Source: Microbacterium sp. ACRRU (GTDB lineage Bacteria; Actinomycetota; Actinomycetes; Actinomycetales; Microbacteriaceae). From it: DNA of 64,000 nucleotides. This document shows positions 1 to 64,000 of this stretch, one piece after another. The first letter of the stretch is position 1. The number at the start of each line of letters is the position of its first letter. The position numbers and the translations under genes are program-made. Below the pieces are notes generated by a model, which was given only the letters and a program-made list of their open reading frames with translations, was not told the DNA's origin and searched no databases. The DNA lies in NCBI RefSeq assembly GCF_022346945.1, contig NZ_JAKRNI010000002.1, forward strand, positions 62,001-126,000, read 5' to 3'.

Positions 1-168
1 CGGACCGGGCGCGACCAGCAGCGGTGGCCGACCGAGCAGCGACAACACGATCTCGACGGCGGCGTACACCACGGCGAGAACGAGCAGCACCACGACGATG
101 AGCATCGCGCCCGTGCGCGGTGAATGCGTCTCCCGACGGACCACGGTTCGCAGGACGGAGTCGGTCAT
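1..168 (-). CDS. DUF6286-like membrane protein of the Asp23 operon (3' part missing)
   Basis: Only the first 56 codons are inside the window; the gene runs off the left edge. It starts at an ATG whose ATGA overlaps the stop of the upstream gene, so the two are translationally coupled. Residues about 20-45 form one strongly hydrophobic segment after a basic, polar N-terminus. Actinobacterial Asp23 operons commonly carry a small single-pass protein of this kind (DUF6286/AmaP-like), thought to anchor Asp23 proteins at the membrane. The family assignment rests on position and the single membrane segment, because the soluble domain is outside the window. Confidence 0.6.
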   Translation of the reverse strand, partial: MTDSVLRTVVRRETHSPRTGAMLIVVVLLVLAVVYAAVEIVLSLLGRPPLLVAPGP

Positions 169-548
169 CGCACTCTCCTTCTCTTCGGGGTCGTCGCCCC
201 GGCGATGGTCAGATCCACGCGCGACACGTCGCGCCCGAAGAGGCGGGTGAGACGGTCGTGCAGGTCTCGCTGGATGCCGCGCGCGGCTTCCAGCACGGGG
301 GTTGCGGCGCGGACCGCGTCGGTGTCGTCGAGGCGAGGAACCGGGAACGGAGACCGCACCCGCACCACGACGGTGTCGCGGGAGGCGGCGACGTCGACCG
401 ACACGGCGGCACGCTCGACGCCGATCGCCTCCGCTGCGGCCTGCTCCGCCGCCTTGCGATAGACCCGCTCGGCGACGTCGACGCGGCCTGCGGTGTGCGC
501 CCCGCCCCCCGGGGCGGCGACGGCCACCCCGGGAAGCGCGGTGGTCAC
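165..548 (-). CDS. Asp23/Gls24-associated hypothetical protein, third gene of the operon
   Basis: A 127-residue protein whose GTG start overlaps the stop of the preceding 62-residue gene by GTGA and whose stop overlaps the next ATG. The sequence is an alpha/beta mix with a run like VSVDVAASRDTVVVRV, which resembles the strand pattern of Asp23 domains, and ends in a basic TPKRRRVR tail. It lacks a membrane segment. It probably acts with the Asp23 protein encoded upstream. I see no catalytic motif. A longer reading frame extends upstream to 770 but would run through the neighbouring small membrane gene, so the GTG at 548 is preferred. Confidence 0.6.
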   Translation of the reverse strand: MTTALPGVAVAAPGGGAHTAGRVDVAERVYRKAAEQAAAEAIGVERAAVSVDVAASRDTVVVRVRSPFPVPRLDDTDAVRAATPVLEAARGIQRDLHDRLTRLFGRDVSRVDLTIAGATTPKRRRVR

Positions 549-733
549 GACGTGCTCCGACCCGAGAACGCGTTGGCGATGCCGCGGATGTCGATCTGCC
601 CTGAGACGATCCGGCCGACGAGGGCGCCTACCGCCATGAACAGGGCGACCAGGAGGAATCCCCAGAACCCGAAGATCAGCGCGGCCGCGGCCAGGATCAA
701 TCCGACGAGGGCGCCGGTGATGGTCGGGTTCAT
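545..733 (-). CDS. small two-segment membrane protein (DUF2273-like)
   Basis: A 62-residue protein that is almost entirely hydrophobic: two segments at about residues 5-25 and 27-45, separated by a single Trp/Gly turn, then a short polar tail. Size, topology and position immediately after an Asp23 gene match the small DUF2273-type proteins found in Gram-positive asp23/amaP operons. The start ATG overlaps the stop of the Asp23 gene (ATGA) and its stop overlaps the next GTG, so all four genes are probably one transcript. The role is inferred from context: membrane partner of the Asp23 envelope-stress protein. Confidence 0.65.
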   Translation of the reverse strand: MNPTITGALVGLILAAAALIFGFWGFLLVALFMAVGALVGRIVSGQIDIRGIANAFSGRSTS

Positions 734-1200
734 GACACGCGGGCGGGGGTCGAGTCGTCGCCATCGTCACCCGGGATGTGGATGTCGTTGACGTCGACGT
801 TGACCTCGACGACCTCGAGGCCGACGAGGCGGCTGATGGCGCCGGCGACGCGGGAGCGCACCTGCTCGGCCACGTCCTGGATGGGCGCCGGATACTCCAC
901 GACGATCGTCACGTCGGCCGCCGCCTGGGTCTCGCCCACTTCCACCTTGACGCCCTGCGTCAGGTCGGTGGCGTTGATGGCGTCGCGGATCGCGCCGAAG
1001 GCCCGAGCCCCTCCGCCTCCGAGGGCGTAGACCCCGGACACCTCGCGCGCCGCGATGCCGGCGACCTTCGCCACCACCGAGTCGGCGATGGTGGTCTTCC
1101 CCGCCGTGTCGGCGGACGCGGTGTCGGAGCCGGGGAACGCGCGATCCACGCGCGACCCCTGGGTTGCGGGGCTGGCCGCGGGCTTCTCTTCGATAGCCAT
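730..1200 (-). CDS. Asp23/Gls24 family envelope stress response protein
   Basis: A 156-residue protein. After a variable N-terminal 35 residues comes the Asp23 domain: the segment IADSVVAKVAGIAAREVSGV, a Gly-rich loop (GGGGARAF), beta strands GVKVEVGETQAAADVTIVVEY and the C-terminal amphipathic helix and strand around VEVNVDVNDIHIP. Asp23 proteins are abundant, membrane-tethered cell-envelope stress proteins. This is the first gene of a four-gene operon with ATGA/GTGA overlaps throughout. The ATG is preceded by AAGGAC-type purines (near 1206-1211). The acidic GDDGDD tail is probably disordered. Confidence 0.85.
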   Translation of the reverse strand: MAIEEKPAASPATQGSRVDRAFPGSDTASADTAGKTTIADSVVAKVAGIAAREVSGVYALGGGGARAFGAIRDAINATDLTQGVKVEVGETQAAADVTIVVEYPAPIQDVAEQVRSRVAGAISRLVGLEVVEVNVDVNDIHIPGDDGDDSTPARVS

Positions 1201-1328
1201 CGGAGTGTCCTTCCAGTACGTTCTGCCCCGGGTCGCCCCGGGTGCAACGGTGTTCGCTTACTGGTGAGACGTGTCGACGGAGCGATTCGTCACGCGCGCA
1301 TCCGATATTTCCGTCGTGGATGCCAGAG

Positions 1329-1360
1329 AAAAACGCCCCGACCGAAGCCGGGGCGTTTCT
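1329..1360 (-). terminator. Rho-independent terminator of the UDP-glucose dehydrogenase gene
   Basis: On the minus strand an AAACGCCCCG arm pairs with CGGGGCGTTT across a short loop and is followed by five T residues (plus-strand A run near 1329-1333). It lies about 17 bases past the stop of the minus-strand gene ending at 1377. Confidence 0.8.
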
Positions 1361-1376
1361 CCATCGACGGAGGCGG

Positions 1377-2702
1377 TCAGGGGCGACCCATACCGAAGTA
1401 GGTCCAGCCGGCCCCGCGCCACGCCGCGGCATCCAGGCAGTTCCGACCGTCGACGATGATCCGACCGGCCGTGAGCTCGGAGGCGTGGGCCGGATCCAGA
1501 TCCCGCCGGTACTCGTCCCACTCGGTCACGACGATGACGGCATCCGCGTCGCGAAGGGCCTCGTCACGGTCTTCGACGTAGGTCAGCTGCGGGTGGATGC
1601 GGCGGGCGTTCGCGATCGCGGCCGGGTCGGTGAGCGTGACGTCGGCGCCCAGTCCGTGCAGACGCACCGCGACATCGAGAGCGGGGGAGTCGCGGATGTC
1701 GTCACTGTGGGGCTTGAAGGCGGCGCCGAGCACGGTCACCTTCTTCTCGAACACCGAACCGCCCAGGGCCTGCACGGTCAACTCGACCGCGCGGTCGCGA
1801 CGACGCAGGTTGATCGCGTCGATCTCACGCAGGAAGGCCACCGACTCTCCGCGGCCGAGTTCCTCGGCGCGCGCGGAGAACGCCCGGATGTCCTTCGGCA
1901 GGCATCCGCCGCCGAATCCGATGCCGGCGCCGAGGAACCGCCGCCCGATGCGCGCGTCGTGGCCGATCGCGTCGGCCAGGGTGGTGACGTCGGCGCCGGT
2001 GACCTCGGCGATCTCGGCCATGGCGTTGATGAAGCTGATCTTGGTCGCCAGGAACGCGTTCGCGGAGACCTTCACGAGCTCTGCCGTGGCGTAGTCGGTG
2101 ACGATGAAGGGCGTGCCCTTGGCGATGGACGGGCGATAGACCTCGCGAAGCACGTCCGCTGTGCGCGCGCCCTCTTCCGTCGGGGCGCCGTCGGCACTGG
2201 GCACACCGGCCACGAGCCGGTCCGGGTCGATGGTGTCCTGCACCGCCCAGCCCTCGCGCAGGAACTCGGGGTTCCACACCAGCGTCGCGCCTCGCTCGCT
2301 CACACGCGGCGCGAGCGACTCCGCGGTGCCCACGGGAACCGTCGACTTGCCCGCGACGATGTCGCCCTCGGTGAGGTAGGGAAGCAGGCCGTCCACGGCG
2401 GCGTGCACGTAGGTGAGGTCGGCGGCGTACCCACCGGGCTGCTGGGGCGTGCCGACGCCGATGAAGTGCACCGTGGCGCCCTGCGCCGCGGACATGTCCG
2501 TCGTGAACGACAGCCGTCCCGAGGCGATGCCCTCCGTGAGGATCTCCTGCAGTCCGGGCTCGAAGAACGGCGCCTCACCGCGGGACAGCGCCGCAACCTT
2601 CCGCTCGTCGACGTCGATGCCGACGACCTCGTGTCCGATGGATGCCATCGCCGCCGCGTGAACGGCTCCGAGGTATCCGCAACCGATGACAGAAAGACGC
2701 AC
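1377..2702 (-). CDS. UDP-glucose 6-dehydrogenase
   Basis: A 441-residue member of the UDP-glucose/GDP-mannose dehydrogenase family, of usual length. It would oxidise UDP-glucose to UDP-glucuronate with two NAD+ in the cytoplasm, supplying uronic acid for surface polysaccharide. The N-terminal Rossmann motif is VIGCGYLGAVHAA (residues 5-17); the catalytic cysteine is C267 in GFGGGCLPKDIRAF; the C-terminal UDP-binding domain is complete. The GTG start at 2702 is chosen because GGAGGA lies 7 bases upstream and the Rossmann strand begins at residue 3; a longer frame extends to 2897 but adds nothing recognisable. The next gene upstream is a polyprenyl glycosylphosphotransferase, which supports an exopolysaccharide role. 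A terminator follows. Confidence 0.93.
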   Translation of the reverse strand: MRLSVIGCGYLGAVHAAAMASIGHEVVGIDVDERKVAALSRGEAPFFEPGLQEILTEGIASGRLSFTTDMSAAQGATVHFIGVGTPQQPGGYAADLTYVHAAVDGLLPYLTEGDIVAGKSTVPVGTAESLAPRVSERGATLVWNPEFLREGWAVQDTIDPDRLVAGVPSADGAPTEEGARTADVLREVYRPSIAKGTPFIVTDYATAELVKVSANAFLATKISFINAMAEIAEVTGADVTTLADAIGHDARIGRRFLGAGIGFGGGCLPKDIRAFSARAEELGRGESVAFLREIDAINLRRRDRAVELTVQALGGSVFEKKVTVLGAAFKPHSDDIRDSPALDVAVRLHGLGADVTLTDPAAIANARRIHPQLTYVEDRDEALRDADAVIVVTEWDEYRRDLDPAHASELTAGRIIVDGRNCLDAAAWRGAGWTYFGMGRP

Positions 2703-2776
2703 GGGTCTCCTCCAGAGTTCATTTCCAGACGAACGCGAGTGTCGCGCCGTCGACCCGCGCACGAGGCGCGGGCAGT

Positions 2777-4342
2777 TCAGGCGGCCGTCTCGCCCGGCGC
2801 CAGGGCGGCGCGGGCGGTTTTGGCCAGGATGACGAAGTCGCCCACCAGCGTCCAGTTCTCGACGTAGGACAGATCGAGGCGCACCGACTCCTCCCACGAC
2901 AGAGAGGAGCGACCACTGACCTGCCAGAGGCCGGTGATCCCGGGCTTGGCGAGGAAACGACGGTGCACATGGTCAGCGTAGAGCGCAACTTCCGAAGGGA
3001 GCGGAGGGCGGGGTCCCACGAGTGACATCGAGCCGCCGATGACGTTGAACAGCTGAGGGAGCTCGTCGAGGCTGAACTTGCGCATGATCCGCCCGATCGG
3101 CGTGACGCGCGGATCGTTCTTCATCTTGAACAGCACTTCGTTCCCGGCATCCCGCTCCTGCTTGGCCAGCTGTTCGAGAAGATCCTCGGCGTTGACGACC
3201 ATCGACCGGAACTTGATCATCGTGAACTCCCGACCCCGGAAGCCGACCCGCTTCTGGCGGAAGAACACGGGGCCGTCGCTGGAGAGGCGCACGGCCATCG
3301 CGAGGAAGGCGAGCAGGGGACTGAGCACGATCACCCCGACGATGCTCGCGACGAGGTCGACCGTCCGCTTGAGGAACACCTGACCGCGTGAGAACCGCGG
3401 CGTCTCGACGTGGATGAGCGGAAGCCCCGCCACGGGGCGCGTGTGGAGTCGCGGTCCCGCGATGTCGATGATGCTCGGGGCGAGGACGAGGTGCTGGCGG
3501 CCCGCCTCGAGGCTCCACGAGATCTGCTTGACCTTGTCCGCCGGCAGCTCGTCGGCGCTGGCCACGGCGACGGTGTCGGCCCCGGTGACCTGGAGAGCGC
3601 GCGCGATGTCGCCCACGTGCCCCATGACGGGGATGTCGGTGCCCGGGATGGTGTCAGCGACCTTGCCGCTGGGCACGCAGGCGCCGACGACGCGATAACC
3701 GGCGTTGGGGTTGCGTGCGAACTCCCGGGCCACCTGGGTCACCGACGGGAGGGAGCCGACCAGAAGCACGCTCGCGGAGTACTTGCCGCGCGAGCGTTGC
3801 ACGATGAGCCATTGCCGCCAGAGCCATCGGGTGAAGACCAGGACGAGGACGCCCACCGGGAGGCTGATGAGGAGGTATCCGCGTGCGACGTCGATCTGCG
3901 TGAGGAAGGCGATGATCGCGATGGTTCCGAACAGGCGGAAGCTCGAGTCGACGATGCGGATGTACTCCTGGGATCCCGTTCCCATCACACGGTCGCTGCG
4001 GGAGTCGATGAAGGACAGCGCCCACATCCACGCGACGATGAGGATGGCCGAGAACAGCCAGTAGGAGAGATCGGTGATGCGGCTGTCATGACTCGCGGCG
4101 ACGGCGGCATTGCCCATACCGAACCACGCCAACTGGGTGCCATAGACGACCCAGATAAGCGAGGCCAGATCCGTAACGATCAAATTGCGGCGATACCGCT
4201 GGCGCCAGCGGTCGCGGGTGGGCGTGGCGTGGTCGCGGTCGAGGAAGGAGGTTCGGTTGGGCTCGTTGGCCGGGGCATCGTCGATGCCGCCGACGGCGCT
4301 CTGCGACGTCGATGTCGCTCCGACCTGAAGGTCAGACGTCAC
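2777..4342 (-). CDS. polyprenyl-phosphate sugar-1-phosphate transferase (exopolysaccharide initiation)
   Basis: A 521-residue membrane enzyme that transfers a sugar-1-phosphate from a nucleotide sugar to undecaprenyl phosphate, starting a repeat unit. N-terminal membrane segments lie at about 55-75, 93-112, 137-152 and 155-173; a CoA-binding-like Rossmann region spans about 185-310. The C-terminal bacterial sugar-transferase domain starts near 320 with a membrane helix (SIVGVIVLSPLLAFLAM), then FFRQKRVG, the KFRSM segment (377-381), DELPQ (426-430) and LVGPRP (441-446). All landmarks of the WbaP/CpsE group are present. The substrate sugar cannot be told from sequence. It is followed by UDP-glucose dehydrogenase and diverges from a PIG-L deacetylase. 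Confidence 0.93.
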   Translation of the reverse strand: MTSDLQVGATSTSQSAVGGIDDAPANEPNRTSFLDRDHATPTRDRWRQRYRRNLIVTDLASLIWVVYGTQLAWFGMGNAAVAASHDSRITDLSYWLFSAILIVAWMWALSFIDSRSDRVMGTGSQEYIRIVDSSFRLFGTIAIIAFLTQIDVARGYLLISLPVGVLVLVFTRWLWRQWLIVQRSRGKYSASVLLVGSLPSVTQVAREFARNPNAGYRVVGACVPSGKVADTIPGTDIPVMGHVGDIARALQVTGADTVAVASADELPADKVKQISWSLEAGRQHLVLAPSIIDIAGPRLHTRPVAGLPLIHVETPRFSRGQVFLKRTVDLVASIVGVIVLSPLLAFLAMAVRLSSDGPVFFRQKRVGFRGREFTMIKFRSMVVNAEDLLEQLAKQERDAGNEVLFKMKNDPRVTPIGRIMRKFSLDELPQLFNVIGGSMSLVGPRPPLPSEVALYADHVHRRFLAKPGITGLWQVSGRSSLSWEESVRLDLSYVENWTLVGDFVILAKTARAALAPGETAA

Positions 4343-4683
4343 AGTGCGTAGGCCCCTTCCCCCGGAAGCCGGATCGTGGTTCTGTCGCTGAACGATAACA
4401 GCCTGAAGTCACCCCGTGAATCACCCGCAAATGAACGGATTGTTTCCTAGGGGTCGCAGGGCATCACCCGTTTTTTCCCTGATGACAGACTTGTCCACCA
4501 AATGGTGGACGCTTCGCGCGGGCGCGCGGCCGGCGTGGCGTGGGGCCGATACACGGAACTTTGTGCCTGTCAAGCGGGGGGAAATGCCCGCATACAGTGG
4601 TGTATAAGCGCGATGTTCCCTAGGATCGGCGTGAGTCGACGACATTGTTCGCGTCGGCGCACGCGACGCCGGGGGGATCGCCG
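4343..4683. other. divergent intergenic region between sugar transferase and PIG-L gene
   Basis: This 341-base gap must hold promoters for both flanking genes. It is less GC-rich than its surroundings, with a T6 run at 4471-4476 and AT-rich patches near 4591-4610 (TACAGT, TATAAG) that could be -10 elements, though no convincing -35 was paired with them. A perfect 18-base palindrome sits at 4493-4510 and is listed separately. No ORF in it looks coding. Confidence 0.6.
4493..4510. promoter_or_regulatory. candidate operator palindrome in the polysaccharide intergenic region
   Basis: The sequence GTCCACCA-AA-TGGTGGAC is a perfect two-fold palindrome with 8-base arms and a 2-base centre. It has no T-tract and lies between two divergent genes, so it looks like a binding site for a dimeric regulator rather than a terminator. 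No regulator gene is adjacent, so the protein is unknown. Confidence 0.45.
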
Positions 4684-5790
4684 ATGACACGCGCCGACCG
4701 GCCGACCTTCCGCGCAGCGCGCGTCGGAGCTGGCGTTCTCGTTGCGGTGCTCGCCGTCGTCCTGCTCGTCGGGGCGTCGATCGTCGTGTCGAGCGCCTTC
4801 GGGGTCTGGCCGATCGGTGCCGCCGCGTCCGGTGTCGCCTCCTCCGCGACGCCGACCGCGACCGCGGCGCCCACGACGAGCTCCAGCCCTCTCCCTCCCT
4901 CGACCGCGACACCGCCCGCGGCGCCGCCGTCCGCCGCGCCGCCGGTCGTCGTTCCCCCCTCGCCGGGCGCGCAGCCCTGCGAGACCGAGACTCTCCTGAC
5001 GATCTGGGCGCACCCGGACGACGACCTCATCTTCGGCAACCCCACGATCTCGGATGCCATCGCGGCGGGGCAGTGCGTGCGTACCCTGTTCCTCACGGGT
5101 GGGGACGCGGGCAAGGGTCTCGGCTACACGCATTCACGCGAGACGGGCATCCTGCACGCCTACGACCACATGCGCGGTGCGGACGGGCCCTGGGACTCCA
5201 CCGTCGTGACGCTGGACGCGGGACTCCGGGTCGAACGCTTCAGCCCCCACGACGATGCACGCCTCTCGGTGATGTTCGCCCGTCTCCCCGACGGAAACAT
5301 CACCGACGGCGGGTTCGACTCGACCGGTCACGCGACTCTCAGTCGACTGCTCGACGGGACGATCGGAGTCCTCGCGCCGACGGACGAGGGGCCGGCGGTG
5401 GACCGCGCGCAGGTGTCCGCATCCCTCACCGAGCTCGCGGCAGCGCTTCGCCCGACGCGCACCCTCACCCACGTTCCGCGCGGCAGTGCTTACGCGCCCG
5501 GCGATCACCCGGACCATTCCACCGTGGGCACCCTCGTGCGGGACGCGGTCGGGCACGTTGCAGAAGCCGTGCCGGGCATTCGCTATGCCGTGGGCTACCC
5601 GTCGGCGGATCTGCCGCGCACGCTCGACGGGCCGGTTCTGGATGCCAAGGTCGAGACGTATCGCATCTATGCGCAGCAGGACGAGGTGATCCGCTGCGCC
5701 GACCGAGATTCGTGTCTGAAGACGCGCCGGTTCGGAGACTGGTTGCGTCGGTCCTACCTCCTGAGCGAGGCCGACCTGCGCCTCAACTAG
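4684..5790 (+). CDS. membrane-anchored PIG-L family deacetylase
   Basis: A 368-residue protein. Residues 15-40 are a membrane anchor or uncleaved signal, 45-98 a Pro/Ser/Thr/Ala linker typical of exported actinobacterial proteins, then a PIG-L (LmbE-like) domain. The zinc motif is AHPDDD (109-114) and a second histidine motif is APGDHPDH near the C-terminus. A C-x6-C pair close to the end could form a disulfide, consistent with an extracytoplasmic position. PIG-L enzymes remove N-acetyl groups from sugars such as GlcNAc. Given the neighbouring polysaccharide genes, it may trim N-acetyl groups from a surface glycan (inference). The ATG at 4684 is preferred over one 13 codons upstream because GGGGGGA precedes it. 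A paralogue lies at 6578-7630. Confidence 0.85.
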   Translation: MTRADRPTFRAARVGAGVLVAVLAVVLLVGASIVVSSAFGVWPIGAAASGVASSATPTATAAPTTSSSPLPPSTATPPAAPPSAAPPVVVPPSPGAQPCETETLLTIWAHPDDDLIFGNPTISDAIAAGQCVRTLFLTGGDAGKGLGYTHSRETGILHAYDHMRGADGPWDSTVVTLDAGLRVERFSPHDDARLSVMFARLPDGNITDGGFDSTGHATLSRLLDGTIGVLAPTDEGPAVDRAQVSASLTELAAALRPTRTLTHVPRGSAYAPGDHPDHSTVGTLVRDAVGHVAEAVPGIRYAVGYPSADLPRTLDGPVLDAKVETYRIYAQQDEVIRCADRDSCLKTRRFGDWLRRSYLLSEADLRLN

Positions 5791-6328
5791 TCGCCCGCGG
5801 GTCCTCGTGCGCGTACGTGCCGTGAACGATTGCCCGGCCGAGCGTGTGGAAGGCGAGGGCGAAGGACACGGCCGCCGGTGTCGCTCCGGCATCCACGCCG
5901 AGGCTCTCCGTGTCCACCGCGTGTACGACGAAGAAGTAGCGGTGCGGCCGGTCTCCTTCGGGCGGCGCAGCACCCAGGAACCCCGCTTCTCCACCGTCGT
6001 TGCGGACGTGGAAAGCGCCCTCGGGCAGATCCCGGCCGGCGAAGCCCGCGGGGATCTCCCGCAGGTCGGCGGGCAGGTCGACGAGGACCCAGTGCCAGAA
6101 TCCGCTCGGTGTGGGCGCATCCGGGTCGAAGCACGTGATCGTGAAGGACGCCGTGCCCTCGGGGACGTTCGACCACGCCAGATGAGGCGACGAGTTGCCG
6201 CGCGCGGCCACCTGGTCGTCCTTCAGCGGCTGACCGTCGATGACGTCGTTGCTCACGACGTCGAACGCGGCCGCCGCGGGGAGGAGCGGGTACGGGTCGG
6301 GGGTCTGCGGGCGGGTGAGATCGGTCAT
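5783..6328 (-). CDS. YbhB/YbcL family (PEBP, Raf kinase inhibitor-like) protein
   Basis: A 181-residue cytoplasmic protein of the phosphatidylethanolamine-binding protein fold. The two family landmarks are visible: CFDPDAPTPSGFWHWVLVDLP and the GDRPHRYFF strand containing the anion-pocket His-Arg. Bacterial members (YbhB, YbcL) have no settled biochemical role. The gene overlaps the tail of the upstream PIG-L gene by 8 bases, tail to tail, so the two are transcribed convergently. Its start is ATG at 6328. Confidence 0.88.
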   Translation of the reverse strand: MTDLTRPQTPDPYPLLPAAAAFDVVSNDVIDGQPLKDDQVAARGNSSPHLAWSNVPEGTASFTITCFDPDAPTPSGFWHWVLVDLPADLREIPAGFAGRDLPEGAFHVRNDGGEAGFLGAAPPEGDRPHRYFFVVHAVDTESLGVDAGATPAAVSFALAFHTLGRAIVHGTYAHEDPRATS

Positions 6329-6577
6329 GACGGCACGATAGGACGCGGAGCGGGGGAACGAGCGGGGCTTGCCGCACATGTCCCGCCGTGGGTAGTCGGG
6401 ACGCGAGCAAGGCGCAGAAGTCTCGGTTCCCCTGCCTCCCCTCACCCGGCGCGGCACGACGGGTGTGGAGTACCCGGATCTCCGCGGCCGGCGCGATAAC
6501 GTCATGACGTCACGCCGAGCGCCGACCACCCGAAATCGTCGCGTCGCCCGGCCGGGGGGACAGAGGACGGAGCCACG

Positions 6578-7630
6578 GTGCACGACGAGGACCTTTCTGG
6601 GGCGGAGAGGGAGCAGGACGCGGTGCGTGCGGCGAGACGAATCCGCGCGACCCGTCGAGGGCTGCTCGTCGGAGGGCTGGCGCTGGTCGCCCTGGGCGGA
6701 GGGGCGCTGCTCGTGCGTCAGATTCGTCGCAGCGGTGGTCCCGCCCCCGCGTGGACGCCTCTTCGCGCGATCACTCCTCCTGACGCGCCCGCCGCCCTGT
6801 CTCCCGCCGTCGAAGCCCCGGGGATCGACACGGCGATGATGGTCTGGGCGCACGCCGACGACGACATCATCTTCGCCAACCCCGGACTGGCCGATGCGAT
6901 CCTCAGCGGGGCGACCGTCCGCGCGGTCTACGTCACCGCCGGCGACGCCGGGAAGGGCATCGACTACGCCCGAGAGCGGGAGGCGGGGATCCGTGCCGCG
7001 TACGACGTCATGCGAGGGGGCACGGGGGAGTGGGACGAGCGGGAGATCACTCTGCTGAGCGGTGCTCGCATCACGCGATTCGTGCCGGCCGACGAGCCGC
7101 GGCTGTCGATCAGCGTCCTGCGGCTCCCCGACGGCGGGCTCGATGCTAAGGGCTTCGCGGCGACCGGCAACGCGGGACTCACGCAACTGATCAACGGCGA
7201 CGTGGCCGAACTCGTGCCCATCGACGGAGGCCCGGCGTACGACCTCCCGCGCCTCACGGCGACGCTCGCCGAGCTCCTGGCGGCCGCCGCCCCGCGGCAC
7301 GTCTGCACCAACGTGCCGCACGAGAGCGCCTACGCGCACGGCGACCACCCCGATCACTCGTGCGTCGGTTCGCTCGTTCGTGCGTCGGCGCCGGCGGTCG
7401 GCCTGACCGCGGAGAGGATGTCGTACTACCTGGGGTATCCGTCGCAGGATCAACCGGTCAATGTGACCGGCGCGGTGTTGGATGCCAAAGTCGAGGTGTA
7501 TCGAACGTATGCGGCCGACGACCCCGTCGTGCGGTGCGCGGAGGCGTCGACGTGCCTCGCCCAGCCCGGTTTCGGCGAGTGGTTGAGGCGGACGTATCCG
7601 AAGACCGAGGCAGAGCTGCGGCTGTCCTGA
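6578..7630 (+). CDS. second membrane-anchored PIG-L family deacetylase
   Basis: A 350-residue paralogue of the protein at 4684-5790, recognisably similar over the whole catalytic part (GDAGKG, RLPDG, GDHPDH, VLDAKVE.YR.YA, FG.WLRR.Y). Residues 28-46 form a membrane segment after a basic RRIRATRR stretch that could serve as a twin-arginine-like export signal. The metal motif reads AHADDD (91-96), with Ala replacing the usual Pro; the metal-ligand His and Asp residues are kept. A C-terminal C-x5-C pair again suggests an extracytoplasmic location. The GTG start at 6578 follows GAGGACGG. A strong hairpin terminator follows the gene. Confidence 0.84.
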   Translation: MHDEDLSGAEREQDAVRAARRIRATRRGLLVGGLALVALGGGALLVRQIRRSGGPAPAWTPLRAITPPDAPAALSPAVEAPGIDTAMMVWAHADDDIIFANPGLADAILSGATVRAVYVTAGDAGKGIDYAREREAGIRAAYDVMRGGTGEWDEREITLLSGARITRFVPADEPRLSISVLRLPDGGLDAKGFAATGNAGLTQLINGDVAELVPIDGGPAYDLPRLTATLAELLAAAAPRHVCTNVPHESAYAHGDHPDHSCVGSLVRASAPAVGLTAERMSYYLGYPSQDQPVNVTGAVLDAKVEVYRTYAADDPVVRCAEASTCLAQPGFGEWLRRTYPKTEAELRLS

Positions 7631-7653
7631 CTCCCCGGCCACTCGGCATCCGG

Positions 7654-7700
7654 CACGCGCGAAAGAGGGCGCCCGGTAGAGGCGCCCTCTTTCGCGCGTG
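7654..7700. terminator. bidirectional terminator, 20-bp perfect stem
   Basis: Twenty bases at 7654-7673 pair perfectly with 7681-7700 around a 7-base loop. The stem contains an AAAGAGGG/CCCTCTTT block, giving a U-rich stretch in either direction. It sits between the convergent PIG-L and ohr genes and probably serves both. Confidence 0.85.
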
Positions 7701-7702
7701 GC

Positions 7703-8122
7703 TCAGTCGTCCGCGACGGTGATCGTGACCTCGATGTTGCCGCGCGTGGCGTTGGAGTAGGGGCAGACCTGGTGGGCCTCGTCGGCGAGCTGCTGTGCCT
7801 GATCGTGGTCGATGCCGGGGAGGACGACCTCGAGCAGGACGGCAAGCTGGAAGCCGCCCTGACCGTTCGACCCGATCTGGACGCGGCCGCCCACCGAGGA
7901 GTTCTCGAGCTTCACCTTGTGCCCGCGCGCCACCGCGTGGAGGGCGCTGTGGAAGCACGCCGCATAGCCGGCGGCGAACAGCTGTTCCGGGTTGGTGCCG
8001 TTGCCGGAGCCGCCCATCTCCTTCGGGACGGCGACGTCGAGGTCGAGCCGGTCGCCGGCGACGACGTGGCCGTTGCGGCCCTCGCCGGTGGACAGTGCTT
8101 CGGCGGTGTAGAGGACGTCCAT
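7703..8122 (-). CDS. ohr: organic hydroperoxide resistance peroxidase (Ohr/OsmC family)
   Basis: A 139-residue thiol peroxidase that reduces organic hydroperoxides in the cytoplasm. Both active cysteines are present: C56 in AACFHSAL (peroxidatic) and C120 in HQVCPYSNATRGN (resolving). The start and length are standard, and AAAGGAATCCCC gives a good ribosome site. It lies directly downstream of the MarR-type regulator gene in the same direction, the classic ohrR-ohr pair, and the operator upstream of the regulator probably controls both. Confidence 0.93.
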   Translation of the reverse strand: MDVLYTAEALSTGEGRNGHVVAGDRLDLDVAVPKEMGGSGNGTNPEQLFAAGYAACFHSALHAVARGHKVKLENSSVGGRVQIGSNGQGGFQLAVLLEVVLPGIDHDQAQQLADEAHQVCPYSNATRGNIEVTITVADD

Positions 8123-8163
8123 GGGGATTCCTTTCGTCAGGACGAGGAGTGCCGGATCGGTGA

Positions 8164-8643
8164 TCAGGCGGGAGGGGTGCGGGCGCCGACGGCGTCGAGC
8201 ACGGTCTGCGGGTGGTCGCGCAGGTCGCGCATCGCCACGGTCAGTTGTTGCAGGGCGCTGATCAGCTCGTGGGCGCTGTCGGCGTCGGTGAGCCCCGACC
8301 CCACCGCGATACAGCGGGGCACGTGGGCGAGCTCTTCCCGCATCTCGCGGCCGCGCGCGGTGAGCGACACCGCGACGACTCGTTCATCGGCGGCCCGGCG
8401 TTCCCGCGTGATGTAGCCGGCGGACTCCATGCGCGCGAGCATCGGCGACAACGTCCCCGAGTCCAGCTGCAAGGCCTCGCCGAGCCCGCTGACGGTCTGG
8501 TCGCCGTCGTTCCACAGAGTCACGAGCGCGAGGTACTGCGGGTAGGTGAGGTTCCACGGGTCGAGAAGCACACGGTAGGCCTGCGTCGTCGTGCGGCTGG
8601 CGGCGTAGAGAGCGAAGCACACGAGCGAGTCAACGGATGACAT
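8164..8643 (-). CDS. ohrR: MarR family organic-peroxide sensor (OhrR)
   Basis: A 159-residue winged-helix repressor that senses organic peroxides through an N-terminal cysteine. The redox Cys is C9 in SLVCFALYAASR, followed by the LTYPQYLAL segment diagnostic of OhrR, then the DNA-recognition region (SGLGEALQLDSGTLSPMLARMESAGYITRERR). The start is set at ATG 8643. An upstream in-frame GTG at 8676 would put codons inside the operator and adds residues with no family counterpart. No clear Shine-Dalgarno precedes 8643, so translation may be nearly leaderless. Ohr is encoded next. Confidence 0.9.
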   Translation of the reverse strand: MSSVDSLVCFALYAASRTTTQAYRVLLDPWNLTYPQYLALVTLWNDGDQTVSGLGEALQLDSGTLSPMLARMESAGYITRERRAADERVVAVSLTARGREMREELAHVPRCIAVGSGLTDADSAHELISALQQLTVAMRDLRDHPQTVLDAVGARTPPA

Positions 8644-8658
8644 ACCGAAAGGATTGCA

Positions 8659-8673
8659 CACAATTGAATTGTG
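8659..8673. promoter_or_regulatory. OhrR operator
   Basis: CACAATT-G-AATTGTG is a perfect 15-base inverted repeat ending 16 bases before the ohrR start; the looser symmetry extends outward to TTGCA/TGCACAA. It resembles known OhrR operators, which share AATT half-sites around a central base. It probably gives peroxide-inducible control of ohrR-ohr. Confidence 0.75.
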
Positions 8674-8676
8674 CAC

Positions 8677-8979
8677 AACCTGAATCTCAGGCTCGCCGGG
8701 AAGTCAACCCCTGCGCGTTATCGATAGACGGTTCCACCATGGATCGCATGACCCCCCGCAGTGACGCGAGCGCCGTCCCGCCGTCGGGCTTCCTTGCCGA
8801 CGGTGAGCGCGATGTCCTCGCCATCAATGGGCACCACTTCGAACTCGGCATGTCTGGCGTGCCGGGCATCGTCGATTCCGCCTGACCCGCGCCCACTCGG
8901 CGATCCGCCGAACGGTGCAGGGACGCGTGTGCGCACCGTCCCGGCGGGGCCGTGCGCTGCCGCCCGAGGGCGAAGACGC
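8677..8979. other. intergenic stretch with no supported gene
   Basis: Between the ohrR operator and the lipoprotein stop there are about 300 bases with no convincing gene. A 48-codon frame on the plus strand (ATG 8739 to 8885) and overlapping minus-strand frames exist, but none has a good ribosome site or recognisable family. It could be the remnant of a lost gene. Confidence 0.5.
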
Positions 8980-9477
8980 TCAGCCGACCGGGCGCACGAC
9001 GGCCCCGTCGGTCACCGCGATGGCGACCTCCTCGCCGTCGGTGAACTCGACGCGCCAGGCAGCGATGTCTTCTTCGCGCTCCAGGTCGACCTCCGAGATA
9101 CCGATTCCGCGGCCATGGGTCGCCGCGGCGATCCGGACGGCGTCGGCCAGCGGCGTCGTCGCCGCGTCGAGGGCGGTGCGATCGTCCCGGTCGAGCGGGC
9201 GGGCGTCCTGCCGACCCGTCACCAAGGGGCCGGCGAGGTCGACGTCGACATCGACCGCGCGATCGTCGACGGCGACCCGGATGTCGGCAGACCCGTCCTC
9301 GATCTCCACCTCGAACGCTCGACCACCGGCATCCGATTCGGCACGCACGACGGCCGCGATCACCGTCTCGTACCCGGCGTCGCTCTCCGACGCGGAGGAC
9401 GCGGGCGCGCACGCCGTCATCGTGACGGACAAGCCGAGTGCCGTGAGTCCGGCCAGAAGGGAACGCGTGGATGCCAT
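8980..9477 (-). CDS. small secreted lipoprotein
   Basis: A 165-residue protein with a signal peptide ending in a lipobox-like MTAC, so C23 should be lipidated and the protein held on the outer face of the membrane. The mature part is acidic, about 140 residues, with the alternating strand pattern FEVEIEDGSADIRVAVDD and AWRVEFTDGEEVAIAVTDG seen in PepSY-like small domains. That resemblance is weak. No catalytic residues were recognised. The gene stands alone between the ohrR region and a divergently transcribed hydrolase. Confidence 0.7.
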   Translation of the reverse strand: MASTRSLLAGLTALGLSVTMTACAPASSASESDAGYETVIAAVVRAESDAGGRAFEVEIEDGSADIRVAVDDRAVDVDVDLAGPLVTGRQDARPLDRDDRTALDAATTPLADAVRIAAATHGRGIGISEVDLEREEDIAAWRVEFTDGEEVAIAVTDGAVVRPVG

Positions 9478-9627
9478 GCGGCAAAGCTACCGATCCCGAT
9501 TCGGCTGTCGCGCGTCGTTGCGCGCGGGCGCCCGATGTGGCATCCGCGCTCACCGAACGGTTATCAAGTCGTGCGGCCCGCGTCAACCGGAGGGGTGTGC
9601 TCAGGCTCGCGTCGAAGCATGACGTGC

Positions 9628-10464
9628 ATGAGCGAAATCACCGCACACCACGGACTGCTGACCGACATCGACCTCCACGTCGACGACACCGGCGGGCCCG
9701 GTCGACCCGTGGTGCTCATCCACGGCTGGCCGCTCTCGGGCGAATCGTGGGCGCACCAGGTTCCGGCCCTGCAGAGTGCGGGGTACCGCGTCGTCACCTA
9801 CGACCGCCGCGGCTTCGGTCGGAGCGACAAGCCCCGCAGCGGCTACGACTACGACACCTTCGCCGACGACCTCGAGGCAGTGCTGCAGGCGCTGGACCTT
9901 CGCGATGCCACCCTCGTGGGCTTCTCGATGGGCGGGGGAGAGGTGGCGCGCTACCTCACTCGGCACGGGTCCGACCGCGTACGCAGCGTCGTGTTCGCCG
10001 CCGCCGTTCCGCCCTACCTCGCGCAGACCGACGACAACCCCGAGGGTCCGCTCGACAAGGACACCGCGGAGGGCATGGAGAAGGGGCTCAAGGATGATGA
10101 GGATGCCTTCTACCGCCAGTTCACCACCGACTTCTTCTCCGTCGACGGCACGCTCGCGGTGCCGGAGGGGGAACGAGCCGAGGCCGAACGCCTGGCACAT
10201 CAGGCCGACCATCACGCCGCGCTCGCCGCGATGAAGGCATTCGCCACGACGGACTTCCGCGATGATCTTCGCCACGTCACGGTGCCGACCCTCGTGCTCC
10301 ACGGCGACAGCGACTCCACCGTCCCGTTCGAGGGCTCGGGCAAGCGCACGCACGAGGCGATCCCCGGCAGCGAACTCCACGTCGTCGCCGGTGCCCCGCA
10401 CGGGGTGAACGTGAGCCACGCCGACGAGTTCAACCGCGCGCTGGTGAGCTTCCTGCAGCGCTGA
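9628..10464 (+). CDS. alpha/beta hydrolase, non-heme chloroperoxidase-like
   Basis: A 278-residue cytoplasmic hydrolase. Visible landmarks are the oxyanion motif HGWP (32-35), nucleophile elbow GFSMGGGE with S100, acid in LHGDSDSTVPF and the catalytic His in GAPHGVNVSH. The arrangement matches the cofactor-free haloperoxidase/arylesterase group, whose physiological reaction is usually ester hydrolysis or perhydrolysis. The start at ATG 9628 is preferred to the ATG three codons upstream, but either is possible. A GC hairpin follows. The substrate is not predictable. Confidence 0.88.
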   Translation: MSEITAHHGLLTDIDLHVDDTGGPGRPVVLIHGWPLSGESWAHQVPALQSAGYRVVTYDRRGFGRSDKPRSGYDYDTFADDLEAVLQALDLRDATLVGFSMGGGEVARYLTRHGSDRVRSVVFAAAVPPYLAQTDDNPEGPLDKDTAEGMEKGLKDDEDAFYRQFTTDFFSVDGTLAVPEGERAEAERLAHQADHHAALAAMKAFATTDFRDDLRHVTVPTLVLHGDSDSTVPFEGSGKRTHEAIPGSELHVVAGAPHGVNVSHADEFNRALVSFLQR

Positions 10465-10495
10465 CCATCCGGCGACCACCCGCGGACACTCTCAG

Positions 10496-10523
10496 ACCCG
10501 CCCCGGCGCACGCCGGGGCGGGT
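10496..10523 (+). terminator. hairpin terminator after the alpha/beta hydrolase
   Basis: ACCCGCCCCGGCG pairs with CGCCGGGGCGGGT (13-base arms, minimal loop), 32 bases after the stop at 10464. There is no clear T-tract, as is common for high-GC actinobacterial terminators. Confidence 0.6.
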
Positions 10524-10672
10524 CGTGCGCGACGGGGGCCACGCGCTCCTTCGTGGAGCTCCCCGCCTCGGGTGACCGTGGAGAGACGCGTGGGTGCGAG
10601 AGGGGGTGACCCCAACGCCGAGACGCGCTTCCGGCCGCGGGAACGGGTGGGGCCGGCCGTACCGTACGGAGA

Positions 10673-11410
10673 GTGCCCGAACCGATCGCCGCTCCGCGTT
10701 CGCGCGGGCGCCGCCGCCATCGTGCCTGGCGGGAAGGCGGGTCCAGCGTCGCCCGGTGGGACGCGGAGATGCTCGGGTGGTCCATCGCCTCCCTGGGGGC
10801 CGGCGTCCTGGCCGCCCGCGCCGCCGCGCTGCTGCTCCCGCCCGTGCCGGCATCGATCGTCGCGACCGCGGTGCTGTGGGCATCCCTCACCCTGCCCGCC
10901 ATCTGGGCGATTCGACGCTCGCGTCCTCGGGGGCTGACGGCGTTCCGCTGGGTCGATGCCGTCATCGGGGCGGTGTGGGGCATCCTGCTGCGGATCGCGC
11001 AGGGCGCGTTCGCCGCGGCTGCGGGACAGTCCGCGTGGCCGTCGGCAGCGGACCTCTCCTCCCCGGTGTTCATCGCCGAGGCCGCCGCGGCCACGGTCAT
11101 CGCCCCCGTCGTCGAGGAGTTCTTCTTCCGGGCCGTGGTGGTGGTCGGCGTGTACACCATCGTCCACCGTCTCAGCGGACGTGTCGCGGCCGTCGTCGCC
11201 GCCCTGATCGTGTCGACGGTGCTCTTCGTCGCCGCTCATGGACTCGTGGCACCGCTCGCCCCCGCCGACGCTTCCTCTCTCGCCCTCGTGGGAGCCGTTG
11301 CGGGGATCTGCGTGCTGGCGACGGGCCGGATCTGGCCGGCGATCCTGGTCCACGCCGTGTACAACCTCACGGGGATAGCCGTCGTCGTCGTCGCCACTCT
11401 CGCGGTCTGA
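10673..11410 (+). CDS. CPBP family intramembrane glutamic protease
   Basis: A 245-residue polytopic membrane protein. The three CPBP motifs are intact: EEFFFR (148-153), FVAAH (185-189) and HAVYN (227-231). These residues form the active site of the Rce1/CPBP fold. Hydrophobic stretches fill most of residues 35-240. Bacterial members are mostly uncharacterised; some act in bacteriocin immunity or maturation. The GTG start follows TACGGAGA. It stands alone ahead of the ribosomal-protein operon, so its substrate is unknown. Confidence 0.85.
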   Translation: MPEPIAAPRSRGRRRHRAWREGGSSVARWDAEMLGWSIASLGAGVLAARAAALLLPPVPASIVATAVLWASLTLPAIWAIRRSRPRGLTAFRWVDAVIGAVWGILLRIAQGAFAAAAGQSAWPSAADLSSPVFIAEAAAATVIAPVVEEFFFRAVVVVGVYTIVHRLSGRVAAVVAALIVSTVLFVAAHGLVAPLAPADASSLALVGAVAGICVLATGRIWPAILVHAVYNLTGIAVVVVATLAV

Positions 11411-11425
11411 GGGCACGGGCCCCGT

Positions 11426-11454
11426 TTGGCCGTGGCATCCGGATGCCGTAAGCT
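11426..11454 (+). promoter_or_regulatory. candidate promoter of rplM-rpsI
   Basis: TTGGCC (11426-11431) and TAAGCT (11449-11454) are spaced by 17 bases, a plausible housekeeping-sigma promoter. It would give a leader of about 140 bases before rplM that contains short hairpins (for example CCGGTC/GACCGG). A leader this long fits ribosomal-protein autoregulation, but I cannot match it to a known leader motif. Confidence 0.45.
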
Positions 11455-11598
11455 AACCCTTTGGTGCCTGCCTCACTGCGAGTGGGTCACCCGAACGTGA
11501 GCCCTCCACCGGCCCCGTTGCCCGGTCATCGACCGGGGAACCGACCACCGGAGCGGGATTCACGAACTCCTCCGTTCGAACAAGAAAGCAGCACTACT

Positions 11599-12045
11599 GT
11601 GACGCGCACTTTCACCCCCAAGGCCGCAGAGGTCACGCGCGAGTGGGTCGTTATCGACGCCACCGACGTCGTCCTCGGTCGCCTCGCCTCGCACGCGGCG
11701 GCCCTTCTCCGCGGCAAGCACAAGGCGACCTTCGCCAACCACATCGACTCGGGTGACTTCGTCATCGTGATCAACGCCGACAAGGTCGCGCTCACGGGCC
11801 AGAAGCTCCAGAAGAAGATGGCCTACCGTCACTCGGGCTACCCGGGTGGCCTCAAGGCCGTCAGCTACGAGGAACTCCTCGAGAAGAACCCCGTCCGCGC
11901 GGTCGAGAAGGCTGTCCGCGGCATGCTGCCCAAGAACAGCCTCGGCGCGGCGCAGCTCAAGAAGCTCAAGGTCTACCGCGGCGCCGAGCACCCCCACGGT
12001 GCCCAGCAGCCCACCGCGTACACCTTCGACCAGGTCGCCCAGTAA
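11599..12045 (+). CDS. rplM: 50S ribosomal protein L13
   Basis: A 148-residue protein of normal L13 length and full-length similarity: [57 protein letters not shown] and [10 protein letters not shown]13 is an early-assembly protein of the large subunit. The GTG at 11599 is chosen because the conserved N-terminus begins there; upstream in-frame codons lie in the leader. rpsI follows after 24 bases, the universal L13-S9 pairing. Confidence 0.97.
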
Positions 12046-12069
12046 GCGCCGCCGGATAAGGACGAAACA

Positions 12070-12540
12070 GTGTCGAACATCGACTCCAGCAACTACAGCA
12101 CCGAGACGCCGGCCGAGCAGTCCGTCGTCGCGGCCGAGCGCCCCGTTCTCTCGGTCCCCGGCGCAGCCGTCGGCCGTCGCAAGCAGGCCATCGCCCGCGT
12201 GCGCCTGGTCCCCGGCTCCGGCACGATCACGGTTAACGGCCGCACGATCGAGGACTACTTCCCGAACAAGCTCCACCAGCAGCTCATCAACGACCCGTTC
12301 ACGGTCCTCGAGCTCGCCGGCTCCTACGACGTGATCGCCCGCATCTCCGGTGGCGGCCCCTCGGGCCAGGCCGGCGCGCTGCGCCTGGGCATCGCCCGTG
12401 CGCTCAACGAGATCGACGCCGAGAACAACCGCCCGGGTCTGAAGAAGGCCGGCTTCCTTTCGCGCGACGCTCGCGTCAAGGAGCGCAAGAAGGCCGGTCT
12501 CAAGAAGGCCCGCAAGGCGCCTCAGTACTCCAAGCGCTGA
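12070..12540 (+). CDS. rpsI: 30S ribosomal protein S9
   Basis: A 156-residue protein with a GTG start. It has an actinobacterial-type N-terminal extension of about 35 residues, then the S9 core ([43 protein letters not shown]) and the basic C-terminal tail ending SKR, whose last residues contact P-site tRNA in known ribosomes. It is co-transcribed with rplM and probably with glmM, whose start is 14 bases past this stop. Confidence 0.97.
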
Positions 12541-12554
12541 GTTCGACGTTCCGG

Positions 12555-13910
12555 ATGCCTCTTTTCGGCACGGACGGGGTGCGGGGGCTGGCCAACGGCC
12601 TCCTCACCGCCGAACTCGCGCTGCACCTGGCCCAGGCGACCGCGGTCGTCCTGGGCCAGGGCCGTTCGGCGGAGGCGCGCAAGGCCGAAGGCCGTCGACT
12701 CACCGCCGTCGTCGCGCGCGACCCGCGTGTGTCGGGGGAATTCCTCTCGGCCGCGGTCGCCGCGGGCCTGGCCTCGTCGGGAGTCGACGTGTTCGACGCG
12801 GGCGTGATCCCCACCCCCGCGACGGCATTCCTCATCGCCGACCGCGACGCCGACTTCGGGGTGATGGTTTCGGCCTCGCACAACCCCGCACCCGACAACG
12901 GGATCAAGATCTTCGCGCGCGGCGGCACGAAGCTCCCTGACATCGTCGAGCAGCGCATCGAGCGCGCACTCGAATGGGACCGACTGCAGCCCACCGGCGC
13001 CGGCGTGGGCCGCATCCGCCGTTTCGCCGACGCGGAAGACCGCTACGTCGTGCACCTTCTCGGTTCGCTACCGCACCGGCTCGATGGCATCCATGTCGTC
13101 CTCGACTGTGCCCACGGGGCGGCCGCGGGTGTGTCGCCCGAGACGTTCCGCGACGCCGGGGCGACAGTGACGGTCATCGGCGCCGAACCCGACGGCCTCA
13201 ACATCAACGACGGCGTCGGCTCGACCCACCTCGACGTGCTCGCTGAGGCGGTCGTCCGGCTCGGGGCCGACGTGGGTATCGCCCACGACGGTGACGCCGA
13301 CCGGTGCCTCGCCGTCGATGCACAGGGCAACGTCGTCGACGGCGACCAGATCATGGCGATCCTCGCCGTGGCGATGAAGGAACGCGGGGCGCTCGCGCAC
13401 GACACCCTCGTTGCGACGGTCATGAGCAACCTCGGTCTGCATCGTGCGATGGCCGAGCACGGCATCCAGGTCACGCAGACGGCGGTGGGCGACCGCTACG
13501 TGCTCGAGGCGATGAACGAGGGCGGATACTCCCTCGGCGGCGAGCAGTCGGGGCACGTCATCATGAGCGAGTTCGCCACGACCGGCGACGGGCTGCTCAC
13601 GGGACTCCACATCGTCGCCGAGATGGCACGTCAGAACAAGACCATGGCCGAGCTCGCGTCGATCATGACGGTGTACCCCCAGATCCTCGTCAACGTCCGC
13701 GGCGTCGACCGCGAGCGCGTGTCCGACGAGGTCGTGCAAGAGGCCGTCCGCTCGGCAGCGGCCGACCTCGGCGATTCCGGCCGCGTGCTGTTGCGCGCGT
13801 CGGGCACCGAGCCGCTCGTGCGTGTCATGGTCGAGGCGGCGTCCGAGGACGTCGCGCGCGCTCACGCCGATCGCCTCGCCGAGGTGGTCCGCGAGCGCCT
13901 GTCCCTCTAG
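12555..13910 (+). CDS. glmM: phosphoglucosamine mutase
   Basis: A 451-residue enzyme that interconverts glucosamine-6-phosphate and glucosamine-1-phosphate on the way to UDP-GlcNAc for peptidoglycan. The phosphoserine loop is [12 protein letters not shown] with catalytic S108; the magnesium loop is DGDADR; the C-terminal phosphate-binding loop is [12 protein letters not shown]. Length and domain order are normal. It sits 14 bases after rpsI, and glmS, the preceding step of the same pathway, is only 2 kb downstream. Confidence 0.97.
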
Positions 13911-13911
13911 G

Positions 13912-13975
13912 GCGTGAGTCGCCAAGATTTGTCACCTGCGGGTGCCCCGCGGCGACAAATCTTGGCGACTCACGC
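13912..13975. repeat. long intergenic inverted repeat, family B copy 1
   Basis: A perfect 22-base stem (13912-13933 with 13954-13975) encloses a 20-base loop that can fold further on GCGGG/CCCGC. The arm contains GCCAAGATTTGTC. It lies between the convergent glmM and Ppx/GppA genes, so it could terminate transcription, but a second copy of the same arm at 63051-63116 lies between divergent genes. The AAGATTT core is unusually AT-rich for this chromosome. Confidence 0.85.
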
Positions 13976-13978
13976 GGG

Positions 13979-14908
13979 TCAGTACTGCAGCGACTCGATG
14001 TAGCGCAGCAGCACGCCCTCGCGAAGGGCCCACGGCGAGACCTCGAGCTCGTCGACGTCCATCGCCTTCATCGCGCGCTCGATCACGATCGCCGCGGCGA
14101 CGATCTGGAACGTGCGGTCGGCGGTGATCCCCGGCAGCGCCTCGCGCGCGTCCGCGGGGATGCGGGCGAGGCGCGGGATCCAGTCCTTCAGCTCTTTTCG
14201 CGGCAGCACCATCCGATCGATCCCCGACCATCCGGGGACGGGGTACCCGGCGAGCTTCGCCAGCGAACGGATGGCCTTCGACGAGCCGATGACGTGATCA
14301 GGACGCGGCAGAGCCGAGAAGCGCTCGGCGACGGGAGCGAGAACGGATGCCGCGTGCCGACGCAGCGCGTCGATCTCGTCCTCACTCGGCGGATCGTGGG
14401 GGAGGAACCGCACCGTGGAGCGTCCCGCGCCCAGCGGCACCGACTCCGCCAGGTCGGGCAGCTCGTCGGCGCCGCCGGCGATCTCCAGCGACCCGCCGCC
14501 GATGTCGAACAGCAGGATCTGCCCCGCCGACCACCCGAACCACCGGCGAACGGCGAGGAAGGTGTACCGCGCCTCGGTCTCGCCGCCCAGCACCTGCAGG
14601 GGTTGTCCGAGCACCTCCTCGATCCGCGCGATGACCTCTTCGCCGTTGGTCGCCTCCCGCACGGCGGAAGTCGCCGTGGCGAGCAGCTCGTCGACGCCCT
14701 CGGCGCGCGCCCTCTCGCACGCCTGTGTCACGGCATCCACGAGCCCCCGCACACCCTCGGCCGAGATCGAGCCGTCGGGTTCGAGGTAGCGCATGAGCCG
14801 CAGGACCGACCGGTGCGACGTCGTCGCCGTCGGGCGGCCGCCGGCGCGCGCGTTCGCGACCAGCAGGTGGACAGTGTTGGAACCGATGTCGAGTACCCCG
14901 AGTCGCAC
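13979..14908 (-). CDS. exopolyphosphatase / Ppx-GppA phosphatase family protein
   Basis: A 309-residue ASKHA-fold phosphatase. The N-terminal phosphate-binding motif is VLDIGSNTVHLL, and the second nucleotide-binding motif is LLFDIGGGSLEI. Short actinobacterial members of about 310-320 residues hydrolyse inorganic polyphosphate or (p)ppGpp; the two activities cannot be separated by sequence. The GTG at 14908 begins right at the conserved strand. The frame is open far upstream on this strand, but only as antisense to coaA and glmS. It is divergent from coaA with about 40 bases between. Confidence 0.9.
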   Translation of the reverse strand: MRLGVLDIGSNTVHLLVANARAGGRPTATTSHRSVLRLMRYLEPDGSISAEGVRGLVDAVTQACERARAEGVDELLATATSAVREATNGEEVIARIEEVLGQPLQVLGGETEARYTFLAVRRWFGWSAGQILLFDIGGGSLEIAGGADELPDLAESVPLGAGRSTVRFLPHDPPSEDEIDALRRHAASVLAPVAERFSALPRPDHVIGSSKAIRSLAKLAGYPVPGWSGIDRMVLPRKELKDWIPRLARIPADAREALPGITADRTFQIVAAAIVIERAMKAMDVDELEVSPWALREGVLLRYIESLQY

Positions 14909-14947
14909 GCTCCGAGCGTACTGCGGGCCCGCGGGTAGCATGGGCGG

Positions 14948-15901
14948 GTGTCCGCCGCCGAGACCGCCGCTCCCGCACCGTCGCTGAGCCCTTACCGCCA
15001 GATCGACCGCGCCGAGTGGGCCCGCCTGTCCGGCGGCATCCAGCAGCCGCTCACCGAGACCGAAGTCGTGCAGTTGCGCGGCATCGGCGACCGTCTCGAC
15101 CTGCGCGAGGTCGCCGAGGTGTACCTGCCGCTCAGCCGGCTGCTCAGCCTGTACGCCCGCGCCACACGGCGCCTCGGCGCCGACACGAGTGAGTTCTTGG
15201 GCGAGCCGGATGCCACGACCCCCTTCGTCATCGGGGTGGCGGGGTCGGTCGCCGTGGGCAAATCCACGATCGCGCGGCTGCTGCGCGAACTCATGAGCCG
15301 GTGGCCCGACACCCCCCGGGTGGAACTGGTCACCACCGACGGTTTCCTGTACCCCAACGCCGAGCTCGAGCGCCGGGGACTCATGGATCGCAAGGGCTTT
15401 CCCGAGTCGTACGACCGACGCGCTCTGGTGGAGTTCCTCAGCGAGGTCAAATCCGGTGCGGAAGAGGTGCGCGCGCCCTTCTACTCGCACGTGCGGTACG
15501 ACATCATGCCCGACGCGCACGTCACCGTGCGCCGTCCCGACGTCGTGATCGTCGAGGGCCTCAACGTGCTGCAACCGCCCCCGACCCCGAACGACGTCGC
15601 GGTCAGCGACCTGTTCGACTTCTCGATCTACGTCGACGCCGACGCCGCGCACATCGAACGCTGGTATGTCGACCGCTTCCTCGCTCTGCGCGACAACGCC
15701 TTCACGAACCCGACCTCGTTCTTCCGCGTCTTCGCTGACATCAGCGACGAGGAGGCGGTGCAGCGTGCGCTGAGGTTCTGGCGCGAGATCAACCTGCCGA
15801 ACCTCGAGGAGAACGTGCTGCCGACGCGGCACCGGGCCAAGCTGGTGCTCCAGAAAGGTGCCGACCACACGGTCGAGTCGGTCCTGCTGCGCAAGCTCTG
15901 A
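14948..15901 (+). CDS. coaA: type I pantothenate kinase
   Basis: A 317-residue P-loop kinase that makes 4'-phosphopantothenate, the first committed step of coenzyme A synthesis. The Walker A motif is [12 protein letters not shown] (96-107), followed by the family segments [25 protein letters not shown] and HVRYDI. Length is normal. The GTG start at 14948 sits in GGGCGGGTG. AcpS, which uses CoA, is encoded 2 kb downstream. Confidence 0.96.
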
Positions 15902-15955
15902 GCGGCGCCGCCCGCGGCGGGTTTCCCCAGGCACGGCCCCGTAGACTCGGAGGCT

Positions 15956-17806
15956 ATGTGCGGAATCATCGGATACGTGGGTCCTCGGCAGAGCCAGGAC
16001 ATCCTCCTGTCGGGTCTGTCGCGACTCGAATACCGGGGGTACGACTCCGCCGGCATCGCCGTGATCGACGGCGACGGGGGCCTCGGTATGCGCAAGCGCG
16101 CCGGCAAGCTTGCCGTGCTGCGTGACGACTTGGCATCCACCCCTCTGGCCGACGGCACCACCGGTATCGGGCACACGCGCTGGGCGACGCACGGTGGCCC
16201 GACCGACGCCAACGCGCACCCGCACCTCGCCGACGACGACAAGCTCGCCGTCATCCACAACGGCATCATCGAGAACTTCGCCGAACTCAAGAGCGAGCTG
16301 ATCGGCGAGGGCGTGACCTTCCGCAGCGAGACCGACACCGAGGTGGCCGCGGCCATGATCGGTCGCGAGTACAGCCGCACGGGTGACCTGGTGTCGGCGT
16401 TCCGGGCCGTCGTGTCGCGCCTCGAGGGCGCCTACACGCTGCTGGCCATGCACAAGGACCACCCGGGCCTCGTCGTGGGCGCCCGCCGCAACTCGCCGCT
16501 GGTCATCGGCCTGGGCGAGGGTGAGAACTTCCTCGGCTCCGATGTCGCCGCGTTCGTGGAGCACACGCGCAAGGCGCTCGCGATCGGGCAGGACGAGATC
16601 GTCGCGATCACGCCCGAGGGCGTCGAAGTCACCGACTTCTCCGGCGCGCCGGTCGAGGTCGAGGCCTTCGAGGTCACGTGGGACGCGTCGGCGGCCGAGA
16701 AGGGCGGCTGGTCGTCGTTCATGGCGAAGGAGGTCTCGGAAGAGCCCGAAGCCGTCGCCAACACCGTCCGTGGCCGCATCCACGAGGGCCGTGTCGAAAT
16801 CCCCGAGCTCGACGGCATGGACGAGTTCCTCGCCGACATCGACCGCATCCTCGTCATCGCGTGCGGCACCGCCGCCTACGCCGGCATGGTCGGAAAGTAC
16901 GCGCTCGAGACCTGGACGCGCGTGCCCGTCGACGTCGAGCTCGCACACGAGTTCCGCTACCGTGACCCCGTCCTGTCGCCGCGCACGCTCGTCGTCTCGA
17001 TCAGCCAGTCGGGCGAGACGATGGACACGCTCATGGCCGTGAAGTACGCGCGGTCGCGCGGCGCCAAGACGCTGTCGATCTGCAACACCCAGGGCGCCAC
17101 GATTCCGCGTGAGTCGGATGCCATCGTCTACACGCACGCCGGCCCGGAGGTCGCCGTCGCCTCGACCAAGGCGTTCGTCGCGCAGATCACCGCGCTGTAC
17201 CTGCTCGCACTGCACGTCGGTCGCGTACGCGGGGCCATCGACCCGGTCGCCGCGGTCGATGCCGTGACCGAGCTCGAGGCCATCCCGGGCAAGATCGCCC
17301 GCGTGCTCGAGACCGAGCAGGGCCGCATCGAGCAGCTAGCCCATTGGATGGCCGACACCCGGTCGGTGCTGTTCCTCGGCCGCAACGTGGGTTACCCGAT
17401 CGCGCTCGAGGGCGCACTCAAGCTCAAGGAGCTCGCGTACATCCACGCCGAGGGCTTCGCCGCCGGCGAGCTCAAGCACGGCCCCATCGCCCTCATCGAG
17501 CCCGGCCAGCCCGTGTTCGTCGTCGTGCCGTCGCCCCGCGGTTCGGGCGAGATGCACAAGAAGGTCGTCTCGAACATCGAGGAGATCCGTGCGCGGGGCG
17601 CCCGCGTCATCGCGATCGCCGAAGAGGGTGACGTCGCGGTGCTCCCGGCCGCTGACGAGGTGCTGCGCATTCCGCTGGCCGCCCCGCTGTTCGAGCCGCT
17701 CCTGGCCGTCGTTCCGCTGCACATCTTCGCCATGGGTCTTGCCGAGGCCAAGGGCCTCGACGTCGACCAGCCCCGCAATCTCGCGAAGTCGGTGACGGTG
17801 GAGTAA
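15956..17806 (+). CDS. glmS: glutamine--fructose-6-phosphate aminotransferase (isomerizing)
   Basis: A 616-residue enzyme making glucosamine-6-phosphate from fructose-6-phosphate and glutamine. The catalytic Cys follows the initiator Met (MCGIIGYVG) in the N-terminal Ntn glutaminase domain. Two SIS isomerase domains follow (IACGTAAYAGMVGKY and LFLGRNVGYPIALEGALKLKE), and the protein ends in AKSVTVE. It supplies the substrate of GlmM, encoded upstream. A terminator hairpin follows the stop. I see no glmS ribozyme in the 54-base leader, which is expected because that riboswitch is largely a Firmicutes feature. Confidence 0.97.
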   Translation: MCGIIGYVGPRQSQDILLSGLSRLEYRGYDSAGIAVIDGDGGLGMRKRAGKLAVLRDDLASTPLADGTTGIGHTRWATHGGPTDANAHPHLADDDKLAVIHNGIIENFAELKSELIGEGVTFRSETDTEVAAAMIGREYSRTGDLVSAFRAVVSRLEGAYTLLAMHKDHPGLVVGARRNSPLVIGLGEGENFLGSDVAAFVEHTRKALAIGQDEIVAITPEGVEVTDFSGAPVEVEAFEVTWDASAAEKGGWSSFMAKEVSEEPEAVANTVRGRIHEGRVEIPELDGMDEFLADIDRILVIACGTAAYAGMVGKYALETWTRVPVDVELAHEFRYRDPVLSPRTLVVSISQSGETMDTLMAVKYARSRGAKTLSICNTQGATIPRESDAIVYTHAGPEVAVASTKAFVAQITALYLLALHVGRVRGAIDPVAAVDAVTELEAIPGKIARVLETEQGRIEQLAHWMADTRSVLFLGRNVGYPIALEGALKLKELAYIHAEGFAAGELKHGPIALIEPGQPVFVVVPSPRGSGEMHKKVVSNIEEIRARGARVIAIAEEGDVAVLPAADEVLRIPLAAPLFEPLLAVVPLHIFAMGLAEAKGLDVDQPRNLAKSVTVE

Positions 17807-17820
17807 GGCCGAACCTTTTC

Positions 17821-17849
17821 GGGGCCGGATGCCACTGGCATCCGGCCCC
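17821..17849 (+). terminator. terminator of glmS with a GGATGCC/GGCATCC core
   Basis: GGGGCCGGATGCC pairs with GGCATCCGGCCCC around a 3-base loop and is followed by TTCTTCGTT. The top of the stem is an inverted pair of the heptamer GGATGCC, shared with the terminators at 25609 and 28080. Confidence 0.85.
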
Positions 17850-17866
17850 TTCTTCGTTCCTGCCCT

Positions 17867-17937
17867 GCACAACTCCTGCAGGATCGCCCCGCGACGCCGC
17901 CGCGGTGGCCTTCCGGGGCGATGGCGCAGGAGTCCTG
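17867..17937. repeat. long intergenic inverted repeat, family A copy 1
   Basis: A left arm with GCACAACTCCTGC and ATCGCCCC is matched, with four mismatches, by GGGGCGAT and GCAGGAGTCCTG about 25 bases later. It is part of a 344-base non-coding gap between glmS and acpS. The same arm motif recurs at 18010-18080 and 21108-21186. Confidence 0.7.
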
Positions 17938-18010
17938 CCGCGCGTCGGGAGGCGCCGGGGCGCCTGCTGGGCAGCCTGCTGCCGCGCGTCGGGAGGCGCC
18001 GGGACGCCTG
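17935..18010. repeat. pair of 32-base direct repeats between two inverted repeats
   Basis: The 32-base unit at 17935-17966, beginning CTGCCGCGCGTCGGGAGGCG, is repeated at 17979-18010 with one mismatch. The two units join family A copies 1 and 2. The whole 17867-18080 block therefore looks like a duplicated or composite element. No ORF in it is credible. Confidence 0.75.
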
Positions 18011-18080
18011 CACAACTCCGGCGGAGGCGCGGGGCGGCTCGCCGAACGGGCCACGTCGGCGGGACCCGCCGGAGTTGTGC
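18010..18080. repeat. long intergenic inverted repeat, family A copy 2
   Basis: GCACAACTCCGGCGG at 18010-18024 is matched perfectly by its reverse complement at 18066-18080 across a 41-base loop. It ends about 70 bases before acpS. Confidence 0.8.
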
Positions 18081-18150
18081 CGGTGGGGCGGCGGGGCGTT
18101 CGACGCCGTCGTCACGGCAGAATGGACAGGATGCCAGGAGGGGAGGGCGC

Positions 18151-18534
18151 ATGATCGTCGGAATCGGCGTCGACCTGGTCGACGTGCCGCGCTTCGAGCA
18201 GCAGCTCGCGCGGACCCCCCGCCTCCTCGAGCGGCTGTTCGCCCCGGCCGAGCGCGTGCTCAAGCCCCGCTCCCTGGCTGCCCGGTACGCCGCGAAAGAG
18301 GCGCTGATCAAAGCCCTCGGCGGCTCGGACGGCGTGTACTGGACCGACATCGAAGTGACGCCCGAGCCGTCGGGCCGCCCCACCTTCACGCTCACCGGCG
18401 AGACCGCGGCCACCGTCGCGGCGCGCGGCGTCACGGCTCTGCACCTGTCGATGTCGCACGACGCGACGCTCGCCACCGCATACGTCATCGCGGAGGCCGG
18501 GCCCGCTGAACCGACCCGGGAGGGCGTCGCATGA
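18151..18534 (+). CDS. acpS: holo-[acyl-carrier-protein] synthase
   Basis: A 127-residue enzyme that transfers 4'-phosphopantetheine from CoA to acyl carrier protein. The magnesium-binding motifs are GIGVDLVDVPRFE at the N-terminus and RYAAKEALIKALG (residues 48-60). Length is normal. ATG 18151 is preferred over the longer frame from 17905 because AGGAGGGGAGG precedes it and the family begins there. The stop overlaps the alr start (ATGA). Confidence 0.95.
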   Translation: MIVGIGVDLVDVPRFEQQLARTPRLLERLFAPAERVLKPRSLAARYAAKEALIKALGGSDGVYWTDIEVTPEPSGRPTFTLTGETAATVAARGVTALHLSMSHDATLATAYVIAEAGPAEPTREGVA

Positions 18535-19652
18535 GGATGGCATCCGGAGTCCTGCGCGAAGCGCTGATCGACGTCGACGCGATCGCCGAGAACGTGCGCC
18601 ACCTGCGTCGGTTGACCGGCGTCGAGGTCATCGCGGTGGTCAAGGCCGAGGGGTACGGGCACGGCGCGCACCGCGCCGCGGTCGCGGCCCTGCGCGGCGG
18701 GGCGACGCGCATCGGCGTCTCCGACATCGATGAGGCCCTGGCCCTGCGGCGCCGGGGGATTCGCGCGCCGCTGTTCGCGTGGCTGCACGCGCCCGGCGCC
18801 TCGTTCGTCGAGGCCGTGCGGGAGGACGTCGAGCTCGGCATCTCGGACATCGACCAGTTGCTGCGCGCGGGGGAGGCGGCCCAGGGGAATCGCCCCGCCG
18901 CGGTGCACCTGAAGATCGAGACCGGTCTCTCGCGCAACGGCATAGCTCCCGTGGACTGGCGCGTGGTGTTCTCGGAGGCCGCTCGCCTCGAGCGGATCGG
19001 GCGCGTGCGCGTCGTCGGGCTGTTCTCGCATCTGTCCAACACCAGCGATGCCGACGACCGCGCGGCGCTGGCGAGGTTCCAGGAGGGGGTCGTGCTCGCC
19101 GCCGCCGCCGGGCTGAACCCGCCGCTACGCCACATCGCCGCGACCCACGCCGCCATCGACCTGCCCGAGGCGCGGTTGAATTGCGTGCGCATCGGCATCG
19201 GCATCTACGGTGTCTCTCCGTTCGCCGACCGCAGCTCGGCCGACCTGGGGCTTCGTCCCGCGATGACGCTGCGCGGCGCGGTCGCGGCGGTCCGTCGCGT
19301 GCCCGCGGGCACCGGCGTCTCGTACGGCTACGCGTACCGTACGGAGACCGACACCACGCTGGCGCTGGTCCCCCTCGGGTACGCCGACGGCGTGCCGCGG
19401 CAGGCGTCGGGTCGCGGCCCGGTGACGATCAACGGCCGCCGCTTCACGGTCGCGGGCCGTATCGCCATGGATCAGTTCGTCGTCGACGTCGGCGACCACC
19501 CGGTCGCCGTCGGTGACGAGGCGGTGCTGTTCGGCGACCCGACGCTCGGCGTGCCGTCGGCGAGGGACTGGGCGGATGCCGCCGACACCATCGACTACGA
19601 GATCGTGACGCGCGTCGGTGCGCGCGTGCCGCGACGGGAGGTGGGCGCGTGA
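18531..19652 (+). CDS. alr: alanine racemase
   Basis: A 373-residue PLP enzyme that produces D-alanine for peptidoglycan. The PLP lysine is K38 in VVKAEGYGHGA, where Glu replaces the more usual Asp of the KADGYGHG signature. The catalytic Tyr lies in GTGVSYGYAYRTE, with GRIAMDQFVVDV near the C-terminus. It is complete and translationally coupled to acpS upstream and tsaE downstream (GTGA overlap at 19649). Confidence 0.95.
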   Translation: MRMASGVLREALIDVDAIAENVRHLRRLTGVEVIAVVKAEGYGHGAHRAAVAALRGGATRIGVSDIDEALALRRRGIRAPLFAWLHAPGASFVEAVREDVELGISDIDQLLRAGEAAQGNRPAAVHLKIETGLSRNGIAPVDWRVVFSEAARLERIGRVRVVGLFSHLSNTSDADDRAALARFQEGVVLAAAAGLNPPLRHIAATHAAIDLPEARLNCVRIGIGIYGVSPFADRSSADLGLRPAMTLRGAVAAVRRVPAGTGVSYGYAYRTETDTTLALVPLGYADGVPRQASGRGPVTINGRRFTVAGRIAMDQFVVDVGDHPVAVGDEAVLFGDPTLGVPSARDWADAADTIDYEIVTRVGARVPRREVGA

Positions 19653-20152
19653 GCGTTCCCGACGAACTGCTGGGCGAGCGCGAGGTCGCGGGCCCCGCTG
19701 ACATGGAGGAACTGGGGCGCGCGCTCGGTCGCGCTCTCGCGCCGGGCGACGTGGTCGTGCTCACCGGTCCGCTCGGCGCCGGCAAGACGACCCTGACGCG
19801 CGGGATCGGCGAGGGGCTCGGCATCCGGGGTCCGGTCCAGAGTCCGACGTTCGTGATCGCGCGAACGCACCCCTCGCTCGTCGGCGGCGCACCCCTCGTG
19901 CACGTGGATGCCTATCGGCTCGGGGCCGCGGTCGAGCTCGACGACCTCGACATCGACGTGGAGCGCTCCGTCGTCATCGTGGAGTGGGGGCGCGGTGTCG
20001 CCGATCATCTCGCCGACGCGTGGTGGGAGATCGAGATCTCGCGTCAGACCGGCGGACGCGGCGTCGACAACGCGTGCGGCGAGACCGCCCCGCACACCCT
20101 CGACCTGGATGCCGACGCGCCCCGGACGGTGACCATCTCGCGGAGGCCGTGA
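19649..20152 (+). CDS. tsaE: tRNA threonylcarbamoyladenosine biosynthesis ATPase TsaE
   Basis: A 167-residue P-loop ATPase that powers the TsaD-TsaB complex making t6A37 on ANN-decoding tRNAs. The Walker A motif is GPLGAGKTT (40-48), followed by QSPTFVI, HVDAYRL and the ERSVVIVEWG segment. The C-terminal 35 residues are variable. Its GTG overlaps the alr stop. In this genome the usual tsaE-tsaB-rimI-tsaD run is split by a hydrolase gene on the opposite strand. Confidence 0.93.
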   Translation: MSVPDELLGEREVAGPADMEELGRALGRALAPGDVVVLTGPLGAGKTTLTRGIGEGLGIRGPVQSPTFVIARTHPSLVGGAPLVHVDAYRLGAAVELDDLDIDVERSVVIVEWGRGVADHLADAWWEIEISRQTGGRGVDNACGETAPHTLDLDADAPRTVTISRRP

Positions 20153-20155
20153 GCC

Positions 20156-21073
20156 TCAGGTCGGCTGCAGCCCGTGCCGCGTCGTGGCCCGGCGGTCGGG
20201 TTCCGCGGTCCAGACGTCGCGCAGCCCCCGCAACGTCTCGTACGCCTGCTCGACGTGCGCGAAGTGGCCGCTGTCTTCGAGCACGGTCTCGCGGTAGCCG
20301 GGGATGCGGCGCCGCGCGTCGCGGGCGTCGTGGCGACCGGCGAAGACGTCGTGGCGGCCGCGGACGGCGCGCACCGGGGCCGTGATGCGGCGCCAGGCGC
20401 CGTCGTCGTGCGTGCGGGCGGCGCGGGCCGCGCCGAGGAAGGCGGCGGGCCGGATCTCCTCGGCCAGCGCGTTCGAGATGGCCGGATCGAGGCGGTCCGG
20501 ATGCCGGAACAGCGGACGAGCGAGCACGCGAAGCGCTCCGGTGCGGCGGAGCGCACGCAGGAACGGGCGCGCCACCGGGCCGAGGGCGCGGAGCGTGGCC
20601 ATCGCCACCACCATCCCCGCGAACGCGGGGAGCCGTACCCACCCGGACAGGGGGCGGCGCATGACCGTGCGGACCGCGGCGCCGGTGGGGGAGACGAGGC
20701 CGACGGCCACGGTCTGGGCGGGGGAGTGCGCGGCGACGTCCAGGGCGACGACGGCCCCCAGCGAGTGGCCGACGACGCGCCAGCGCGGGTAGCCGAGCGC
20801 GCGGGCGACGGCGACGACCGCCTCTGCCGCCGCGGCGGGCGACGGCGCGGGCCCGGGCGACTCGCCCCAGCCGGGCAGATCGATCGCGATGACGTCGTCG
20901 AGCGGGATGCCGAGCCGATCGGCCGCGCCGAGCAGTGGCATCCATGTCGTCCACGATCCGGCGGCGCCGTGCAGCAGCACCGTGGCGACGGCGCTCGCGG
21001 AGCGCCGCCCGGCGTGGGCGACGACCGGTCCTACGGCGGTCGGTACCACCAGTCGGCGCAGCTGTCTTTCCAC
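20156..21073 (-). CDS. alpha/beta hydrolase
   Basis: A 305-residue hydrolase on the strand opposite the tsa genes. Oxyanion motif LLHGAAGSWTTW, nucleophile elbow VVGHSLGAVVALD, acid in VRGRHDVF and His in LEDSGHFAHVE are all in place, so the enzyme should be active. A Pro/Ala/Arg-rich cap region spans the middle. The GTG at 21073 is preferred; further upstream the frame runs through an inverted-repeat element. Its insertion between tsaE and tsaB, usually neighbours, suggests a later arrival. Substrate unknown. Confidence 0.85.
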   Translation of the reverse strand: MERQLRRLVVPTAVGPVVAHAGRRSASAVATVLLHGAAGSWTTWMPLLGAADRLGIPLDDVIAIDLPGWGESPGPAPSPAAAAEAVVAVARALGYPRWRVVGHSLGAVVALDVAAHSPAQTVAVGLVSPTGAAVRTVMRRPLSGWVRLPAFAGMVVAMATLRALGPVARPFLRALRRTGALRVLARPLFRHPDRLDPAISNALAEEIRPAAFLGAARAARTHDDGAWRRITAPVRAVRGRHDVFAGRHDARDARRRIPGYRETVLEDSGHFAHVEQAYETLRGLRDVWTAEPDRRATTRHGLQPT

Positions 21074-21107
21074 GTCTGTTCTTCGGAGCCGAGGCCGTGA
21101 CCGGATG

Positions 21108-21186
21108 CCTGCACAGCTCCTGCTGCTCGGCGCCACGCCGCCCGTCGCGGCGACGTCGCGGCGCCTTCTGCAGGAGTTGTGCGCGG
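21108..21186. repeat. long intergenic inverted repeat, family A copy 3
   Basis: GCACAGCTCCTGC with downstream GGCGCC (arm 21108-21134) is mirrored by GGCGCC, GCAGGAGTTGTGC (arm 21160-21186). The pairing is imperfect, but the GCACAACTCCTGC core is the same as in the two copies near 18 kb. It lies between the divergent hydrolase and tsaB genes. Confidence 0.7.
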
Positions 21187-21299
21187 CGGTAGCCGGTGAG
21201 CGCCCCCGGCGGGCTGCCAGAACCGTCCGAGCGGGGCCGCGGCACCGCGCGTCGAGCCGCCGCGGCATCCGGGTCGAGCGCCGCGGATACCCTGGAACC

Positions 21300-21935
21300 G
21301 TGATCATCGGCATCGACACCTCTCTCGGCACCGCGGTGGCGGCGATCGCCCGCGACGGCGAGATCGCCGCCGACGAGCAGAGCGCCAACCCACTCGGGCA
21401 TGCCGAGGTCATCGGCGATCTGCTCGCGCGCGCCGTCGCGGCCGCACCCGAGCCGACGCACGTCGCCATCGGCATGGGGCCCGGGCCGTTCACGGGGCTT
21501 CGCGTCGGCATCGCGACGGCCCGCGCGTTCGCCCTCGGTCGCGGCGTCCCGGTCGTGCCCGTGCCCAGTCACGACGGCGTCGCTCTCGGCGTCCTGCTCG
21601 CCGACGCGCTCACCGGCACCGAGACGCCGCGCTTCGCCGTCGTCACCGACGCCCGCCGCAGAGAGTTCGCCTACAGCGTCTACGACGGCATCGACGACGA
21701 CGGGCTCCCGATCCGGGTCGGGGATGCCACGCTCAGCCCCCGCGACGAGCTCGATGCGCGTCTGGCCGAGGCCGGAGCCGCGCGCTACGACGCGACAAGC
21801 GTCTCGGCGGCGATGATCGCCCTCACCGCGGCGCGCGCGCTCGACGCGGGCCGCGAGCTCGCCGGTCCCGAACCGCTGTACCTGCGCAGCCCCGACGTCG
21901 TGGCCGCGCACGCCCCCAAGCGGGTGAGCGCGTGA
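21300..21935 (+). CDS. tsaB: tRNA threonylcarbamoyladenosine biosynthesis protein TsaB
   Basis: A 211-residue ASKHA-fold, non-catalytic partner of TsaD in t6A synthesis. The N-terminal IIGIDTSLGTAVAAI and the GMGPGPFTGLRVGIATARA motif identify it. The GTG at 21300 begins right at the first strand. Its stop overlaps rimI (GTGA), so tsaB-rimI-tsaD form one coupled operon. Confidence 0.93.
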   Translation: MIIGIDTSLGTAVAAIARDGEIAADEQSANPLGHAEVIGDLLARAVAAAPEPTHVAIGMGPGPFTGLRVGIATARAFALGRGVPVVPVPSHDGVALGVLLADALTGTETPRFAVVTDARRREFAYSVYDGIDDDGLPIRVGDATLSPRDELDARLAEAGAARYDATSVSAAMIALTAARALDAGRELAGPEPLYLRSPDVVAAHAPKRVSA

Positions 21936-22435
21936 GCACCCGCGCCGCGACGCCGTCCGACCTCGACGCGATCATGGCGCTCGAGCACGCGTCGTTTCCG
22001 ACCGACGCGTGGAGCCCGGCGATGATGCGCGAAGAGCTGGCCTCGCCGCACGGGTGGTACGTCGTCGTCGAAGAGGCCGGCCGACTCCTCGGCTACGCCG
22101 GGCTGCGCGCGGTGCGCGGGGCGAAGGATGCCGACATCCAGACGATCACGATCGCCGAGACCGCGCGCGGCCGCGGGCGCGGGCGCGCGCTGCTGACCGA
22201 GCTCCTCGAAGAGGCCGCGCGCCGCGGGGTGCACGACGTCTTCCTCGAGGTGCGCGCCGACAACCCCGTCGCGCAGTCGTTGTACGCCTCGGAAGGATTC
22301 GCCGAGGTGGGTCGCCGCCCGCGCTACTACCAGCCGGACGACGTCGACGCGATCGTCATGCAGCTCGATCTGCGGGGATGGGCCGCGCGGCGCACTCCTG
22401 ACGACGCGGAGACCACCGGGAAGGGATGGTGCTGA
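21932..22435 (+). CDS. rimI: ribosomal protein S18 alanine N-acetyltransferase
   Basis: A 167-residue GNAT acetyltransferase. The acetyl-CoA loop appears as [19 protein letters not shown] and the RimI-type [30 protein letters not shown] segment is clear. It acetylates the N-terminus of S18 in known systems. It sits between tsaB and tsaD as in most Actinobacteria. The last 20 residues are a non-conserved tail. Confidence 0.92.
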
Positions 22436-23535
22436 TGAACGCGCCCCTCGTGCTCGGCATCGAGACCAGCTGCGACGAGACCGGCATCGGGATCGTCCGC
22501 GGTCGGCAGCTGCTGAGCAACACGATCGCCTCCAGCATGGACGAGCACGCGCGCTACGGCGGCGTCGTGCCCGAGGTCGCCGCCCGCGCGCACCTCGAGG
22601 CGCTGCAGCCCTCGATCGATGCGGCGCTCGTCGAAGCGGGTGTGACCCTCGCCGAGATCGACGCGGTGGCCGTCACCAGCGGCCCGGGGCTCGCCGGGGC
22701 GCTCATGGTGGGCGTCGGCGCGGCGAAGGGGCTCGCCGTCGCGCTCGATAAGCCGCTGTATGCCGTGAACCACCTCGTCGGACACATCGCCGCCGACATC
22801 CTCGACGCCGACGCGGGCGAGATCGAGTACCCGACCGTCGCCCTCCTCGTGAGCGGCGGACACACGTCGCTGCTGCTCGTCCGCGATCTCACCAGCGACG
22901 TCGAACTCCTCGGCGAGACCATGGATGACGCGGCGGGCGAAGCGTTCGACAAGGTCGCGCGACTCCTTAAGCTGCCGTACCCCGGTGGCCCCGAGATCGA
23001 TCGCGCCGCCGCGACGGGCGATCCCACCGCGATCCGCTTCCCCCGCGGGCTGTCGCGGGCCTCCGACATGGCATCCCACCGCTACGACTTCTCGTTCTCC
23101 GGTCTCAAGACGGCCGTGGCGCGCTGGGTCGAGCAGCACGAGGCCGCGGGAGAGCCGGTCCCCGTGGCCGACGTCGCGGCGTCGTTCCGTGAGGCGGTGG
23201 TCGACGTGCTCGTGACGAAGGCACTGGATGCGTGCGACCGCTTCGGTGTGCCGCGCCTGCTGCTCGGCGGCGGCGTGATAGCCAACAAGCGTCTGCGTGA
23301 TGTCGCTCTGGAACGCGCGGCGGCCGCGGGTGTCGCGGTGCGCATCCCCCCGCTGCGGCTCTGCACCGACAACGGTGCGATGATCGCCGCACTCGCCGCG
23401 GAACTCATCTCTTCGGGGCGCCGCCCGTCTACGCTCGCGTTCGGGGCGGACTCCACCCTGCCGGTGACCGAGATCCAGGTCGCCGAGGATTCGGATGCCT
23501 CCCGGCCCGCCGATCCGGTCGGGGCCTCTCGGTGA
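22435..23535 (+). CDS. tsaD: tRNA N6-adenosine threonylcarbamoyltransferase
   Basis: A 366-residue catalytic subunit that transfers threonylcarbamoyl to A37 of ANN-decoding tRNAs. [13 protein letters not shown] marks the N-terminus, [12 protein letters not shown] gives the HxxxH metal ligands, and [20 protein letters not shown] and the C-terminal [10 protein letters not shown] complete the family set. ATG 22435 (TGATG with the rimI stop, AGGG 9 bases upstream) is preferred to ATG 22426. The stop overlaps the next start. Confidence 0.96.
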
Positions 23536-23966
23536 GCGCGTCACCGCCGCCCAGCCGCCGTGCGCGCAAGCTGGCGACGAACGCCGAGGCACCGGCCGCC
23601 GCACCCACGGCGGCGGAACAGCTCGCCGCCGGCGACGCGATGGACGACGAACGGCTGCCCACCGCCCAGTTGGAGCGGGCCGCGTTCGGTGAGCACGTCC
23701 TGCCGTGGAGTCCGCCGGCGCCCGTCGTCCCGCCCTCGGTCGCACCGTGGGCTCTGGGCGTGGCGATCATCGCTCTGCTGGTCTCGCTGTTCGTCGGCCT
23801 GCTGCTCCCTCTCGGCGTCATCGGGTTGGTCATGTCGATCATCTCGTTGCGACGCGCGCACGACAGTCGCCGTGTCGCCTCGTGGGCCCTCGGCCTTTCC
23901 GTCGTCTCGATCGTCTTCAGCGCCGGCTGGCTTTTCTGGGCGCTGCCGCAGCTCTCGACCGTCTGA
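23532..23966 (+). CDS. DUF4190-like small membrane protein
   Basis: A 144-residue protein: about 60 residues of Ala/Pro-rich, probably disordered cytoplasmic sequence, then two membrane segments (about 73-95 and 113-137) joined by the basic loop [13 protein letters not shown]. The two-helix hairpin with Ser/Gly-rich helices matches DUF4190-type proteins, which are widespread and uncharacterised. The GTG start overlaps the tsaD stop, so it is co-translated with the t6A genes, although no link to tRNA modification is known. Confidence 0.7.
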
Positions 23967-23972
23967 TTCGCG

Positions 23973-25163
23973 TCATCCCACGCGGTCGGCCAGGAGTGCG
24001 ACGCGACGACCCTCGATGCGGGTGAGGATGAGCGTCGCGGACGCATCACCGCGCAGCGACAGGCGGGTACGCAGCGCCGCGGGATCGACGTCCACCCCGC
24101 GCTTCTTGATCTCCAGCGTTCCGATGCCCCTTTCGCGGAGCGCTCGGGACAGCTTCTTGGTGTCTGCCGGGAGCTCTTCGCGCACGCGGAACGATGAGAC
24201 GAAGGGGCTCGTGAGGGGCGCGTCGGAGGTGAGGTACGCGATGCCCGGAGCCAGCATTCCCGCCTCGAGGGAGCGCGCCACCTCGCCGATGAGACGGGCG
24301 CGGATCACGGCGCCGTCCGGCTCGTGCACGAACGCGCCCAGCGCGTGGGGCTCGGCGTCGGGTGCATCGGCGGGTGCGGTCAGCTCCCAGGCGTCGTCGC
24401 CGCGCACGACGAGGGCCGCCCGTCGCACACCGTCGCGGGCGAGCCTCCCCGACCACAGCACGAGCTCGATCGTCGACCCGTCGGCGCTGATCCACTGCGC
24501 CTCGAGTCCGTCCGGGATCGCCTCGCGGTCGAAGGCCGGACCGAGCTTCACTCCGCCCGGCATGCGGTCCAGCAGTGCGAACACCCAATCCAGCGAGGGG
24601 GACCACTGATCCGAGGACACGCGTCGCGTTTCGGCGTGGCCGCCGGTGCGTCGCGCGGGGTCGAGCCACACGGCATCCACTCCGCCCAGGTCCGCCTCTT
24701 CCGCTCGCCCGTGCGTCACGGTGGCGACATCGCCGAAGGGCGCGAGGTTGTAGGCGGCGATCGCGGCGGTGACCTCGTCGGCATCCACAGCGTGCACCCG
24801 GATGCCGAGACCCGCCAGTCCGAGCGCGTCTCCGCCGATACCGCACCCCAGGTCTGCCACGGTCGTGATGCCCGCGGCCCGGAAGCGGCCTGCGTGCCGC
24901 GCCGCGATCGACAGCCGCGTCGCCTGCTCGAGACCCGCGCGGGTGAACAGCATGCGGTCCGCGAACGGGCCGAATTTCGCCGTGGCCCGGACGCGCAGAC
25001 GGGCCTGGCCGACGACCGCAGCGACGAGATCCGGGGAGTGGCCCGCGGCCCGCAGGCGGGAGACCGTGCGCGCGGCCTCGTCGGTGGTCGTCAGTGGACC
25101 CACCTCGTCGAGCAAGGTCAGGCCCGCGGGCGTGAGCAGTGCGGTCAGCTCGGCGATCTCCAC
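23973..25163 (-). CDS. class I SAM-dependent methyltransferase with THUMP-like domain
   Basis: A 396-residue protein. The SAM motif I is VADLGCGIGGDALGLA (about 122-137), the acidic motif II HAVDADE and a motif IV of DAVWLDPARR. The C-terminal region (IGTLEIKKRGVDVDPAALRTRL) corresponds to the THUMP-like domain of this actinobacterial family. Related proteins are annotated as RNA methyltransferases, but the target is not established. It lies convergent with the t6A operon and divergent from groES. Confidence 0.8.
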   Translation of the reverse strand: MEIAELTALLTPAGLTLLDEVGPLTTTDEAARTVSRLRAAGHSPDLVAAVVGQARLRVRATAKFGPFADRMLFTRAGLEQATRLSIAARHAGRFRAAGITTVADLGCGIGGDALGLAGLGIRVHAVDADEVTAAIAAYNLAPFGDVATVTHGRAEEADLGGVDAVWLDPARRTGGHAETRRVSSDQWSPSLDWVFALLDRMPGGVKLGPAFDREAIPDGLEAQWISADGSTIELVLWSGRLARDGVRRAALVVRGDDAWELTAPADAPDAEPHALGAFVHEPDGAVIRARLIGEVARSLEAGMLAPGIAYLTSDAPLTSPFVSSFRVREELPADTKKLSRALRERGIGTLEIKKRGVDVDPAALRTRLSLRGDASATLILTRIEGRRVALLADRVG

Positions 25164-25183
25164 CGGGCCAGCCTAGGTGGCGA

Positions 25184-25220
25184 AAGTGCTGGCACTCGCG
25201 TTGCATGAGTGCCAGCACTT
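25184..25220. promoter_or_regulatory. CIRCE-like HrcA operator 1 upstream of groES
   Basis: AAGTGCTGGCACTC at 25184-25197 and its exact reverse complement at 25207-25220 are separated by 9 bases. The inner GGCACTC-N9-GAGTGCC matches the CIRCE layout (GCACTC-N9-GAGTGC). Confidence 0.85.
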
Positions 25221-25233
25221 CTCTACACTCGGA

Positions 25234-25260
25234 TTAGCACTCTCCTGGTGTGGGTGCTAA
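25234..25260. promoter_or_regulatory. CIRCE operator 2 upstream of groES
   Basis: TTAGCACTC-N9-GGGTGCTAA, one base from the canonical CIRCE element, ends 34 bases before the groES start. Together with the first box this implies heat-inducible, HrcA-repressed expression. Confidence 0.9.
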
Positions 25261-25294
25261 CGAGTCTTCTGTAACGAGAAAGAAGAGGTAGACC

Positions 25295-25591
25295 GTGTCG
25301 GTTTCCATCAAGCCGCTCGAGGACCGCATCGTCATCAAGCAGGTCGAGGCTGAGCAGACCACCGCGAGTGGTCTCGTCATCCCCGACACCGCCAAGGAGA
25401 AGCCGCAGGAGGGCGAGGTCGTCGCCGTCGGTCCCGGCCGTATCGACGACAACGGCAACCGTGTCCCCCTCGACGTCAGCGTCGGCGACCGCGTGCTGTA
25501 CAGCAAGTACGGCGGCACCGAGGTCAAGTTCGGCGCCGACGAGTACCTGGTGCTCTCGGCCCGCGACGTCCTCGCGGTGGTCGTGCGCTGA
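25295..25591 (+). CDS. groES: co-chaperonin GroES
   Basis: A 98-residue, full-length 10-kDa chaperonin lid protein: [37 protein letters not shown] with the mobile loop, then [13 protein letters not shown] and the C-terminal ILAVV-type strand. GTG start with AGAAGAGG upstream. It is not followed by groEL: a terminator comes 18 bases after the stop and rarD follows, so the GroEL gene or genes must be elsewhere. Confidence 0.96.
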
Positions 25592-25608
25592 TCGCACAGC
25601 GATTTCTC

Positions 25609-25642
25609 GAGAACCCCGGATGCCTCGGCATCCGGGGTTCTC
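25609..25642 (+). terminator. terminator of groES with a GGATGCC/GGCATCC core
   Basis: A 16-base perfect stem, GAGAACCCCGGATGCC with GGCATCCGGGGTTCTC, with a 2-base centre and TTC after it. It is the second terminator built around the GGATGCC heptamer. Confidence 0.85.
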
Positions 25643-25707
25643 TTCATGCGCGGCAGCGGCGCGCGCACCGAGGGATCGCTGGCTCCGTACCGGCCTAGGC
25701 TGAGCAG

Positions 25708-26646
25708 GTGACCGTCGCTCCACCTTCCTCGTCCGGGGCTCTGCGGGGCGGCCTGTTCGCCTTCGCCGCCTACCTGCTCTGGGGCTTCCTTCCGCTGTAC
25801 TTCCTGCAGCTCGAGCCGACCGGTCCGTGGGAGGTGGTCGCCTGGCGTATCGCGCTGTCCTTCGTCTTCTGCCTCGTGCTGCTGACGGTGCTGCGTGCGT
25901 GGGGGCCCTTCCTCACGATCCTTCGCCAGCCGCGTCTGCTCGGGCTCACGGCGCTGGCGGGCGTGCTGATCTACGTCAACTGGCAGACCTACCTCATCGG
26001 CACCCTCACCGGCCACGTCATCGAGACGAGCCTGGGGTACTTCATCAACCCGATCGTGACGGTGCTGTTCGGGGTGACCGTGCTGCGCGAGCGGCTGCGT
26101 CTGGTGCAGTGGGTGGCCATCGGGCTGTCGGTGGTCGCGGTGCTGGTCATCGTGGTGGGCTACGGCAGTTTCCCGTGGATCGCTCTGACCCTGGCGACCT
26201 CGTTCGGGTTCTACGGCTTGGTGAAGAAGCAGATCGGTCCCTCGGTGGATGCCGTCAGCGGTCTGACGCTCGAGTCCTTCTGGCTCCTCCCGGTCGCCGC
26301 CGTGCAGCTGGTCCTCGTCGCGGCCACCACGGGGCTGACGATGGGGGGCCACGGCATCGCGCACACGGCGCTCCTGGCCGCGGCCGGTGTGATCACCGCG
26401 ATCCCCCTGCTGCTCTTCGCGGCCGGTGCCCGCCGTGCACCGCTCAGTCTGCTCGGCCTCATCCAGTTCGTCGCGCCCATTCTGCAATTCATCATCGGCG
26501 TCTGGGTGCTGAATGAGCCGATGACGGTGGAGCGCTGGATCGGGTTCGCGCTGGTGTGGCTCGCACTGGTCGTTCTCAGTGTGGATTCTCTCGTCGCGGC
26601 GCGACGTCGCCGCACGTCCATATCGGATGTGACCGAGCCCGTCTAG
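25708..26646 (+). CDS. rarD: RarD-type EamA family permease
   Basis: A 312-residue polytopic membrane protein with about ten hydrophobic segments in two EamA halves. RarD landmarks are YLLWGFLPLYFLQL at the N-terminus, LIYVNWQTYL, GYFINPIVTVLFGV, SFGFYGLVKKQ and LIQFVAPILQFIIGV. RarD was named from chloramphenicol sensitivity, but the transported compound is unknown. GTG start. It is transcribed alone after the groES terminator. Confidence 0.9.
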   Translation: MTVAPPSSSGALRGGLFAFAAYLLWGFLPLYFLQLEPTGPWEVVAWRIALSFVFCLVLLTVLRAWGPFLTILRQPRLLGLTALAGVLIYVNWQTYLIGTLTGHVIETSLGYFINPIVTVLFGVTVLRERLRLVQWVAIGLSVVAVLVIVVGYGSFPWIALTLATSFGFYGLVKKQIGPSVDAVSGLTLESFWLLPVAAVQLVLVAATTGLTMGGHGIAHTALLAAAGVITAIPLLLFAAGARRAPLSLLGLIQFVAPILQFIIGVWVLNEPMTVERWIGFALVWLALVVLSVDSLVAARRRRTSISDVTEPV

Positions 26647-26736
26647 GAGCGTTATGGCGCCGTGACCTCGCCGACGCACATCGTTAACGAACGGCAACAC
26701 GGCGAAAACGTGGGGGCCACTAGGTTTAGGACACCA

Positions 26737-26756
26737 GGCGGCACTGCTGTGCCGCC
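26737..26756 (+). promoter_or_regulatory. hairpin in the leader of the branched-chain amino-acid binding protein gene
   Basis: GGCGGCAC and GTGCCGCC form an 8-base stem with a TGCT loop, 27 bases before the start codon and just upstream of the ribosome site (AAGGAG). It has no T-tract. It may stabilise the message of a highly expressed binding protein or be an operator; the sequence does not decide. Confidence 0.45.
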
Positions 26757-26783
26757 GAACGTTCATTCACAGCAAGGAGCACT

Positions 26784-28067
26784 ATGAGCGTCTTCACGCG
26801 TACGCGTGCCGGCAAGGCCCTGGGCGGTCTCGCCCTGGTCGGTGCCAGCGCGCTCGTCCTCGCCGGTTGCTCGGGTGGTGGCGGCGACGCCGCCGCGCCC
26901 AGCGCATCCTCCGGCGGAGGCGCCGTGTCCGAGGCCGACGGGACCTTCCACGTCGGCACCATCCTGCCCGCCACCGGAAACCTCGCCTTCCTCGGACCGC
27001 CCGAGGTCGCGGGTGTGAAGCTCGCGATCCAGGACATCGAGGCCACGGGCGACGCGTTCCCGTTCAGCGTCGAGCTCACCGAGCGCGACTCCGGTGACAC
27101 GACGACCGACATCGCGACGCAGTCGGCCACCGAACTCGTCGACGCCGGTGCCGACATCGTCATCGGCGCGGCCTCCTCGGGTGTGTCGTTCACGTTCGTC
27201 GACCAGCTGGTCGACGCGGGCATCGTCCAGATCTCGCCGGCGAACACCTCGCCCGACTTCACGACGTACGCCGACGACGGCTACTACTGGCGCACCGCTC
27301 CCTCGGACGTGCTCCAGGGTCGCGTGCTCGGTAACCTCATGGTCGGCGACGGTGCGGCCAACGTGGGCATCATCTACATCAACGACCCGTACGGCATCGG
27401 CCTCAAGGACAACGCCACGACGGCCATCGAGGCCGCCGGCGGCGAAGTCTCGGTCGCGGTTCCCTACAACCCGGGCGACACCGTGTTCACGTCGCAGGTC
27501 GACGAGCTCCTGGCCGCTCAGCCCGACGCCATCGCGGTGATCGCGTTCGAGGAGACCTCGTCGATCATCCCGCAGCTGGTGAACACCCAGGGCTACCCGG
27601 GCTCGAAGGTCTACTTCGTCGACGGCAACCTGTCCAACTCGTACGAGTTCCAGGCGGGCACGCTCGAGGGCGCCAAGGGAACGCTCCCCGGCAACCCGGC
27701 TGACACCGAGTTCCAGAGCCGCCTCCTCGAGGTCGACCCGGCGCTCACCGACTTCAGCTACGCGCCGGAGTCGTACGACGCCGTGATCGTCGCGGCGCTC
27801 GCCGCGGCGCAGGCCAAGGACGACTCGGGCACGGCGATCCGTGACAACCTGCAGTCGGTGACCGAGGGCGGCGAGAAGTGCACCACCTTCGCCGACTGCC
27901 TCGCGCTGATCAACGAGGGCACCGACGTGGACTACGACGGTGTCTCCGGCCCGATCACGTTCGACGAGAACGGTGACCCGACCGAGGCGTACATCGGCAT
28001 CTACCAGTACGGTGCCGACAACAAGTACACCCTCCTCAACACGGAGTTCGGCTCGCTGAACGAGTGA
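26784..28067 (+). CDS. branched-chain amino-acid ABC transporter substrate-binding lipoprotein
   Basis: A 427-residue lipoprotein with signal peptide and lipobox LAGC near residue 29, a Gly/Ser/Ala linker, then a type I periplasmic-binding fold: FHVGTILPATGNLAFLGPPEVAGVKLAIQDIEATG, the SSGVSF and PANTSPDFT hinge segments and SYAPESYDAVIVAALA. It would capture Leu/Ile/Val or related amino acids for the LivHMGF permease encoded on the opposite strand. It is unusual in being transcribed on its own, toward the liv operon, with its own terminator. Expression can therefore exceed that of the permease. Confidence 0.92.
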   Translation: MSVFTRTRAGKALGGLALVGASALVLAGCSGGGGDAAAPSASSGGGAVSEADGTFHVGTILPATGNLAFLGPPEVAGVKLAIQDIEATGDAFPFSVELTERDSGDTTTDIATQSATELVDAGADIVIGAASSGVSFTFVDQLVDAGIVQISPANTSPDFTTYADDGYYWRTAPSDVLQGRVLGNLMVGDGAANVGIIYINDPYGIGLKDNATTAIEAAGGEVSVAVPYNPGDTVFTSQVDELLAAQPDAIAVIAFEETSSIIPQLVNTQGYPGSKVYFVDGNLSNSYEFQAGTLEGAKGTLPGNPADTEFQSRLLEVDPALTDFSYAPESYDAVIVAALAAAQAKDDSGTAIRDNLQSVTEGGEKCTTFADCLALINEGTDVDYDGVSGPITFDENGDPTEAYIGIYQYGADNKYTLLNTEFGSLNE

Positions 28068-28079
28068 CCTGACGGTCGA

Positions 28080-28113
28080 GAGGGGCCCGGATGCCATGGC
28101 ATCCGGGCCCCTC
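28080..28113 (+). terminator. terminator of the binding-protein gene with a GGATGCC/GGCATCC core
   Basis: GAGGGGCCCGGATGCC pairs perfectly with GGCATCCGGGCCCCTC around AT, followed by TTCGTTCGTTCG. It is the third terminator with the same heptamer pair at its tip. Confidence 0.88.
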
Positions 28114-28211
28114 TTCGTTCGTTCGTTCCGCACCGTGAAACCGAATCCGTCGGCGGCGGAAGGCCGTCTCGACGTGCGATGAGCGCGAACGGCGGCGCAG
28201 GAGGGGGAGAG

Positions 28212-29036
28212 TCAGGGGGAGGGCGTGAGGCCGCACGCGGCGGCGGTGAACGCCAGCAGCGCGTCGGCGACCGGCTTCGGCCGTGGGAGCGACACGACGA
28301 CCTCGCGGCCGTCGACGCGGGTGACGAGGTCGAAGAGGGTGCCGACCTTGTCTTCGGCGATCGCGTGCGGGTCGCAGCGACGGGGCGTCACTGCGACGGT
28401 GATCGTCGACGGGGCATCGCCCGCGGAGATCGTCGTGCCGAGCGGCGCTTCTTCGCCCTGCACGAAGTGGAGCAGGGGCGTCCCGCGCACGGCGACGAGG
28501 TCGACACGGCCCGCCCCTGCCGGGGTGGGCGTGATCGAGAGTGTCAGATCGGCCGCCCCACCACCGCGCGGAGACACCGTGCTCGCTTCGATCTCGGCCA
28601 CGGCCGCCACCGCTTCGCGGTCGCACTGCGCCGCGCTCACGCGCGGCAGGATACCGAGCGGGTCATCGGCGGCGATCTCCGCGATCGTCGCGCCGCCGGC
28701 GGTCTCGATCTCGAGCGTCGCAGAAGCCGTGTCGCCGTCGGGTGTACAGCGGAGGTCGGGGAGCGGAACCGGCAGGTCGACGACGCGGCCCGGGCCGATC
28801 GTCTCGGCGCGCCCCGCGGCCCAGGCGGCGGGGGCCGACAGCGCGGCCCAGGTGAGGGTGGCGCCGGTGACGGTGAGGGCCTGCGCGGAGCCGTTGTCCA
28901 CGCGCAGCTGGACGCGCCCGGGCGCGATGTCGCCGCGTTGTTGGATCACCGAAACGCTGAGGCCCTCGGGTGCGGGCGGGGGAGCCGCGGAGCATCCCGC
29001 GAGGGCGACACCCACGAGGGTGAGCGTCGCCCCCAC
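28212..29036 (-). CDS. hypothetical lipoprotein, last gene of the liv operon
   Basis: A 274-residue protein starting at GTG 29036, 14 bases after livF stops. A short signal ends in the lipobox ALAGC (Cys at residue 15). The mature part looks like immunoglobulin-like beta sandwiches: LSVSVIQQRGDIAPGRVQLRVDNGSAQALTVTGATLTW resembles domains that sense or stabilise surface structures. Four cysteines in the second half may pair outside the cell. No enzyme motif was found. The operon position hints at a link to amino-acid uptake, but this is only context. Confidence 0.72.
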   Translation of the reverse strand: MGATLTLVGVALAGCSAAPPPAPEGLSVSVIQQRGDIAPGRVQLRVDNGSAQALTVTGATLTWAALSAPAAWAAGRAETIGPGRVVDLPVPLPDLRCTPDGDTASATLEIETAGGATIAEIAADDPLGILPRVSAAQCDREAVAAVAEIEASTVSPRGGGAADLTLSITPTPAGAGRVDLVAVRGTPLLHFVQGEEAPLGTTISAGDAPSTITVAVTPRRCDPHAIAEDKVGTLFDLVTRVDGREVVVSLPRPKPVADALLAFTAAACGLTPSP

Positions 29037-29050
29037 GGGACGCCCGCGGG

Positions 29051-29833
29051 TCAGGCTTCGGTCTCCCGTGCGTCGCGCTTGGCGTCCTCGTCGGCCGCCA
29101 GGGTGCCCAGGTACAGCTCGATGACGCGGGGATCGGTGAGCAGCTCTCGTCCGGTGCCGGTGTAGGCGTCCTTCCCCTGGTCGAGCACGTACGCCCGGTG
29201 GCAGATCTGCAGGCACCGTCGCGCGTTCTGCTCGACCATGATGATGGTCACGCCGGCGCGGTTGATCTCGGCGACGCGCAGGAACGTCTCATCCTGCCGC
29301 ACGGGCGACAGGCCGGCCGAGGGCTCGTCGAGCAGCAGAACCGACGGATCCATCATGAGCGCGCGCCCCATCGCGACCATCTGCCGCTCGCCGCCCGAGA
29401 GCGAGCCGGCGCGCTGGCGCCGCCGCTTCGCGAGCTCGGGGAAGAGGCCCGTCACGAACTCGAACCGCTCGGAGAAGACCTTGGGGCGCTGGAAGAGCCC
29501 CATCTGGAGGTTCTCCTCGATCGACAGGCTCGGGAACACGTTGTTGTTCTGCGGGACCATGCCCACACCCTTGCCGACGAGCTTGTCGGCCTTGAGCGCG
29601 GTGATGTCCTCGCCGTTGAGCAGCACGGCTCCGCCGCGGATCTTGACCTGTCCGAAGATGGCCTTGAGCAGCGTCGACTTCCCGGCCCCGTTGGGACCGA
29701 TGATGCCGATGAGGTCGCCCTGGTAGGCATCCACGGTGCAGCCGTTGAGGATGTTGACCCCCGGCAGGTAGCCGGCGACGAGGTCGTCGGTGCGCAGCAC
29801 CGCGGTGCGGGTGGCGGTGGCGGTGTCGGTCAT
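29051..29833 (-). CDS. livF: branched-chain amino-acid ABC transporter ATP-binding protein LivF
   Basis: A 260-residue ATPase: Walker A GPNGAGKST, Q-loop VPQNNNVFPSLSIEENL, signature LSGGERQMVAMGRAL, Walker B VLLLDEPSAGLSP and switch His replaced by Gln in IIMVEQNARRCL, as is usual in LivF. It works as a heterodimer with LivG to power LivHM. Its ATG overlaps the last base of livG. Confidence 0.93.
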   Translation of the reverse strand: MTDTATATRTAVLRTDDLVAGYLPGVNILNGCTVDAYQGDLIGIIGPNGAGKSTLLKAIFGQVKIRGGAVLLNGEDITALKADKLVGKGVGMVPQNNNVFPSLSIEENLQMGLFQRPKVFSERFEFVTGLFPELAKRRRQRAGSLSGGERQMVAMGRALMMDPSVLLLDEPSAGLSPVRQDETFLRVAEINRAGVTIIMVEQNARRCLQICHRAYVLDQGKDAYTGTGRELLTDPRVIELYLGTLAADEDAKRDARETEA

Positions 29834-30765
29834 CAGAGCTTTCCGTCCTTCTCGTCGGCGGCGAGCTCGGCCTCGGCTTCGGCCGCGGCCTCGGCCTGGA
29901 TCGTCTCCAGCTGGGAGGTCGTCATGTCGCCGAGGTCGGTGTCGTGGTGAGCGCCGAGGTAGGCGTCGATGACGGCCTGGTCGCTCATCACGGTCTCGGG
30001 CGGCCCCTCGGCCACGACGCGACCCTCGGCCATCACGACGACCCAGTCCGAGATGTGTCGGACCATGTGCATGTCGTGCTCGACGAAGAGCACCGTCATC
30101 CCCTCCTTCTTGAGGTCGAGGATGTGACCGAGGAGGCTCTGCGTCAGCGCCGGGTTGACGCCGGCCATGGGCTCGTCGAGCATCACCAGCGTCGGGTCGC
30201 TCATGAGGGCGCGCGCCATCTCGAGGAGCTTCCGCTGACCGCCGGAGAGCGAGGCCGCGAAGTCCTCGCGCTTGGCATCCAGCTTGAACCGGCGAAGCAG
30301 GTCGTCGGCACGCTCGGTGTTCGACTTCTCCTGCCCGCGCCAGATCGAGGGGATCATGGCGCGGAAGATGTTCTCGCCCTTCTGCCCGCGGGCGCCGAGC
30401 AGCATGTTCTGCAGCACCGACAGCCGTCCGAGCGACTTGGTGAGCTGGAACGTGCGGACCATGCCCTTGCGGGACACCTTGAACGCGGGGACTCCTGCGA
30501 GGTTCGAGCCCTCGAAGCTCCAGCGGCCGGTGTTGGGCTTGTCGAAGCCGGTGAGCAGGTTGAACAGCGTCGTCTTGCCGGCGCCGTTCGGGCCGATCAG
30601 AGCGGTGATCTGCCCGCGGGGGATCTCGAGGTGCTCGACGTCGACGGCCTTGAGGCCACCGAACTGCCGTGTGACACCGTCGGCGACGACGATCGGATCG
30701 ACCTTCGCGCAGCCGGGGCCGACCTCGCCCTTCACCAGGGGGTGGGTGACGGTCGTGTCAGACAT
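29833..30765 (-). CDS. livG: branched-chain amino-acid ABC transporter ATP-binding protein LivG
   Basis: A 310-residue ATPase: Walker A GPNGAGKTT, signature LSGGQRKLLEMARAL, Walker B LVMLDEPMAGVNP, switch His FVEHDMHMV. It has a roughly 45-residue acidic, Ala/Glu-rich C-terminal tail beyond the normal end of the domain, possibly a coiled or disordered extension. Overlaps livM by 8 bases at its start. Confidence 0.93.
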   Translation of the reverse strand: MSDTTVTHPLVKGEVGPGCAKVDPIVVADGVTRQFGGLKAVDVEHLEIPRGQITALIGPNGAGKTTLFNLLTGFDKPNTGRWSFEGSNLAGVPAFKVSRKGMVRTFQLTKSLGRLSVLQNMLLGARGQKGENIFRAMIPSIWRGQEKSNTERADDLLRRFKLDAKREDFAASLSGGQRKLLEMARALMSDPTLVMLDEPMAGVNPALTQSLLGHILDLKKEGMTVLFVEHDMHMVRHISDWVVVMAEGRVVAEGPPETVMSDQAVIDAYLGAHHDTDLGDMTTSQLETIQAEAAAEAEAELAADEKDGKL

Positions 30766-31738
30766 TGAACGACAGCTCCTTCTTGTTGCCGAAGATGCCC
30801 TGTGGTCGGAAGATGACCAGGAGCATCAGCCCGATCCCGACGAGGATGAAGCGCACCTGACCGGTCTGGGTGCTGCTCATGAAGCCCAGGATGCCGATGT
30901 CACGCAGTCCCACGATGATGCCGTTCGACAGCGACAGCAGCACCCAGAAGAGCGCGGCGCCCACGATCGGGCCGAGGAGGGTGGCCGCGCCACCGAGGAG
31001 GAGGGCGGTCCAGATGAAGAACGTCAGGGCCGTGCCGTAGTTTCCGGGCTGGACGGCGCGGGGGAGGATGAACACCACACCCGCGAGGCCGCCCATGACG
31101 CCGCCGAGCACGAGCGCCTGCATCTTGTACGAGTACACGTTCTTGCCGAGGCTGCGCACGGCATCCTCGTCTTCACGGATGCCCTTGACGACGCGGCCCC
31201 ACGGGCTGCGCATGAGGATCCACACCAGCAGCGTCGCAAGGATCACCAGACCCCACCCGAACAGACGGACCCACCAGTCGTTCGCGGAGTACGTCCACGG
31301 CCCGATGCCGTACGTGCCCTCGGGCAGCGGGTTCAGACTCTGGAACTCGCGGTTGTAGCCGTTCAGGCCCTGCGAGCCGCCGGTGATGTCGGTGAGCCCG
31401 ACGGTCGAGACCACGTAGCGCACGATCTCCGCCGCGGCGATGGTGACGATGGCGAGGTAGTCCGCCCGGAGACGGAGCGTCGGGATGCCGAGGATGAAGG
31501 CGAACAGCACCGAGGCGACGATCGCGATGAGGATCGCCAGCCACACGGGCGCCGAGAGCGACAGCGTCGCGATGGCGAAGGCGTAGGCGCCCACCGCCAT
31601 GAAGCCCGCCTGACCGAAGTTGAGCAGGCCCGCGTAGCCGAAGTGGACGCTCAGGCCGATCGCGGCGAGGGCGTAGGCCGCGGTGGTCGGGCTGATGAGC
31701 TCGCCCGCGGCGTTGTTGAGAATCGAAAGCCAGTCCAT
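30758..31738 (-). CDS. livM: branched-chain amino-acid ABC transporter permease LivM
   Basis: A 326-residue integral membrane protein with about eight hydrophobic segments and the LivM landmarks: LSVHFGYAGLLNFGQAGFMAVGAYAFAI near the N-terminus and SPWGRVVKGIREDEDAVRSLGKNVYSYK in the coupling loop that contacts the ATPases. It pairs with LivH. It sits 11 bases after livH and overlaps livG. Confidence 0.93.
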   Translation of the reverse strand: MDWLSILNNAAGELISPTTAAYALAAIGLSVHFGYAGLLNFGQAGFMAVGAYAFAIATLSLSAPVWLAILIAIVASVLFAFILGIPTLRLRADYLAIVTIAAAEIVRYVVSTVGLTDITGGSQGLNGYNREFQSLNPLPEGTYGIGPWTYSANDWWVRLFGWGLVILATLLVWILMRSPWGRVVKGIREDEDAVRSLGKNVYSYKMQALVLGGVMGGLAGVVFILPRAVQPGNYGTALTFFIWTALLLGGAATLLGPIVGAALFWVLLSLSNGIIVGLRDIGILGFMSSTQTGQVRFILVGIGLMLLVIFRPQGIFGNKKELSFNV

Positions 31739-31749
31739 GTCGTTCTTCC

Positions 31750-33090
31750 TCAGCCGATCCGCTCTTTACGACCCAAGACGCCCTGCGGCCGGAACAGCAG
31801 CACGCCGATCAGCACGATCAACGCCACCGCATACCGGAGGTCGGGCGGGATGACGATGGTGGACAGTTCCGTGATGATGCCGATGATGAGCGAGCCGACG
31901 AGGGCGCCGAAGGCGCTGCCCAGGCCGCCGAGGGTGACGGCGGCGAACAGGAGCAGGAGGATCGCGAAGCCCATGTCCCACGTCACTCCGCGGTAGAGGC
32001 CGTACAGCACACCGGAGAGGCCCGTGAGGGCTCCGGCCAGGACCCAGACGATCCGGATGACCCGATCGACGTTGATGCCGGATGCCGCGGCGAGGGAGGC
32101 GTTGTCGCTCACCGCTCGCGTGGCCTTGCCGATGCGGGTGCGCGTCAGGAAGTACGCCACCGCCGCGAGCATGACGACGCTGACGCCCATGCTGATGAGC
32201 GAGGTGAGCGTGATCGTGACCGGACCGATCGTGACGTTGTCGGTGATCCCGGTGTCGATGTTCCGCGTACCGCCGTCGAAGAAGTAGAGGTACAGGTAGC
32301 GGAGCACGATCGACAGACCGATCGTCACGATGAGCACCTGGACCAGCCCCACGCCTCGTCGTCGGAGGGGCTTGAACAGCACGGCATCCTGAGACCACCC
32401 CAGGGCCGCCGAGAGCGCCACCGTGATCAGGATCGCCAGGAGCAGGTTCCAGCCCAGCGAGGTGAAGACGTAGAAGATGATCGCGCCGAAGGTCAGCATC
32501 TCGCCGTGCGCGAAGTTGTTGACACCCGTCGTGCCGAAGATGAGGGAGATGCCGATCGCCGCCAGCGCGAGCAGCAGACCGAAGTTCAAGCCGTAGATGA
32601 AGCGCGAGAACAGCGTGTCCCAGATCGAGCCCGTCGCCGTCGTGCCCTCGCCGGTCGGGAAGAGCACGTTGACGGTGTTGGTGGTGCCGATCGTGACGTC
32701 ACGCGTGACGTTGTCGGGATCGCGGGGCGCGACGCCCTCGGGGAGGGTGTCCACCTGCAGCGTCGCGGTGTACGCACCCGGGCCGGGGACCGACACCGCC
32801 CACCGGCCGTCGGCGCCGGTCGTGCCGATCTCCGAGAAGCCGGATCCTTCGACGGCCACCTCGACGCCCTCGAGCGGTTCGTCGTCCGAGCGGATGATGC
32901 CGCCGATCGTGTATTGCGTCGACACGTCGCCCGCGCCGGGCGTGGCGGCGGGGGACGGTGTCGTCTGCGCGCTGGCCGGCGACGCCAACAGCAGACTCAG
33001 CACGGCCACGGCGCTCGCGAAGAGCGCGACGAGGACGGCAAGACGGGGAAGGGTGCGCGATCGTATCGCGGTGGGAGAGGAATGACCCAC
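31750..33090 (-). CDS. livH: LivH-type permease with an exported carboxypeptidase-regulatory-like N-terminal domain
   Basis: A 446-residue protein. Residues 1-41 are a signal-like segment ending ASPASAQ. Residues about 57-130 read as a beta-sandwich of the carboxypeptidase regulatory (CarboxypepD_reg) type (YTIGGIIRSDDEPLEGVEVAVEGSG...TTGADGRWAVSVPGPGAYTATLQ). The LivH permease core follows from about 155 (FIYGLNFGLLLALAAIGISLIFGTTGVNNFAHGEMLT; AVSDNASLAAASGINVDRVIR coupling loop). A normal LivH is about 290-300 residues, so the first 150 are additional. The extra domain should sit outside the cell, where it could meet the binding lipoprotein. GTG start; first gene of the liv operon. Confidence 0.88.
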   Translation of the reverse strand: MGHSSPTAIRSRTLPRLAVLVALFASAVAVLSLLLASPASAQTTPSPAATPGAGDVSTQYTIGGIIRSDDEPLEGVEVAVEGSGFSEIGTTGADGRWAVSVPGPGAYTATLQVDTLPEGVAPRDPDNVTRDVTIGTTNTVNVLFPTGEGTTATGSIWDTLFSRFIYGLNFGLLLALAAIGISLIFGTTGVNNFAHGEMLTFGAIIFYVFTSLGWNLLLAILITVALSAALGWSQDAVLFKPLRRRGVGLVQVLIVTIGLSIVLRYLYLYFFDGGTRNIDTGITDNVTIGPVTITLTSLISMGVSVVMLAAVAYFLTRTRIGKATRAVSDNASLAAASGINVDRVIRIVWVLAGALTGLSGVLYGLYRGVTWDMGFAILLLLFAAVTLGGLGSAFGALVGSLIIGIITELSTIVIPPDLRYAVALIVLIGVLLFRPQGVLGRKERIG

Positions 33091-33241
33091 GGAGTCTCCA
33101 GTTCGGCAGCGCTGACGAGGTCGTTTCGTCAGCTTCGACGATCGACGCTACGAGCGTAATGTGTCGTTCGTGTTTCGGCGCGACGCCGTTAGCGAACCGT
33201 ATCGTGCCGATTGCGCTCCGCGGCCCGTCATCCGGGAATGA

Positions 33242-34843
<1,602 letters not shown>

Positions 34844-34851
34844 GCGTCGCA

Positions 34852-34885
34852 CGAAGGGCCGGGCAGGGAACTGCCCGGCCCTTCG
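34852..34885 (+). terminator. terminator of guaB
   Basis: CGAAGGGCCGGGCAG pairs perfectly with CTGCCCGGCCCTTCG around GGAA, starting 8 bases after the guaB stop. Confidence 0.85.
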
Positions 34886-34917
34886 GCGTTCGGCGGTGCC
34901 GCCGTTACGCTGTGCGC

Positions 34918-35592
34918 ATGATCCGGCGCACCAGCCATCCCGAGGCGACCGTTTCGGCGCGACGCACCGAGGCCTTCACCGACGGGGTCTTCGCAATCGC
35001 CGCCACGCTGCTCGTCCTGGGGCTGACGTCGCAATCCCTCGGCCGGGTCGACTCCGAGGCCGATCTCGCCGCCGCGCTGGGGAACCTGCTGCACCCCGTC
35101 TTCACGTTCGTCATCAGCTTCTTCATCCTGTGCGTGATGTGGATGACGCACGTCCGGCAGTTCGAATGGATCGTGCGGATCGACAACGCGGGAATGTGGA
35201 TCAACAATCTGCGTCTGCTCTTGATCGTCCTGGTGCCCTTCACGTCGTCACTCGCGACGGACTACTCGGACTACCTGATCGGCCGGGTGGTGCTGCCGGT
35301 CAACTTCTTCCTCGCGATCGTCGCGGGCTGGATGCAGTGGGGCTGGGCCGTGCGCTCGGGAGCCATCCCCGACCTCAGCACGGGCGACGCGCGCCGGTTG
35401 GGTCGGGCGAGCCTGAGCGCGGTGCTGATCAGCGCCGCCGCCGTGTTGTTCAGCCCGCTCGTGGGATCGGTGGCCTTCCTCCTGTTCCTGCTCGACGGTC
35501 CGCTCACCCGTGCGCTGCGCGGCACGGACGCGCCCGTCGATCCGGTCGGGCCCGCGGCGGATTCGTCGGGGCGGGCTCCGCGCAGCGACTGA
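34918..35592 (+). CDS. TMEM175/DUF1211-family membrane protein
   Basis: A 224-residue protein with six hydrophobic segments. The first holds RRTEAFTDGVFAIAATLLVLGL, close to the RxxxFSDGVFAIAITLL signature of the TMEM175 potassium-channel family; Thr replaces the usual Ser. Bacterial members are short single-repeat proteins that assemble as tetrameric K+ leak channels in known cases. The start ATG is preceded by only weak ribosome-site sequence. It and the TetR/MFS pair separate guaB from guaB3. Confidence 0.82.
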   Translation: MIRRTSHPEATVSARRTEAFTDGVFAIAATLLVLGLTSQSLGRVDSEADLAAALGNLLHPVFTFVISFFILCVMWMTHVRQFEWIVRIDNAGMWINNLRLLLIVLVPFTSSLATDYSDYLIGRVVLPVNFFLAIVAGWMQWGWAVRSGAIPDLSTGDARRLGRASLSAVLISAAAVLFSPLVGSVAFLLFLLDGPLTRALRGTDAPVDPVGPAADSSGRAPRSD

Positions 35593-35613
35593 CCCCCGCG
35601 ACGCTCGTCCTCC

Positions 35614-37047
35614 TCATCGGCCGGCCAGCGAGGATTCCGCCGGTGCGGAGTCCTCCTCGGCCGCCGAGCGGGGCGAACGCCCGGCGGGCAGGAGGAGGGC
35701 CAGGCCCGCAGCGACCAGAAGCACCGCCGAACCGACGAGGATCGCCGGGCGGGCGGCATCCACGTAGAGGTCGGGGACCAGCTCACCACCGGCGCCCACG
35801 AAGATCGCCGTCATGACGGCCGTGCCGAGCGCCAGTCCGATCTCGCGCACGGTCGAGTTCACGCCCGACGCCTTGGCGTGGTCGATCACCCCGAGCGTCG
35901 CCAGAAGCGCCGTCGCGGACGGGGCGAACACGAGACCCATGCCGACACCGGCGAACACGAACGGGGCGACGAGGGCGGCGTAGTCGATGTCGACGGACAT
36001 CGTCGCGGCGATCCAGCCCAGGGCGATGGACTGCAGCAGCAGACCGACCACGAGGAGGGGGCGCGTTCCGACACGCGGGGCGATGATGCCCGCGAGCGGC
36101 GCGACGATCATCGGAGCGAGTGTCCACGGCGTCGTCTGCACCGCCGCCTCCAGGGGGCTCGATCCCTGAACGACCTGCAGGAACTGGATCAGGAGGAAAA
36201 CCGCCCCGAAGGTCCCGAAGCTGAAGGCGAACCCGACCACGTTCGTGACCGAGAACGACCGATCGCGGAACAATCGCAACGGGACGAGCGGTGCCGAGGT
36301 GCGCACCTGCCAGCCGAGGAAAGCGATCACCAGCAGCCCGCCGGCGACCAGCTCCAGAACGACGGATGCCGACCCCCAGCCGTCGTCGTTGCCGCGCACG
36401 ATCGCGTGGACGAGGGCGAGCACGCCCACCCCGGCGAGAAGCGCGCCGAGGACGTCGAGACGTGCCCGATCTCCGAAGGTGTTGGGGAGCGCCCACAGGG
36501 CGAGGGGGAGGGCGACGATCGCGACGGGGACGTTAAGCCAGAAGATCGCCTGCCAGTTCCATCCCTCCATCACGGCGCCGCCCACGAGGGGGCCGACGGC
36601 GACGCCGAGACCGGAGATGCCGCCCCAGATCCCGATCGCCAGGGGCCGACGATGGGGAGGGACGGCGCCGCTGATGAGGGCCAGTGACAGGGGCATCACG
36701 CCGGCTGCCCCGAGCCCCTGGACCGCGCGCGCGGCAATCAGCTGGGCCGGGTCGGTGCTGAGTGCCGCGAGCGCCGACCCCACGCCGAAGAGAACAATTC
36801 CGGCGACGAAGACCGTCCGCCGACCGAAGCGGTCGCCGAGCGCTGAGGCCACGAGGATCAGGCTGGCGAAGACGAGGGTGTAGGCGTTGACGAACCACTG
36901 GAGCTGTTCGATGCTCGCGCCGAGCTCCGCATGCAGCACCGGAAGCGCGTTGGTCATGACGAGGTTGTCGAGGGTCGCCATGAACATCGGCAGCGAGGCG
37001 GCGACCACCACCCAGGCAAAGGGGCGGGAGCGGATGATGCGATTCAT
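35614..37047 (-). CDS. MFS drug-efflux permease (DHA2-like)
   Basis: A 477-residue transporter with 14 predicted membrane segments. Motif A appears as GDRFGRRTVFVAG after the second helix, and motif C-like GGISGLGVAVGPLVGGAVMEGWNWQAIFWLNVP is typical of DHA2 drug/proton antiporters (QacA/EmrB type). ATG 37047 has AAGGAGCTCTC directly upstream, so the longer frame to 37122 is rejected. It is divergent from a TetR gene with a shared operator region between them, which suggests substrate-inducible efflux. Confidence 0.92.
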   Translation of the reverse strand: MNRIIRSRPFAWVVVAASLPMFMATLDNLVMTNALPVLHAELGASIEQLQWFVNAYTLVFASLILVASALGDRFGRRTVFVAGIVLFGVGSALAALSTDPAQLIAARAVQGLGAAGVMPLSLALISGAVPPHRRPLAIGIWGGISGLGVAVGPLVGGAVMEGWNWQAIFWLNVPVAIVALPLALWALPNTFGDRARLDVLGALLAGVGVLALVHAIVRGNDDGWGSASVVLELVAGGLLVIAFLGWQVRTSAPLVPLRLFRDRSFSVTNVVGFAFSFGTFGAVFLLIQFLQVVQGSSPLEAAVQTTPWTLAPMIVAPLAGIIAPRVGTRPLLVVGLLLQSIALGWIAATMSVDIDYAALVAPFVFAGVGMGLVFAPSATALLATLGVIDHAKASGVNSTVREIGLALGTAVMTAIFVGAGGELVPDLYVDAARPAILVGSAVLLVAAGLALLLPAGRSPRSAAEEDSAPAESSLAGR

Positions 37048-37062
37048 GAGAGCTCCTTTGTT

Positions 37063-37112
37063 GTAATTGACTGATAACAAGATATGGGGCACTGTAGTAA
37101 TCGACTGATAAC
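37063..37112. promoter_or_regulatory. tandem TetR operators between efflux pump and regulator
   Basis: GTAATTGACTGATAAC (37063-37078) and GTAATCGACTGATAAC (37097-37112) are direct repeats, 15 of 16 bases identical, with starts 34 bases apart, about three helical turns. Each has partial dyad symmetry GT-A-TC/GA-A-AC. The region is markedly AT-rich and covers the likely promoters of both divergent genes. Confidence 0.75.
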
Positions 37113-37120
37113 CTGTCAAC

Positions 37121-37735
37121 ATGGCGCCATCGACGGAATCCGCACCCGCCCGCCGGATGAGTTCGGAGGAGCGGCGAGAGCAGATCCTTGCGGCCGCGCT
37201 CGCCGTCTTCGGGGCGAAAGGCTATGTCGGGACCACCACCGACGATGTCGCGCGCACGGCGGGCGTGTCGCAGCCCTACGTCGTCCGCCTCTTCGGGACG
37301 AAGGAAAACCTCTTCATCGCCGCGCTCGACGACGCGATGGACCGGCTCCTGGCCGCGTTCGGGGCGGCGGCCCAGGGCGCGTCGGCCGACGAACTGGCCG
37401 CACGGGTGGGTCACGCCTACATCGATCTCCTGCAGGTGCGTGGGTTGCACCAGACGCTGTCGCACGCCTTCCTCCTGGGTGCCCACCCGGTCATCGGGCC
37501 CCGCGCTCGCGACGGCTTCGCCCGCGTCTGGGAGTTCCTGCGCGGCGTCGGGTTCGACGTCGCGTCGGCGCAGGCGTTCCTCGCGCAGGGCATGATGATC
37601 AACTCGCTGTTCGGGCTGCGGCTCGCCGACGACTACGACTCCGATCCGCGCGTCCACGAACTCTTCGACGCGTGCTTCCCGACCGACAAGGTGCGGGTGC
37701 TGTCGATGGCGCCGCGCGCGGACGAACCCTGGTGA
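37121..37735 (+). CDS. TetR family transcriptional regulator
   Basis: A 204-residue repressor. The N-terminal helix-turn-helix reads RREQILAAALAVFGAKGYVGTTTDDVARTAGVSQPYVVRLFGTKENLF (residues 18-65), followed by an all-helical ligand domain without recognisable substrate clues. The ATG lies only 9 bases after the second operator repeat, so the regulator probably represses itself and the divergent MFS pump. Confidence 0.92.
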   Translation: MAPSTESAPARRMSSEERREQILAAALAVFGAKGYVGTTTDDVARTAGVSQPYVVRLFGTKENLFIAALDDAMDRLLAAFGAAAQGASADELAARVGHAYIDLLQVRGLHQTLSHAFLLGAHPVIGPRARDGFARVWEFLRGVGFDVASAQAFLAQGMMINSLFGLRLADDYDSDPRVHELFDACFPTDKVRVLSMAPRADEPW

Positions 37736-37775
37736 CGACGCGGACCGCCAAAAGGCGGGCGGGTAGGCTGGGGGA

Positions 37776-38897
37776 GTGACCATGGAGATCGATCTCGGCC
37801 GTGCCAAGCGGGCCCGCCGCGCCTACACCTTCGACGACATCGCCGTCGTCCCGTCGCGGCGCACGCGCAACCCGGAAGACGTGTCGACGGCGTGGACCAT
37901 CGACGCGTTCCCGTTCGAGATCCCGGTGCTCGGTGCGCCGATGGACTCGGTCGTGAGCCCGCGCACCGCCATCGAGCTCGGCCGACTGGGCGGGCTCGGC
38001 GTTCTCGACCTCGAGGGCCTCTGGACGCGGTACGACGACCCTGAGCCGCATCTCGCCGAGATCGCCGGTCTGCCCGACTCCGAGGCGACGCGGCGGATGC
38101 AGCAGCTGTACTCCGAGCCGATCAAGCCCGAGCTCGTGCGCGACCGGCTCGCCGAGATCCGCGCCGCGGGTGTCACCGTGGCGGGGGCGCTCACCCCTCA
38201 GCGCACCCACGACCTGTACGAAACCGTGGTCGCCGCCGGTGTCGACCTCTTCGTCATCCGCGGCACCACGGTGTCCGCGGAGCACGTGTCGAGCGTCGCC
38301 GAGCCGCTCAACCTCAAGAAGTTCATCTACGACCTCGACGTCCCCGTCATCGTCGGCGGTGCCGCCACCTACACCGCGGCCCTCCACCTCATGCGCACGG
38401 GTGCCGCGGGTGTCCTCGTCGGCTTCGGTGGCGGCGCAGCTTCGACCACGCGGGTGACTCTGGGGCTGCACGCGCCCATGGCCACCGCGGTCGCCGACGT
38501 CGCCGGCGCTCGCCGCGACTACCTCGACGAGTCCGGCGGACGCTACGTCCACGTCATCGCCGACGGAGGCGTGGGTACCTCGGGCGACATCGTGAAGGCG
38601 CTCGCCATGGGTGCCGACGCCGTGATGCTCGGGGTGGCGCTCGCGCGCGCCACCGATGCCCCCGGGCGTGGTTTCCACTGGGGCCCCGAGGCCCACCACG
38701 CGAAGCTGCCCCGCGGTCACCGCGTCGCCGTCGACCGGGTGGGACCACTCGAGCAGGTGCTGTACGGCCCGGCTCCCGTCGCGGACGGGACGGCGAACCT
38801 GATCGGCGCCCTCAAGAAGTCGATGGCCACGACGGGGTACTCCGACCTCAAGGAGTTCCAGCGCGTCGAGGTCGTCGTCGCGCCGTACGGACACTGA
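37776..38897 (+). CDS. guaB3: GuaB3 family IMP dehydrogenase-related protein
   Basis: A 373-residue barrel protein of the actinobacterial GuaB3 family. It has the IMPDH-like N-terminus (YTFDDIAVVPS, GAPMDSVVSP) but no CBS domains. Where IMPDH has the GPGSICTTR catalytic loop, this protein has GFGGGAASTTR: A222 or S223 stands in place of the nucleophilic Cys, so IMPDH chemistry is not expected. Cyanobacterial GuaB3 proteins have been associated with GMP reductase-type activity, but that cannot be transferred with confidence. It begins the guaB3-SURF1-DUF3817-guaA series. GTG 37776 or ATG 37782 could be the start. Confidence 0.92.
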   Translation: MTMEIDLGRAKRARRAYTFDDIAVVPSRRTRNPEDVSTAWTIDAFPFEIPVLGAPMDSVVSPRTAIELGRLGGLGVLDLEGLWTRYDDPEPHLAEIAGLPDSEATRRMQQLYSEPIKPELVRDRLAEIRAAGVTVAGALTPQRTHDLYETVVAAGVDLFVIRGTTVSAEHVSSVAEPLNLKKFIYDLDVPVIVGGAATYTAALHLMRTGAAGVLVGFGGGAASTTRVTLGLHAPMATAVADVAGARRDYLDESGGRYVHVIADGGVGTSGDIVKALAMGADAVMLGVALARATDAPGRGFHWGPEAHHAKLPRGHRVAVDRVGPLEQVLYGPAPVADGTANLIGALKKSMATTGYSDLKEFQRVEVVVAPYGH

Positions 38898-38910
38898 TGC
38901 GGGTGCGCGT

Positions 38911-39780
38911 GTGACTTCTCCTCCCGCGATCGAGCAGGATCCGCCGCAGGTCTTTCCGCCGACCCTGCGCGAAGTGATGCTTCGCCCCCGGTGGTTGGCG
39001 CTCCTGGCCTTCTCGCTCCTCGTCGCGGGGGTCTTGGCGTGGCTCGGCCAGTGGCAGCTCGGCCGTGCCGTCGACACCGCGCCGCCCGAGCCGGGCCGGA
39101 CCGAGATCGTGCAACCCCTCGCCGATGTCGCCCCGCCGGGCGAGTACCTGCCCGAACCGCTCGTGGGGCAACGCGTCGAGGCGACCGGTCGCTGGATCGC
39201 CGAGGACTTCCTCGTGGTCTCGTCGCGCTTCAACGACGGTGTCGAGGGCTACTGGGTCACCGGTCAGTTGCGGCTGGACGAGGTGGCCACGCCCACGTCG
39301 ATCGCCGTCGCCCTCGGGTGGACGCGCGACGCCGCTTCCGCCGAGCGGGCTGTCGAGGCGCTCGACGCCCAGGTGGCGGACGATCCCGACGCGGTCGTGA
39401 GCGTCACGGGCAGACTCATCTCGGACGAGGGCCCCGGCCGTCCTGCCGCGGGAGCCGACCCGCAGGAGATGACGCGCATGTCGCCGGCGATGCTGCTCGG
39501 TCGCTGGCACGACGTCGACGGAGTGGCGGTCTACCGCCCCTACCTCGCCTCCCAGGCGGCGATCGGGCCGCTGAATGCCATCGACTCGCCCGCCCCGGAG
39601 GAGCGCTCGCGGGTCAACTGGCTCAACATCTTCTACGCCGCCGAATGGGCGATCTTCGCCGGGTTCGCTTTGTACCTCTGGTACCGGCTCGCGCGCGACG
39701 CGTGGGAGAAGGAAGTGGAAGATCTCGAGGACGAACGATCCGAAGCTCTCGCGGCGGGCACGCCAGAATCCCGCGACTAG
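38911..39780 (+). CDS. SURF1-family cytochrome oxidase assembly protein
   Basis: A 289-residue membrane protein with one membrane helix at about 29-47 ending GQWQLGRA and a second near 232-252 (IFYAAEWAIFAGFALYLWYRLARD), bracketing an exported beta-rich domain with RVEATGRW and VALGWTRD. This two-helix arrangement is that of SURF1/Shy1, which helps insert haem a into cytochrome aa3 oxidase. GTG start, 13 bases after guaB3. Confidence 0.9.
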   Translation: MTSPPAIEQDPPQVFPPTLREVMLRPRWLALLAFSLLVAGVLAWLGQWQLGRAVDTAPPEPGRTEIVQPLADVAPPGEYLPEPLVGQRVEATGRWIAEDFLVVSSRFNDGVEGYWVTGQLRLDEVATPTSIAVALGWTRDAASAERAVEALDAQVADDPDAVVSVTGRLISDEGPGRPAAGADPQEMTRMSPAMLLGRWHDVDGVAVYRPYLASQAAIGPLNAIDSPAPEERSRVNWLNIFYAAEWAIFAGFALYLWYRLARDAWEKEVEDLEDERSEALAAGTPESRD

Positions 39781-39790
39781 ACTGGCATCC

Positions 39791-40312
39791 ATGCCCCGTG
39801 CCCCGAAGCTCGCCTCTTTTCCGGCGATCCGCGGAGCCCTGAAGTTCTACCAGATCTGCTCGGTCATCACGGGTGTCGGCCTGCTTCTGCTGGTCGCCGA
39901 GATGATCCTGAAGTACACGCCCATCCACAAGGAGCTGTTCCTGGGCGGATCCGGGGGCTTCCTGTGGTTCGCGGATGCCATCCCCGGCCCCGGATGCCAG
40001 TGGTTCTCGCTGTTCGTCCCGGGGGGCAGCGGGTGCGACATCGTCTCGACCGGCGACGGCATCAACATCTCGCTCGCGATCCTCGTCGCTCACGGCTGGT
40101 TCTACGTCGTGTACCTGTTCTCGTGCTTCCGCGTGTGGAGTCTGATGCGGTGGCCCTTCCGCCGCTTCGTCTTCCTGGCGCTCGGCGGCGTCGTGCCCTT
40201 CCTCTCCTTCTTCCTCGAGGTGCGCACCGCTCACGGCGTGCGCGCCTACCTCGCCGAGCGCGAGGCCGCAGAGGCCCCCGCTCCCGTCCCCGCCCCGGAA
40301 GGACCCCGGTGA
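39791..40312 (+). CDS. DUF3817 integral membrane protein
   Basis: A 173-residue protein: an N-terminal [27 protein letters not shown] helix, then three further membrane segments with [39 protein letters not shown] near the end. This is the DUF3817 pattern, always found near guaA or SURF1 in Actinobacteria and of unknown function. ATG 39791. The TGA stop overlaps the GTG of guaA. Confidence 0.87.
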
Positions 40313-41889
40313 CCGAACAGACCGAAACGTCGCAGCGTCCCGTCCTCGTCGTCGACTTCGGCGCCCAGTACGCCCAGCTCATCGCTCGGCGCGTGCGCGA
40401 GGCGGGCGTCTACAGCGAGATCGTGCCGCACACCGCGTCCGCGGCAGACATCGCCGCGAAGAATCCGGTGGGGATCATCCTCTCGGGCGGCCCGTCGTCG
40501 GTGTACGAAGAAGGGGCTCCCCGCCTGGACGAAGGGGTCTTCGACCTCAACGTCCCCACGCTCGGCATCTGCTACGGCTTCCAGGTCATGGCGCAGGCGC
40601 TCGGCGGCGAGGTCGCCAACACCGGTCTCCGTGAGTACGGCGCGACGGATGCCACGGTCGTCACCGAGGGCACGCTGCTCGAGGGGCAGCCGGCCGAGCA
40701 GAACGTCTGGATGAGTCACGGCGATCAGGTCTCCCGCGCACCCGAGGGCTTCGAGGTGCTCGCCCGCACCGCCCACACGCCCGTCGCCGCGTTCGCGAAC
40801 GACACCCGTCGCATGTACGGGGTGCAGTGGCATCCCGAGGTCAAGCACTCCGATCACGGCCAGAACGTGCTCGAGAACTTCCTGCACAAGGCCGCGGGGC
40901 TCCCGGCCGACTGGAACAGCGGCAACGTGATCGCGGAGCAGATCGCGCGCATCCGCGAGCAGGTCGGCACCGGCCGGGTGCTCTCGGCTCTCTCGGGTGG
41001 CGTCGACTCGGCCGTCTCGACCGCCCTCGTGCACGAGGCCGTGGGCGACCAGCTCGTCGCGGTGTTCGTCGACCACGGACTCCTCCGCAAGGGTGAGCGC
41101 GAACAGGTCGAGAACGACTACGTCGCCTCGACCGGCGTGCGCCTCATCACCGTCGATGCGCGCGAGACGTTCCTGAACGCCCTCGCCGGGGTGAGCGACC
41201 CCGAAGAGAAGCGCAAGATCATCGGCCGCGAGTTCATCCGTGCGTTCGAGAAGGTCCAGGCCGACCTCGTCGCCGAGGCCGCGGCCGAAGGCGAACCCAT
41301 CCGCTTCCTGGTGCAGGGGACGCTGTACCCCGACGTCGTCGAGTCCGGCGGCGGTGCGGGCACCGCGAACATCAAGAGCCACCACAACGTCGGGGGCCTT
41401 CCCGAAGACCTGCAGTTCGAGCTCGTCGAACCGCTGCGCACCCTGTTCAAGGACGAGGTGCGCGCGATCGGACGCGAGCTCGGACTCCCCGAGGCGATCG
41501 TGGGCCGCCAGCCGTTTCCGGGGCCCGGTCTTGGCATCCGCATCGTGGGCGAGGTCACCGCTGACCGTCTCGAGATCCTGCGTGAGGCCGACGCCATCGC
41601 CCGCGCCGAGCTGACGAAGGCCGGACTGGATGCCGAGATCTGGCAGTGCCCCGTGGTGCTGCTCGCCGACGTGCGCTCGGTCGGCGTGCAGGGCGACGGC
41701 CGCACCTACGGCCACCCGATCGTGCTGCGACCGGTCTCGTCGGAAGACGCGATGACCGCCGACTGGACCCGTCTGCCCTACGACGTGCTGTCGAAGATCA
41801 GCAACCGCATCACCAACGAGGTGCGCGAGGTGAATCGCGTGGTGCTCGATGTGACATCGAAGCCGCCGGGGACCATCGAATGGGAGTGA
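40309..41889 (+). CDS. guaA: GMP synthase (glutamine-hydrolysing)
   Basis: A 526-residue enzyme converting XMP to GMP. The class I glutaminase has its nucleophile at C88 in GICYGFQ and His-Glu in QWHPE; the ATP-pyrophosphatase P-loop is LSGGVDSAV; the C-terminal dimerisation domain ends in [12 protein letters not shown] start overlapping the previous stop by 4 bases. Confidence 0.97.
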
Positions 41890-41935
41890 GCCGGGTCTGA
41901 CACCGGCTCCCGCGACCCCGCCGTCGTCCGGTTCC

Positions 41936-41997
41936 GGGGTGTCGTCTTCCGGTCGAGAGCAGGGCCCCTACCCCGATCGACCGGAAGACGACACCCC
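41936..41997. repeat. long intergenic inverted repeat, family D
   Basis: A perfect 21-base stem (41936-41956 with 41977-41997), whose arm contains GGTGTCGTCTTCCGGTCGA, encloses a 20-base loop. It begins 47 bases after guaA and ends 93 bases before the next gene, so termination is possible, but there is no T-tract. Only one copy is in the window. Confidence 0.85.
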
Positions 41998-42089
41998 TCC
42001 ACCGGGCGTCGGCGGGGTCGCTCTGTCGTCAGCGGCGAAGGAGGGCGCGCGGGCCGACCGCGCGAAGGCGTATGGGGGAGGATGGGGGC

Positions 42090-43445
42090 ATGGCGGAGCT
42101 GTTCCCCGACGCGTGGTACCTGATCCTGTCGAGCAGGCTCGTCCCCGACCTCGACGGCGGCTACACGATCTCCACCCTCGCGCGGGCGCGGCAGATGGCG
42201 GATGCCGGTGCCCCGCCGCTGCTGCTCACGGTCGACCCGGGCACGGCGGACGCGCACGCCGCTCATCGCGCCGAATTCGTCGCGCGTGGGGCGGCCGCGG
42301 CATCCGAGGTCTTCCGTAACCTGTTCGACGAGGCGGTGGGCGCCGACGGTGGAGCCGCCGAGTGGCTGCGCGCGGCGGCTCGGCCCGGTGAACCCGATCC
42401 GACCCTGGAGTACCGGAGCGTCGCCGGCGGAGCCGTCGATCTGCCGAACGTCGTCGACCCGCATTGGCACCTGTCGTCAGCGCCGATCGTGGTGCGGGAC
42501 GCGAAGGGTGTCGCTGCGGGCGTCGTCGGAGGCTTCGGTGCGCTGTACCGCGCGTGGCTCGCACACGTCGTCGCGGAACTACGGGAGCGGGTCGATCGCC
42601 CCGTCGTGCTGATCTGCGAGTCGCGGCAGCTCGGCGAGCTCCTCGTCGAGTGGGACGACCCCGGTGTCCGCATCCTCCACACCGTGCACACCATCCACCT
42701 CGAGCCGCCCTTCACCGCGGATGCGCCCGTCAACGCCCTGTGGGAACGGTGGCTGTCGGTGGCATCCCGGTTCGACGCGGTGCTGTGGCCGACCGCGTCG
42801 CAAAGAGACGACGTTCGGGCGCGCTTCGGCGACGACCGGATCGACGTCGTGGCACCCCACGGGGTGCCGGCCCCCTCGGGCGGGTCCCGGGCGGAGAGCG
42901 GACCGGTCGTCGTGCTGGGGCGTCTGGCCGCGGGTAAGCGCCTCGATCACGCGATCCGGGCGTTCGCGCGGGTGGTCGCCGACCTCCCGGATGCGCGCCT
43001 GGAACTGTGGGGCGCCGGCGCCGAGCGCGACCGGCTCGCCGCGCTCGTCCGCGACCTCGGCCTCGAGGGACTCGTCACGCTCCCCGGTCTCACGCTCGAT
43101 CCGGGCGCGGTGCTCGACTCCGCGTCGGTCTACCTCACGACCTCGGCGTTCGAGGGGCAGGGGCTCGCGCTCGCCGAGGCTCTCGCGCACGGAGTCCCGG
43201 TGGTGGCGTACGACATCCGCTACGGTCCGCGCGACATGCTGGCCACGGGTGGCGGCATCCTGGTGCCCGACGGCGACGAGGGCGCGCTCGTCGAGGCGCT
43301 CGCTCGCCTCCTCGGCGACACGGCGCTCCGGCAGCGGCTCTCCGCCGAGGCCCGCGCGGCCGCTGCGGCGCTGAGCCCCGCGCGGGCGATGCAGACCGTC
43401 GCGGCCGCGTGCGTCGACGCGCTGTCGCGCCCGGCCCGGCGGTAG
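42090..43445 (+). CDS. glycosyltransferase family 4 protein
   Basis: A 451-residue GT-B enzyme. The C-terminal nucleotide-sugar domain is clear: VVVLGRLAAGKRLDHAIRAFARV, LELWGAGAERDRL, and the acceptor or donor-binding TSAFEGQGLALAEALAHGVPVVAYDIRYGPRDM with the EGQGLALAEA signature. The N-terminal half contains TVHTIHLEPPF. The combination of the YGPRD and EGQGLAL motifs resembles TarM/GtfA-type transferases that decorate wall glycopolymers or surface proteins. The specific acceptor is not determined. ATG 42090 has AGGATGGGGG upstream. Confidence 0.85.
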   Translation: MAELFPDAWYLILSSRLVPDLDGGYTISTLARARQMADAGAPPLLLTVDPGTADAHAAHRAEFVARGAAAASEVFRNLFDEAVGADGGAAEWLRAAARPGEPDPTLEYRSVAGGAVDLPNVVDPHWHLSSAPIVVRDAKGVAAGVVGGFGALYRAWLAHVVAELRERVDRPVVLICESRQLGELLVEWDDPGVRILHTVHTIHLEPPFTADAPVNALWERWLSVASRFDAVLWPTASQRDDVRARFGDDRIDVVAPHGVPAPSGGSRAESGPVVVLGRLAAGKRLDHAIRAFARVVADLPDARLELWGAGAERDRLAALVRDLGLEGLVTLPGLTLDPGAVLDSASVYLTTSAFEGQGLALAEALAHGVPVVAYDIRYGPRDMLATGGGILVPDGDEGALVEALARLLGDTALRQRLSAEARAAAAALSPARAMQTVAAACVDALSRPARR

Positions 43446-43472
43446 TCGCCGCGGCGGGAGCTGTCGCGTCCC

Positions 43473-43520
43473 GCGCGTCCGGTGCTGCGCGCGTCCGGCG
43501 CTGCACGCGTCCGGTGCTGC
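43473..43520. repeat. 16-base unit repeated three times
   Basis: Three tandem 16-base units of the form (G/A)CGCGTCCGG(T/C)GCTGC lie directly before inverted-repeat family C copy 1, just after the glycosyltransferase stop. The unit is not a multiple of three and lies outside any gene. Confidence 0.8.
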
Positions 43521-43527
43521 ACAAGTT

Positions 43528-43582
43528 CAGTGTCCAAGACACGCGGATGCGAATGAACCCGGTCCGCGTGTCCTGGACACTG
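43528..43582. repeat. long intergenic inverted repeat, family C copy 1
   Basis: CAGTGTCCAAGACACGCGGA (43528-43547) pairs with 43563-43582 at 19 of 20 positions across a 15-base loop starting TGC. It lies between the convergent glycosyltransferase and LigD-polymerase genes. Confidence 0.85.
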
Positions 43583-43622
43583 ACAGAGCAGAACACGGGC
43601 GCCGCCGCAAACGAGACGGGCG

Positions 43623-44846
43623 TCAGGAGCGGCCCGCCCAGGGGTCGTATTCGGCGATCAGGGGGTCCTGCGGGGGCCGTTTCGCATCCGGGACGTGCTG
43701 GAGGTTGACCCGCACGCGGTACCAGAGCGAGCTCGAGCCGCGCATGCCGTCGACGAGCACATCGGCCGGATGGAGGGCTGCGGTCGCATCGGGGTACCGC
43801 CGTTTCCACTCCTCGAGAGCGTCGAGGGCTTCTGGCTTCGTCTTGGCGCGTGCGACTTCGATGAGGGGCATCGTCGAGGCGCGGCGGCCCGATCCGTCCG
43901 AGCCTCGCGGCGGTTTCTCGGCCGGGCCCATCTCTTCGGCGAGAGCGAGCAGACTCGCCAGCGAGCCCGCGGCGTCGTCGATGCCTTCGTGCGGGTCGCC
44001 GATTGCTGTGAAGCGCTCGGGCACCGTGAGCACGGTGAACTCCTCCGGGCGTCGATGGCGGACCTCGTCCCACGTCAGAGGCGTCGACACCCGCGCGTCG
44101 GGCAGCGGGCGAATCGAGTACGCGGATGCCACTGTGCGGTCCTTCGCGTTCTGGTTGAAGTCGACGAACACGCTCTCGCCGCGCTCCTCCTTCCACCAGC
44201 GGGCGGTGGCGAGCCCCGGTGCCCGGTTCTCGACCTCGCGGGCGAGGGTCTCGGCGGCCAGGCGCACATCGGAGTACTCCCATTCGGGTCGGATCCGGAC
44301 GAGGATGTGCAGTCCGCGCGATCCCGAGGTCTTCGGCCAGCCGACGAGCCCGTGGTCGTCCAGCACGTCGCGGGCGATGAACGCGACATCGACGATCTGC
44401 GCCCAGTCGACGCCGGGCATCGGGTCGAGGTCGATGCGCAGCTCGTCCGGGTGGTCGAGGTCTTCGGCCCGCACGGGGTGAGGGTTGAGGTCGAGGCATC
44501 CGAGGTTCACGATCCAGGCAAGGCCGGCGGCGTCGCGGATCACGGTCTCCTCCGCGGACGTGCCCGAGGCGTAGTGCAGCGTCGCCGTGTCGATGAAGTC
44601 GGGGTGGTTCTCTGGCACGCGCTTCTGGAAGAAGGGCTCCTGTCCGAGGCCCTTGGCGAAGCGCTTGAGCACCATGGGGCGCCCGGCGGCACCGCGCAGT
44701 GCTCCGTCGGCGACGGCGAGGTAGTAGCGCACGAGGTCGAGCTTGGTGAGCCCTGGCTCGGGAAACACGACGCGATCCGGGCTGGTGACCCGGACCTCGT
44801 GACCGTCGACGTCGAGAACCGTCGGGGGTGTCTTTGCGGGGCTCAT
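43623..44846 (-). CDS. LigD-type polymerase (primase-polymerase) domain protein
   Basis: A 407-residue protein related to the polymerase domain of DNA ligase D (archaeo-eukaryotic primase fold). The catalytic acidic pair is in ELRIDLDPMPG; SGSRGLHILVRI and WWKEERGESVFVDFNQNAKDRTVASAYSIRP complete the nucleotide-binding site. After about residue 290 there is an extra domain of about 115 residues ending LWYRVRVNLQHVPDAKRPPQDPLIAEYDPW, found in stand-alone actinobacterial versions. It would fill gaps or add ribonucleotides during non-homologous end joining. No ligase or nuclease domain is attached and no Ku gene is nearby. A second, related protein starts at 63162. Family C inverted repeats flank this gene on both sides. 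Confidence 0.87.
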   Translation of the reverse strand: MSPAKTPPTVLDVDGHEVRVTSPDRVVFPEPGLTKLDLVRYYLAVADGALRGAAGRPMVLKRFAKGLGQEPFFQKRVPENHPDFIDTATLHYASGTSAEETVIRDAAGLAWIVNLGCLDLNPHPVRAEDLDHPDELRIDLDPMPGVDWAQIVDVAFIARDVLDDHGLVGWPKTSGSRGLHILVRIRPEWEYSDVRLAAETLAREVENRAPGLATARWWKEERGESVFVDFNQNAKDRTVASAYSIRPLPDARVSTPLTWDEVRHRRPEEFTVLTVPERFTAIGDPHEGIDDAAGSLASLLALAEEMGPAEKPPRGSDGSGRRASTMPLIEVARAKTKPEALDALEEWKRRYPDATAALHPADVLVDGMRGSSSLWYRVRVNLQHVPDAKRPPQDPLIAEYDPWAGRS

Positions 44847-44917
44847 GCCGCGAGGCTAGCCCCCTGGCATCCGACGGAGATATCCCTTGCGCGGGCCTGG
44901 GGGCGTCTTCTCGCCCC

Positions 44918-44978
44918 GTTGAGTGTCCACAACACGCGGATGCCACGGGGGCGCGTCCGCGTGTCTTGGACACTCAAC
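44918..44978. repeat. long intergenic inverted repeat, family C copy 2
   Basis: Arms of 23 bases (44918-44940 and 44956-44978) pair with two mismatches across a 15-base loop starting TGC. The arm AGTGTCCA-ACACGCGGA is shared with copy 1 on the other side of the LigD-type gene. Confidence 0.85.
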
Positions 44979-45046
44979 CTGCGGCACGACGGGACGCGGC
45001 GGGCCGAGTCGGGCAGGGCCGGAGCCCGCGAACGCCCGCGCAACGA

Positions 45047-45078
45047 CGAAGGGCCGCCCCGAACGGGACGGCCCTTCG
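45047..45078 (-). terminator. terminator of the Bax-inhibitor-1 family gene
   Basis: CGAAGGGCCG pairs with CGGCCCTTCG around a GC-rich inner stem and loop, 14 bases past the stop of the minus-strand gene ending at 45092. Confidence 0.7.
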
Positions 45079-45091
45079 AAACGGCGATGCG

Positions 45092-45967
45092 TCAGTTGTT
45101 GCCGCGGAGGATCGCGAGGATGCGCAGGATCTCGACGTACAGCCACACGACGGTGACCATGATGCCGAACGCGCCGACCCAGCCGTAGACCCGCGGGGCG
45201 CCGTTGCGGACGCCGCGCTGGATCTGGTCGAAGTCGAGCACGAGCGAGTACGCGGCCATGATGACCACGAAGACGCCGATGATGAGACCGAGCGGGATGC
45301 CGGCGATCTCAACGCTGCGCAGACCGAACGCGCCACCGGCGAGCGGCACGTTGAAGAGCATCAGGCCGAGGTTGATCAGGCTGAACACGAGGTAGCCGAC
45401 CATCGCGATCATGAAGATCTTGGTGGCGCGGGCCGAGGCGCGGATCTTGCCGCTGGCGAAGAGGGCGAGCGTCACACCGACGACCGAGAGCGTCGCGAGG
45501 GTCGCCTGCACGACGATGCCCGGGTAGAGGAATTCGAAGAAGGCCGAGATGCCACCGACGAAAAGGCCCTCGAACGCCGCGTAGGCGATGAAGACGGGCA
45601 CCGACGGCTTCTTCTTGAAGATCGCGACCATCGCCAGGACGAAGCCGCCGAGACCACCGATGATCATCGGCAGCACGTTGGGGCTGGGGTTGGCGACCGA
45701 GACCGTGCTCATCGTCCAGATCCAGCCGACGACGGCGGTCACGACGAGGACGGCGAAGAGGCCGAGGGTCTTGAAGACGGTGTCTTCGACCGTCATGCGG
45801 TCGGTCTGCACCGCACCCGCGGACGGGGCGGCGTACATGCCCTCGATGTTCGCGGTCTCCGCGGCAGCGGCGGCGGCGTTCGCCGGGGGAGGGCTGTAAC
45901 GGGTCTGGGCGCCGGCACGAGGGTCCTGGAACGCCGGGGTGTTGAAGGCCGGGTTGTTGAGGGCCAC
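45092..45967 (-). CDS. Bax inhibitor-1/YccA family membrane protein
   Basis: A 291-residue protein with about 60 polar N-terminal residues, then seven hydrophobic segments between about 70 and 285. The family segments AAYSLVLDFDQIQRGVRNGAP and the C-terminal GAFGIMVTVVWLYVEILRILAIL match BI-1/YccA (TMBIM) proteins, which include pH-regulated calcium leak channels. The C-terminal acidic DFDQIQ site is conserved. The bacterial physiological role is uncertain. Monocistronic, with its own terminator. Confidence 0.9.
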   Translation of the reverse strand: MALNNPAFNTPAFQDPRAGAQTRYSPPPANAAAAAAETANIEGMYAAPSAGAVQTDRMTVEDTVFKTLGLFAVLVVTAVVGWIWTMSTVSVANPSPNVLPMIIGGLGGFVLAMVAIFKKKPSVPVFIAYAAFEGLFVGGISAFFEFLYPGIVVQATLATLSVVGVTLALFASGKIRASARATKIFMIAMVGYLVFSLINLGLMLFNVPLAGGAFGLRSVEIAGIPLGLIIGVFVVIMAAYSLVLDFDQIQRGVRNGAPRVYGWVGAFGIMVTVVWLYVEILRILAILRGNN

Positions 45968-46110
45968 AGGGACTCACACTCCAAATTGCTGGTGATCACA
46001 GCACCGTGCTGTCACACAACACTAGCCGAGGAGGCCGCGAGTTTCCTTGCGCTGACTGGGATTCTGCTATGAGCGAGCACGCCCGCCGGGCGGCTGGCTA
46101 GCCTGGGCTG

Positions 46111-47100
46111 GTGCCTTCCGAGCGGCCCCTGATCATCGGTCACCGCGGTGCTCCCGGCTATCTGCCCGAGCACTCCCGTTCCTCGTACGCGCGCGCGATC
46201 GCCGCGGGCGTGGATGCCGTCGAGCCCGACGTCGTGCCGACGAGAGACGGGGTGCTCGTGGTCCGGCACGAGAACGAGATCGGCTCGACCACCGACGTGG
46301 CAACGCGTCCGCAGTTCGCCGACCGGCGCCGCACGGCCGTGGTCGACGGGGAGCGGCTCGACGGCTGGTTCACCGAGGACTTCACCTGGGCGGAGCTGCA
46401 GACCCTCCGCTGCCGCGAGCGCATTCCGGAGCTGCGTCCGGGCAGCGCGGCGCACGACGACGAAGACCCGGTGCTGCGACTCCGCGACGTCCTGGACCTC
46501 GCGCGCGCCGGCGGCGTCGGGGTGGTGCTCGAGATCAAGCACGCCGCGTTCTTCGCGCGCGCCGGCTTCGACATGGCCGCGCTCGTCGAGACCGAGCTGC
46601 GGGATGCCGGGTGGGGGGACGACCCGGCGCTGGTCATCGAGTCGTTCGAGCCCCTCGTCCTGCAGCGGCTGCGGGAGCGTGGCATCCGGGTTCCGCTCGT
46701 GCAGTTGCTCGAGGCCGAGGGTGCGCCGTGGGACCTGCGGGAGCGCGACGGGTCTCGGGCGGCGTCCTACGCGTCGATGCTCACCCCGAAGGGTCTCGAC
46801 GCGCTGGCCCGCGACGTGGACGGCATCAGCCCCGACAAGCGGCTGATCCTCGCGCCGGATCGATTCGGCCGCGCCCGCGGGCCGGCGGAGTTCGTCGGGC
46901 ACGCGCATCAGCGTGGTCTGCGGGTGTTCACGTGGACGTGTCGCCCCGAGAATCGCTTCCTGCTGCCGGCGTTCCGCGGCCCCGGCGGTCCGGCTGCTTT
47001 CGGAGAGTACGAGCGCGAGTGGGCCGTTCTGCGCGAGGCGGCGCTGGACGGGGTGTTCGTGGACCACCCCGACCTGGGCGTGGCGTTCTTCGCGGAATAG
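46111..47100 (+). CDS. glycerophosphodiester phosphodiesterase
   Basis: A 329-residue GDPD-fold enzyme that would hydrolyse glycerophosphodiesters to glycerol-3-phosphate and an alcohol. Visible active-site elements are IGHRGAPGYLPEHS (9-22), the ExD metal site VEPDVV, VVRHENEIGSTTDV and VLEIKHAAFF. The C-terminal VFTWTCRPENRF and DGVFVDHPDLGV strands close the barrel. No signal peptide, so it is cytoplasmic. GTG start. It resembles the GlpQ-type long subfamily rather than the short UgpQ one. Confidence 0.9.
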   Translation: MPSERPLIIGHRGAPGYLPEHSRSSYARAIAAGVDAVEPDVVPTRDGVLVVRHENEIGSTTDVATRPQFADRRRTAVVDGERLDGWFTEDFTWAELQTLRCRERIPELRPGSAAHDDEDPVLRLRDVLDLARAGGVGVVLEIKHAAFFARAGFDMAALVETELRDAGWGDDPALVIESFEPLVLQRLRERGIRVPLVQLLEAEGAPWDLRERDGSRAASYASMLTPKGLDALARDVDGISPDKRLILAPDRFGRARGPAEFVGHAHQRGLRVFTWTCRPENRFLLPAFRGPGGPAAFGEYEREWAVLREAALDGVFVDHPDLGVAFFAE

Positions 47101-47181
47101 ACGCCGCCCGGGCGTGCGCCGTGTGAAGGTCGTGACCGCAAGCCCCCGCCTCCTGTGGACCGGCGGGGCGAGGATGGCGGG

Positions 47182-48111
47182 ATGACGGTGGACGTGACGG
47201 TGGTCGGCGGCGGCATCTCGGGGCTCGCGTGCGCGCGGGCGGTGCGGGATGCCGGTGGCTCGGTGCGCGTGATCGACCGCGGACGCCGGCCGGGTGGACG
47301 CCTGGCGAGCCGCACGATCGAGGGGCGTCCGGTCGATCTCGGCGCCTCGTACTTCGTCGTCGGCGATGACCCCGGCTTCCAGCGGGTCACGGCGGACTGG
47401 GAGGCCCGAGGCATCGCACGGCCGTGGACCGACACGTTCTCCGCCATCGACGCGGACGGCGCCGAGACCCGCAAGACCGGGCCGATGCGGTGGGCGGCGC
47501 CGGGCGGCCTGCGCTCGCTCGCCCTCGACCTCGGCCGCGGGCTCGACATCGAGTCGGAGCGTGCGGTGGAGAGCGTCGCGCCGTTCCGGGTGGACGGGGC
47601 GGATGCCGGTGAGGTCGTGCTCGCGATGCCGGAACCGCAGGCACGGCGTCTGGTCGATGGCATCCCGGTGCGTCCGCAGGAGTGGGAGCCGGTGATCGCC
47701 GTGGCGCTGCGATGGGAAGAGCGTCGGTGGCCGGCCGACCTGCACGGCGCGTTCGTCAACGGCGACCCCGACGTCGCGTTCGTGGCCGATGACGGCGACC
47801 GTCGCGGCGACGGCGCGCCGGTGCTCGTCGTGCACACCACGGGCGAACGCGCAGCGCGGCACCTCGACGATCCGGATGCCGCGATCGCCCCCGTCACCGC
47901 GGCCACGCGAGGCCTCCTGCGGATCGATGTCGAGCCGGTCGCGACGTACGCGCACCGGTGGACCTTCGCCCGGCCCGTCCGGACGACGGGGGAGCCGTTC
48001 TTCCGTTCCCCCGGGCTGTCGATGTGCGGCGACGCGTGGGGGGAGTCCGCGGCGGTGCGCACCGCGTGGGCGTCGGGCGACGCGCTCGGGCGTGCGCTCG
48101 CGGCATCCTGA
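47182..48111 (+). CDS. FAD-dependent amine-oxidase/renalase-like oxidoreductase
   Basis: A 309-residue flavoprotein. The N-terminal dinucleotide fold is VVGGGISGLACARAVRDAGGSVRVIDRGRRPGGRLASR (7-44), with the GGR-xxS/T motif typical of renalase and protoporphyrinogen-oxidase relatives. The C-terminal FAD contact is LSMCGDAWGESAAVRTAWASGDALG. At just over 300 residues it is like the short bacterial renalase group, some of which oxidise dihydro-NAD(P) isomers. The substrate here is open. ATG 47182 is preferred to the GTG-led frame nine codons upstream. Confidence 0.83.
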   Translation: MTVDVTVVGGGISGLACARAVRDAGGSVRVIDRGRRPGGRLASRTIEGRPVDLGASYFVVGDDPGFQRVTADWEARGIARPWTDTFSAIDADGAETRKTGPMRWAAPGGLRSLALDLGRGLDIESERAVESVAPFRVDGADAGEVVLAMPEPQARRLVDGIPVRPQEWEPVIAVALRWEERRWPADLHGAFVNGDPDVAFVADDGDRRGDGAPVLVVHTTGERAARHLDDPDAAIAPVTAATRGLLRIDVEPVATYAHRWTFARPVRTTGEPFFRSPGLSMCGDAWGESAAVRTAWASGDALGRALAAS

Positions 48112-48231
48112 ATCGGGCGTACCGGGTCCGCGCCGCACCCTGACCGGAAGGGGCGTGTGGGCAAGACGGTTTCCGGGCACCGCGGTGGCATGGTCCCGGG
48201 GCATGTCGGCGTGCCCCCGTATGGTGGGGGC

Positions 48232-49197
48232 ATGGACGCAGGGGGCGCGGGCATCGAGGCAGTGCAGGTCAAGAGGGCGTTCGGCGCTGTGACGGCCGTG
48301 GCGGACGTGACGTTCACGGCCGAACCAGGACGCGTCACCGGCCTGGTCGGACCGAACGGTTCGGGCAAGACGACGCTGCTCCTCATGCTCGCTTCGCTCC
48401 TCCGGCCCGACGACGGGCAGGTGCGGATCGCAGGCGTCGACCCCGTGGCCGATCCGGCGGGGGCGCGGCGACTCCTCGGATGGATGCCGGACTCGCTCGG
48501 CGCGTGGCCGAGCCTGACGGCGCGCGAGGTGCTCATCGCGACCGCGCAGTTGTACGACCTGTCCCGTGTCGACGCTCGCGAGCGCGCCGACCGGCTCCTG
48601 GATCTCGTCGACCTGACCGCTCTCGCGGGATCGGCCGCGCGCGTCCTGTCCCGCGGGCAGAAGCAGCGCCTCGCGCTCGCGCGGGCGCTCGTCCACGAGC
48701 CGCGCGTGCTGCTGCTCGACGAGCCGGCGTCGGGCTTGGACCCGCAGGCGCGCATCGCGCTTCGGGTGTTGCTGCGGCGACTGGCGGACGAGGGCCGCAC
48801 GATCCTCATCTCGAGCCACGTGCTGTCCGAGCTCGAAGAGGTCGTCGACGACGCCGTGTTCCTGCTCGACGGGCGCACCGTCGGGCGCGATCGCGTCGCC
48901 GCGGCGACCACGCGCGTACGGCCGTGGCGCGTGCGCGTCGCCGCCGACGCGTCGCACGGCGCCGGCTCCGATCGGGAGTCCGTCGCCGCGGCGCTGGGGC
49001 GCGCGAGCGGCGACGTCGGGGTCGATCGCCGCGACCTGCTCGTGCCCTTCGCGGACGAGTCCGCGGCCGTCGCCGGTCTGCGCGCGCTGGTGGGAGCCGG
49101 CATCCCGATCGTCGAGTTCGCGCCCGCCGTGGGCGACCTCGAACATGCCTTCCTCGACCTTCGAGGGGACGCCGCGGCCGAGGGGAGCCCCGAATGA
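48232..49197 (+). CDS. ABC transporter ATP-binding protein
   Basis: A 321-residue ATPase: Walker A GLVGPNGSGKTT, signature LSRGQKQRLALARAL (Arg replaces the first Gly of LSGGQ), Walker B VLLLDEPASGLDP and switch His ISSHVLSELEE. The roughly 90-residue C-terminal extension is usual in CcmA/NatA-type exporters. Its TGA overlaps the ATG of the permease. Together they form a two-gene ABC-2 export system with an unknown cargo. Confidence 0.92.
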   Translation: MDAGGAGIEAVQVKRAFGAVTAVADVTFTAEPGRVTGLVGPNGSGKTTLLLMLASLLRPDDGQVRIAGVDPVADPAGARRLLGWMPDSLGAWPSLTAREVLIATAQLYDLSRVDARERADRLLDLVDLTALAGSAARVLSRGQKQRLALARALVHEPRVLLLDEPASGLDPQARIALRVLLRRLADEGRTILISSHVLSELEEVVDDAVFLLDGRTVGRDRVAAATTRVRPWRVRVAADASHGAGSDRESVAAALGRASGDVGVDRRDLLVPFADESAAVAGLRALVGAGIPIVEFAPAVGDLEHAFLDLRGDAAAEGSPE

Positions 49198-50273
49198 ACC
49201 CGCGCCGTCTCGCCACGGTCGTCGGCATCGATCTGCGTCAACGCGTCAGGTCGATGGCCTGGTACATGCTCCTCGGCATCTTCGCCGTGATCCTCCTGGC
49301 GCTCCTGCTGATGTCGTTCTCGGCCTTCTCGTTGAACAGCGGCGGCAACGGCTGGTTCTACTCGATCGTCATCATGTTCGTTCTGCTGCTGGTGCTGTTG
49401 GTGTCGCCCACGCTGAGCGGCAGCGCCGTCAATGGTGATCGGGATGCCGCGACCCTCGCGCCCGTGCAGGTGACGCTGGTGACGACGGCCGAGATCGTGC
49501 TCGGCAAGTTCCTGGCCGCGTGGATCTCGGGGCTCGCGTTCCTCGTCGTCGCTCTGCCGTTCGTCGTCGTCGCGACGCTCGCGGGCGAGCTGAATCCGGC
49601 GGTGATCGCGTCGTCTCTGGGCATCCTGGTGCTCGAGGTGGGCGTGGTCGCCGCGATCGGCGTCGGGGTCAGCGCGATCGTCGCTCGGCCGGTCTTCTCG
49701 GTGGCCACGACGTATCTGGTGGTGGCGGCGCTGACGGTCGGGACGCTCATCGCGTTCGGCCTGGGCGGCGCGGCGCTGCGGTCGGAGCAGACGGTCACCA
49801 CGCGCGATGTGAACTGGGAGGCCGTGCCCGCCGGCTGCGATCCGTACCTGCCCGATGACGGCATTCAGTGCCCCACCGTGGAGGAGATCGGCTGCACGAC
49901 GTCGTCGTACACGAGCGAGGTCCCGCGCTTCGATCGCGTGTGGGGTTTCCTCACCGCCAACCCGTTCGTGATTCTCGCCGACGCGACGCCGCCGACCTAC
50001 GACGCCTACGGCAACCCGTCCGACCTGTTCTCGCAGATCGCGTCGGGAGTGCGCCTGGCGCAGATCCCGCCGGAACCGGAGCTCGAGTACGACTATTGCG
50101 CGAGTACGCCGCAGGGCGACGACTCCGTCGAGGACCGCACCGAGGGCACCGTGCCGAGCTGGTTCGTGGGGCTGTTCGTGCAACTGCTTCTCGGTGCCGG
50201 GCTCCTCGCGTGGGGGATCGCCCGCACGCGCACGCCCGCGCGGCGGCTGCCTCCGGGCACGCGGATCGCCTGA
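49194..50273 (+). CDS. ABC-2 type transporter permease
   Basis: A 359-residue membrane protein with six hydrophobic segments: one at about 20-45, four between about 60 and 190, and one at the C-terminus (WFVGLFVQLLLGAGLLAWGIA). Between the fifth and sixth is an extracytoplasmic domain of about 125 residues with four Cys (PAGCDPYL, IQCPTVEEIGCTTSS, YDYCAST), likely disulfide-bonded. The SPTLSGSAVNGDRDAATLAPVQVTLVTTAEIVLGKF segment is the NatB-like coupling region. Partner of the ATPase directly upstream. Confidence 0.88.
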   Translation: MNPRRLATVVGIDLRQRVRSMAWYMLLGIFAVILLALLLMSFSAFSLNSGGNGWFYSIVIMFVLLLVLLVSPTLSGSAVNGDRDAATLAPVQVTLVTTAEIVLGKFLAAWISGLAFLVVALPFVVVATLAGELNPAVIASSLGILVLEVGVVAAIGVGVSAIVARPVFSVATTYLVVAALTVGTLIAFGLGGAALRSEQTVTTRDVNWEAVPAGCDPYLPDDGIQCPTVEEIGCTTSSYTSEVPRFDRVWGFLTANPFVILADATPPTYDAYGNPSDLFSQIASGVRLAQIPPEPELEYDYCASTPQGDDSVEDRTEGTVPSWFVGLFVQLLLGAGLLAWGIARTRTPARRLPPGTRIA

Positions 50274-50296
50274 GGCCCGCGGCCGGGGACGCGCCC

Positions 50297-51130
50297 TCAG
50301 CGCAGTCGCGCGTCCAGGGCGACAGCGTCGTGCGGTGCTCGTCCGCGCGCGTCATTGTCGAAGTACACGTACACGTCGCGCGGCATCCCGTCTCCTCCCG
50401 CACCGGACTGCCACCGGCGGACGCGATCGGCCCAGACGTCGAGCTCTTCGTCGGTGTAGCCGCTGGCGTACAGTTCGGTCGACCCGTGCAGGCGGACGTA
50501 CACGTGATGGGCGGTGACGGCGTCGAACGCGGGCCAGCGTCCCGCGGTGTCGGCGAGCACGAGCGCGACGTCGTGGGCGCGCAGGATGTCGGCCACCCGC
50601 GGATCGGCGAAGGAAGGCGAGCGCGGTTCGAGCGCGTGGCGCAACGGCCGGTCGTCCTCGATGTCGAGCCACGCTCGTCCATCCAGGCGGACGTCGTGGT
50701 CGCGGGCGAGCGTCAGTGCCGCACCCGTGGTGCGGGGGAGCGTGGCGAGGAAGTCATCGAGGATGCCGGGGTCGAACTCGATCCGCTCCGGTAACTGCCA
50801 CAGGAGGGGACCGAGCGTCGGGCCCAGCGCCAGCACCCCCGAGGCGAAGAAGTTCGCGAGCCCGACATGCGCGTTCCGGAGCCGCAGCATGTGCGTGACA
50901 TACCGCGAGCCCTTCACCGCGAAGACGAAGTCTTCCGGCACCTCGGCACGCCACCTCTGGTAGCTCTCGGGCCGCTGCAGCGAGTAGAACGATCCGTTCA
51001 GTTCCACGCTCGGCAGGCGCTCGGCGATGTACTCGAGCTCCCGCCGCTGCACGAGGCCGCGGGGATAGAAGTCTCCCCGCCACCTCGGGTAGCGCCAGCC
51101 GGAGGTGCCGACGAAGGCTGTGCCGGTCAG
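50297..51130 (-). CDS. DUF72 family TIM-barrel protein, apparent CTG start
   Basis: A 277-residue DUF72 (YecE-like) protein. The invariant N-terminal motif FVGTSGWRYPRWRGDFYPRGL lies upstream of the first ATG/GTG codons; the first standard start (GTG 51052) would delete it. The only in-frame candidate that keeps it is CTG at 51130, which forms a CTGA overlap with the stop of the preceding gene. Other landmarks are ELNGSFYSLQRPESYQRW, FAVKGSRYVTHMLRL, LWQLPE and YVYFDNDA near the C-terminus. Family function is unknown. Confidence 0.82.
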   Translation of the reverse strand: MTGTAFVGTSGWRYPRWRGDFYPRGLVQRRELEYIAERLPSVELNGSFYSLQRPESYQRWRAEVPEDFVFAVKGSRYVTHMLRLRNAHVGLANFFASGVLALGPTLGPLLWQLPERIEFDPGILDDFLATLPRTTGAALTLARDHDVRLDGRAWLDIEDDRPLRHALEPRSPSFADPRVADILRAHDVALVLADTAGRWPAFDAVTAHHVYVRLHGSTELYASGYTDEELDVWADRVRRWQSGAGGDGMPRDVYVYFDNDARGRAPHDAVALDARLR

Positions 51131-51312
51131 GCGTGACCTTCCGCTGCGGGAGCGTCGTCGTCCAGCGCGTCGCCGGTGTGGTCGTCGAGATCGACGTTCT
51201 CTTCGGCTTCGGCGGCATCCTCGCGGACGTCGTCGGTGACGGCGTCGGTGGGTGCGCCGCTGTCGGCGCGTGCGTCGTCGGCGTGGCGGGTGGGGAGATC
51301 AGGAGTGCTCAT
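51127..51312 (-). CDS. small acidic protein between CobW-like and DUF72 genes
   Basis: A 61-residue protein beginning [17 protein letters not shown], with about a third Asp/Glu and two histidine spots (DDHTGD and the C-terminal EGHA). No membrane segment or known domain. Start ATG 51312 is the most likely; an ATG six codons upstream is possible. It lies 58 bases after the CobW-like gene and overlaps the DUF72 gene, so the three may be one operon starting at the Zur-type box. A role in metal binding is only a guess from composition and place. Confidence 0.55.
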
Positions 51313-51370
51313 GCCGCCACGCTGCCCCATCGCTGCGCGACGGGCGACCCGCTTGACAGGCGCAGAGCCG

Positions 51371-52372
51371 CTAGTCGGTGGCATCCGGGAGCGACAGGTC
51401 GGCCGCAGGCCACCCCGGAAGCGGGTCGTCGAAACCCGTCCAGGCTTCGGGTCCGGCCGCGAGCTCGTCGTCGGTCAGCGCGGCCATATCGAGAACGTGG
51501 CGAAGACGCGGTTCCGAGAGGTCGAGGCCGGTGAACGCGATCTCCTGCCCGAGCCCCATGCGACCGTCGTCCGTGCCGATCGGCTCGATCCACATCGCCG
51601 ACCCGACGTGTTCCCAGCGTGCCAGGATGCCGGGGCGCGAGGCCAGGCGGCAGAATCCGGCGGAACGGATGAGGCGTCCCGCGGCTCCGTCGTCGAGGCG
51701 GTCGAGCGCCGTCTGCAGACGGGCCGGGTGGAAGGGGCGCACCTGGTCGTAGCGGAGAGTGCTCACGCGGTTGTCGCGCATGTACGGGTCGTGTTCGTCG
51801 TTGAGGGCGCGGACCCAGCCCGCGCGCTCGAGGATCTCCGTCTCATCGTCTCGCGTAGTTCCGACGTGCAGGTCGGCGCGCGGGTCGCGCGTGAGCCGGA
51901 GAGTGGCGCCGGGGTTGAGGTGCGAGGCGAGCGCCATCTGCACGGCGAGGGCAGCCGTGGGCACCTGCTCCCAGTTGACCCACACGATGCGGGTGGCCAG
52001 CTCCAGCGCGAGCGCGGCCTGGCGCGCCTGCGCGCCGACGTCGCCGCGCGTGTCGCCGGGAGGGGCGGATGCCACCAGGGGAGCGTCGTCGAGGAGATCG
52101 CCGATCATGTGGCGCGCGTCGACGACGCACACCGCCTCGACATCGACCCCGCCGCGCGCACTGATCGCGTGGATCAGATCGACGTCGGTGCCGAGGTCGA
52201 CCACGACGTGTTCGTCGCTGCCGCGGGGGCGCGGGTGGGGGAGCGCGTGTGCGGCGCGGAGGTCGCGGTAGCGGAGCAGGTGCAGCGGTCGCGCGAGAGT
52301 GGCGGCGGTCCGCTCGGCGTAGGCCTGGCGTTCCGGTGCGCACACACCCATCGTCGCGATCGTCTTCTCCAC
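51371..52372 (-). CDS. COG0523/CobW-like protein lacking a recognisable P-loop
   Basis: A 333-residue protein. Its C-terminal half matches the CobW C-terminal domain: [48 protein letters not shown], and RRLRHVL-like and GFDDPLPGW segments. COG0523 proteins are GTP-dependent zinc metallochaperones. Here the N-terminal Walker A (GxxGxGKT) is replaced by [15 protein letters not shown], and the NKxD-like position reads VNWEQV, so GTP binding is doubtful. The GTG at 52372 gives a complete alpha/beta domain. It diverges from the L36 paralogue across a Zur-type box, the context of zinc-starvation COG0523 genes. Confidence 0.8.
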
Positions 52373-52419
52373 GGCATCCGCCTCTCGTTTGTCGGGAATC
52401 GAGGCACAGCCTATCGTGT

Positions 52420-52440
52420 TGTTGAGAACGGTTATCAACA
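52420..52440. promoter_or_regulatory. Zur-type operator
   Basis: A 21-base near-palindrome, 19 of 21 positions symmetric. Its 15-base core TGAGAACGGTTATCA fits the actinobacterial Zur pattern TGA-NAA-N3-TTN-TCA. It lies 48 bases upstream of the CobW-like gene and immediately before the AGGAGG of rpmJ, so it can control both divergent transcripts. Confidence 0.78.
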
Positions 52441-52450
52441 GGAGGATGCC

Positions 52451-52573
52451 ATGAAAGTCCGCAACTCGCTCAAGTCGCTGAAGAACCAGCCCGGTGCGCA
52501 GGTGGTGCGCCGGCGCGGGCGCGTGTTCGTCATCAACAAGCTGAACCCCCGCTGGAAGGGCCGCCAGGGATAA
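52451..52573 (+). CDS. rpmJ: 50S ribosomal protein L36, zinc-free (C-) paralogue
   Basis: A 40-residue protein: [20 protein letters not shown], then [20 protein letters not shown]. The zinc-binding Cys/His ribbon of standard L36 is missing, as in the C- (YkgO-like) version made under zinc starvation so that zinc can be released from ribosomes. Perfect AGGAGG 5 bases before ATG. The overlap of a Zur-type box with its leader supports zinc-repressed expression. Confidence 0.92.
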
Positions 52574-52600
52574 CGGAAACGACAACCGTTCCCGATTACC

Positions 52601-52622
52601 TGAACACATTGCAATTCGTTTA
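52601..52622. promoter_or_regulatory. candidate SmtB/ArsR-type operator
   Basis: TGAACACATTG-CAATTCGTTTA is an imperfect 22-base palindrome (16 of 22 symmetric) centred on TTGCAA, 22 bases before the ArsR-family start. It resembles the TGAA-N-TTCA half-sites of SmtB-type operators and is AT-rich compared with its surroundings. Confidence 0.5.
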
Positions 52623-52643
52623 TGCAGATGGTGCTCTGGAGGT

Positions 52644-52952
52644 GTGGACAGGATCGCGGGACTCGACGAAGCCGCTGAGCTGTTCAAGGTCCTCGGCAAC
52701 GAGTCGCGTCTCGCGCTCGTCTGGCTGCTGAGCCGCGAACCGCTCACGGTCGGTGCGCTCGCCGCTCGAACCGGCCTGTCGCAGCCCCTGGTGTCGCAAC
52801 ACCTGCGGACGCTGCGCCAGGCGGGTCTGGTGAGTTCGGAACGCGAGGGGAAAGAAATCCGGTACGCCCTCGCCGACCAGCACGTCGCTCACGTCGTGCT
52901 CGATGCGATCGCCCACGTCCAAGAACCGAAGGATCAGGGGAACGAGCGATGA
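52644..52952 (+). CDS. ArsR/SmtB family zinc-sensing repressor
   Basis: A 102-residue winged-helix regulator. The recognition helix is in VGALAARTGLSQPLVSQHLRTLRQAGLV (36-63). The last helix carries D78-x-H80-x10-H91-x2-E94, exactly the alpha-5 zinc site of SmtB/CzrA-type sensors, so zinc (possibly Co/Cd) is the expected inducer. No alpha-3N cysteine site is present. GTG start with GGAG directly upstream. The stop overlaps the next ATG (ATGA), coupling it to the histidine-rich protein, its likely target. Confidence 0.88.
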   Translation: MDRIAGLDEAAELFKVLGNESRLALVWLLSREPLTVGALAARTGLSQPLVSQHLRTLRQAGLVSSEREGKEIRYALADQHVAHVVLDAIAHVQEPKDQGNER

Positions 52953-53245
52953 GCACCACCGAAACACACGCCGAGCACACCGTCACCGAGCACGCGCACG
53001 GCGACGACTGCGGCCACCAGAAGATCGAGCACGGCGACCACGTCGACTACGTGCACGGCACCCATCATCACGCTCTGCACGGCGACCACTACGACGAGCA
53101 CGAGTCCAAGGCCGAACACGGACTCGACGAGCACGCACACGGCGACGATTGCGGTCACGAGACGGTCCCGCACGACGATCACGTCGACTACGTGCACGAC
53201 GGGCACCGCCACGCCCCGCACGACGACCACTACGACGAGCACTGA
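52949..53245 (+). CDS. histidine-rich metal-binding protein with internal duplication
   Basis: A 98-residue protein with 26 His and many Asp/Glu, no membrane segment and no signal peptide. It is built from two similar halves: HAHGDDCGH at 15-23 and again in the second half, each followed by HVDYVH and HYDEH. The repeated HAHGDDCGH offers His2-Cys-type zinc sites, two Cys in all. Proteins of this type are common in Actinobacteria, sometimes mislabelled zinc transporter permease, and have no proven function. Coupling to an SmtB-type sensor suggests a cytosolic zinc buffer or chaperone made under zinc excess (inference). Confidence 0.82.
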   Translation: MSTTETHAEHTVTEHAHGDDCGHQKIEHGDHVDYVHGTHHHALHGDHYDEHESKAEHGLDEHAHGDDCGHETVPHDDHVDYVHDGHRHAPHDDHYDEH

Positions 53246-53263
53246 GTCTCGCGGAGAGGTGAG

Positions 53264-53299
53264 GAAGGTCCGATCTCCCGTTGGGGAGACCGGGCCTTC
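53264..53299 (+). terminator. terminator of the zinc-sensor operon
   Basis: GAAGGTCCGATCTCCC pairs with GGGAGACCGGGCCTTC around GTTG, with two mismatched positions. It ends the transcript 18 bases after the histidine-rich gene. Confidence 0.7.
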
Positions 53300-53487
53300 G
53301 CCTTCCCACCGTCCGTGAAGGGTCGTGCCGCCGGGGCTCGATGGTGCGGAACGCGTGCCGCAGGAGATCGCGATGGTCGACGGTGACCGGGTCTCGTGTA
53401 CGGGCGCCGACGTGCGTGCGGCGCTCGTCAGCGCGGCGTCCGGGACCACCGCCTCCAACGTGAACGCAGAAATGCCGTCAATAACTC

Positions 53488-53507
53488 TATTAGCGTTAAA
53501 GTTAATA
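53488..53507. promoter_or_regulatory. AT-rich operator-like palindrome upstream of fic
   Basis: TATTAGCGTT-AAAGTTAATA is a 20-base imperfect palindrome (16 of 20 symmetric) in an exceptionally AT-rich patch, ending 11 bases before the Fic start codon. The Fic protein has a C-terminal winged-helix domain, so self-regulation through this site is plausible. Confidence 0.55.
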
Positions 53508-53518
53508 AGGGAGGCGCG

Positions 53519-54799
53519 GTGGCAACGTACGTGGAGCGAACCTGGGCACCCTCCGGCGGTGGACAGCTCAGCAGGCGTGATCGCGCGCCCGGACGCTATC
53601 TCGCTTACGTCCCCGATGAGCTTGGGGCACATCTCCCGAACGTGGGGGAGGAGGCGCGGAGCGCCGCCGCTGACGCGCTCGTGGCGCTCGCGCGCGCGGA
53701 CGAGCGCTTGGGGACGCGGGCCGCTTACCTCTCGCATCTGCTCGTTCGCTCCGAGAGCATCTCTTCGTCGTGGATCGAGGGCAATCGCGTGACTCCGAAG
53801 CGCCTCGCGATCGCCGAGTCTCTCCATCATGGTTCGCGCGTCGCGTTGGACGTCATCGCCAACGTCCGCGCCACGGAGGATGCCGTCGCCGCGCTCGCCG
53901 ACCGGAAGCGCCGCATCTCCGTCGACGACATCGAGAAGCTTCAGCACCTTATCGAGCCTGCCCTGCTGCGAGGGCTCCGCACCGAGCAGAACTGGGTGGG
54001 AGGTTCGGGCTGGAGTCCGATCCGCGCCGAGTTCGTGCCTCCTCCCGAGACGGAAGTGCACCGGCTCGTGGCCGACCTCGCGGCTTTCGTGACCCGGACC
54101 GAGGGGAACCCCGTCATCAGGGCGGCGATCGCGCACGCGCAATTCGAGACGATTCATCCGTTCATCGACGGCAACGGGCGCACGGGGAGAGCGCTGATTC
54201 ACACCGTGCTCCGCCGGTCGGATGCGCTGCGCTCGATCCTGATCCCGATCAGTACGGTCTTCGCCGGTGACACGGGCGCCTACATCGCCGGGCTGACCGC
54301 CTACCGCGCGGGGCGACTCGACGAATGGATCGTATCCTTCGCGCACGCCAGTGAGCTCGCGGCGGAGAACGCTGTTCGCCTCGCGGAGGATGTCGCGGAC
54401 CTCGACGAGCGGACGTTCCGCAGGCTGCTCGACCACCGCCGGGAACGCGGGACGACTCCGGTCGTTCCGCGAAGCGATGCGGTGGTGCGAAAGGTTCTGG
54501 ATCGGCTCGCGGCCGAGCCGGTCGTCACTCTTCGCAGCGTCGCCGAGAGATACGGGGTTTCGACGACGGCGGCGCACCGGGCCTTGTCCGAACTTCAGGA
54601 CGCGGGCATCCTGGCCCGCACGAAAGATCAGCGCGGCCGCGTCGTGTGCTGGAGCGCCGACCGGCACCTCGGCCTCGTGGCGCTGACGGAGCGGAGCAAT
54701 CGCATCGGAGCGGGCGACACTGCTGGACGCCGACCGCGCAACGCGCCGGCGGCGCCGGACATCGAACAGGTCGGAAGGCTGCGCGGCATCGAGCCGTAG
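53519..54799 (+). CDS. Fic family AMP-transferase with C-terminal winged-helix domain
   Basis: A 426-residue Fic protein. The catalytic loop is canonical, HPFIDGNGRTGR (213-224), so AMPylation of a target is expected. An N-terminal inhibitory motif SSWIEGN (83-89, matching [S/T]xxxE[G/N]) puts it in the class II, self-inhibited group, where the inhibitory helix is part of the same chain. The Fic_N region precedes it, and residues 323-381 form a winged helix (VTLRSVAERYGVSTTAAHRALSELQDAGIL). GTG 53519 has AGGGAGG at ideal spacing. No separate antitoxin is nearby. Slightly less GC-rich leader and a tRNA-like gene 14 bases downstream suggest acquisition. Confidence 0.92.
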   Translation: MATYVERTWAPSGGGQLSRRDRAPGRYLAYVPDELGAHLPNVGEEARSAAADALVALARADERLGTRAAYLSHLLVRSESISSSWIEGNRVTPKRLAIAESLHHGSRVALDVIANVRATEDAVAALADRKRRISVDDIEKLQHLIEPALLRGLRTEQNWVGGSGWSPIRAEFVPPPETEVHRLVADLAAFVTRTEGNPVIRAAIAHAQFETIHPFIDGNGRTGRALIHTVLRRSDALRSILIPISTVFAGDTGAYIAGLTAYRAGRLDEWIVSFAHASELAAENAVRLAEDVADLDERTFRRLLDHRRERGTTPVVPRSDAVVRKVLDRLAAEPVVTLRSVAERYGVSTTAAHRALSELQDAGILARTKDQRGRVVCWSADRHLGLVALTERSNRIGAGDTAGRRPRNAPAAPDIEQVGRLRGIEP

Positions 54800-54813
54800 A
54801 TCGCTCGGCGAAG

Positions 54814-54889
54814 TGGACGCGACGGCGGGAGTCGAACCCGCCACGCCTTCGGTTATGAGCCGAGGCCCGGGACCGCCCGGATCGCCGCG
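54814..54889 (-). tRNA. atypical tRNA-like gene with CAU anticodon (Met-type)
   Basis: Exactly 76 bases with an encoded CCA. The acceptor stem pairs 7/7 (one G-U), the T arm is GGCGGG-TTCGACT-CCCGCC and the anticodon loop is CTCATAA with a 4-base stem. The D arm is abnormal: positions 8-9 read AT instead of TA, and the D stem and loop are CCGG-GCGGTC-CCGG, lacking the usual A14 and A21. The fifth anticodon-stem pair is C-A. It could be a real, divergent tRNA-Met or Ile2, a tRNA mimic or a decaying copy. Confidence 0.6.
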
Positions 54890-54983
54890 ATGTGTCTCCA
54901 CGCTAAGCGCGTGCCTCGCCACCGCCAATGACCGTTGCGAGAGATGACGGGATGTGTCTCCGTGTGGCGCAGGGAAGGGACGG

Positions 54984-55721
54984 TCAGTGAGCCCGGCGCC
55001 CCTCGAGGATGGCTCGCGTCGAGTGCTCGAGATGTGCCCGCACCGCCCGCTCCGGGTCGGTCAGCGCTTCCTCGACGTAGGCGCGGTGCTCCGTCGTCAG
55101 GGCGCCCGGTGCGTAAGCGGGTCGGACGTGGGTGAGCAGCAGGTGCATCTCGGAATCGAGGCGGCGGTACTCCTCGGCGATGCGGGGGGAGTCGGCGGCG
55201 TCCACGAGAGCCCGGTGCACGCGGGCGTGCGCCTCGAGGGTGGCGGGCCAGTCTCCGGATGCCTCGGCCGCAGACAGGGCGTCGAGTGCGGCGTCGACAT
55301 CGGGAGGGCGGATGCCGCGGCCGCGCACGATCCGCAGGGCCTCGGTCTCGAGCGCGCAGCGCAGGTGCTGCAGGGCGACGAGCGCGGCGTCGTCGAGGAG
55401 TGAGACGCGGACGCCGCGATACGGCTCGGCGGTGACCAGCCGCTCGGCCGTCAGCGTCGCGAGCGCGGTGCGAGCCGTGTGGCGGGAGACGCCGTGGGTC
55501 GCGCTCAGCTCCTCTTCGCGCAGCGGCGTACCGGGGGAGAGCTCGCCCGACAGGATGCCACGACGCACCGCGTCTGCGACGACGTCCGCCGCGCGCGGAC
55601 CCGGGGTGCCATCGGGGCGCGTTGCACCACGCGCCGCGCGTACGCCGGCGCGCGATGCGGCCGCCTGACCGGTGGGCTGGCGGGGCGGCAGCATCGGGGG
55701 ATCACGCCGGGGTCGTGGCAT
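54984..55721 (-). CDS. GntR family transcriptional regulator (FCD subgroup)
   Basis: A 245-residue regulator. After about 40 basic, disordered residues, the winged helix reads ADVVADAVRRGILSGELSPGTPLREEELSATHGVSRHTARTALATLTAERLV. The C-terminal helical domain resembles FCD, with its metal-ligand pattern of Asp/His (EAHARVHRAL, LEHSTRAIL). ATG 55721 has GAGGAGG 6 bases upstream and overlaps the end of the EamA gene by 20 bases, so the two are one operon. Confidence 0.88.
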   Translation of the reverse strand: MPRPRRDPPMLPPRQPTGQAAASRAGVRAARGATRPDGTPGPRAADVVADAVRRGILSGELSPGTPLREEELSATHGVSRHTARTALATLTAERLVTAEPYRGVRVSLLDDAALVALQHLRCALETEALRIVRGRGIRPPDVDAALDALSAAEASGDWPATLEAHARVHRALVDAADSPRIAEEYRRLDSEMHLLLTHVRPAYAPGALTTEHRAYVEEALTDPERAVRAHLEHSTRAILEGRRAH

Positions 55722-56610
55722 CCGGAACCTCCTCACGCCGACGAGACGGAGCCGACACCACGGCGAGGCCCACGGCGATGAGCGCGAGGCCGGTGGCGCT
55801 CACGGGCGTGAGCTGTTCGTGCAGCACGAGGAGTCCGAGGAGCGTCGCGCCGAGCGGCTCGGCGAGGGTCAGCGTCGACACGGTCACGGCGGTCAGGCGC
55901 GCCAAGCCCCACCCGAACAGCAGGTACGCGACCGCGGTCGTCACGATCCCGAGCCACAGCGCGAGCGCGAGTCCGTTCGGGGTGAGCAGCCACGACGTCC
56001 CCGCGGTGAGCAGCACCGGGACGCTCGCGACGGCGGCCACGCCGAAGACGGTGCCCATGACCCGTGTGGAATCCCACCCCCTCTCGATCAGCGCCTTGCC
56101 GCACACGGTATAGAGGGCGTACGACATGCCCGCACCCGCCGAAGCGAGCAGGCCCCCCGGGGCGAGAGCGCCGCCGCCGCCGGTCACCCCCGACACCAGC
56201 ACGACGCCGGTGAGGGCGATCGCGGTGGCGAGCACCCAGCGGCCCGAGGGTAGGCGGCGCGAGCGGATGGCATCCACGATTCCCGTCGCGATCGGCGCAG
56301 AACCGAGGGCCACGACAGTGCCGATCGCCACGCCGTTCTCTCGCGTGCCGAGGAAGAACAAGGGTTGGTAGGCGAGCACTCCCACGGCGGCGATGCCGAC
56401 GAGCACTGCCGTGGACCCGCGTGACGCGGCCCTTCGCGGGCGGGACGACCGCGCGCGCGAAAGTGCGATGAGGCCCAGGATGCCGCCGCCCACCACGATG
56501 CGCGCGGCGCCGACGGCCAGCGGAGAGGCGTCGACACCGGCGAGAGCCTGCGCCGTGCCCGTCGTCGCGAAGCACAGGGCGGCAGCCAGAACGGCGAGCG
56601 CGGGCAGCAT
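55702..56610 (-). CDS. EamA family (DMT superfamily) transporter
   Basis: A 302-residue protein with ten hydrophobic segments in two EamA repeats: ALAVLAAALCFATTGTAQAL at the start, and the second repeat from GGLLASAGAGMSYALYTVCGKAL to the end with LAEPLGATLLGLLVLHEQL. Likely a metabolite or drug exporter, substrate unknown. The operator-like palindrome at 56617-56629 sits just upstream of ATG 56610; the alternative GTG at 56628 would lie inside it. Co-transcribed with the GntR regulator that follows. Confidence 0.88.
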   Translation of the reverse strand: MLPALAVLAAALCFATTGTAQALAGVDASPLAVGAARIVVGGGILGLIALSRARSSRPRRAASRGSTAVLVGIAAVGVLAYQPLFFLGTRENGVAIGTVVALGSAPIATGIVDAIRSRRLPSGRWVLATAIALTGVVLVSGVTGGGGALAPGGLLASAGAGMSYALYTVCGKALIERGWDSTRVMGTVFGVAAVASVPVLLTAGTSWLLTPNGLALALWLGIVTTAVAYLLFGWGLARLTAVTVSTLTLAEPLGATLLGLLVLHEQLTPVSATGLALIAVGLAVVSAPSRRREEVPDATTPA

Positions 56611-56616
56611 GGATGA

Positions 56617-56629
56617 ATTGTTACACAAT
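56617..56629. promoter_or_regulatory. GntR-type operator at the EamA-GntR operon
   Basis: ATTGT-TAC-ACAAT is a perfect 5-base dyad around a 3-base centre, the TTGT-N3-ACAA pattern used by many FCD-type GntR regulators. It is 6 bases before the proposed EamA start codon, so binding would block transcription of the operon including the regulator itself. Confidence 0.6.
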
Positions 56630-56714
56630 CCCGGTGATGAGCGTGGCGCGGGAGAGCGTTGCGCCCGTGCCGGGGGTGGCCGAAGCGGCTCACGACGCCA
56701 GGTAACGTGGGGTC

Positions 56715-57665
56715 ATGGCGATGACGGCGGGGCGGGGCGTTGTGGCCCTCGGTGCCGTCGCGGTGCTCCTCCTGATCGGCGCCGCACTGGCGTTCTTCGT
56801 CGATCCCTTCGCCCGGACGCCGCGCGAGGTCGATCCGGTCGCGGAAACGGTCGCGAGAGTGCTGCTGGTGCTCGCCGTCGCGTGGGTCGTGATCGGAATG
56901 CTCGCCGCTCGCACGCGCCTGGTCGGAAGGCCCGGTGCCGCCGCAGCCCGTGCCACGTGGATCGCCTCGACACGGCCCTGGCGCGCGCGCGAGTCGACGC
57001 TCGGCGTGCTGCCGCTGGACCGGTGGTTCATGATCGTGATCCCCGGCGGCCTGCTCGTGGCCACCCGAATCGTTCAGGCGCCGCGCGAAGGATTCGGAAG
57101 CGTGGTGCTCGCGATCGCGGGATGGCTCGTCTTCGCGGTGGCGGTGCGGTTGCTGCTGGGTGCGCGGTCACCGTGGCCCATCATCGCGGCCGTCGGCGGC
57201 GCGCTGGTTCTGCGGTGCATCGTCACGCTCGCGGCCCTGGCCTTCTCTGGCCCGGGCGGCGCCTGGCACGACCTGTGGTCTCTGCCGGCCATCCGGATCG
57301 TCTACCTCACGGTCGCCTTCGCCCTCGTGGCGTGGGTCTTCGTCGTCGCGGGCTGGTCGCTCGGCCCGCAGCTGGGCCCACGTCGCGCGGCCGGTGTCGC
57401 GCTCGCCGGCGTGGGAAGCGCCTTCGCGCTGCCGGCGATCACCGCCGTCGTCATCGGCACCGGCGATGCGCTGCGCTCGTGGAACGCCCAGGTCGGGGTC
57501 CTGCCGTGGCACCTGGCCAGCCTTTCCGGCATGTACGAGGAGCGGTTCCCGACGGTGATCGCCGCCACCGTGGCGGGCCTCGGCAGCCTGCTGATGGTCG
57601 CCGGCATCATCTTCGCGCTGCCGTTGCGCGAGCGCGAACGCCGTCGTCGACCGTCGTCGGTGTGA
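56715..57665 (+). CDS. hypothetical polytopic membrane protein
   Basis: A 316-residue protein with about eight hydrophobic segments, beginning MAMTAGRGVVALGAVAVLLL. Arg-rich loops lie between helices (RPWRARESTLGVLPLDRWF). No known transport or enzyme motif was recognised. It ends in a basic RERERRRRPSSV tail on the cytoplasmic side. It lies convergent with the YccF-like gene, only 3 bases apart, and is divergent from EamA. Function unknown. Confidence 0.7.
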   Translation: MAMTAGRGVVALGAVAVLLLIGAALAFFVDPFARTPREVDPVAETVARVLLVLAVAWVVIGMLAARTRLVGRPGAAAARATWIASTRPWRARESTLGVLPLDRWFMIVIPGGLLVATRIVQAPREGFGSVVLAIAGWLVFAVAVRLLLGARSPWPIIAAVGGALVLRCIVTLAALAFSGPGGAWHDLWSLPAIRIVYLTVAFALVAWVFVVAGWSLGPQLGPRRAAGVALAGVGSAFALPAITAVVIGTGDALRSWNAQVGVLPWHLASLSGMYEERFPTVIAATVAGLGSLLMVAGIIFALPLRERERRRRPSSV

Positions 57666-57668
57666 ACC

Positions 57669-58076
57669 TCAGCCGGCGAGCGTGCGGTCGAAGGGACCTC
57701 CGCGTCGAATGTCGCGCACCTCTTTGCCGAGCGGCATGAGCGAGACCGGAACCAGCTTGAAGTTCGCGATGCCGAGCGGGATGCCGATGATCGTGAGGCA
57801 CAGCGCCAGCCCCGTGACGATGTGGCCGAGAGCGAGCCACCACCCCGCGAGGATGACCCACACCACGTTGCCGAGGAACGAGCCCACCCCGGCGGTGCGT
57901 TTGGACACGATCTCGCGACCGAACGGCCACAGGGCGTACAGCCCGATGCGGAAGGACGCGATCCCCCAGGGGATTGTGACGATGAGGATGCAGAGCACGA
58001 CGCCGGCCGCCAGGTAGCCGAGGAACAGCCAGAATCCCGAGAGGACGAGCCAGAGGACGTTGAGGATCAGGCGCAT
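57669..58076 (-). CDS. YccF-like small membrane protein (DUF307)
   Basis: A 135-residue protein with the twin YccF repeats: LNVLWLVLSGFWLFLGYLAAGVVLCILIVTIPWGIASFRIG and GNVVWVILAGWWLALGHIVTGLALCLTIIGIPLGIANFKL. Each repeat is a helical hairpin ending IP.G.A.F. The duplicated domain is the full family structure. Function unknown; some relatives are involved in quorum or stress phenotypes. Start ATG 58076 at the first repeat; the longer frame lacks family similarity. Confidence 0.9.
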   Translation of the reverse strand: MRLILNVLWLVLSGFWLFLGYLAAGVVLCILIVTIPWGIASFRIGLYALWPFGREIVSKRTAGVGSFLGNVVWVILAGWWLALGHIVTGLALCLTIIGIPLGIANFKLVPVSLMPLGKEVRDIRRGGPFDRTLAG

Positions 58077-58200
58077 GCACCGATTCTCTCGCGTCGGGGC
58101 TGTGGCATCCGGAGCTTGAGAAAGAGATCGGGGCGCAAGCGGCTGCCGCGCGTCCTGGTGAGCGCTACTCTGACGGCAACCGCAACCGGAGGAGAGACCC

Positions 58201-58677
58201 ATGAGCGATCACGTCGCCGCCACGCCCGAACGTCGCGTGCTGTCGAGCTTCACCGATTACACCGGCGCGCAGACGGCCGTCGATCGCCTCGCGGATGCCG
58301 GGTTCCCGGTCGAGCACACCTCGATCGTCGGTCACGGCGTGCGCATCGTCGAGCAGGTCACCGGCCGCATGACCCGCGGACGGGCGGCGGGATACGGGGC
58401 GGCCTCCGGTGCCTGGTTCGGGCTGCTCATCGGCCTGATCCTGGGTCTTCTCGTCCCGTTCGGGTCGTGGCTCGTGCTCTTGCTGTGGGGCCTCGTGCTG
58501 GGCGCGGTGTGGGGCGCGGTGTTCGGTTTCGCCGGGCACGCCCTGACCGGCGGCCGCCGGGACTTCTCGTCGGTGCAGGGTCTCGAGGCCGAGCGGTGGG
58601 ATGTCATGGTGGATGCCGAGCACCTCGGGCGCGCGCAGTCGCTGCTGTCGTCGACGCCGCCGACTCCCGCGGCCTGA
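58201..58677 (+). CDS. general stress protein 17M-like membrane protein
   Basis: A 158-residue protein. An N-terminal YflT/Gsp17M-like domain (RVLSSFTDYTGAQTAVDRLADAGFPVEHTSIVGHGVRIVEQVTGRMT) is followed by a two-helix glycine-rich membrane hairpin (about 60-113) and a soluble tail. Related B. subtilis proteins belong to the general stress regulon. GGAGGAGA-type ribosome site before the ATG. Probably monocistronic. Confidence 0.8.
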   Translation: MSDHVAATPERRVLSSFTDYTGAQTAVDRLADAGFPVEHTSIVGHGVRIVEQVTGRMTRGRAAGYGAASGAWFGLLIGLILGLLVPFGSWLVLLLWGLVLGAVWGAVFGFAGHALTGGRRDFSSVQGLEAERWDVMVDAEHLGRAQSLLSSTPPTPAA

Positions 58678-58691
58678 GGCGCCCCTGCCGT

Positions 58692-58751
58692 CGCCGCTCC
58701 CGCGACCTGACGGTCGACTGCCTCCGCCGCTCCCGCGACCTGACGGTCGAC
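58692..58751. repeat. 27-base direct repeat upstream of pcrA
   Basis: A perfect 27-base unit, CGCCGCTCCCGCGACCTGAC followed by GGTCGAC, occurs at 58692-58718 and 58725-58751 with a 33-base period. It lies between the stress-protein gene and pcrA. It contains the palindromic GGTCGACC-like block, but no operator was recognised. Confidence 0.8.
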
Positions 58752-58800
58752 CGCAGGGCCGGGCCACCGTGTCGGAGGCCACGCCTAGACTTGTGGCGCC

Positions 58801-61236
58801 ATGACCGACGCCTCCACGCCCCTCATCGTCGGTGCCTCCGCACCCTCGGACGCCCGACCCGACGCCGACCTGCTCGAAGGGCTGAACGGGCCGCAACGCG
58901 AGGCCGTGACGTATCGCGGTCAGGCGTTGCTCATCGTCGCGGGTGCCGGGTCGGGCAAGACCAGCGTGCTCACCCGACGCATCGCGTCCCTGCTGCGCAC
59001 GCGCGAGGCGTACCCGAGCCAGATCCTGGCGATCACGTTCACCAACAAGGCCGCCGGCGAGATGCGCGAGCGGGTCCACCAGCTGATCGGCCAGCGCGCC
59101 GACGGCATGTGGATCTCGACCTTCCACTCCGCGTGCGTGCGGATCCTGCGACGCGAGGCGCAGCAGTTCGGCTTCACCAAGGCGTTCACGATCTACGACT
59201 CGGGCGACTCCCGCGCGCTCATCAAGCGCCTCGTGAAAGAGCACGAGGGCGACGCGTTCGGTCTGACCCCCGCCGGCACGCAGAGTCGCATCTCGAAGCT
59301 CAAGAACGAATTGGCCGATGCCGAGTCCTACGCGCGGCAGGCCAACACGAGCGACCCCGCCGAGCGCGTCTTCATCGAGATCTTCGCCGCCTATCAGCGC
59401 GAGCTGCAGCGCGCGAACGCGTTCGATTTCGACGACCTCATCGCTCAGACGGTCTACCTCTTCCGTGCTTTCCCGCAGGTGGCCGACGTGTACCGCAAGC
59501 GGTTCCGCCACATCCTGGTCGACGAGTACCAAGACACCAACCACGCGCAGTACGCCCTCATCCACGAGCTGACCCGCCCGCCGGGCAGCGACGCCGAGCC
59601 GATGTCGGCGGGCGGCATGATGATCTTCCAGGCCGAGCCCGCGGCCGAGAGCGGTGCGTCGCTCACCGTCGTCGGTGACTCCGACCAGTCGATCTACGCG
59701 TTCCGCGGCGCCGATATCCGCAACATCAGCGAGTTCGAGCGGGACTATCCCGGTGCGAAGGTCGTTCTGCTCGAACAGAACTACCGGTCGACGCAGAACA
59801 TCCTGTCCGCCGCGAACGCGGTGATCTCGAACAACTTCGACCGCAAAGACAAGAAGCTGTGGACCGACGTGGGCGCCGGTGACCCGATCATCGGGTTCAC
59901 CGGGTACTCGCAGCACGACGAGGCGCAGTTCGTCGCCGACGAGATCGAGGCCCTCCACCGCAAGGGCGTCGACTACGCGCAGATGGCGGTGTTCTACCGC
60001 ACGAACTCGCAGTCGCGTGCGCTGGAAGAGATCTTCATCCGGTCGGCCGTGCCGTACAAGATCATGGGCGGCACCAAGTTCTACGAGCGCGCCGAGATCA
60101 AAGACGCGCTCGCCTACCTCGTGGCCGTGGCCAACCCCGCCGACGAGATGGCCCTGCGCCGCATCCTGAACAAGCCCCGCCGCGGGATCGGCGACGTCAC
60201 CGAGACGGCGATCGCCCGCTACGCCGCCGAGCACGGCATCACCTTCCGCGACGCCCTCGCCAACTCCCCGCAACTGGGGGTCGGTCCCAAGCTGCAGAAG
60301 GCGATCGACCAGCTCGACGCGGTGCTAAGCGAGGCCTCCGCCCTGATGCTCCCGGCATCCGGCGAGCTCGCCCCCTCGACCGCTGTCACCGAGGGCCTGA
60401 CGCTGCTGCTCAACAAGAGCGGTTACTTCGATGCTCTGCGAGCCAGCCGTGATCCTCAGGACGAGGCGCGCCTCGAGAACCTCGACGAGCTCGTCGCCGT
60501 CACGCGAGAGTTCGCCCGCAACAACCCCGACGGCACGATCATCGACTTCCTCACCGAGGTGGCGCTGGTGGCGGATGCCGACGACCTCGACGACGCGTCG
60601 GGCTCGGTCTCGCTCATGACCCTGCACACGGCGAAGGGCCTCGAGTACGACGCGGTGTTCCTCACCGGTGTCGAGGAGGATCTGCTGCCGCACCGCATTT
60701 CGGCCGGTGAACCCGGCGGACCGCAGGAAGAGCGACGCCTGTTCTACGTGGGCATCACGCGGGCGCGCAAGCGTCTACACGTGTCGCTGGCGATGACGCG
60801 CGCGCAGTTCGGCGAGGTCACGGTCGCCATGCCGAGCCGCTTCCTGCAAGAGATACCCGCCGACCTCATCGACTGGCGTCAGTCGCCGGGCGATGTCAAC
60901 GGCCGCGGCGGTACCCAGTCCCGCGCCCTCAACGCGCGGGGCCGCCGCCCCGGCCAGGGCGGGACGAGCGGCAGCCGGTACGGCGACGACCTCGTCCCCC
61001 TACCGAAGCGCGCGCCGGCCGACCCGAGCAAGTTCCCCAACCGCATCCCCGCCAAGGTGCGCGACAACGGCGACATGGAACTGGCCGCCGGGGATCGCAT
61101 CCGCCACGACGACTTCGGCGAAGGGCGTGTGGATGCCATCACCGGTGAGGGCGCGAAGCGTGTGGCGCACGTGCGGTTCGACACCGTCGGAGCGAAGAAG
61201 CTGCTCGTCAAGATCGCGCCGATCTCCAAGCTGTGA
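58801..61236 (+). CDS. pcrA: ATP-dependent DNA helicase PcrA/UvrD
   Basis: An 811-residue superfamily 1A helicase: Q-motif LNGPQREAVTYRGQALL, Walker A AGAGSGKTS (47-55), Walker B DEYQDTNHAQY, motif III GDSDQSIYAFRGAD, motif IV EQNYRSTQNIL, motif V TLHTAKGLEYDAVFL and motif VI RRLFYVGITRARKRLH. The C-terminal Tudor-like module (GDRIRHDDFGEGRVDAITGEGAKRVAHVRFD) is the RNA-polymerase-binding tail of PcrA. It unwinds DNA in repair and clears stalled polymerase. Confidence 0.96.
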   Translation: MTDASTPLIVGASAPSDARPDADLLEGLNGPQREAVTYRGQALLIVAGAGSGKTSVLTRRIASLLRTREAYPSQILAITFTNKAAGEMRERVHQLIGQRADGMWISTFHSACVRILRREAQQFGFTKAFTIYDSGDSRALIKRLVKEHEGDAFGLTPAGTQSRISKLKNELADAESYARQANTSDPAERVFIEIFAAYQRELQRANAFDFDDLIAQTVYLFRAFPQVADVYRKRFRHILVDEYQDTNHAQYALIHELTRPPGSDAEPMSAGGMMIFQAEPAAESGASLTVVGDSDQSIYAFRGADIRNISEFERDYPGAKVVLLEQNYRSTQNILSAANAVISNNFDRKDKKLWTDVGAGDPIIGFTGYSQHDEAQFVADEIEALHRKGVDYAQMAVFYRTNSQSRALEEIFIRSAVPYKIMGGTKFYERAEIKDALAYLVAVANPADEMALRRILNKPRRGIGDVTETAIARYAAEHGITFRDALANSPQLGVGPKLQKAIDQLDAVLSEASALMLPASGELAPSTAVTEGLTLLLNKSGYFDALRASRDPQDEARLENLDELVAVTREFARNNPDGTIIDFLTEVALVADADDLDDASGSVSLMTLHTAKGLEYDAVFLTGVEEDLLPHRISAGEPGGPQEERRLFYVGITRARKRLHVSLAMTRAQFGEVTVAMPSRFLQEIPADLIDWRQSPGDVNGRGGTQSRALNARGRRPGQGGTSGSRYGDDLVPLPKRAPADPSKFPNRIPAKVRDNGDMELAAGDRIRHDDFGEGRVDAITGEGAKRVAHVRFDTVGAKKLLVKIAPISKL

Positions 61237-61286
61237 GGCGGCGGGCGACACGCCGGTGTGGGGCTCGCCACGGCTAGGGTCGAACA

Positions 61287-62375
61287 ATGGCACTTTTCTC
61301 GCGCCGCAAGAATTCCGATTCCGGTGATGTATCGGCCCACCGCCCCGAGGGTGTGATCGAACCGGGGGAGCAGCCCGTCGATCCCTCCGGCCCGGACGAC
61401 GCGACCGTGTCGGACAGCACCGACGCCGAGGCTGCTCCGGTGCCGAACGTCACGATCTCGACTTCTTCGTTCCGGGGCGTGGGCGCTGTCGACGCGACCC
61501 CCGCCGCCGACGCGGCGCCCCCGGTCGCCGCGCGACCGTCTGCTCGTCAGCCCGGGCCCATGGAGGCGCCCGAGGGATTCGAGTCCATTCCCGGTCTGCG
61601 CGACAACGCGTTGCTGGCCACCGCCCTCGGGGAGATCAGCGGCCAGGCCGAGGCCGCGCAGCTCCTCAACGTCGCGCGCCAGCTGCTGCAGGGACACGTC
61701 TTCCTGCGCGTCAAGGGCGATGCGCGAGCCCTCCTCGCCGAGGGCAAGGACCTCCCGCTCGCCATCGCCACCCGCGGCGAAGAGCAGCTCGTCCTCGCCT
61801 ACAGCAGCGGTCAGGCGCTCACGCAGAGCGTCCAGGCCGACGGCGATCGCGACACCTCCGCGATGGGGCAGCCCGTCATGGCCCTGCTGCGACACGTCCT
61901 CGGCGGCCCCTATGCCGGCGTCGTGCTCGACCACGCGTCCGGCGACGCCCGTGCCGTGCTTCCCACCGCCCTGCTCGAGCGCATGGTGTCCGAGGCCGAC
62001 CCCGACCTGCGCATCAAGACCGCGCTGAGCGAGAAGCGCACCGAGTCCACGGCATCCACGGTCGTCGACGCGATCCTCGCCGGTGCGCCGCTGTGGATCG
62101 CCGTGAATCAGGCCGCCGAAGACGGGCGCGTCGGCGTCGCCGAGTCGCGGACCGCCACGGGCGAGCGCTACCTCGAAGTGTTCTCGCACCCGCTCGAGCT
62201 GCTCGCCCTCGGACGCGGGGATCAGCCGGTGCCCCTCAAGATCGAGCAGCTGGCCAAGGCCATCGCCGGTGACGACGGGCTGACCGGCCTTCTCGTCGAC
62301 CCGGCCGGGCCGTGGATCCGGCTGAACCGCGACGACCTCGCGGGCGTGCTCGAACTCGCCGAAGCGGCGCAGTAG
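61287..62375 (+). CDS. SseB family protein
   Basis: A 362-residue cytoplasmic protein. About 90 N-terminal residues are low-complexity and acidic, then two SseB-like domains follow: NALLATALGEISGQAEAAQLLNVARQLLQGHVFLRVKG...LPLAIATRGEEQLVLAYSSGQAL and a C-terminal TESTASTVVDAILAGAPLWIAVNQAAEDGRVGVAESRTATGERYLEVFSHPLELLALG. SseB domains are named from an enhanced serine-sensitivity phenotype; in Actinobacteria they are uncharacterised. It is 50 bases after pcrA. Confidence 0.8.
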   Translation: MALFSRRKNSDSGDVSAHRPEGVIEPGEQPVDPSGPDDATVSDSTDAEAAPVPNVTISTSSFRGVGAVDATPAADAAPPVAARPSARQPGPMEAPEGFESIPGLRDNALLATALGEISGQAEAAQLLNVARQLLQGHVFLRVKGDARALLAEGKDLPLAIATRGEEQLVLAYSSGQALTQSVQADGDRDTSAMGQPVMALLRHVLGGPYAGVVLDHASGDARAVLPTALLERMVSEADPDLRIKTALSEKRTESTASTVVDAILAGAPLWIAVNQAAEDGRVGVAESRTATGERYLEVFSHPLELLALGRGDQPVPLKIEQLAKAIAGDDGLTGLLVDPAGPWIRLNRDDLAGVLELAEAAQ

Positions 62376-62391
62376 CCGCCCGGTCGGGTCT

Positions 62392-63009
62392 TTACGCCCC
62401 GTACAGCTCGCCGACGGGAACGGCGACCGGCAGGACGTTCCCGACGGGGGCGAGCGGACAGGCCCAGGCGGGGTCGTACGCGCACGACGGGTTGTAAGCG
62501 AAGTTGAAGTCGATGACGAGGGTGTCGGGCGTAGCGCCCGGGCCGAGGTCGGCGCCCTTGATGGTGTCGAGAAGGTAGCGCCCGCCGCCGTACGTCCCCC
62601 CGGGGCGACCGGCCGATGCGTCACGCACCGGCACGAACAGTCCGCCCCCGTACGACGTCAGCCTCCACACGTCGAGCGAGCCGGTGTCGGGGAGTTCGAC
62701 ACGGCCGATGCGTTCGAAGCCGACGTCGCCGTCGGTGCCGGTCGTGGCCACGAAGGACGCCTCGTCGGCCTCCTGCAGCGGCACCTCGAACCGCCATGCC
62801 GCGTCGTACGGTGCGAGCGGCAGGCCCGCGAATCCCTCGCGCTGCTCCGGCAGCAGGGGAGTGGCGGGGTGATCGGCGAACAGGGCATCGCGTTCGATGC
62901 GCCACAGCTCGTGCGCGTCTTCGGGGTCATCGGCGTCACGTACGGCCGCGTAGAGCGCGAAGATGCGGCGCCGCCAATCGGCGACATCGAGGGCGGTACG
63001 GAAGGTCAT
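62392..63009 (-). CDS. DUF1684 domain-containing protein
   Basis: A 205-residue protein of the DUF1684 family. The signature is near the C-terminus: TLVIDFNFAYNPSCAYDPAWACPLAPVGN. Earlier strands (LPLAPYDAAWRFEVPL, YGGGLFVPVRDASAG, GTYGGGRYLLDTIKGADLG) form the beta-rich core, and an N-terminal helix has WRRRIFALYAAVRD. Function unknown; the conserved Asn/Cys/Asp/Cys set may bind a metal or form a disulfide. ATG 63009 is preferred, because upstream sequence is the family B inverted repeat. Convergent with the SseB gene, 16 bases apart. Confidence 0.87.
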   Translation of the reverse strand: MTFRTALDVADWRRRIFALYAAVRDADDPEDAHELWRIERDALFADHPATPLLPEQREGFAGLPLAPYDAAWRFEVPLQEADEASFVATTGTDGDVGFERIGRVELPDTGSLDVWRLTSYGGGLFVPVRDASAGRPGGTYGGGRYLLDTIKGADLGPGATPDTLVIDFNFAYNPSCAYDPAWACPLAPVGNVLPVAVPVGELYGA

Positions 63010-63050
63010 GTTCCGACTGTAGGCGCCCCGCCGCACCACCGGTCGCCTAG

Positions 63051-63116
63051 CGCGTGAGATGCCAAGATTTGTCGCCTCGACGCAGGTCGAGGCGACAAAT
63101 CTTGGCACCTCACGCG
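63051..63116. repeat. long intergenic inverted repeat, family B copy 2
   Basis: Arms of 30 bases (63051-63080 and 63087-63116) pair at 29 positions around a 6-base loop. The core GCCAAGATTTGTCGCC is shared with the element at 13912-13975. Here it separates two divergent genes, so it is unlikely to be a terminator of either. Confidence 0.88.
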
Positions 63117-63161
63117 CGGGGCGGGGCAGACACGGCGCCGCCGGACCGTTAGCGTCGGGAC

Positions 63162-64000
63162 ATGGCATCCCCGCGCATCACGCTCACCGTGCCCGGCCCC
63201 GACGGCGATCGCGAGATCGGTCTGTCCAACCCCGACCGTGTGCTGTGGCCCGAGGTCGGGATCACCAAACGGGAGCTGGCGGAGTACCTCATCGCGGTGG
63301 CAGAACCGTTCCTCGCGGCCAACGGCGGCCGACCGGTTTCGCTCGAACGCTTCCCCGACGGGGTCGGGGGCGAGAGCTTCTTCTCGAAGAACCCGCCGAA
63401 GGGGGCGCCGGAGTTCGTCGAGGCCGTGACCGTGACCTACAACAGCGGTCGGAGGCATCCACAGCTCGTCCTCACGGAGATCGGCTCGGCGGTGTGGGCG
63501 GCGCAGATGAACACCGTCGTGTTCCACCCGTGGGCGTCGCTGGCGAGCGACCCCGACCACCCGGTGGAGTTGCGCATCGACCTCGACCCGCAGCCGGGCA
63601 CCGGCTTCGCCGAGGCCGTCAACGCGGCACACGAACTGCGGGCCGTGCTGCGCGAGGCCGGCCTCGAGGCGTGGGCGAAGACGAGCGGTAACCGCGGCTT
63701 GCACGTGTTCTGCCCGATCGAGCCGACCCACGAGTTCCTCGATGTCCGGCACGCGGTGATCGCCGCGGCCCGGGAGCTGGAGCGGCGGATGCCGGATGCC
63801 GTGACCACCCACTGGTGGAAGGAGGAGCGGGGCGAGCGCATCTTCGTCGACTTCAACCAGGCCAACCGTGACCGCACCATGGCCGGCGCCTACTCTCCTC
63901 GGGCTCTGCCGTCAGCGACGGTGTCGACGCCGGTTGGATGGGACGAGCTGGATGCCGTGGACCCCGCGGCCTTCACGGTGCGATCGGTGCCCGAGCGGCT
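63162..64000 (+). CDS. LigD-type polymerase domain protein (3' end outside window)
   Basis: The first 279 codons of an open frame that runs off the right edge. It is homologous to the protein at 43623-44846 but clearly a separate paralogue: LSNPDRVLWPEVGITKRELAEYLIAVAEPFL, VSLERFPDGVGGESFFSKNPP, the catalytic ELRIDLDPQPG, KTSGNRGLHVFCPI and HWWKEERGERIFVDFNQANRDRTMAGAYSPR. This gives a complete PolDom active site for NHEJ-type gap filling. Whether a ligase domain follows cannot be seen. ATG 63162 follows GTCGGGAC, a weak ribosome site. Confidence 0.85.
   Translation, partial: MASPRITLTVPGPDGDREIGLSNPDRVLWPEVGITKRELAEYLIAVAEPFLAANGGRPVSLERFPDGVGGESFFSKNPPKGAPEFVEAVTVTYNSGRRHPQLVLTEIGSAVWAAQMNTVVFHPWASLASDPDHPVELRIDLDPQPGTGFAEAVNAAHELRAVLREAGLEAWAKTSGNRGLHVFCPIEPTHEFLDVRHAVIAAARELERRMPDAVTTHWWKEERGERIFVDFNQANRDRTMAGAYSPRALPSATVSTPVGWDELDAVDPAAFTVRSVPER

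Follow-up and report, generated by a model that had tools for sequence, protein, structure and literature searches.

Zur and SmtB-type sensors have mostly been studied at different promoters, and they normally act in opposite directions. Several described systems bear on the locus analyzed here. The zitB gene of S. coelicolor encodes a zinc exporter and is activated by Zn-Zur, whose box is separated by 8 nt from a -35 hexamer, TTGCCC, downstream of it; the transcript begins 50 nt ahead of the initiation codon (PMC5472717). The activation is repeated in the accessible text of a 2018 review (PMC6103462). Zn-Zur also activates bmtA, a metallothionein/metal-buffer gene of Synechococcus WH8102 (PMC9337993, available text), and NmtA of Anabaena is under SmtB-type repression by AzuR (PMC8790569, available text). 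The smtB-zur operon of M. smegmatis is repressed, not activated, by Zn-Zur, and its net output is constant; an SmtB motif could not be confirmed there by the authors, and the term histidine-rich is not used in the paper (PMC7174638).

The locus lies in a stretch of 64,000 nucleotides from Microbacterium sp. ACRRU, referred to here as the window (Table 1). Like zitB, its arsR-hisR operon is actinobacterial, has a candidate Zur box a short distance ahead of a TTGC-type -35, and is predicted to be expressed at high zinc. It differs in that no SmtB-type operator is described in the available part of the zitB report, that the box is 14 nt instead of 8 nt from the -35, and that zitB specifies an exporter whose transcript has a leader, whereas the transcript here is predicted to be leaderless. 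In M. smegmatis SmtB and Zur act on one promoter, as is proposed here, but the mycobacterial promoter drives the two regulators themselves with constant net output. With bmtA and AzuR-NmtA the operon would have in common a small metal-buffer protein under Zn-Zur activation or SmtB-type repression; in the portions of those reports that were available each system has one sensor, and its product is a Cys-rich metallothionein instead of a protein of His-rich repeats. The preliminary description of the locus held that the responses to zinc starvation and zinc excess are usually at separate loci, a generalization to which the mycobacterial smtB-zur operon is a known exception (PMC7174638, available text). 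The genes, the composite promoter element with its conservation, and the domain fusions described below can be read from the DNA itself.

Table 1. Features of the zinc locus, in window coordinates.
Feature	Position	Strand	Remarks
COG0523/CobW-like gene	51371..52372	-	GTG start, 333 aa, divergent from L36B
Zur box TTGAGAACGGTTATCAA, low-zinc arm	52422..52438		15-bp core 13 nt before L36B start
rpmJ paralogue, Cys-free type-B L36 (L36B)	52451..52573	+	NCBIfam PRK00831 above cut-off, 0 Cys
arsR-hisR composite promoter as a whole	52580..52643		
Zur-like box CGACAACCGTTCCCG of composite promoter	52580..52594		7/10 vs TGANAANNNTTNTCA; 14 nt upstream of -35
SmtB-type operator CTGAACACATTGCAATTCGTTTAT (candidate), -35 inside	52600..52623		family consensus ATAAACATATTGCAATATGTTTAT
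-35 hexamer TTGCAA (predicted)	52609..52614	+	alignment of arsR upstream DNA
-10 hexamer TGCTCT (TNNNNT, predicted)	52632..52637	+	TGG before hexamer (extended -10)
arsR, SmtB-type repressor, 102 aa	52644..52952	+	GTG start 6 nt after -10
hisR, 98-aa His-rich protein (HisR)	52949..53245	+	ATGA overlap with arsR stop at 52949

Gene neighbourhood and the low-zinc arm

The order of the four genes is conserved in one group of Microbacterium, and part of it recurs in other genera. A search of genome contigs with HisR returned 72 loci, and 25 of these form a close group in which HisR is at least 84% identical to that of the window (the window, L012-L014, and L020-L040; L013 and L034 are probably one record). 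The order COG0523-like gene, L36B, ArsR, HisR is kept in 24 of the 25, the window included, and the exception is L014, which is without ArsR at this place. Three of the 16 other genomes of the genus that were searched have HisR, and the adjacency is not general in the genus. Conservation beyond the strain, which the preliminary description had made a test of its proposal, is thus found in the close group but not genus-wide. Among the 51 loci L041-L091, L36B lies within about 5 kb of ArsR-HisR or HisR in seven, which are from other genera (L043, L048, L049, L059, L063, L066, and L075). Orders and orientations differ in these loci, and L36B is mostly accompanied by a COG0523-like gene; elsewhere the surroundings of ArsR-HisR are varied. 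The number of such proximities expected by chance is 0.13, and the computed probability is about 1e-10, assuming 45 independent loci with 10 kb around each and genomes of 3.5 Mb that carry a single L36B; the loci are related, so the true chance is higher than this figure. Chance adjacency is rejected on the conserved order together with the recurrence in other genera. Adjacency to L36B and the COG0523-like gene is a feature of one group within Microbacterium, and it turns up again outside that group.

In L014 (7278-7838) ArsR has been lost and HisR is found directly 3' of L36B. Because of this position, hisR might be read from the Zur-controlled promoter in that locus.

The COG0523-like/L36B pair has the features of an ordinary low-zinc arm. 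The Zur palindrome reported earlier between the two genes is present, and the L36 protein, described earlier as zinc-free, is of type B without Cys. A canonical L36 with Cys and His is also encoded in the genome. With at most one mismatch allowed, the 3.14-Mb genome contains the pattern TTGANAACNNTTNTCAA three times, and the reversed control pattern has 0 matches there. One place is 52422-52438 in the window; of the others, one adjoins a znuA-like gene and one separates divergent metal-ABC-like genes (all these genes were named by eye from their open reading frames). A Fur-family gene about 3 kb from the znuA-like gene is taken for zur. Upstream of L36B, 26 of 32 regions have a 10/10 match to TGANAANNNTTNTCA, and the L36B boxes stand 13-19 nt before the start codon, a position that would suit repression. 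The window's low-zinc box also agrees 10/10 with the Zur consensus, which is common to the znu-like sites of the genome, and the low-zinc arm is therefore ordinary. Judged by its perfect box, the pair is a predicted Zur-repressed unit of the usual kind.

The COG0523-like protein is less typical. Its Pfam match is to the CobW C-terminal domain only (CobW_C, 6e-9), with no cobW N-domain up to E=1, and the ZigA and MRF models match it far below their cut-offs. Homologues are present in 31 loci, among them L020, L043, L049, L059, L063, L066, and L075. The P-loop motif is absent from the window's protein and, in whole frames, from the L36B-linked proteins of 30 of 32 loci, the window counted; two Cryobacterium copies (L059 and L075) have kept it. 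The protein lacking the P-loop is therefore not a typical COG0523 GTPase, and it is possible that GTPase function was lost in these relatives of ZigA/MRF.

The composite promoter of arsR-hisR

Alignment of the DNA upstream of arsR shows a composite element on which the preliminary description was silent. That description linked a low-zinc arm and a high-zinc arm through their proximity. Every feature that it named is present where it said, and its interpretation is supported in part: the conserved gene string and its recurrence favor such a link, but a stronger connection is the Zur-like box within the promoter of arsR-hisR itself. From its upstream end the element consists of a Zur-like box (15 bp), a spacer of 14 nt, a -35 within a palindrome, a spacer of 17 nt, a -10, and the start codon. 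Of 70 ArsR upstream regions, 62 passed a residue filter, which overlooked such cases as DLFK and RIFK variants and the ArsR of L014, an unrelated protein. The element was anchored on the operator in 50 of the 62, with an operator score of at least 18 of 27. In these 50 loci a palindrome resembling ATAAACATATTGCAATATGTTTAT has the -35, usually TTGCAA, at its center. The -10 is TNNNNT, with the first T in 45 loci and the last in 47. An in-frame start codon follows 6 nt (28 loci) or 7 nt (21 loci) after the -10, for a total of 49 of 50, and from this spacing a leaderless mRNA is predicted. The hexamers and the leaderless start are thus predictions from aligned DNA. The palindrome has a mean of 8.0 of 12 complementary pairs over the 50 loci, compared with 3.7 in shuffles. 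It covers the -35 ahead of ArsR's own gene and is a candidate ArsR operator, and the window's genome has one match to it.

The Zur-like box occupies a fixed position. Outside the window's group it is found at the same place (+/-1 nt), with at least 7/10 matches to TGANAANNNTTNTCA, in 24 of 27 loci; 2000 dinucleotide shuffles scored alike averaged 0.28 such loci and never exceeded 4. The 27 include close relatives, such as three Agreia, so that these counts are not independent events. Three of the 27 (L045, L048, and L054) have no box at the expected place. At the exact offset the 50 loci score 7 in 21 cases, 8 in 16, 9 in five, and 4 or less in eight, so none is perfect and the best is 9/10. 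The box of the window's group starts with C and mostly scores 7-8; the window's own box resembles most of its group in scoring 7, and one of its bases is unique to it.

The imperfect box raises the question of whether ArsR alone controls the operon, the box being a weak relic or another protein's site that is of minor importance at least here. The window's score of 7/10, the operators without a box in L155 and L157, and the lack of a box in this arrangement in loci of other lineages would all fit. On the other hand, the box columns in 23 close loci have a mean identity of 0.96, compared with 0.78 for the preceding 16 nt and 0.56 further upstream. The box is also at one place in 24 of the 27 diverse loci, and it moves with the promoter and not with L36B (L024, L028, L035, and L038 versus L020). 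Control by ArsR alone is considered quite unlikely, and a probable Zur site is the preferred interpretation of the box.

Two further candidates were considered. An L36B terminator is not the cause of the conserved box, since the box stays with the promoter in L024, L028, L035, and L038, where L36B ends about 270-300 bp before arsR. The box is probably not a second ArsR operator, as the two motifs differ.

The element is also found directly before hisR. Twelve of the 62 regions are below the operator threshold of 18, and eight of these carry the element before hisR by a looser criterion (L041, L043, L064, L077, L080, L081, L082, and L085); in L017, L040, L070, and L072 it is absent there or was not found. 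The criterion is an operator of at least 15 of 27 and a box of at least 6 of 10. Among 21 loci in which arsR is downstream, separate, absent, or unanchored, 13 have such an element immediately ahead of hisR (L041, L043, L061, L064, L077, L079-L085, and L087). The box scores at least 7 in nine of the 13, and five reach the operator threshold of 18, with the others at 15-17 of 27. It was not found before hisR in the remaining eight (L014, L017, L070, L072, L073, L074, L075, and L050, the last of which could not be placed).

A search with the operator half only gave a similar association. With up to two mismatches allowed, 198 genomes of the order contained 18 sites in 17 genomes, and the reversed operator gave no match in the table. 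Eleven of the 18 sites precede arsR and/or hisR, and the box scores at least 7 in nine of these (six of eight when previously used loci are omitted); it is missing in L155 and L157. The other seven sites have neither gene in the stretch around them, and their box scores are 5 or less.

Additional Zur-like sequences were observed near some of these promoters. In the window's group a conserved half-site-like GATAACG precedes the Zur-like box by 12 bp and is perhaps a half-site for further Zur dimers; in the window it is at 52569-52575 and overlaps the L36B stop codon. In L016 (6990-7130) a perfect Zur box at approximately 7017-7031 lies between arsR and a divergently oriented gene, whose 1037-aa frame specifies a large protein.

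Promoters in other lineages are different. In these loci other palindromes were seen before hisR, among them those of L118 and L121, which resemble ACATCGCGATGT, and no box was seen in this arrangement. A perfect Zur box is nevertheless present in L130 and L137, at less than 1 kb upstream from the His motif. The family as a whole is therefore not characterized by the two-sensor promoter. A CGCG-centred palindrome, not the TTGCAA one, was noticed by eye before hisR in L070, L072, L115, L118, L121, and L122.

ArsR and the histidine-rich protein family

The ArsR protein has a winged-helix domain (HTH_5, 8e-15 in Pfam; HTH_metalloreg, 4e-27 in NCBIfam), and its relatives in the PDB include SmtB, CzrA, and NmtR. 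The preliminary description was exact about its alpha-5 site, which consists of D78, H80, H91, and E94, and about the overlap of its gene with that of a 98-residue protein with 26 His. The site, in the form DxHx10Hx2(E/H), is found in 67 of 70 ArsR copies. Beyond it the C-terminus has no further His; NmtR uses such C-terminal His.

HisR represents an uncharacterized family of His-rich proteins. In addition to its His residues it has 2 Cys, and it has no match in Pfam or NCBIfam up to E=1. It consists of two repeats of about 48 aa, identical at 32 of 48 positions. An alignment of 42 chosen two-repeat copies, not all loci, has 101 columns, 36 of them invariant, and 22 of the invariant ones are His. 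The His residues are spaced with an 8-residue rhythm (13 pairs compared with 6.2 in random placements), and an AlphaFold model, which is weak (pLDDT 65, pTM 0.41), has short strands at a rhythm of about 8 residues. The module is found in 37 of 296 Actinomycetota genomes. BLAST of HisR against plasmids gave no match, which is uninformative because BLAST masks low complexity. HisR is not a small Cys-rich protein with CxC and CxxC motifs like the metallothioneins. Searches of the open-licence literature turned up no paper on the family, also when three of its peptides were used as text queries.

The His module is also fused to other domains. It forms the C-terminal tail of permeases in L018, L019, L086, L089, and L090, and the ABC-3 (ZnuB-type) domain was confirmed in L018, L086, and L089. 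HisR shares the module with these tails but is free-standing and doubled and belongs to an ArsR operon; the permease domain itself is not in HisR (0 Pfam hits). HisR-like proteins are often labelled zinc transporter permease in databases. Zur-like genes follow permease-His-module fusions in L113, L117, and L135. In L133 and L138, both near an ArsR gene, the module carries a Cys-rich tail that is metallothionein-like. In Kibdelosporangium (L074, 4305-4907) it is joined to an ArsR domain that lacks the alpha-5 site, and this fusion adjoins a second HisR gene.

The neighbours and fusions suggest a role in metal buffering. In the phylum search, which covered 29 non-window loci, ArsR is nearby in 15. 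A Zur/Fur-like match is near six, three of them strong and three at 30-33% identity, and a ZnuB-like match occurs in six, three of which are the fusions themselves. Seven of the 29 are without ArsR, Zur/Fur-like, and ZnuB-like genes, and one of the seven (L132) has L36B. From the fusions and these neighbours, the best guess is that HisR is a metal buffer, most likely for zinc.

Other functions were considered for HisR. His- and Asp-rich sequences can bind nickel, and HisR could be an Hpn-like store for nickel or cobalt. It could also be a zinc chaperone, supplying enzymes or receiving zinc from the importer, and not a buffer for surplus. The presence of HisR-type tails on ABC-3 permeases suggests contact with incoming zinc and so favors such a role. 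The ArsR site argues otherwise, as it is SmtB-like (D/H/H/E) with no further C-terminal His, and so do the neighbours found elsewhere, which are Zur-like, ZnuB-like, and zinc-free ribosomal genes. These alternatives are considered improbable, and the buffer for surplus zinc is retained.

Proposed regulation and its significance

The fixed geometry of the element across many genera supports a zinc-surplus function for the operon. In the main reading, arsR-hisR responds to zinc surplus under repression by apo-ArsR and with probable assistance by Zn-Zur, and HisR is the zinc buffer; its probability is put at roughly 0.55. At low zinc, apo-ArsR would sit on the palindrome over the -35 and keep the operon off. 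Zinc bound at the alpha-5 sites would release ArsR from the DNA. Zn-Zur at the box, a short distance ahead of the -35, would leave RNA polymerase unobstructed and would most likely promote transcription. The operon would then be on only when ArsR is off, with zinc high, and Zur is loaded with zinc, which amounts to a coherent AND. With its His-rich repeats HisR would buffer or store zinc in the cytosol, as a functional equivalent of metallothionein. We infer the identity of the metal, the binding of Zur and ArsR, the positive sign of Zur, and the buffering.

The sign of Zur action is the point on which the main rival differs. Zn-Zur probably assists transcription of arsR-hisR by analogy with S. 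coelicolor zitB. The rival is antagonistic double repression, in which ArsR represses at low zinc and Zn-Zur at sufficient zinc, so that the output is steady or peaks at intermediate zinc. There is a precedent in the smtB-zur operon of M. smegmatis, where both regulators act on the promoter and output is constant (PMC7174638, available text). In addition, the Zur-like box and the operator are adjacent, with 24.5 bp between their centers, so that the two proteins could exclude each other. However, the box is upstream of the -35, a position at which the zitB authors argue that polymerase is not inhibited (PMC5472717, available text). The L36B boxes, which are expected to be repressive, are instead close to the start codon. 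Double repression is judged an unlikely explanation, and activation combined with derepression is favored.

A more specific proposal can be made tentatively. It is that a Zn-Zur activator and an SmtB-type repressor over the -35 form an AND gate on a leaderless operon whose His-rich product belongs to a new zinc-storing family. If so, zinc would be banked only when the sensors of scarcity and surplus both report plenty.

The component families are of known kinds. Searches of the open-licence literature turned up no fixed Zur/SmtB composite promoter on an operon for a His-rich buffer protein. The presence of both candidate sites with near-invariant spacing in many genera makes the integration of scarcity and surplus at one gene directly testable. 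The locus is a natural system in which to ask if actinobacterial Zur activates beside a repressor site. It also points to an uncharacterized, widespread His-rich family that is fused to zinc importers, to ArsR, and to metallothionein-like tails.
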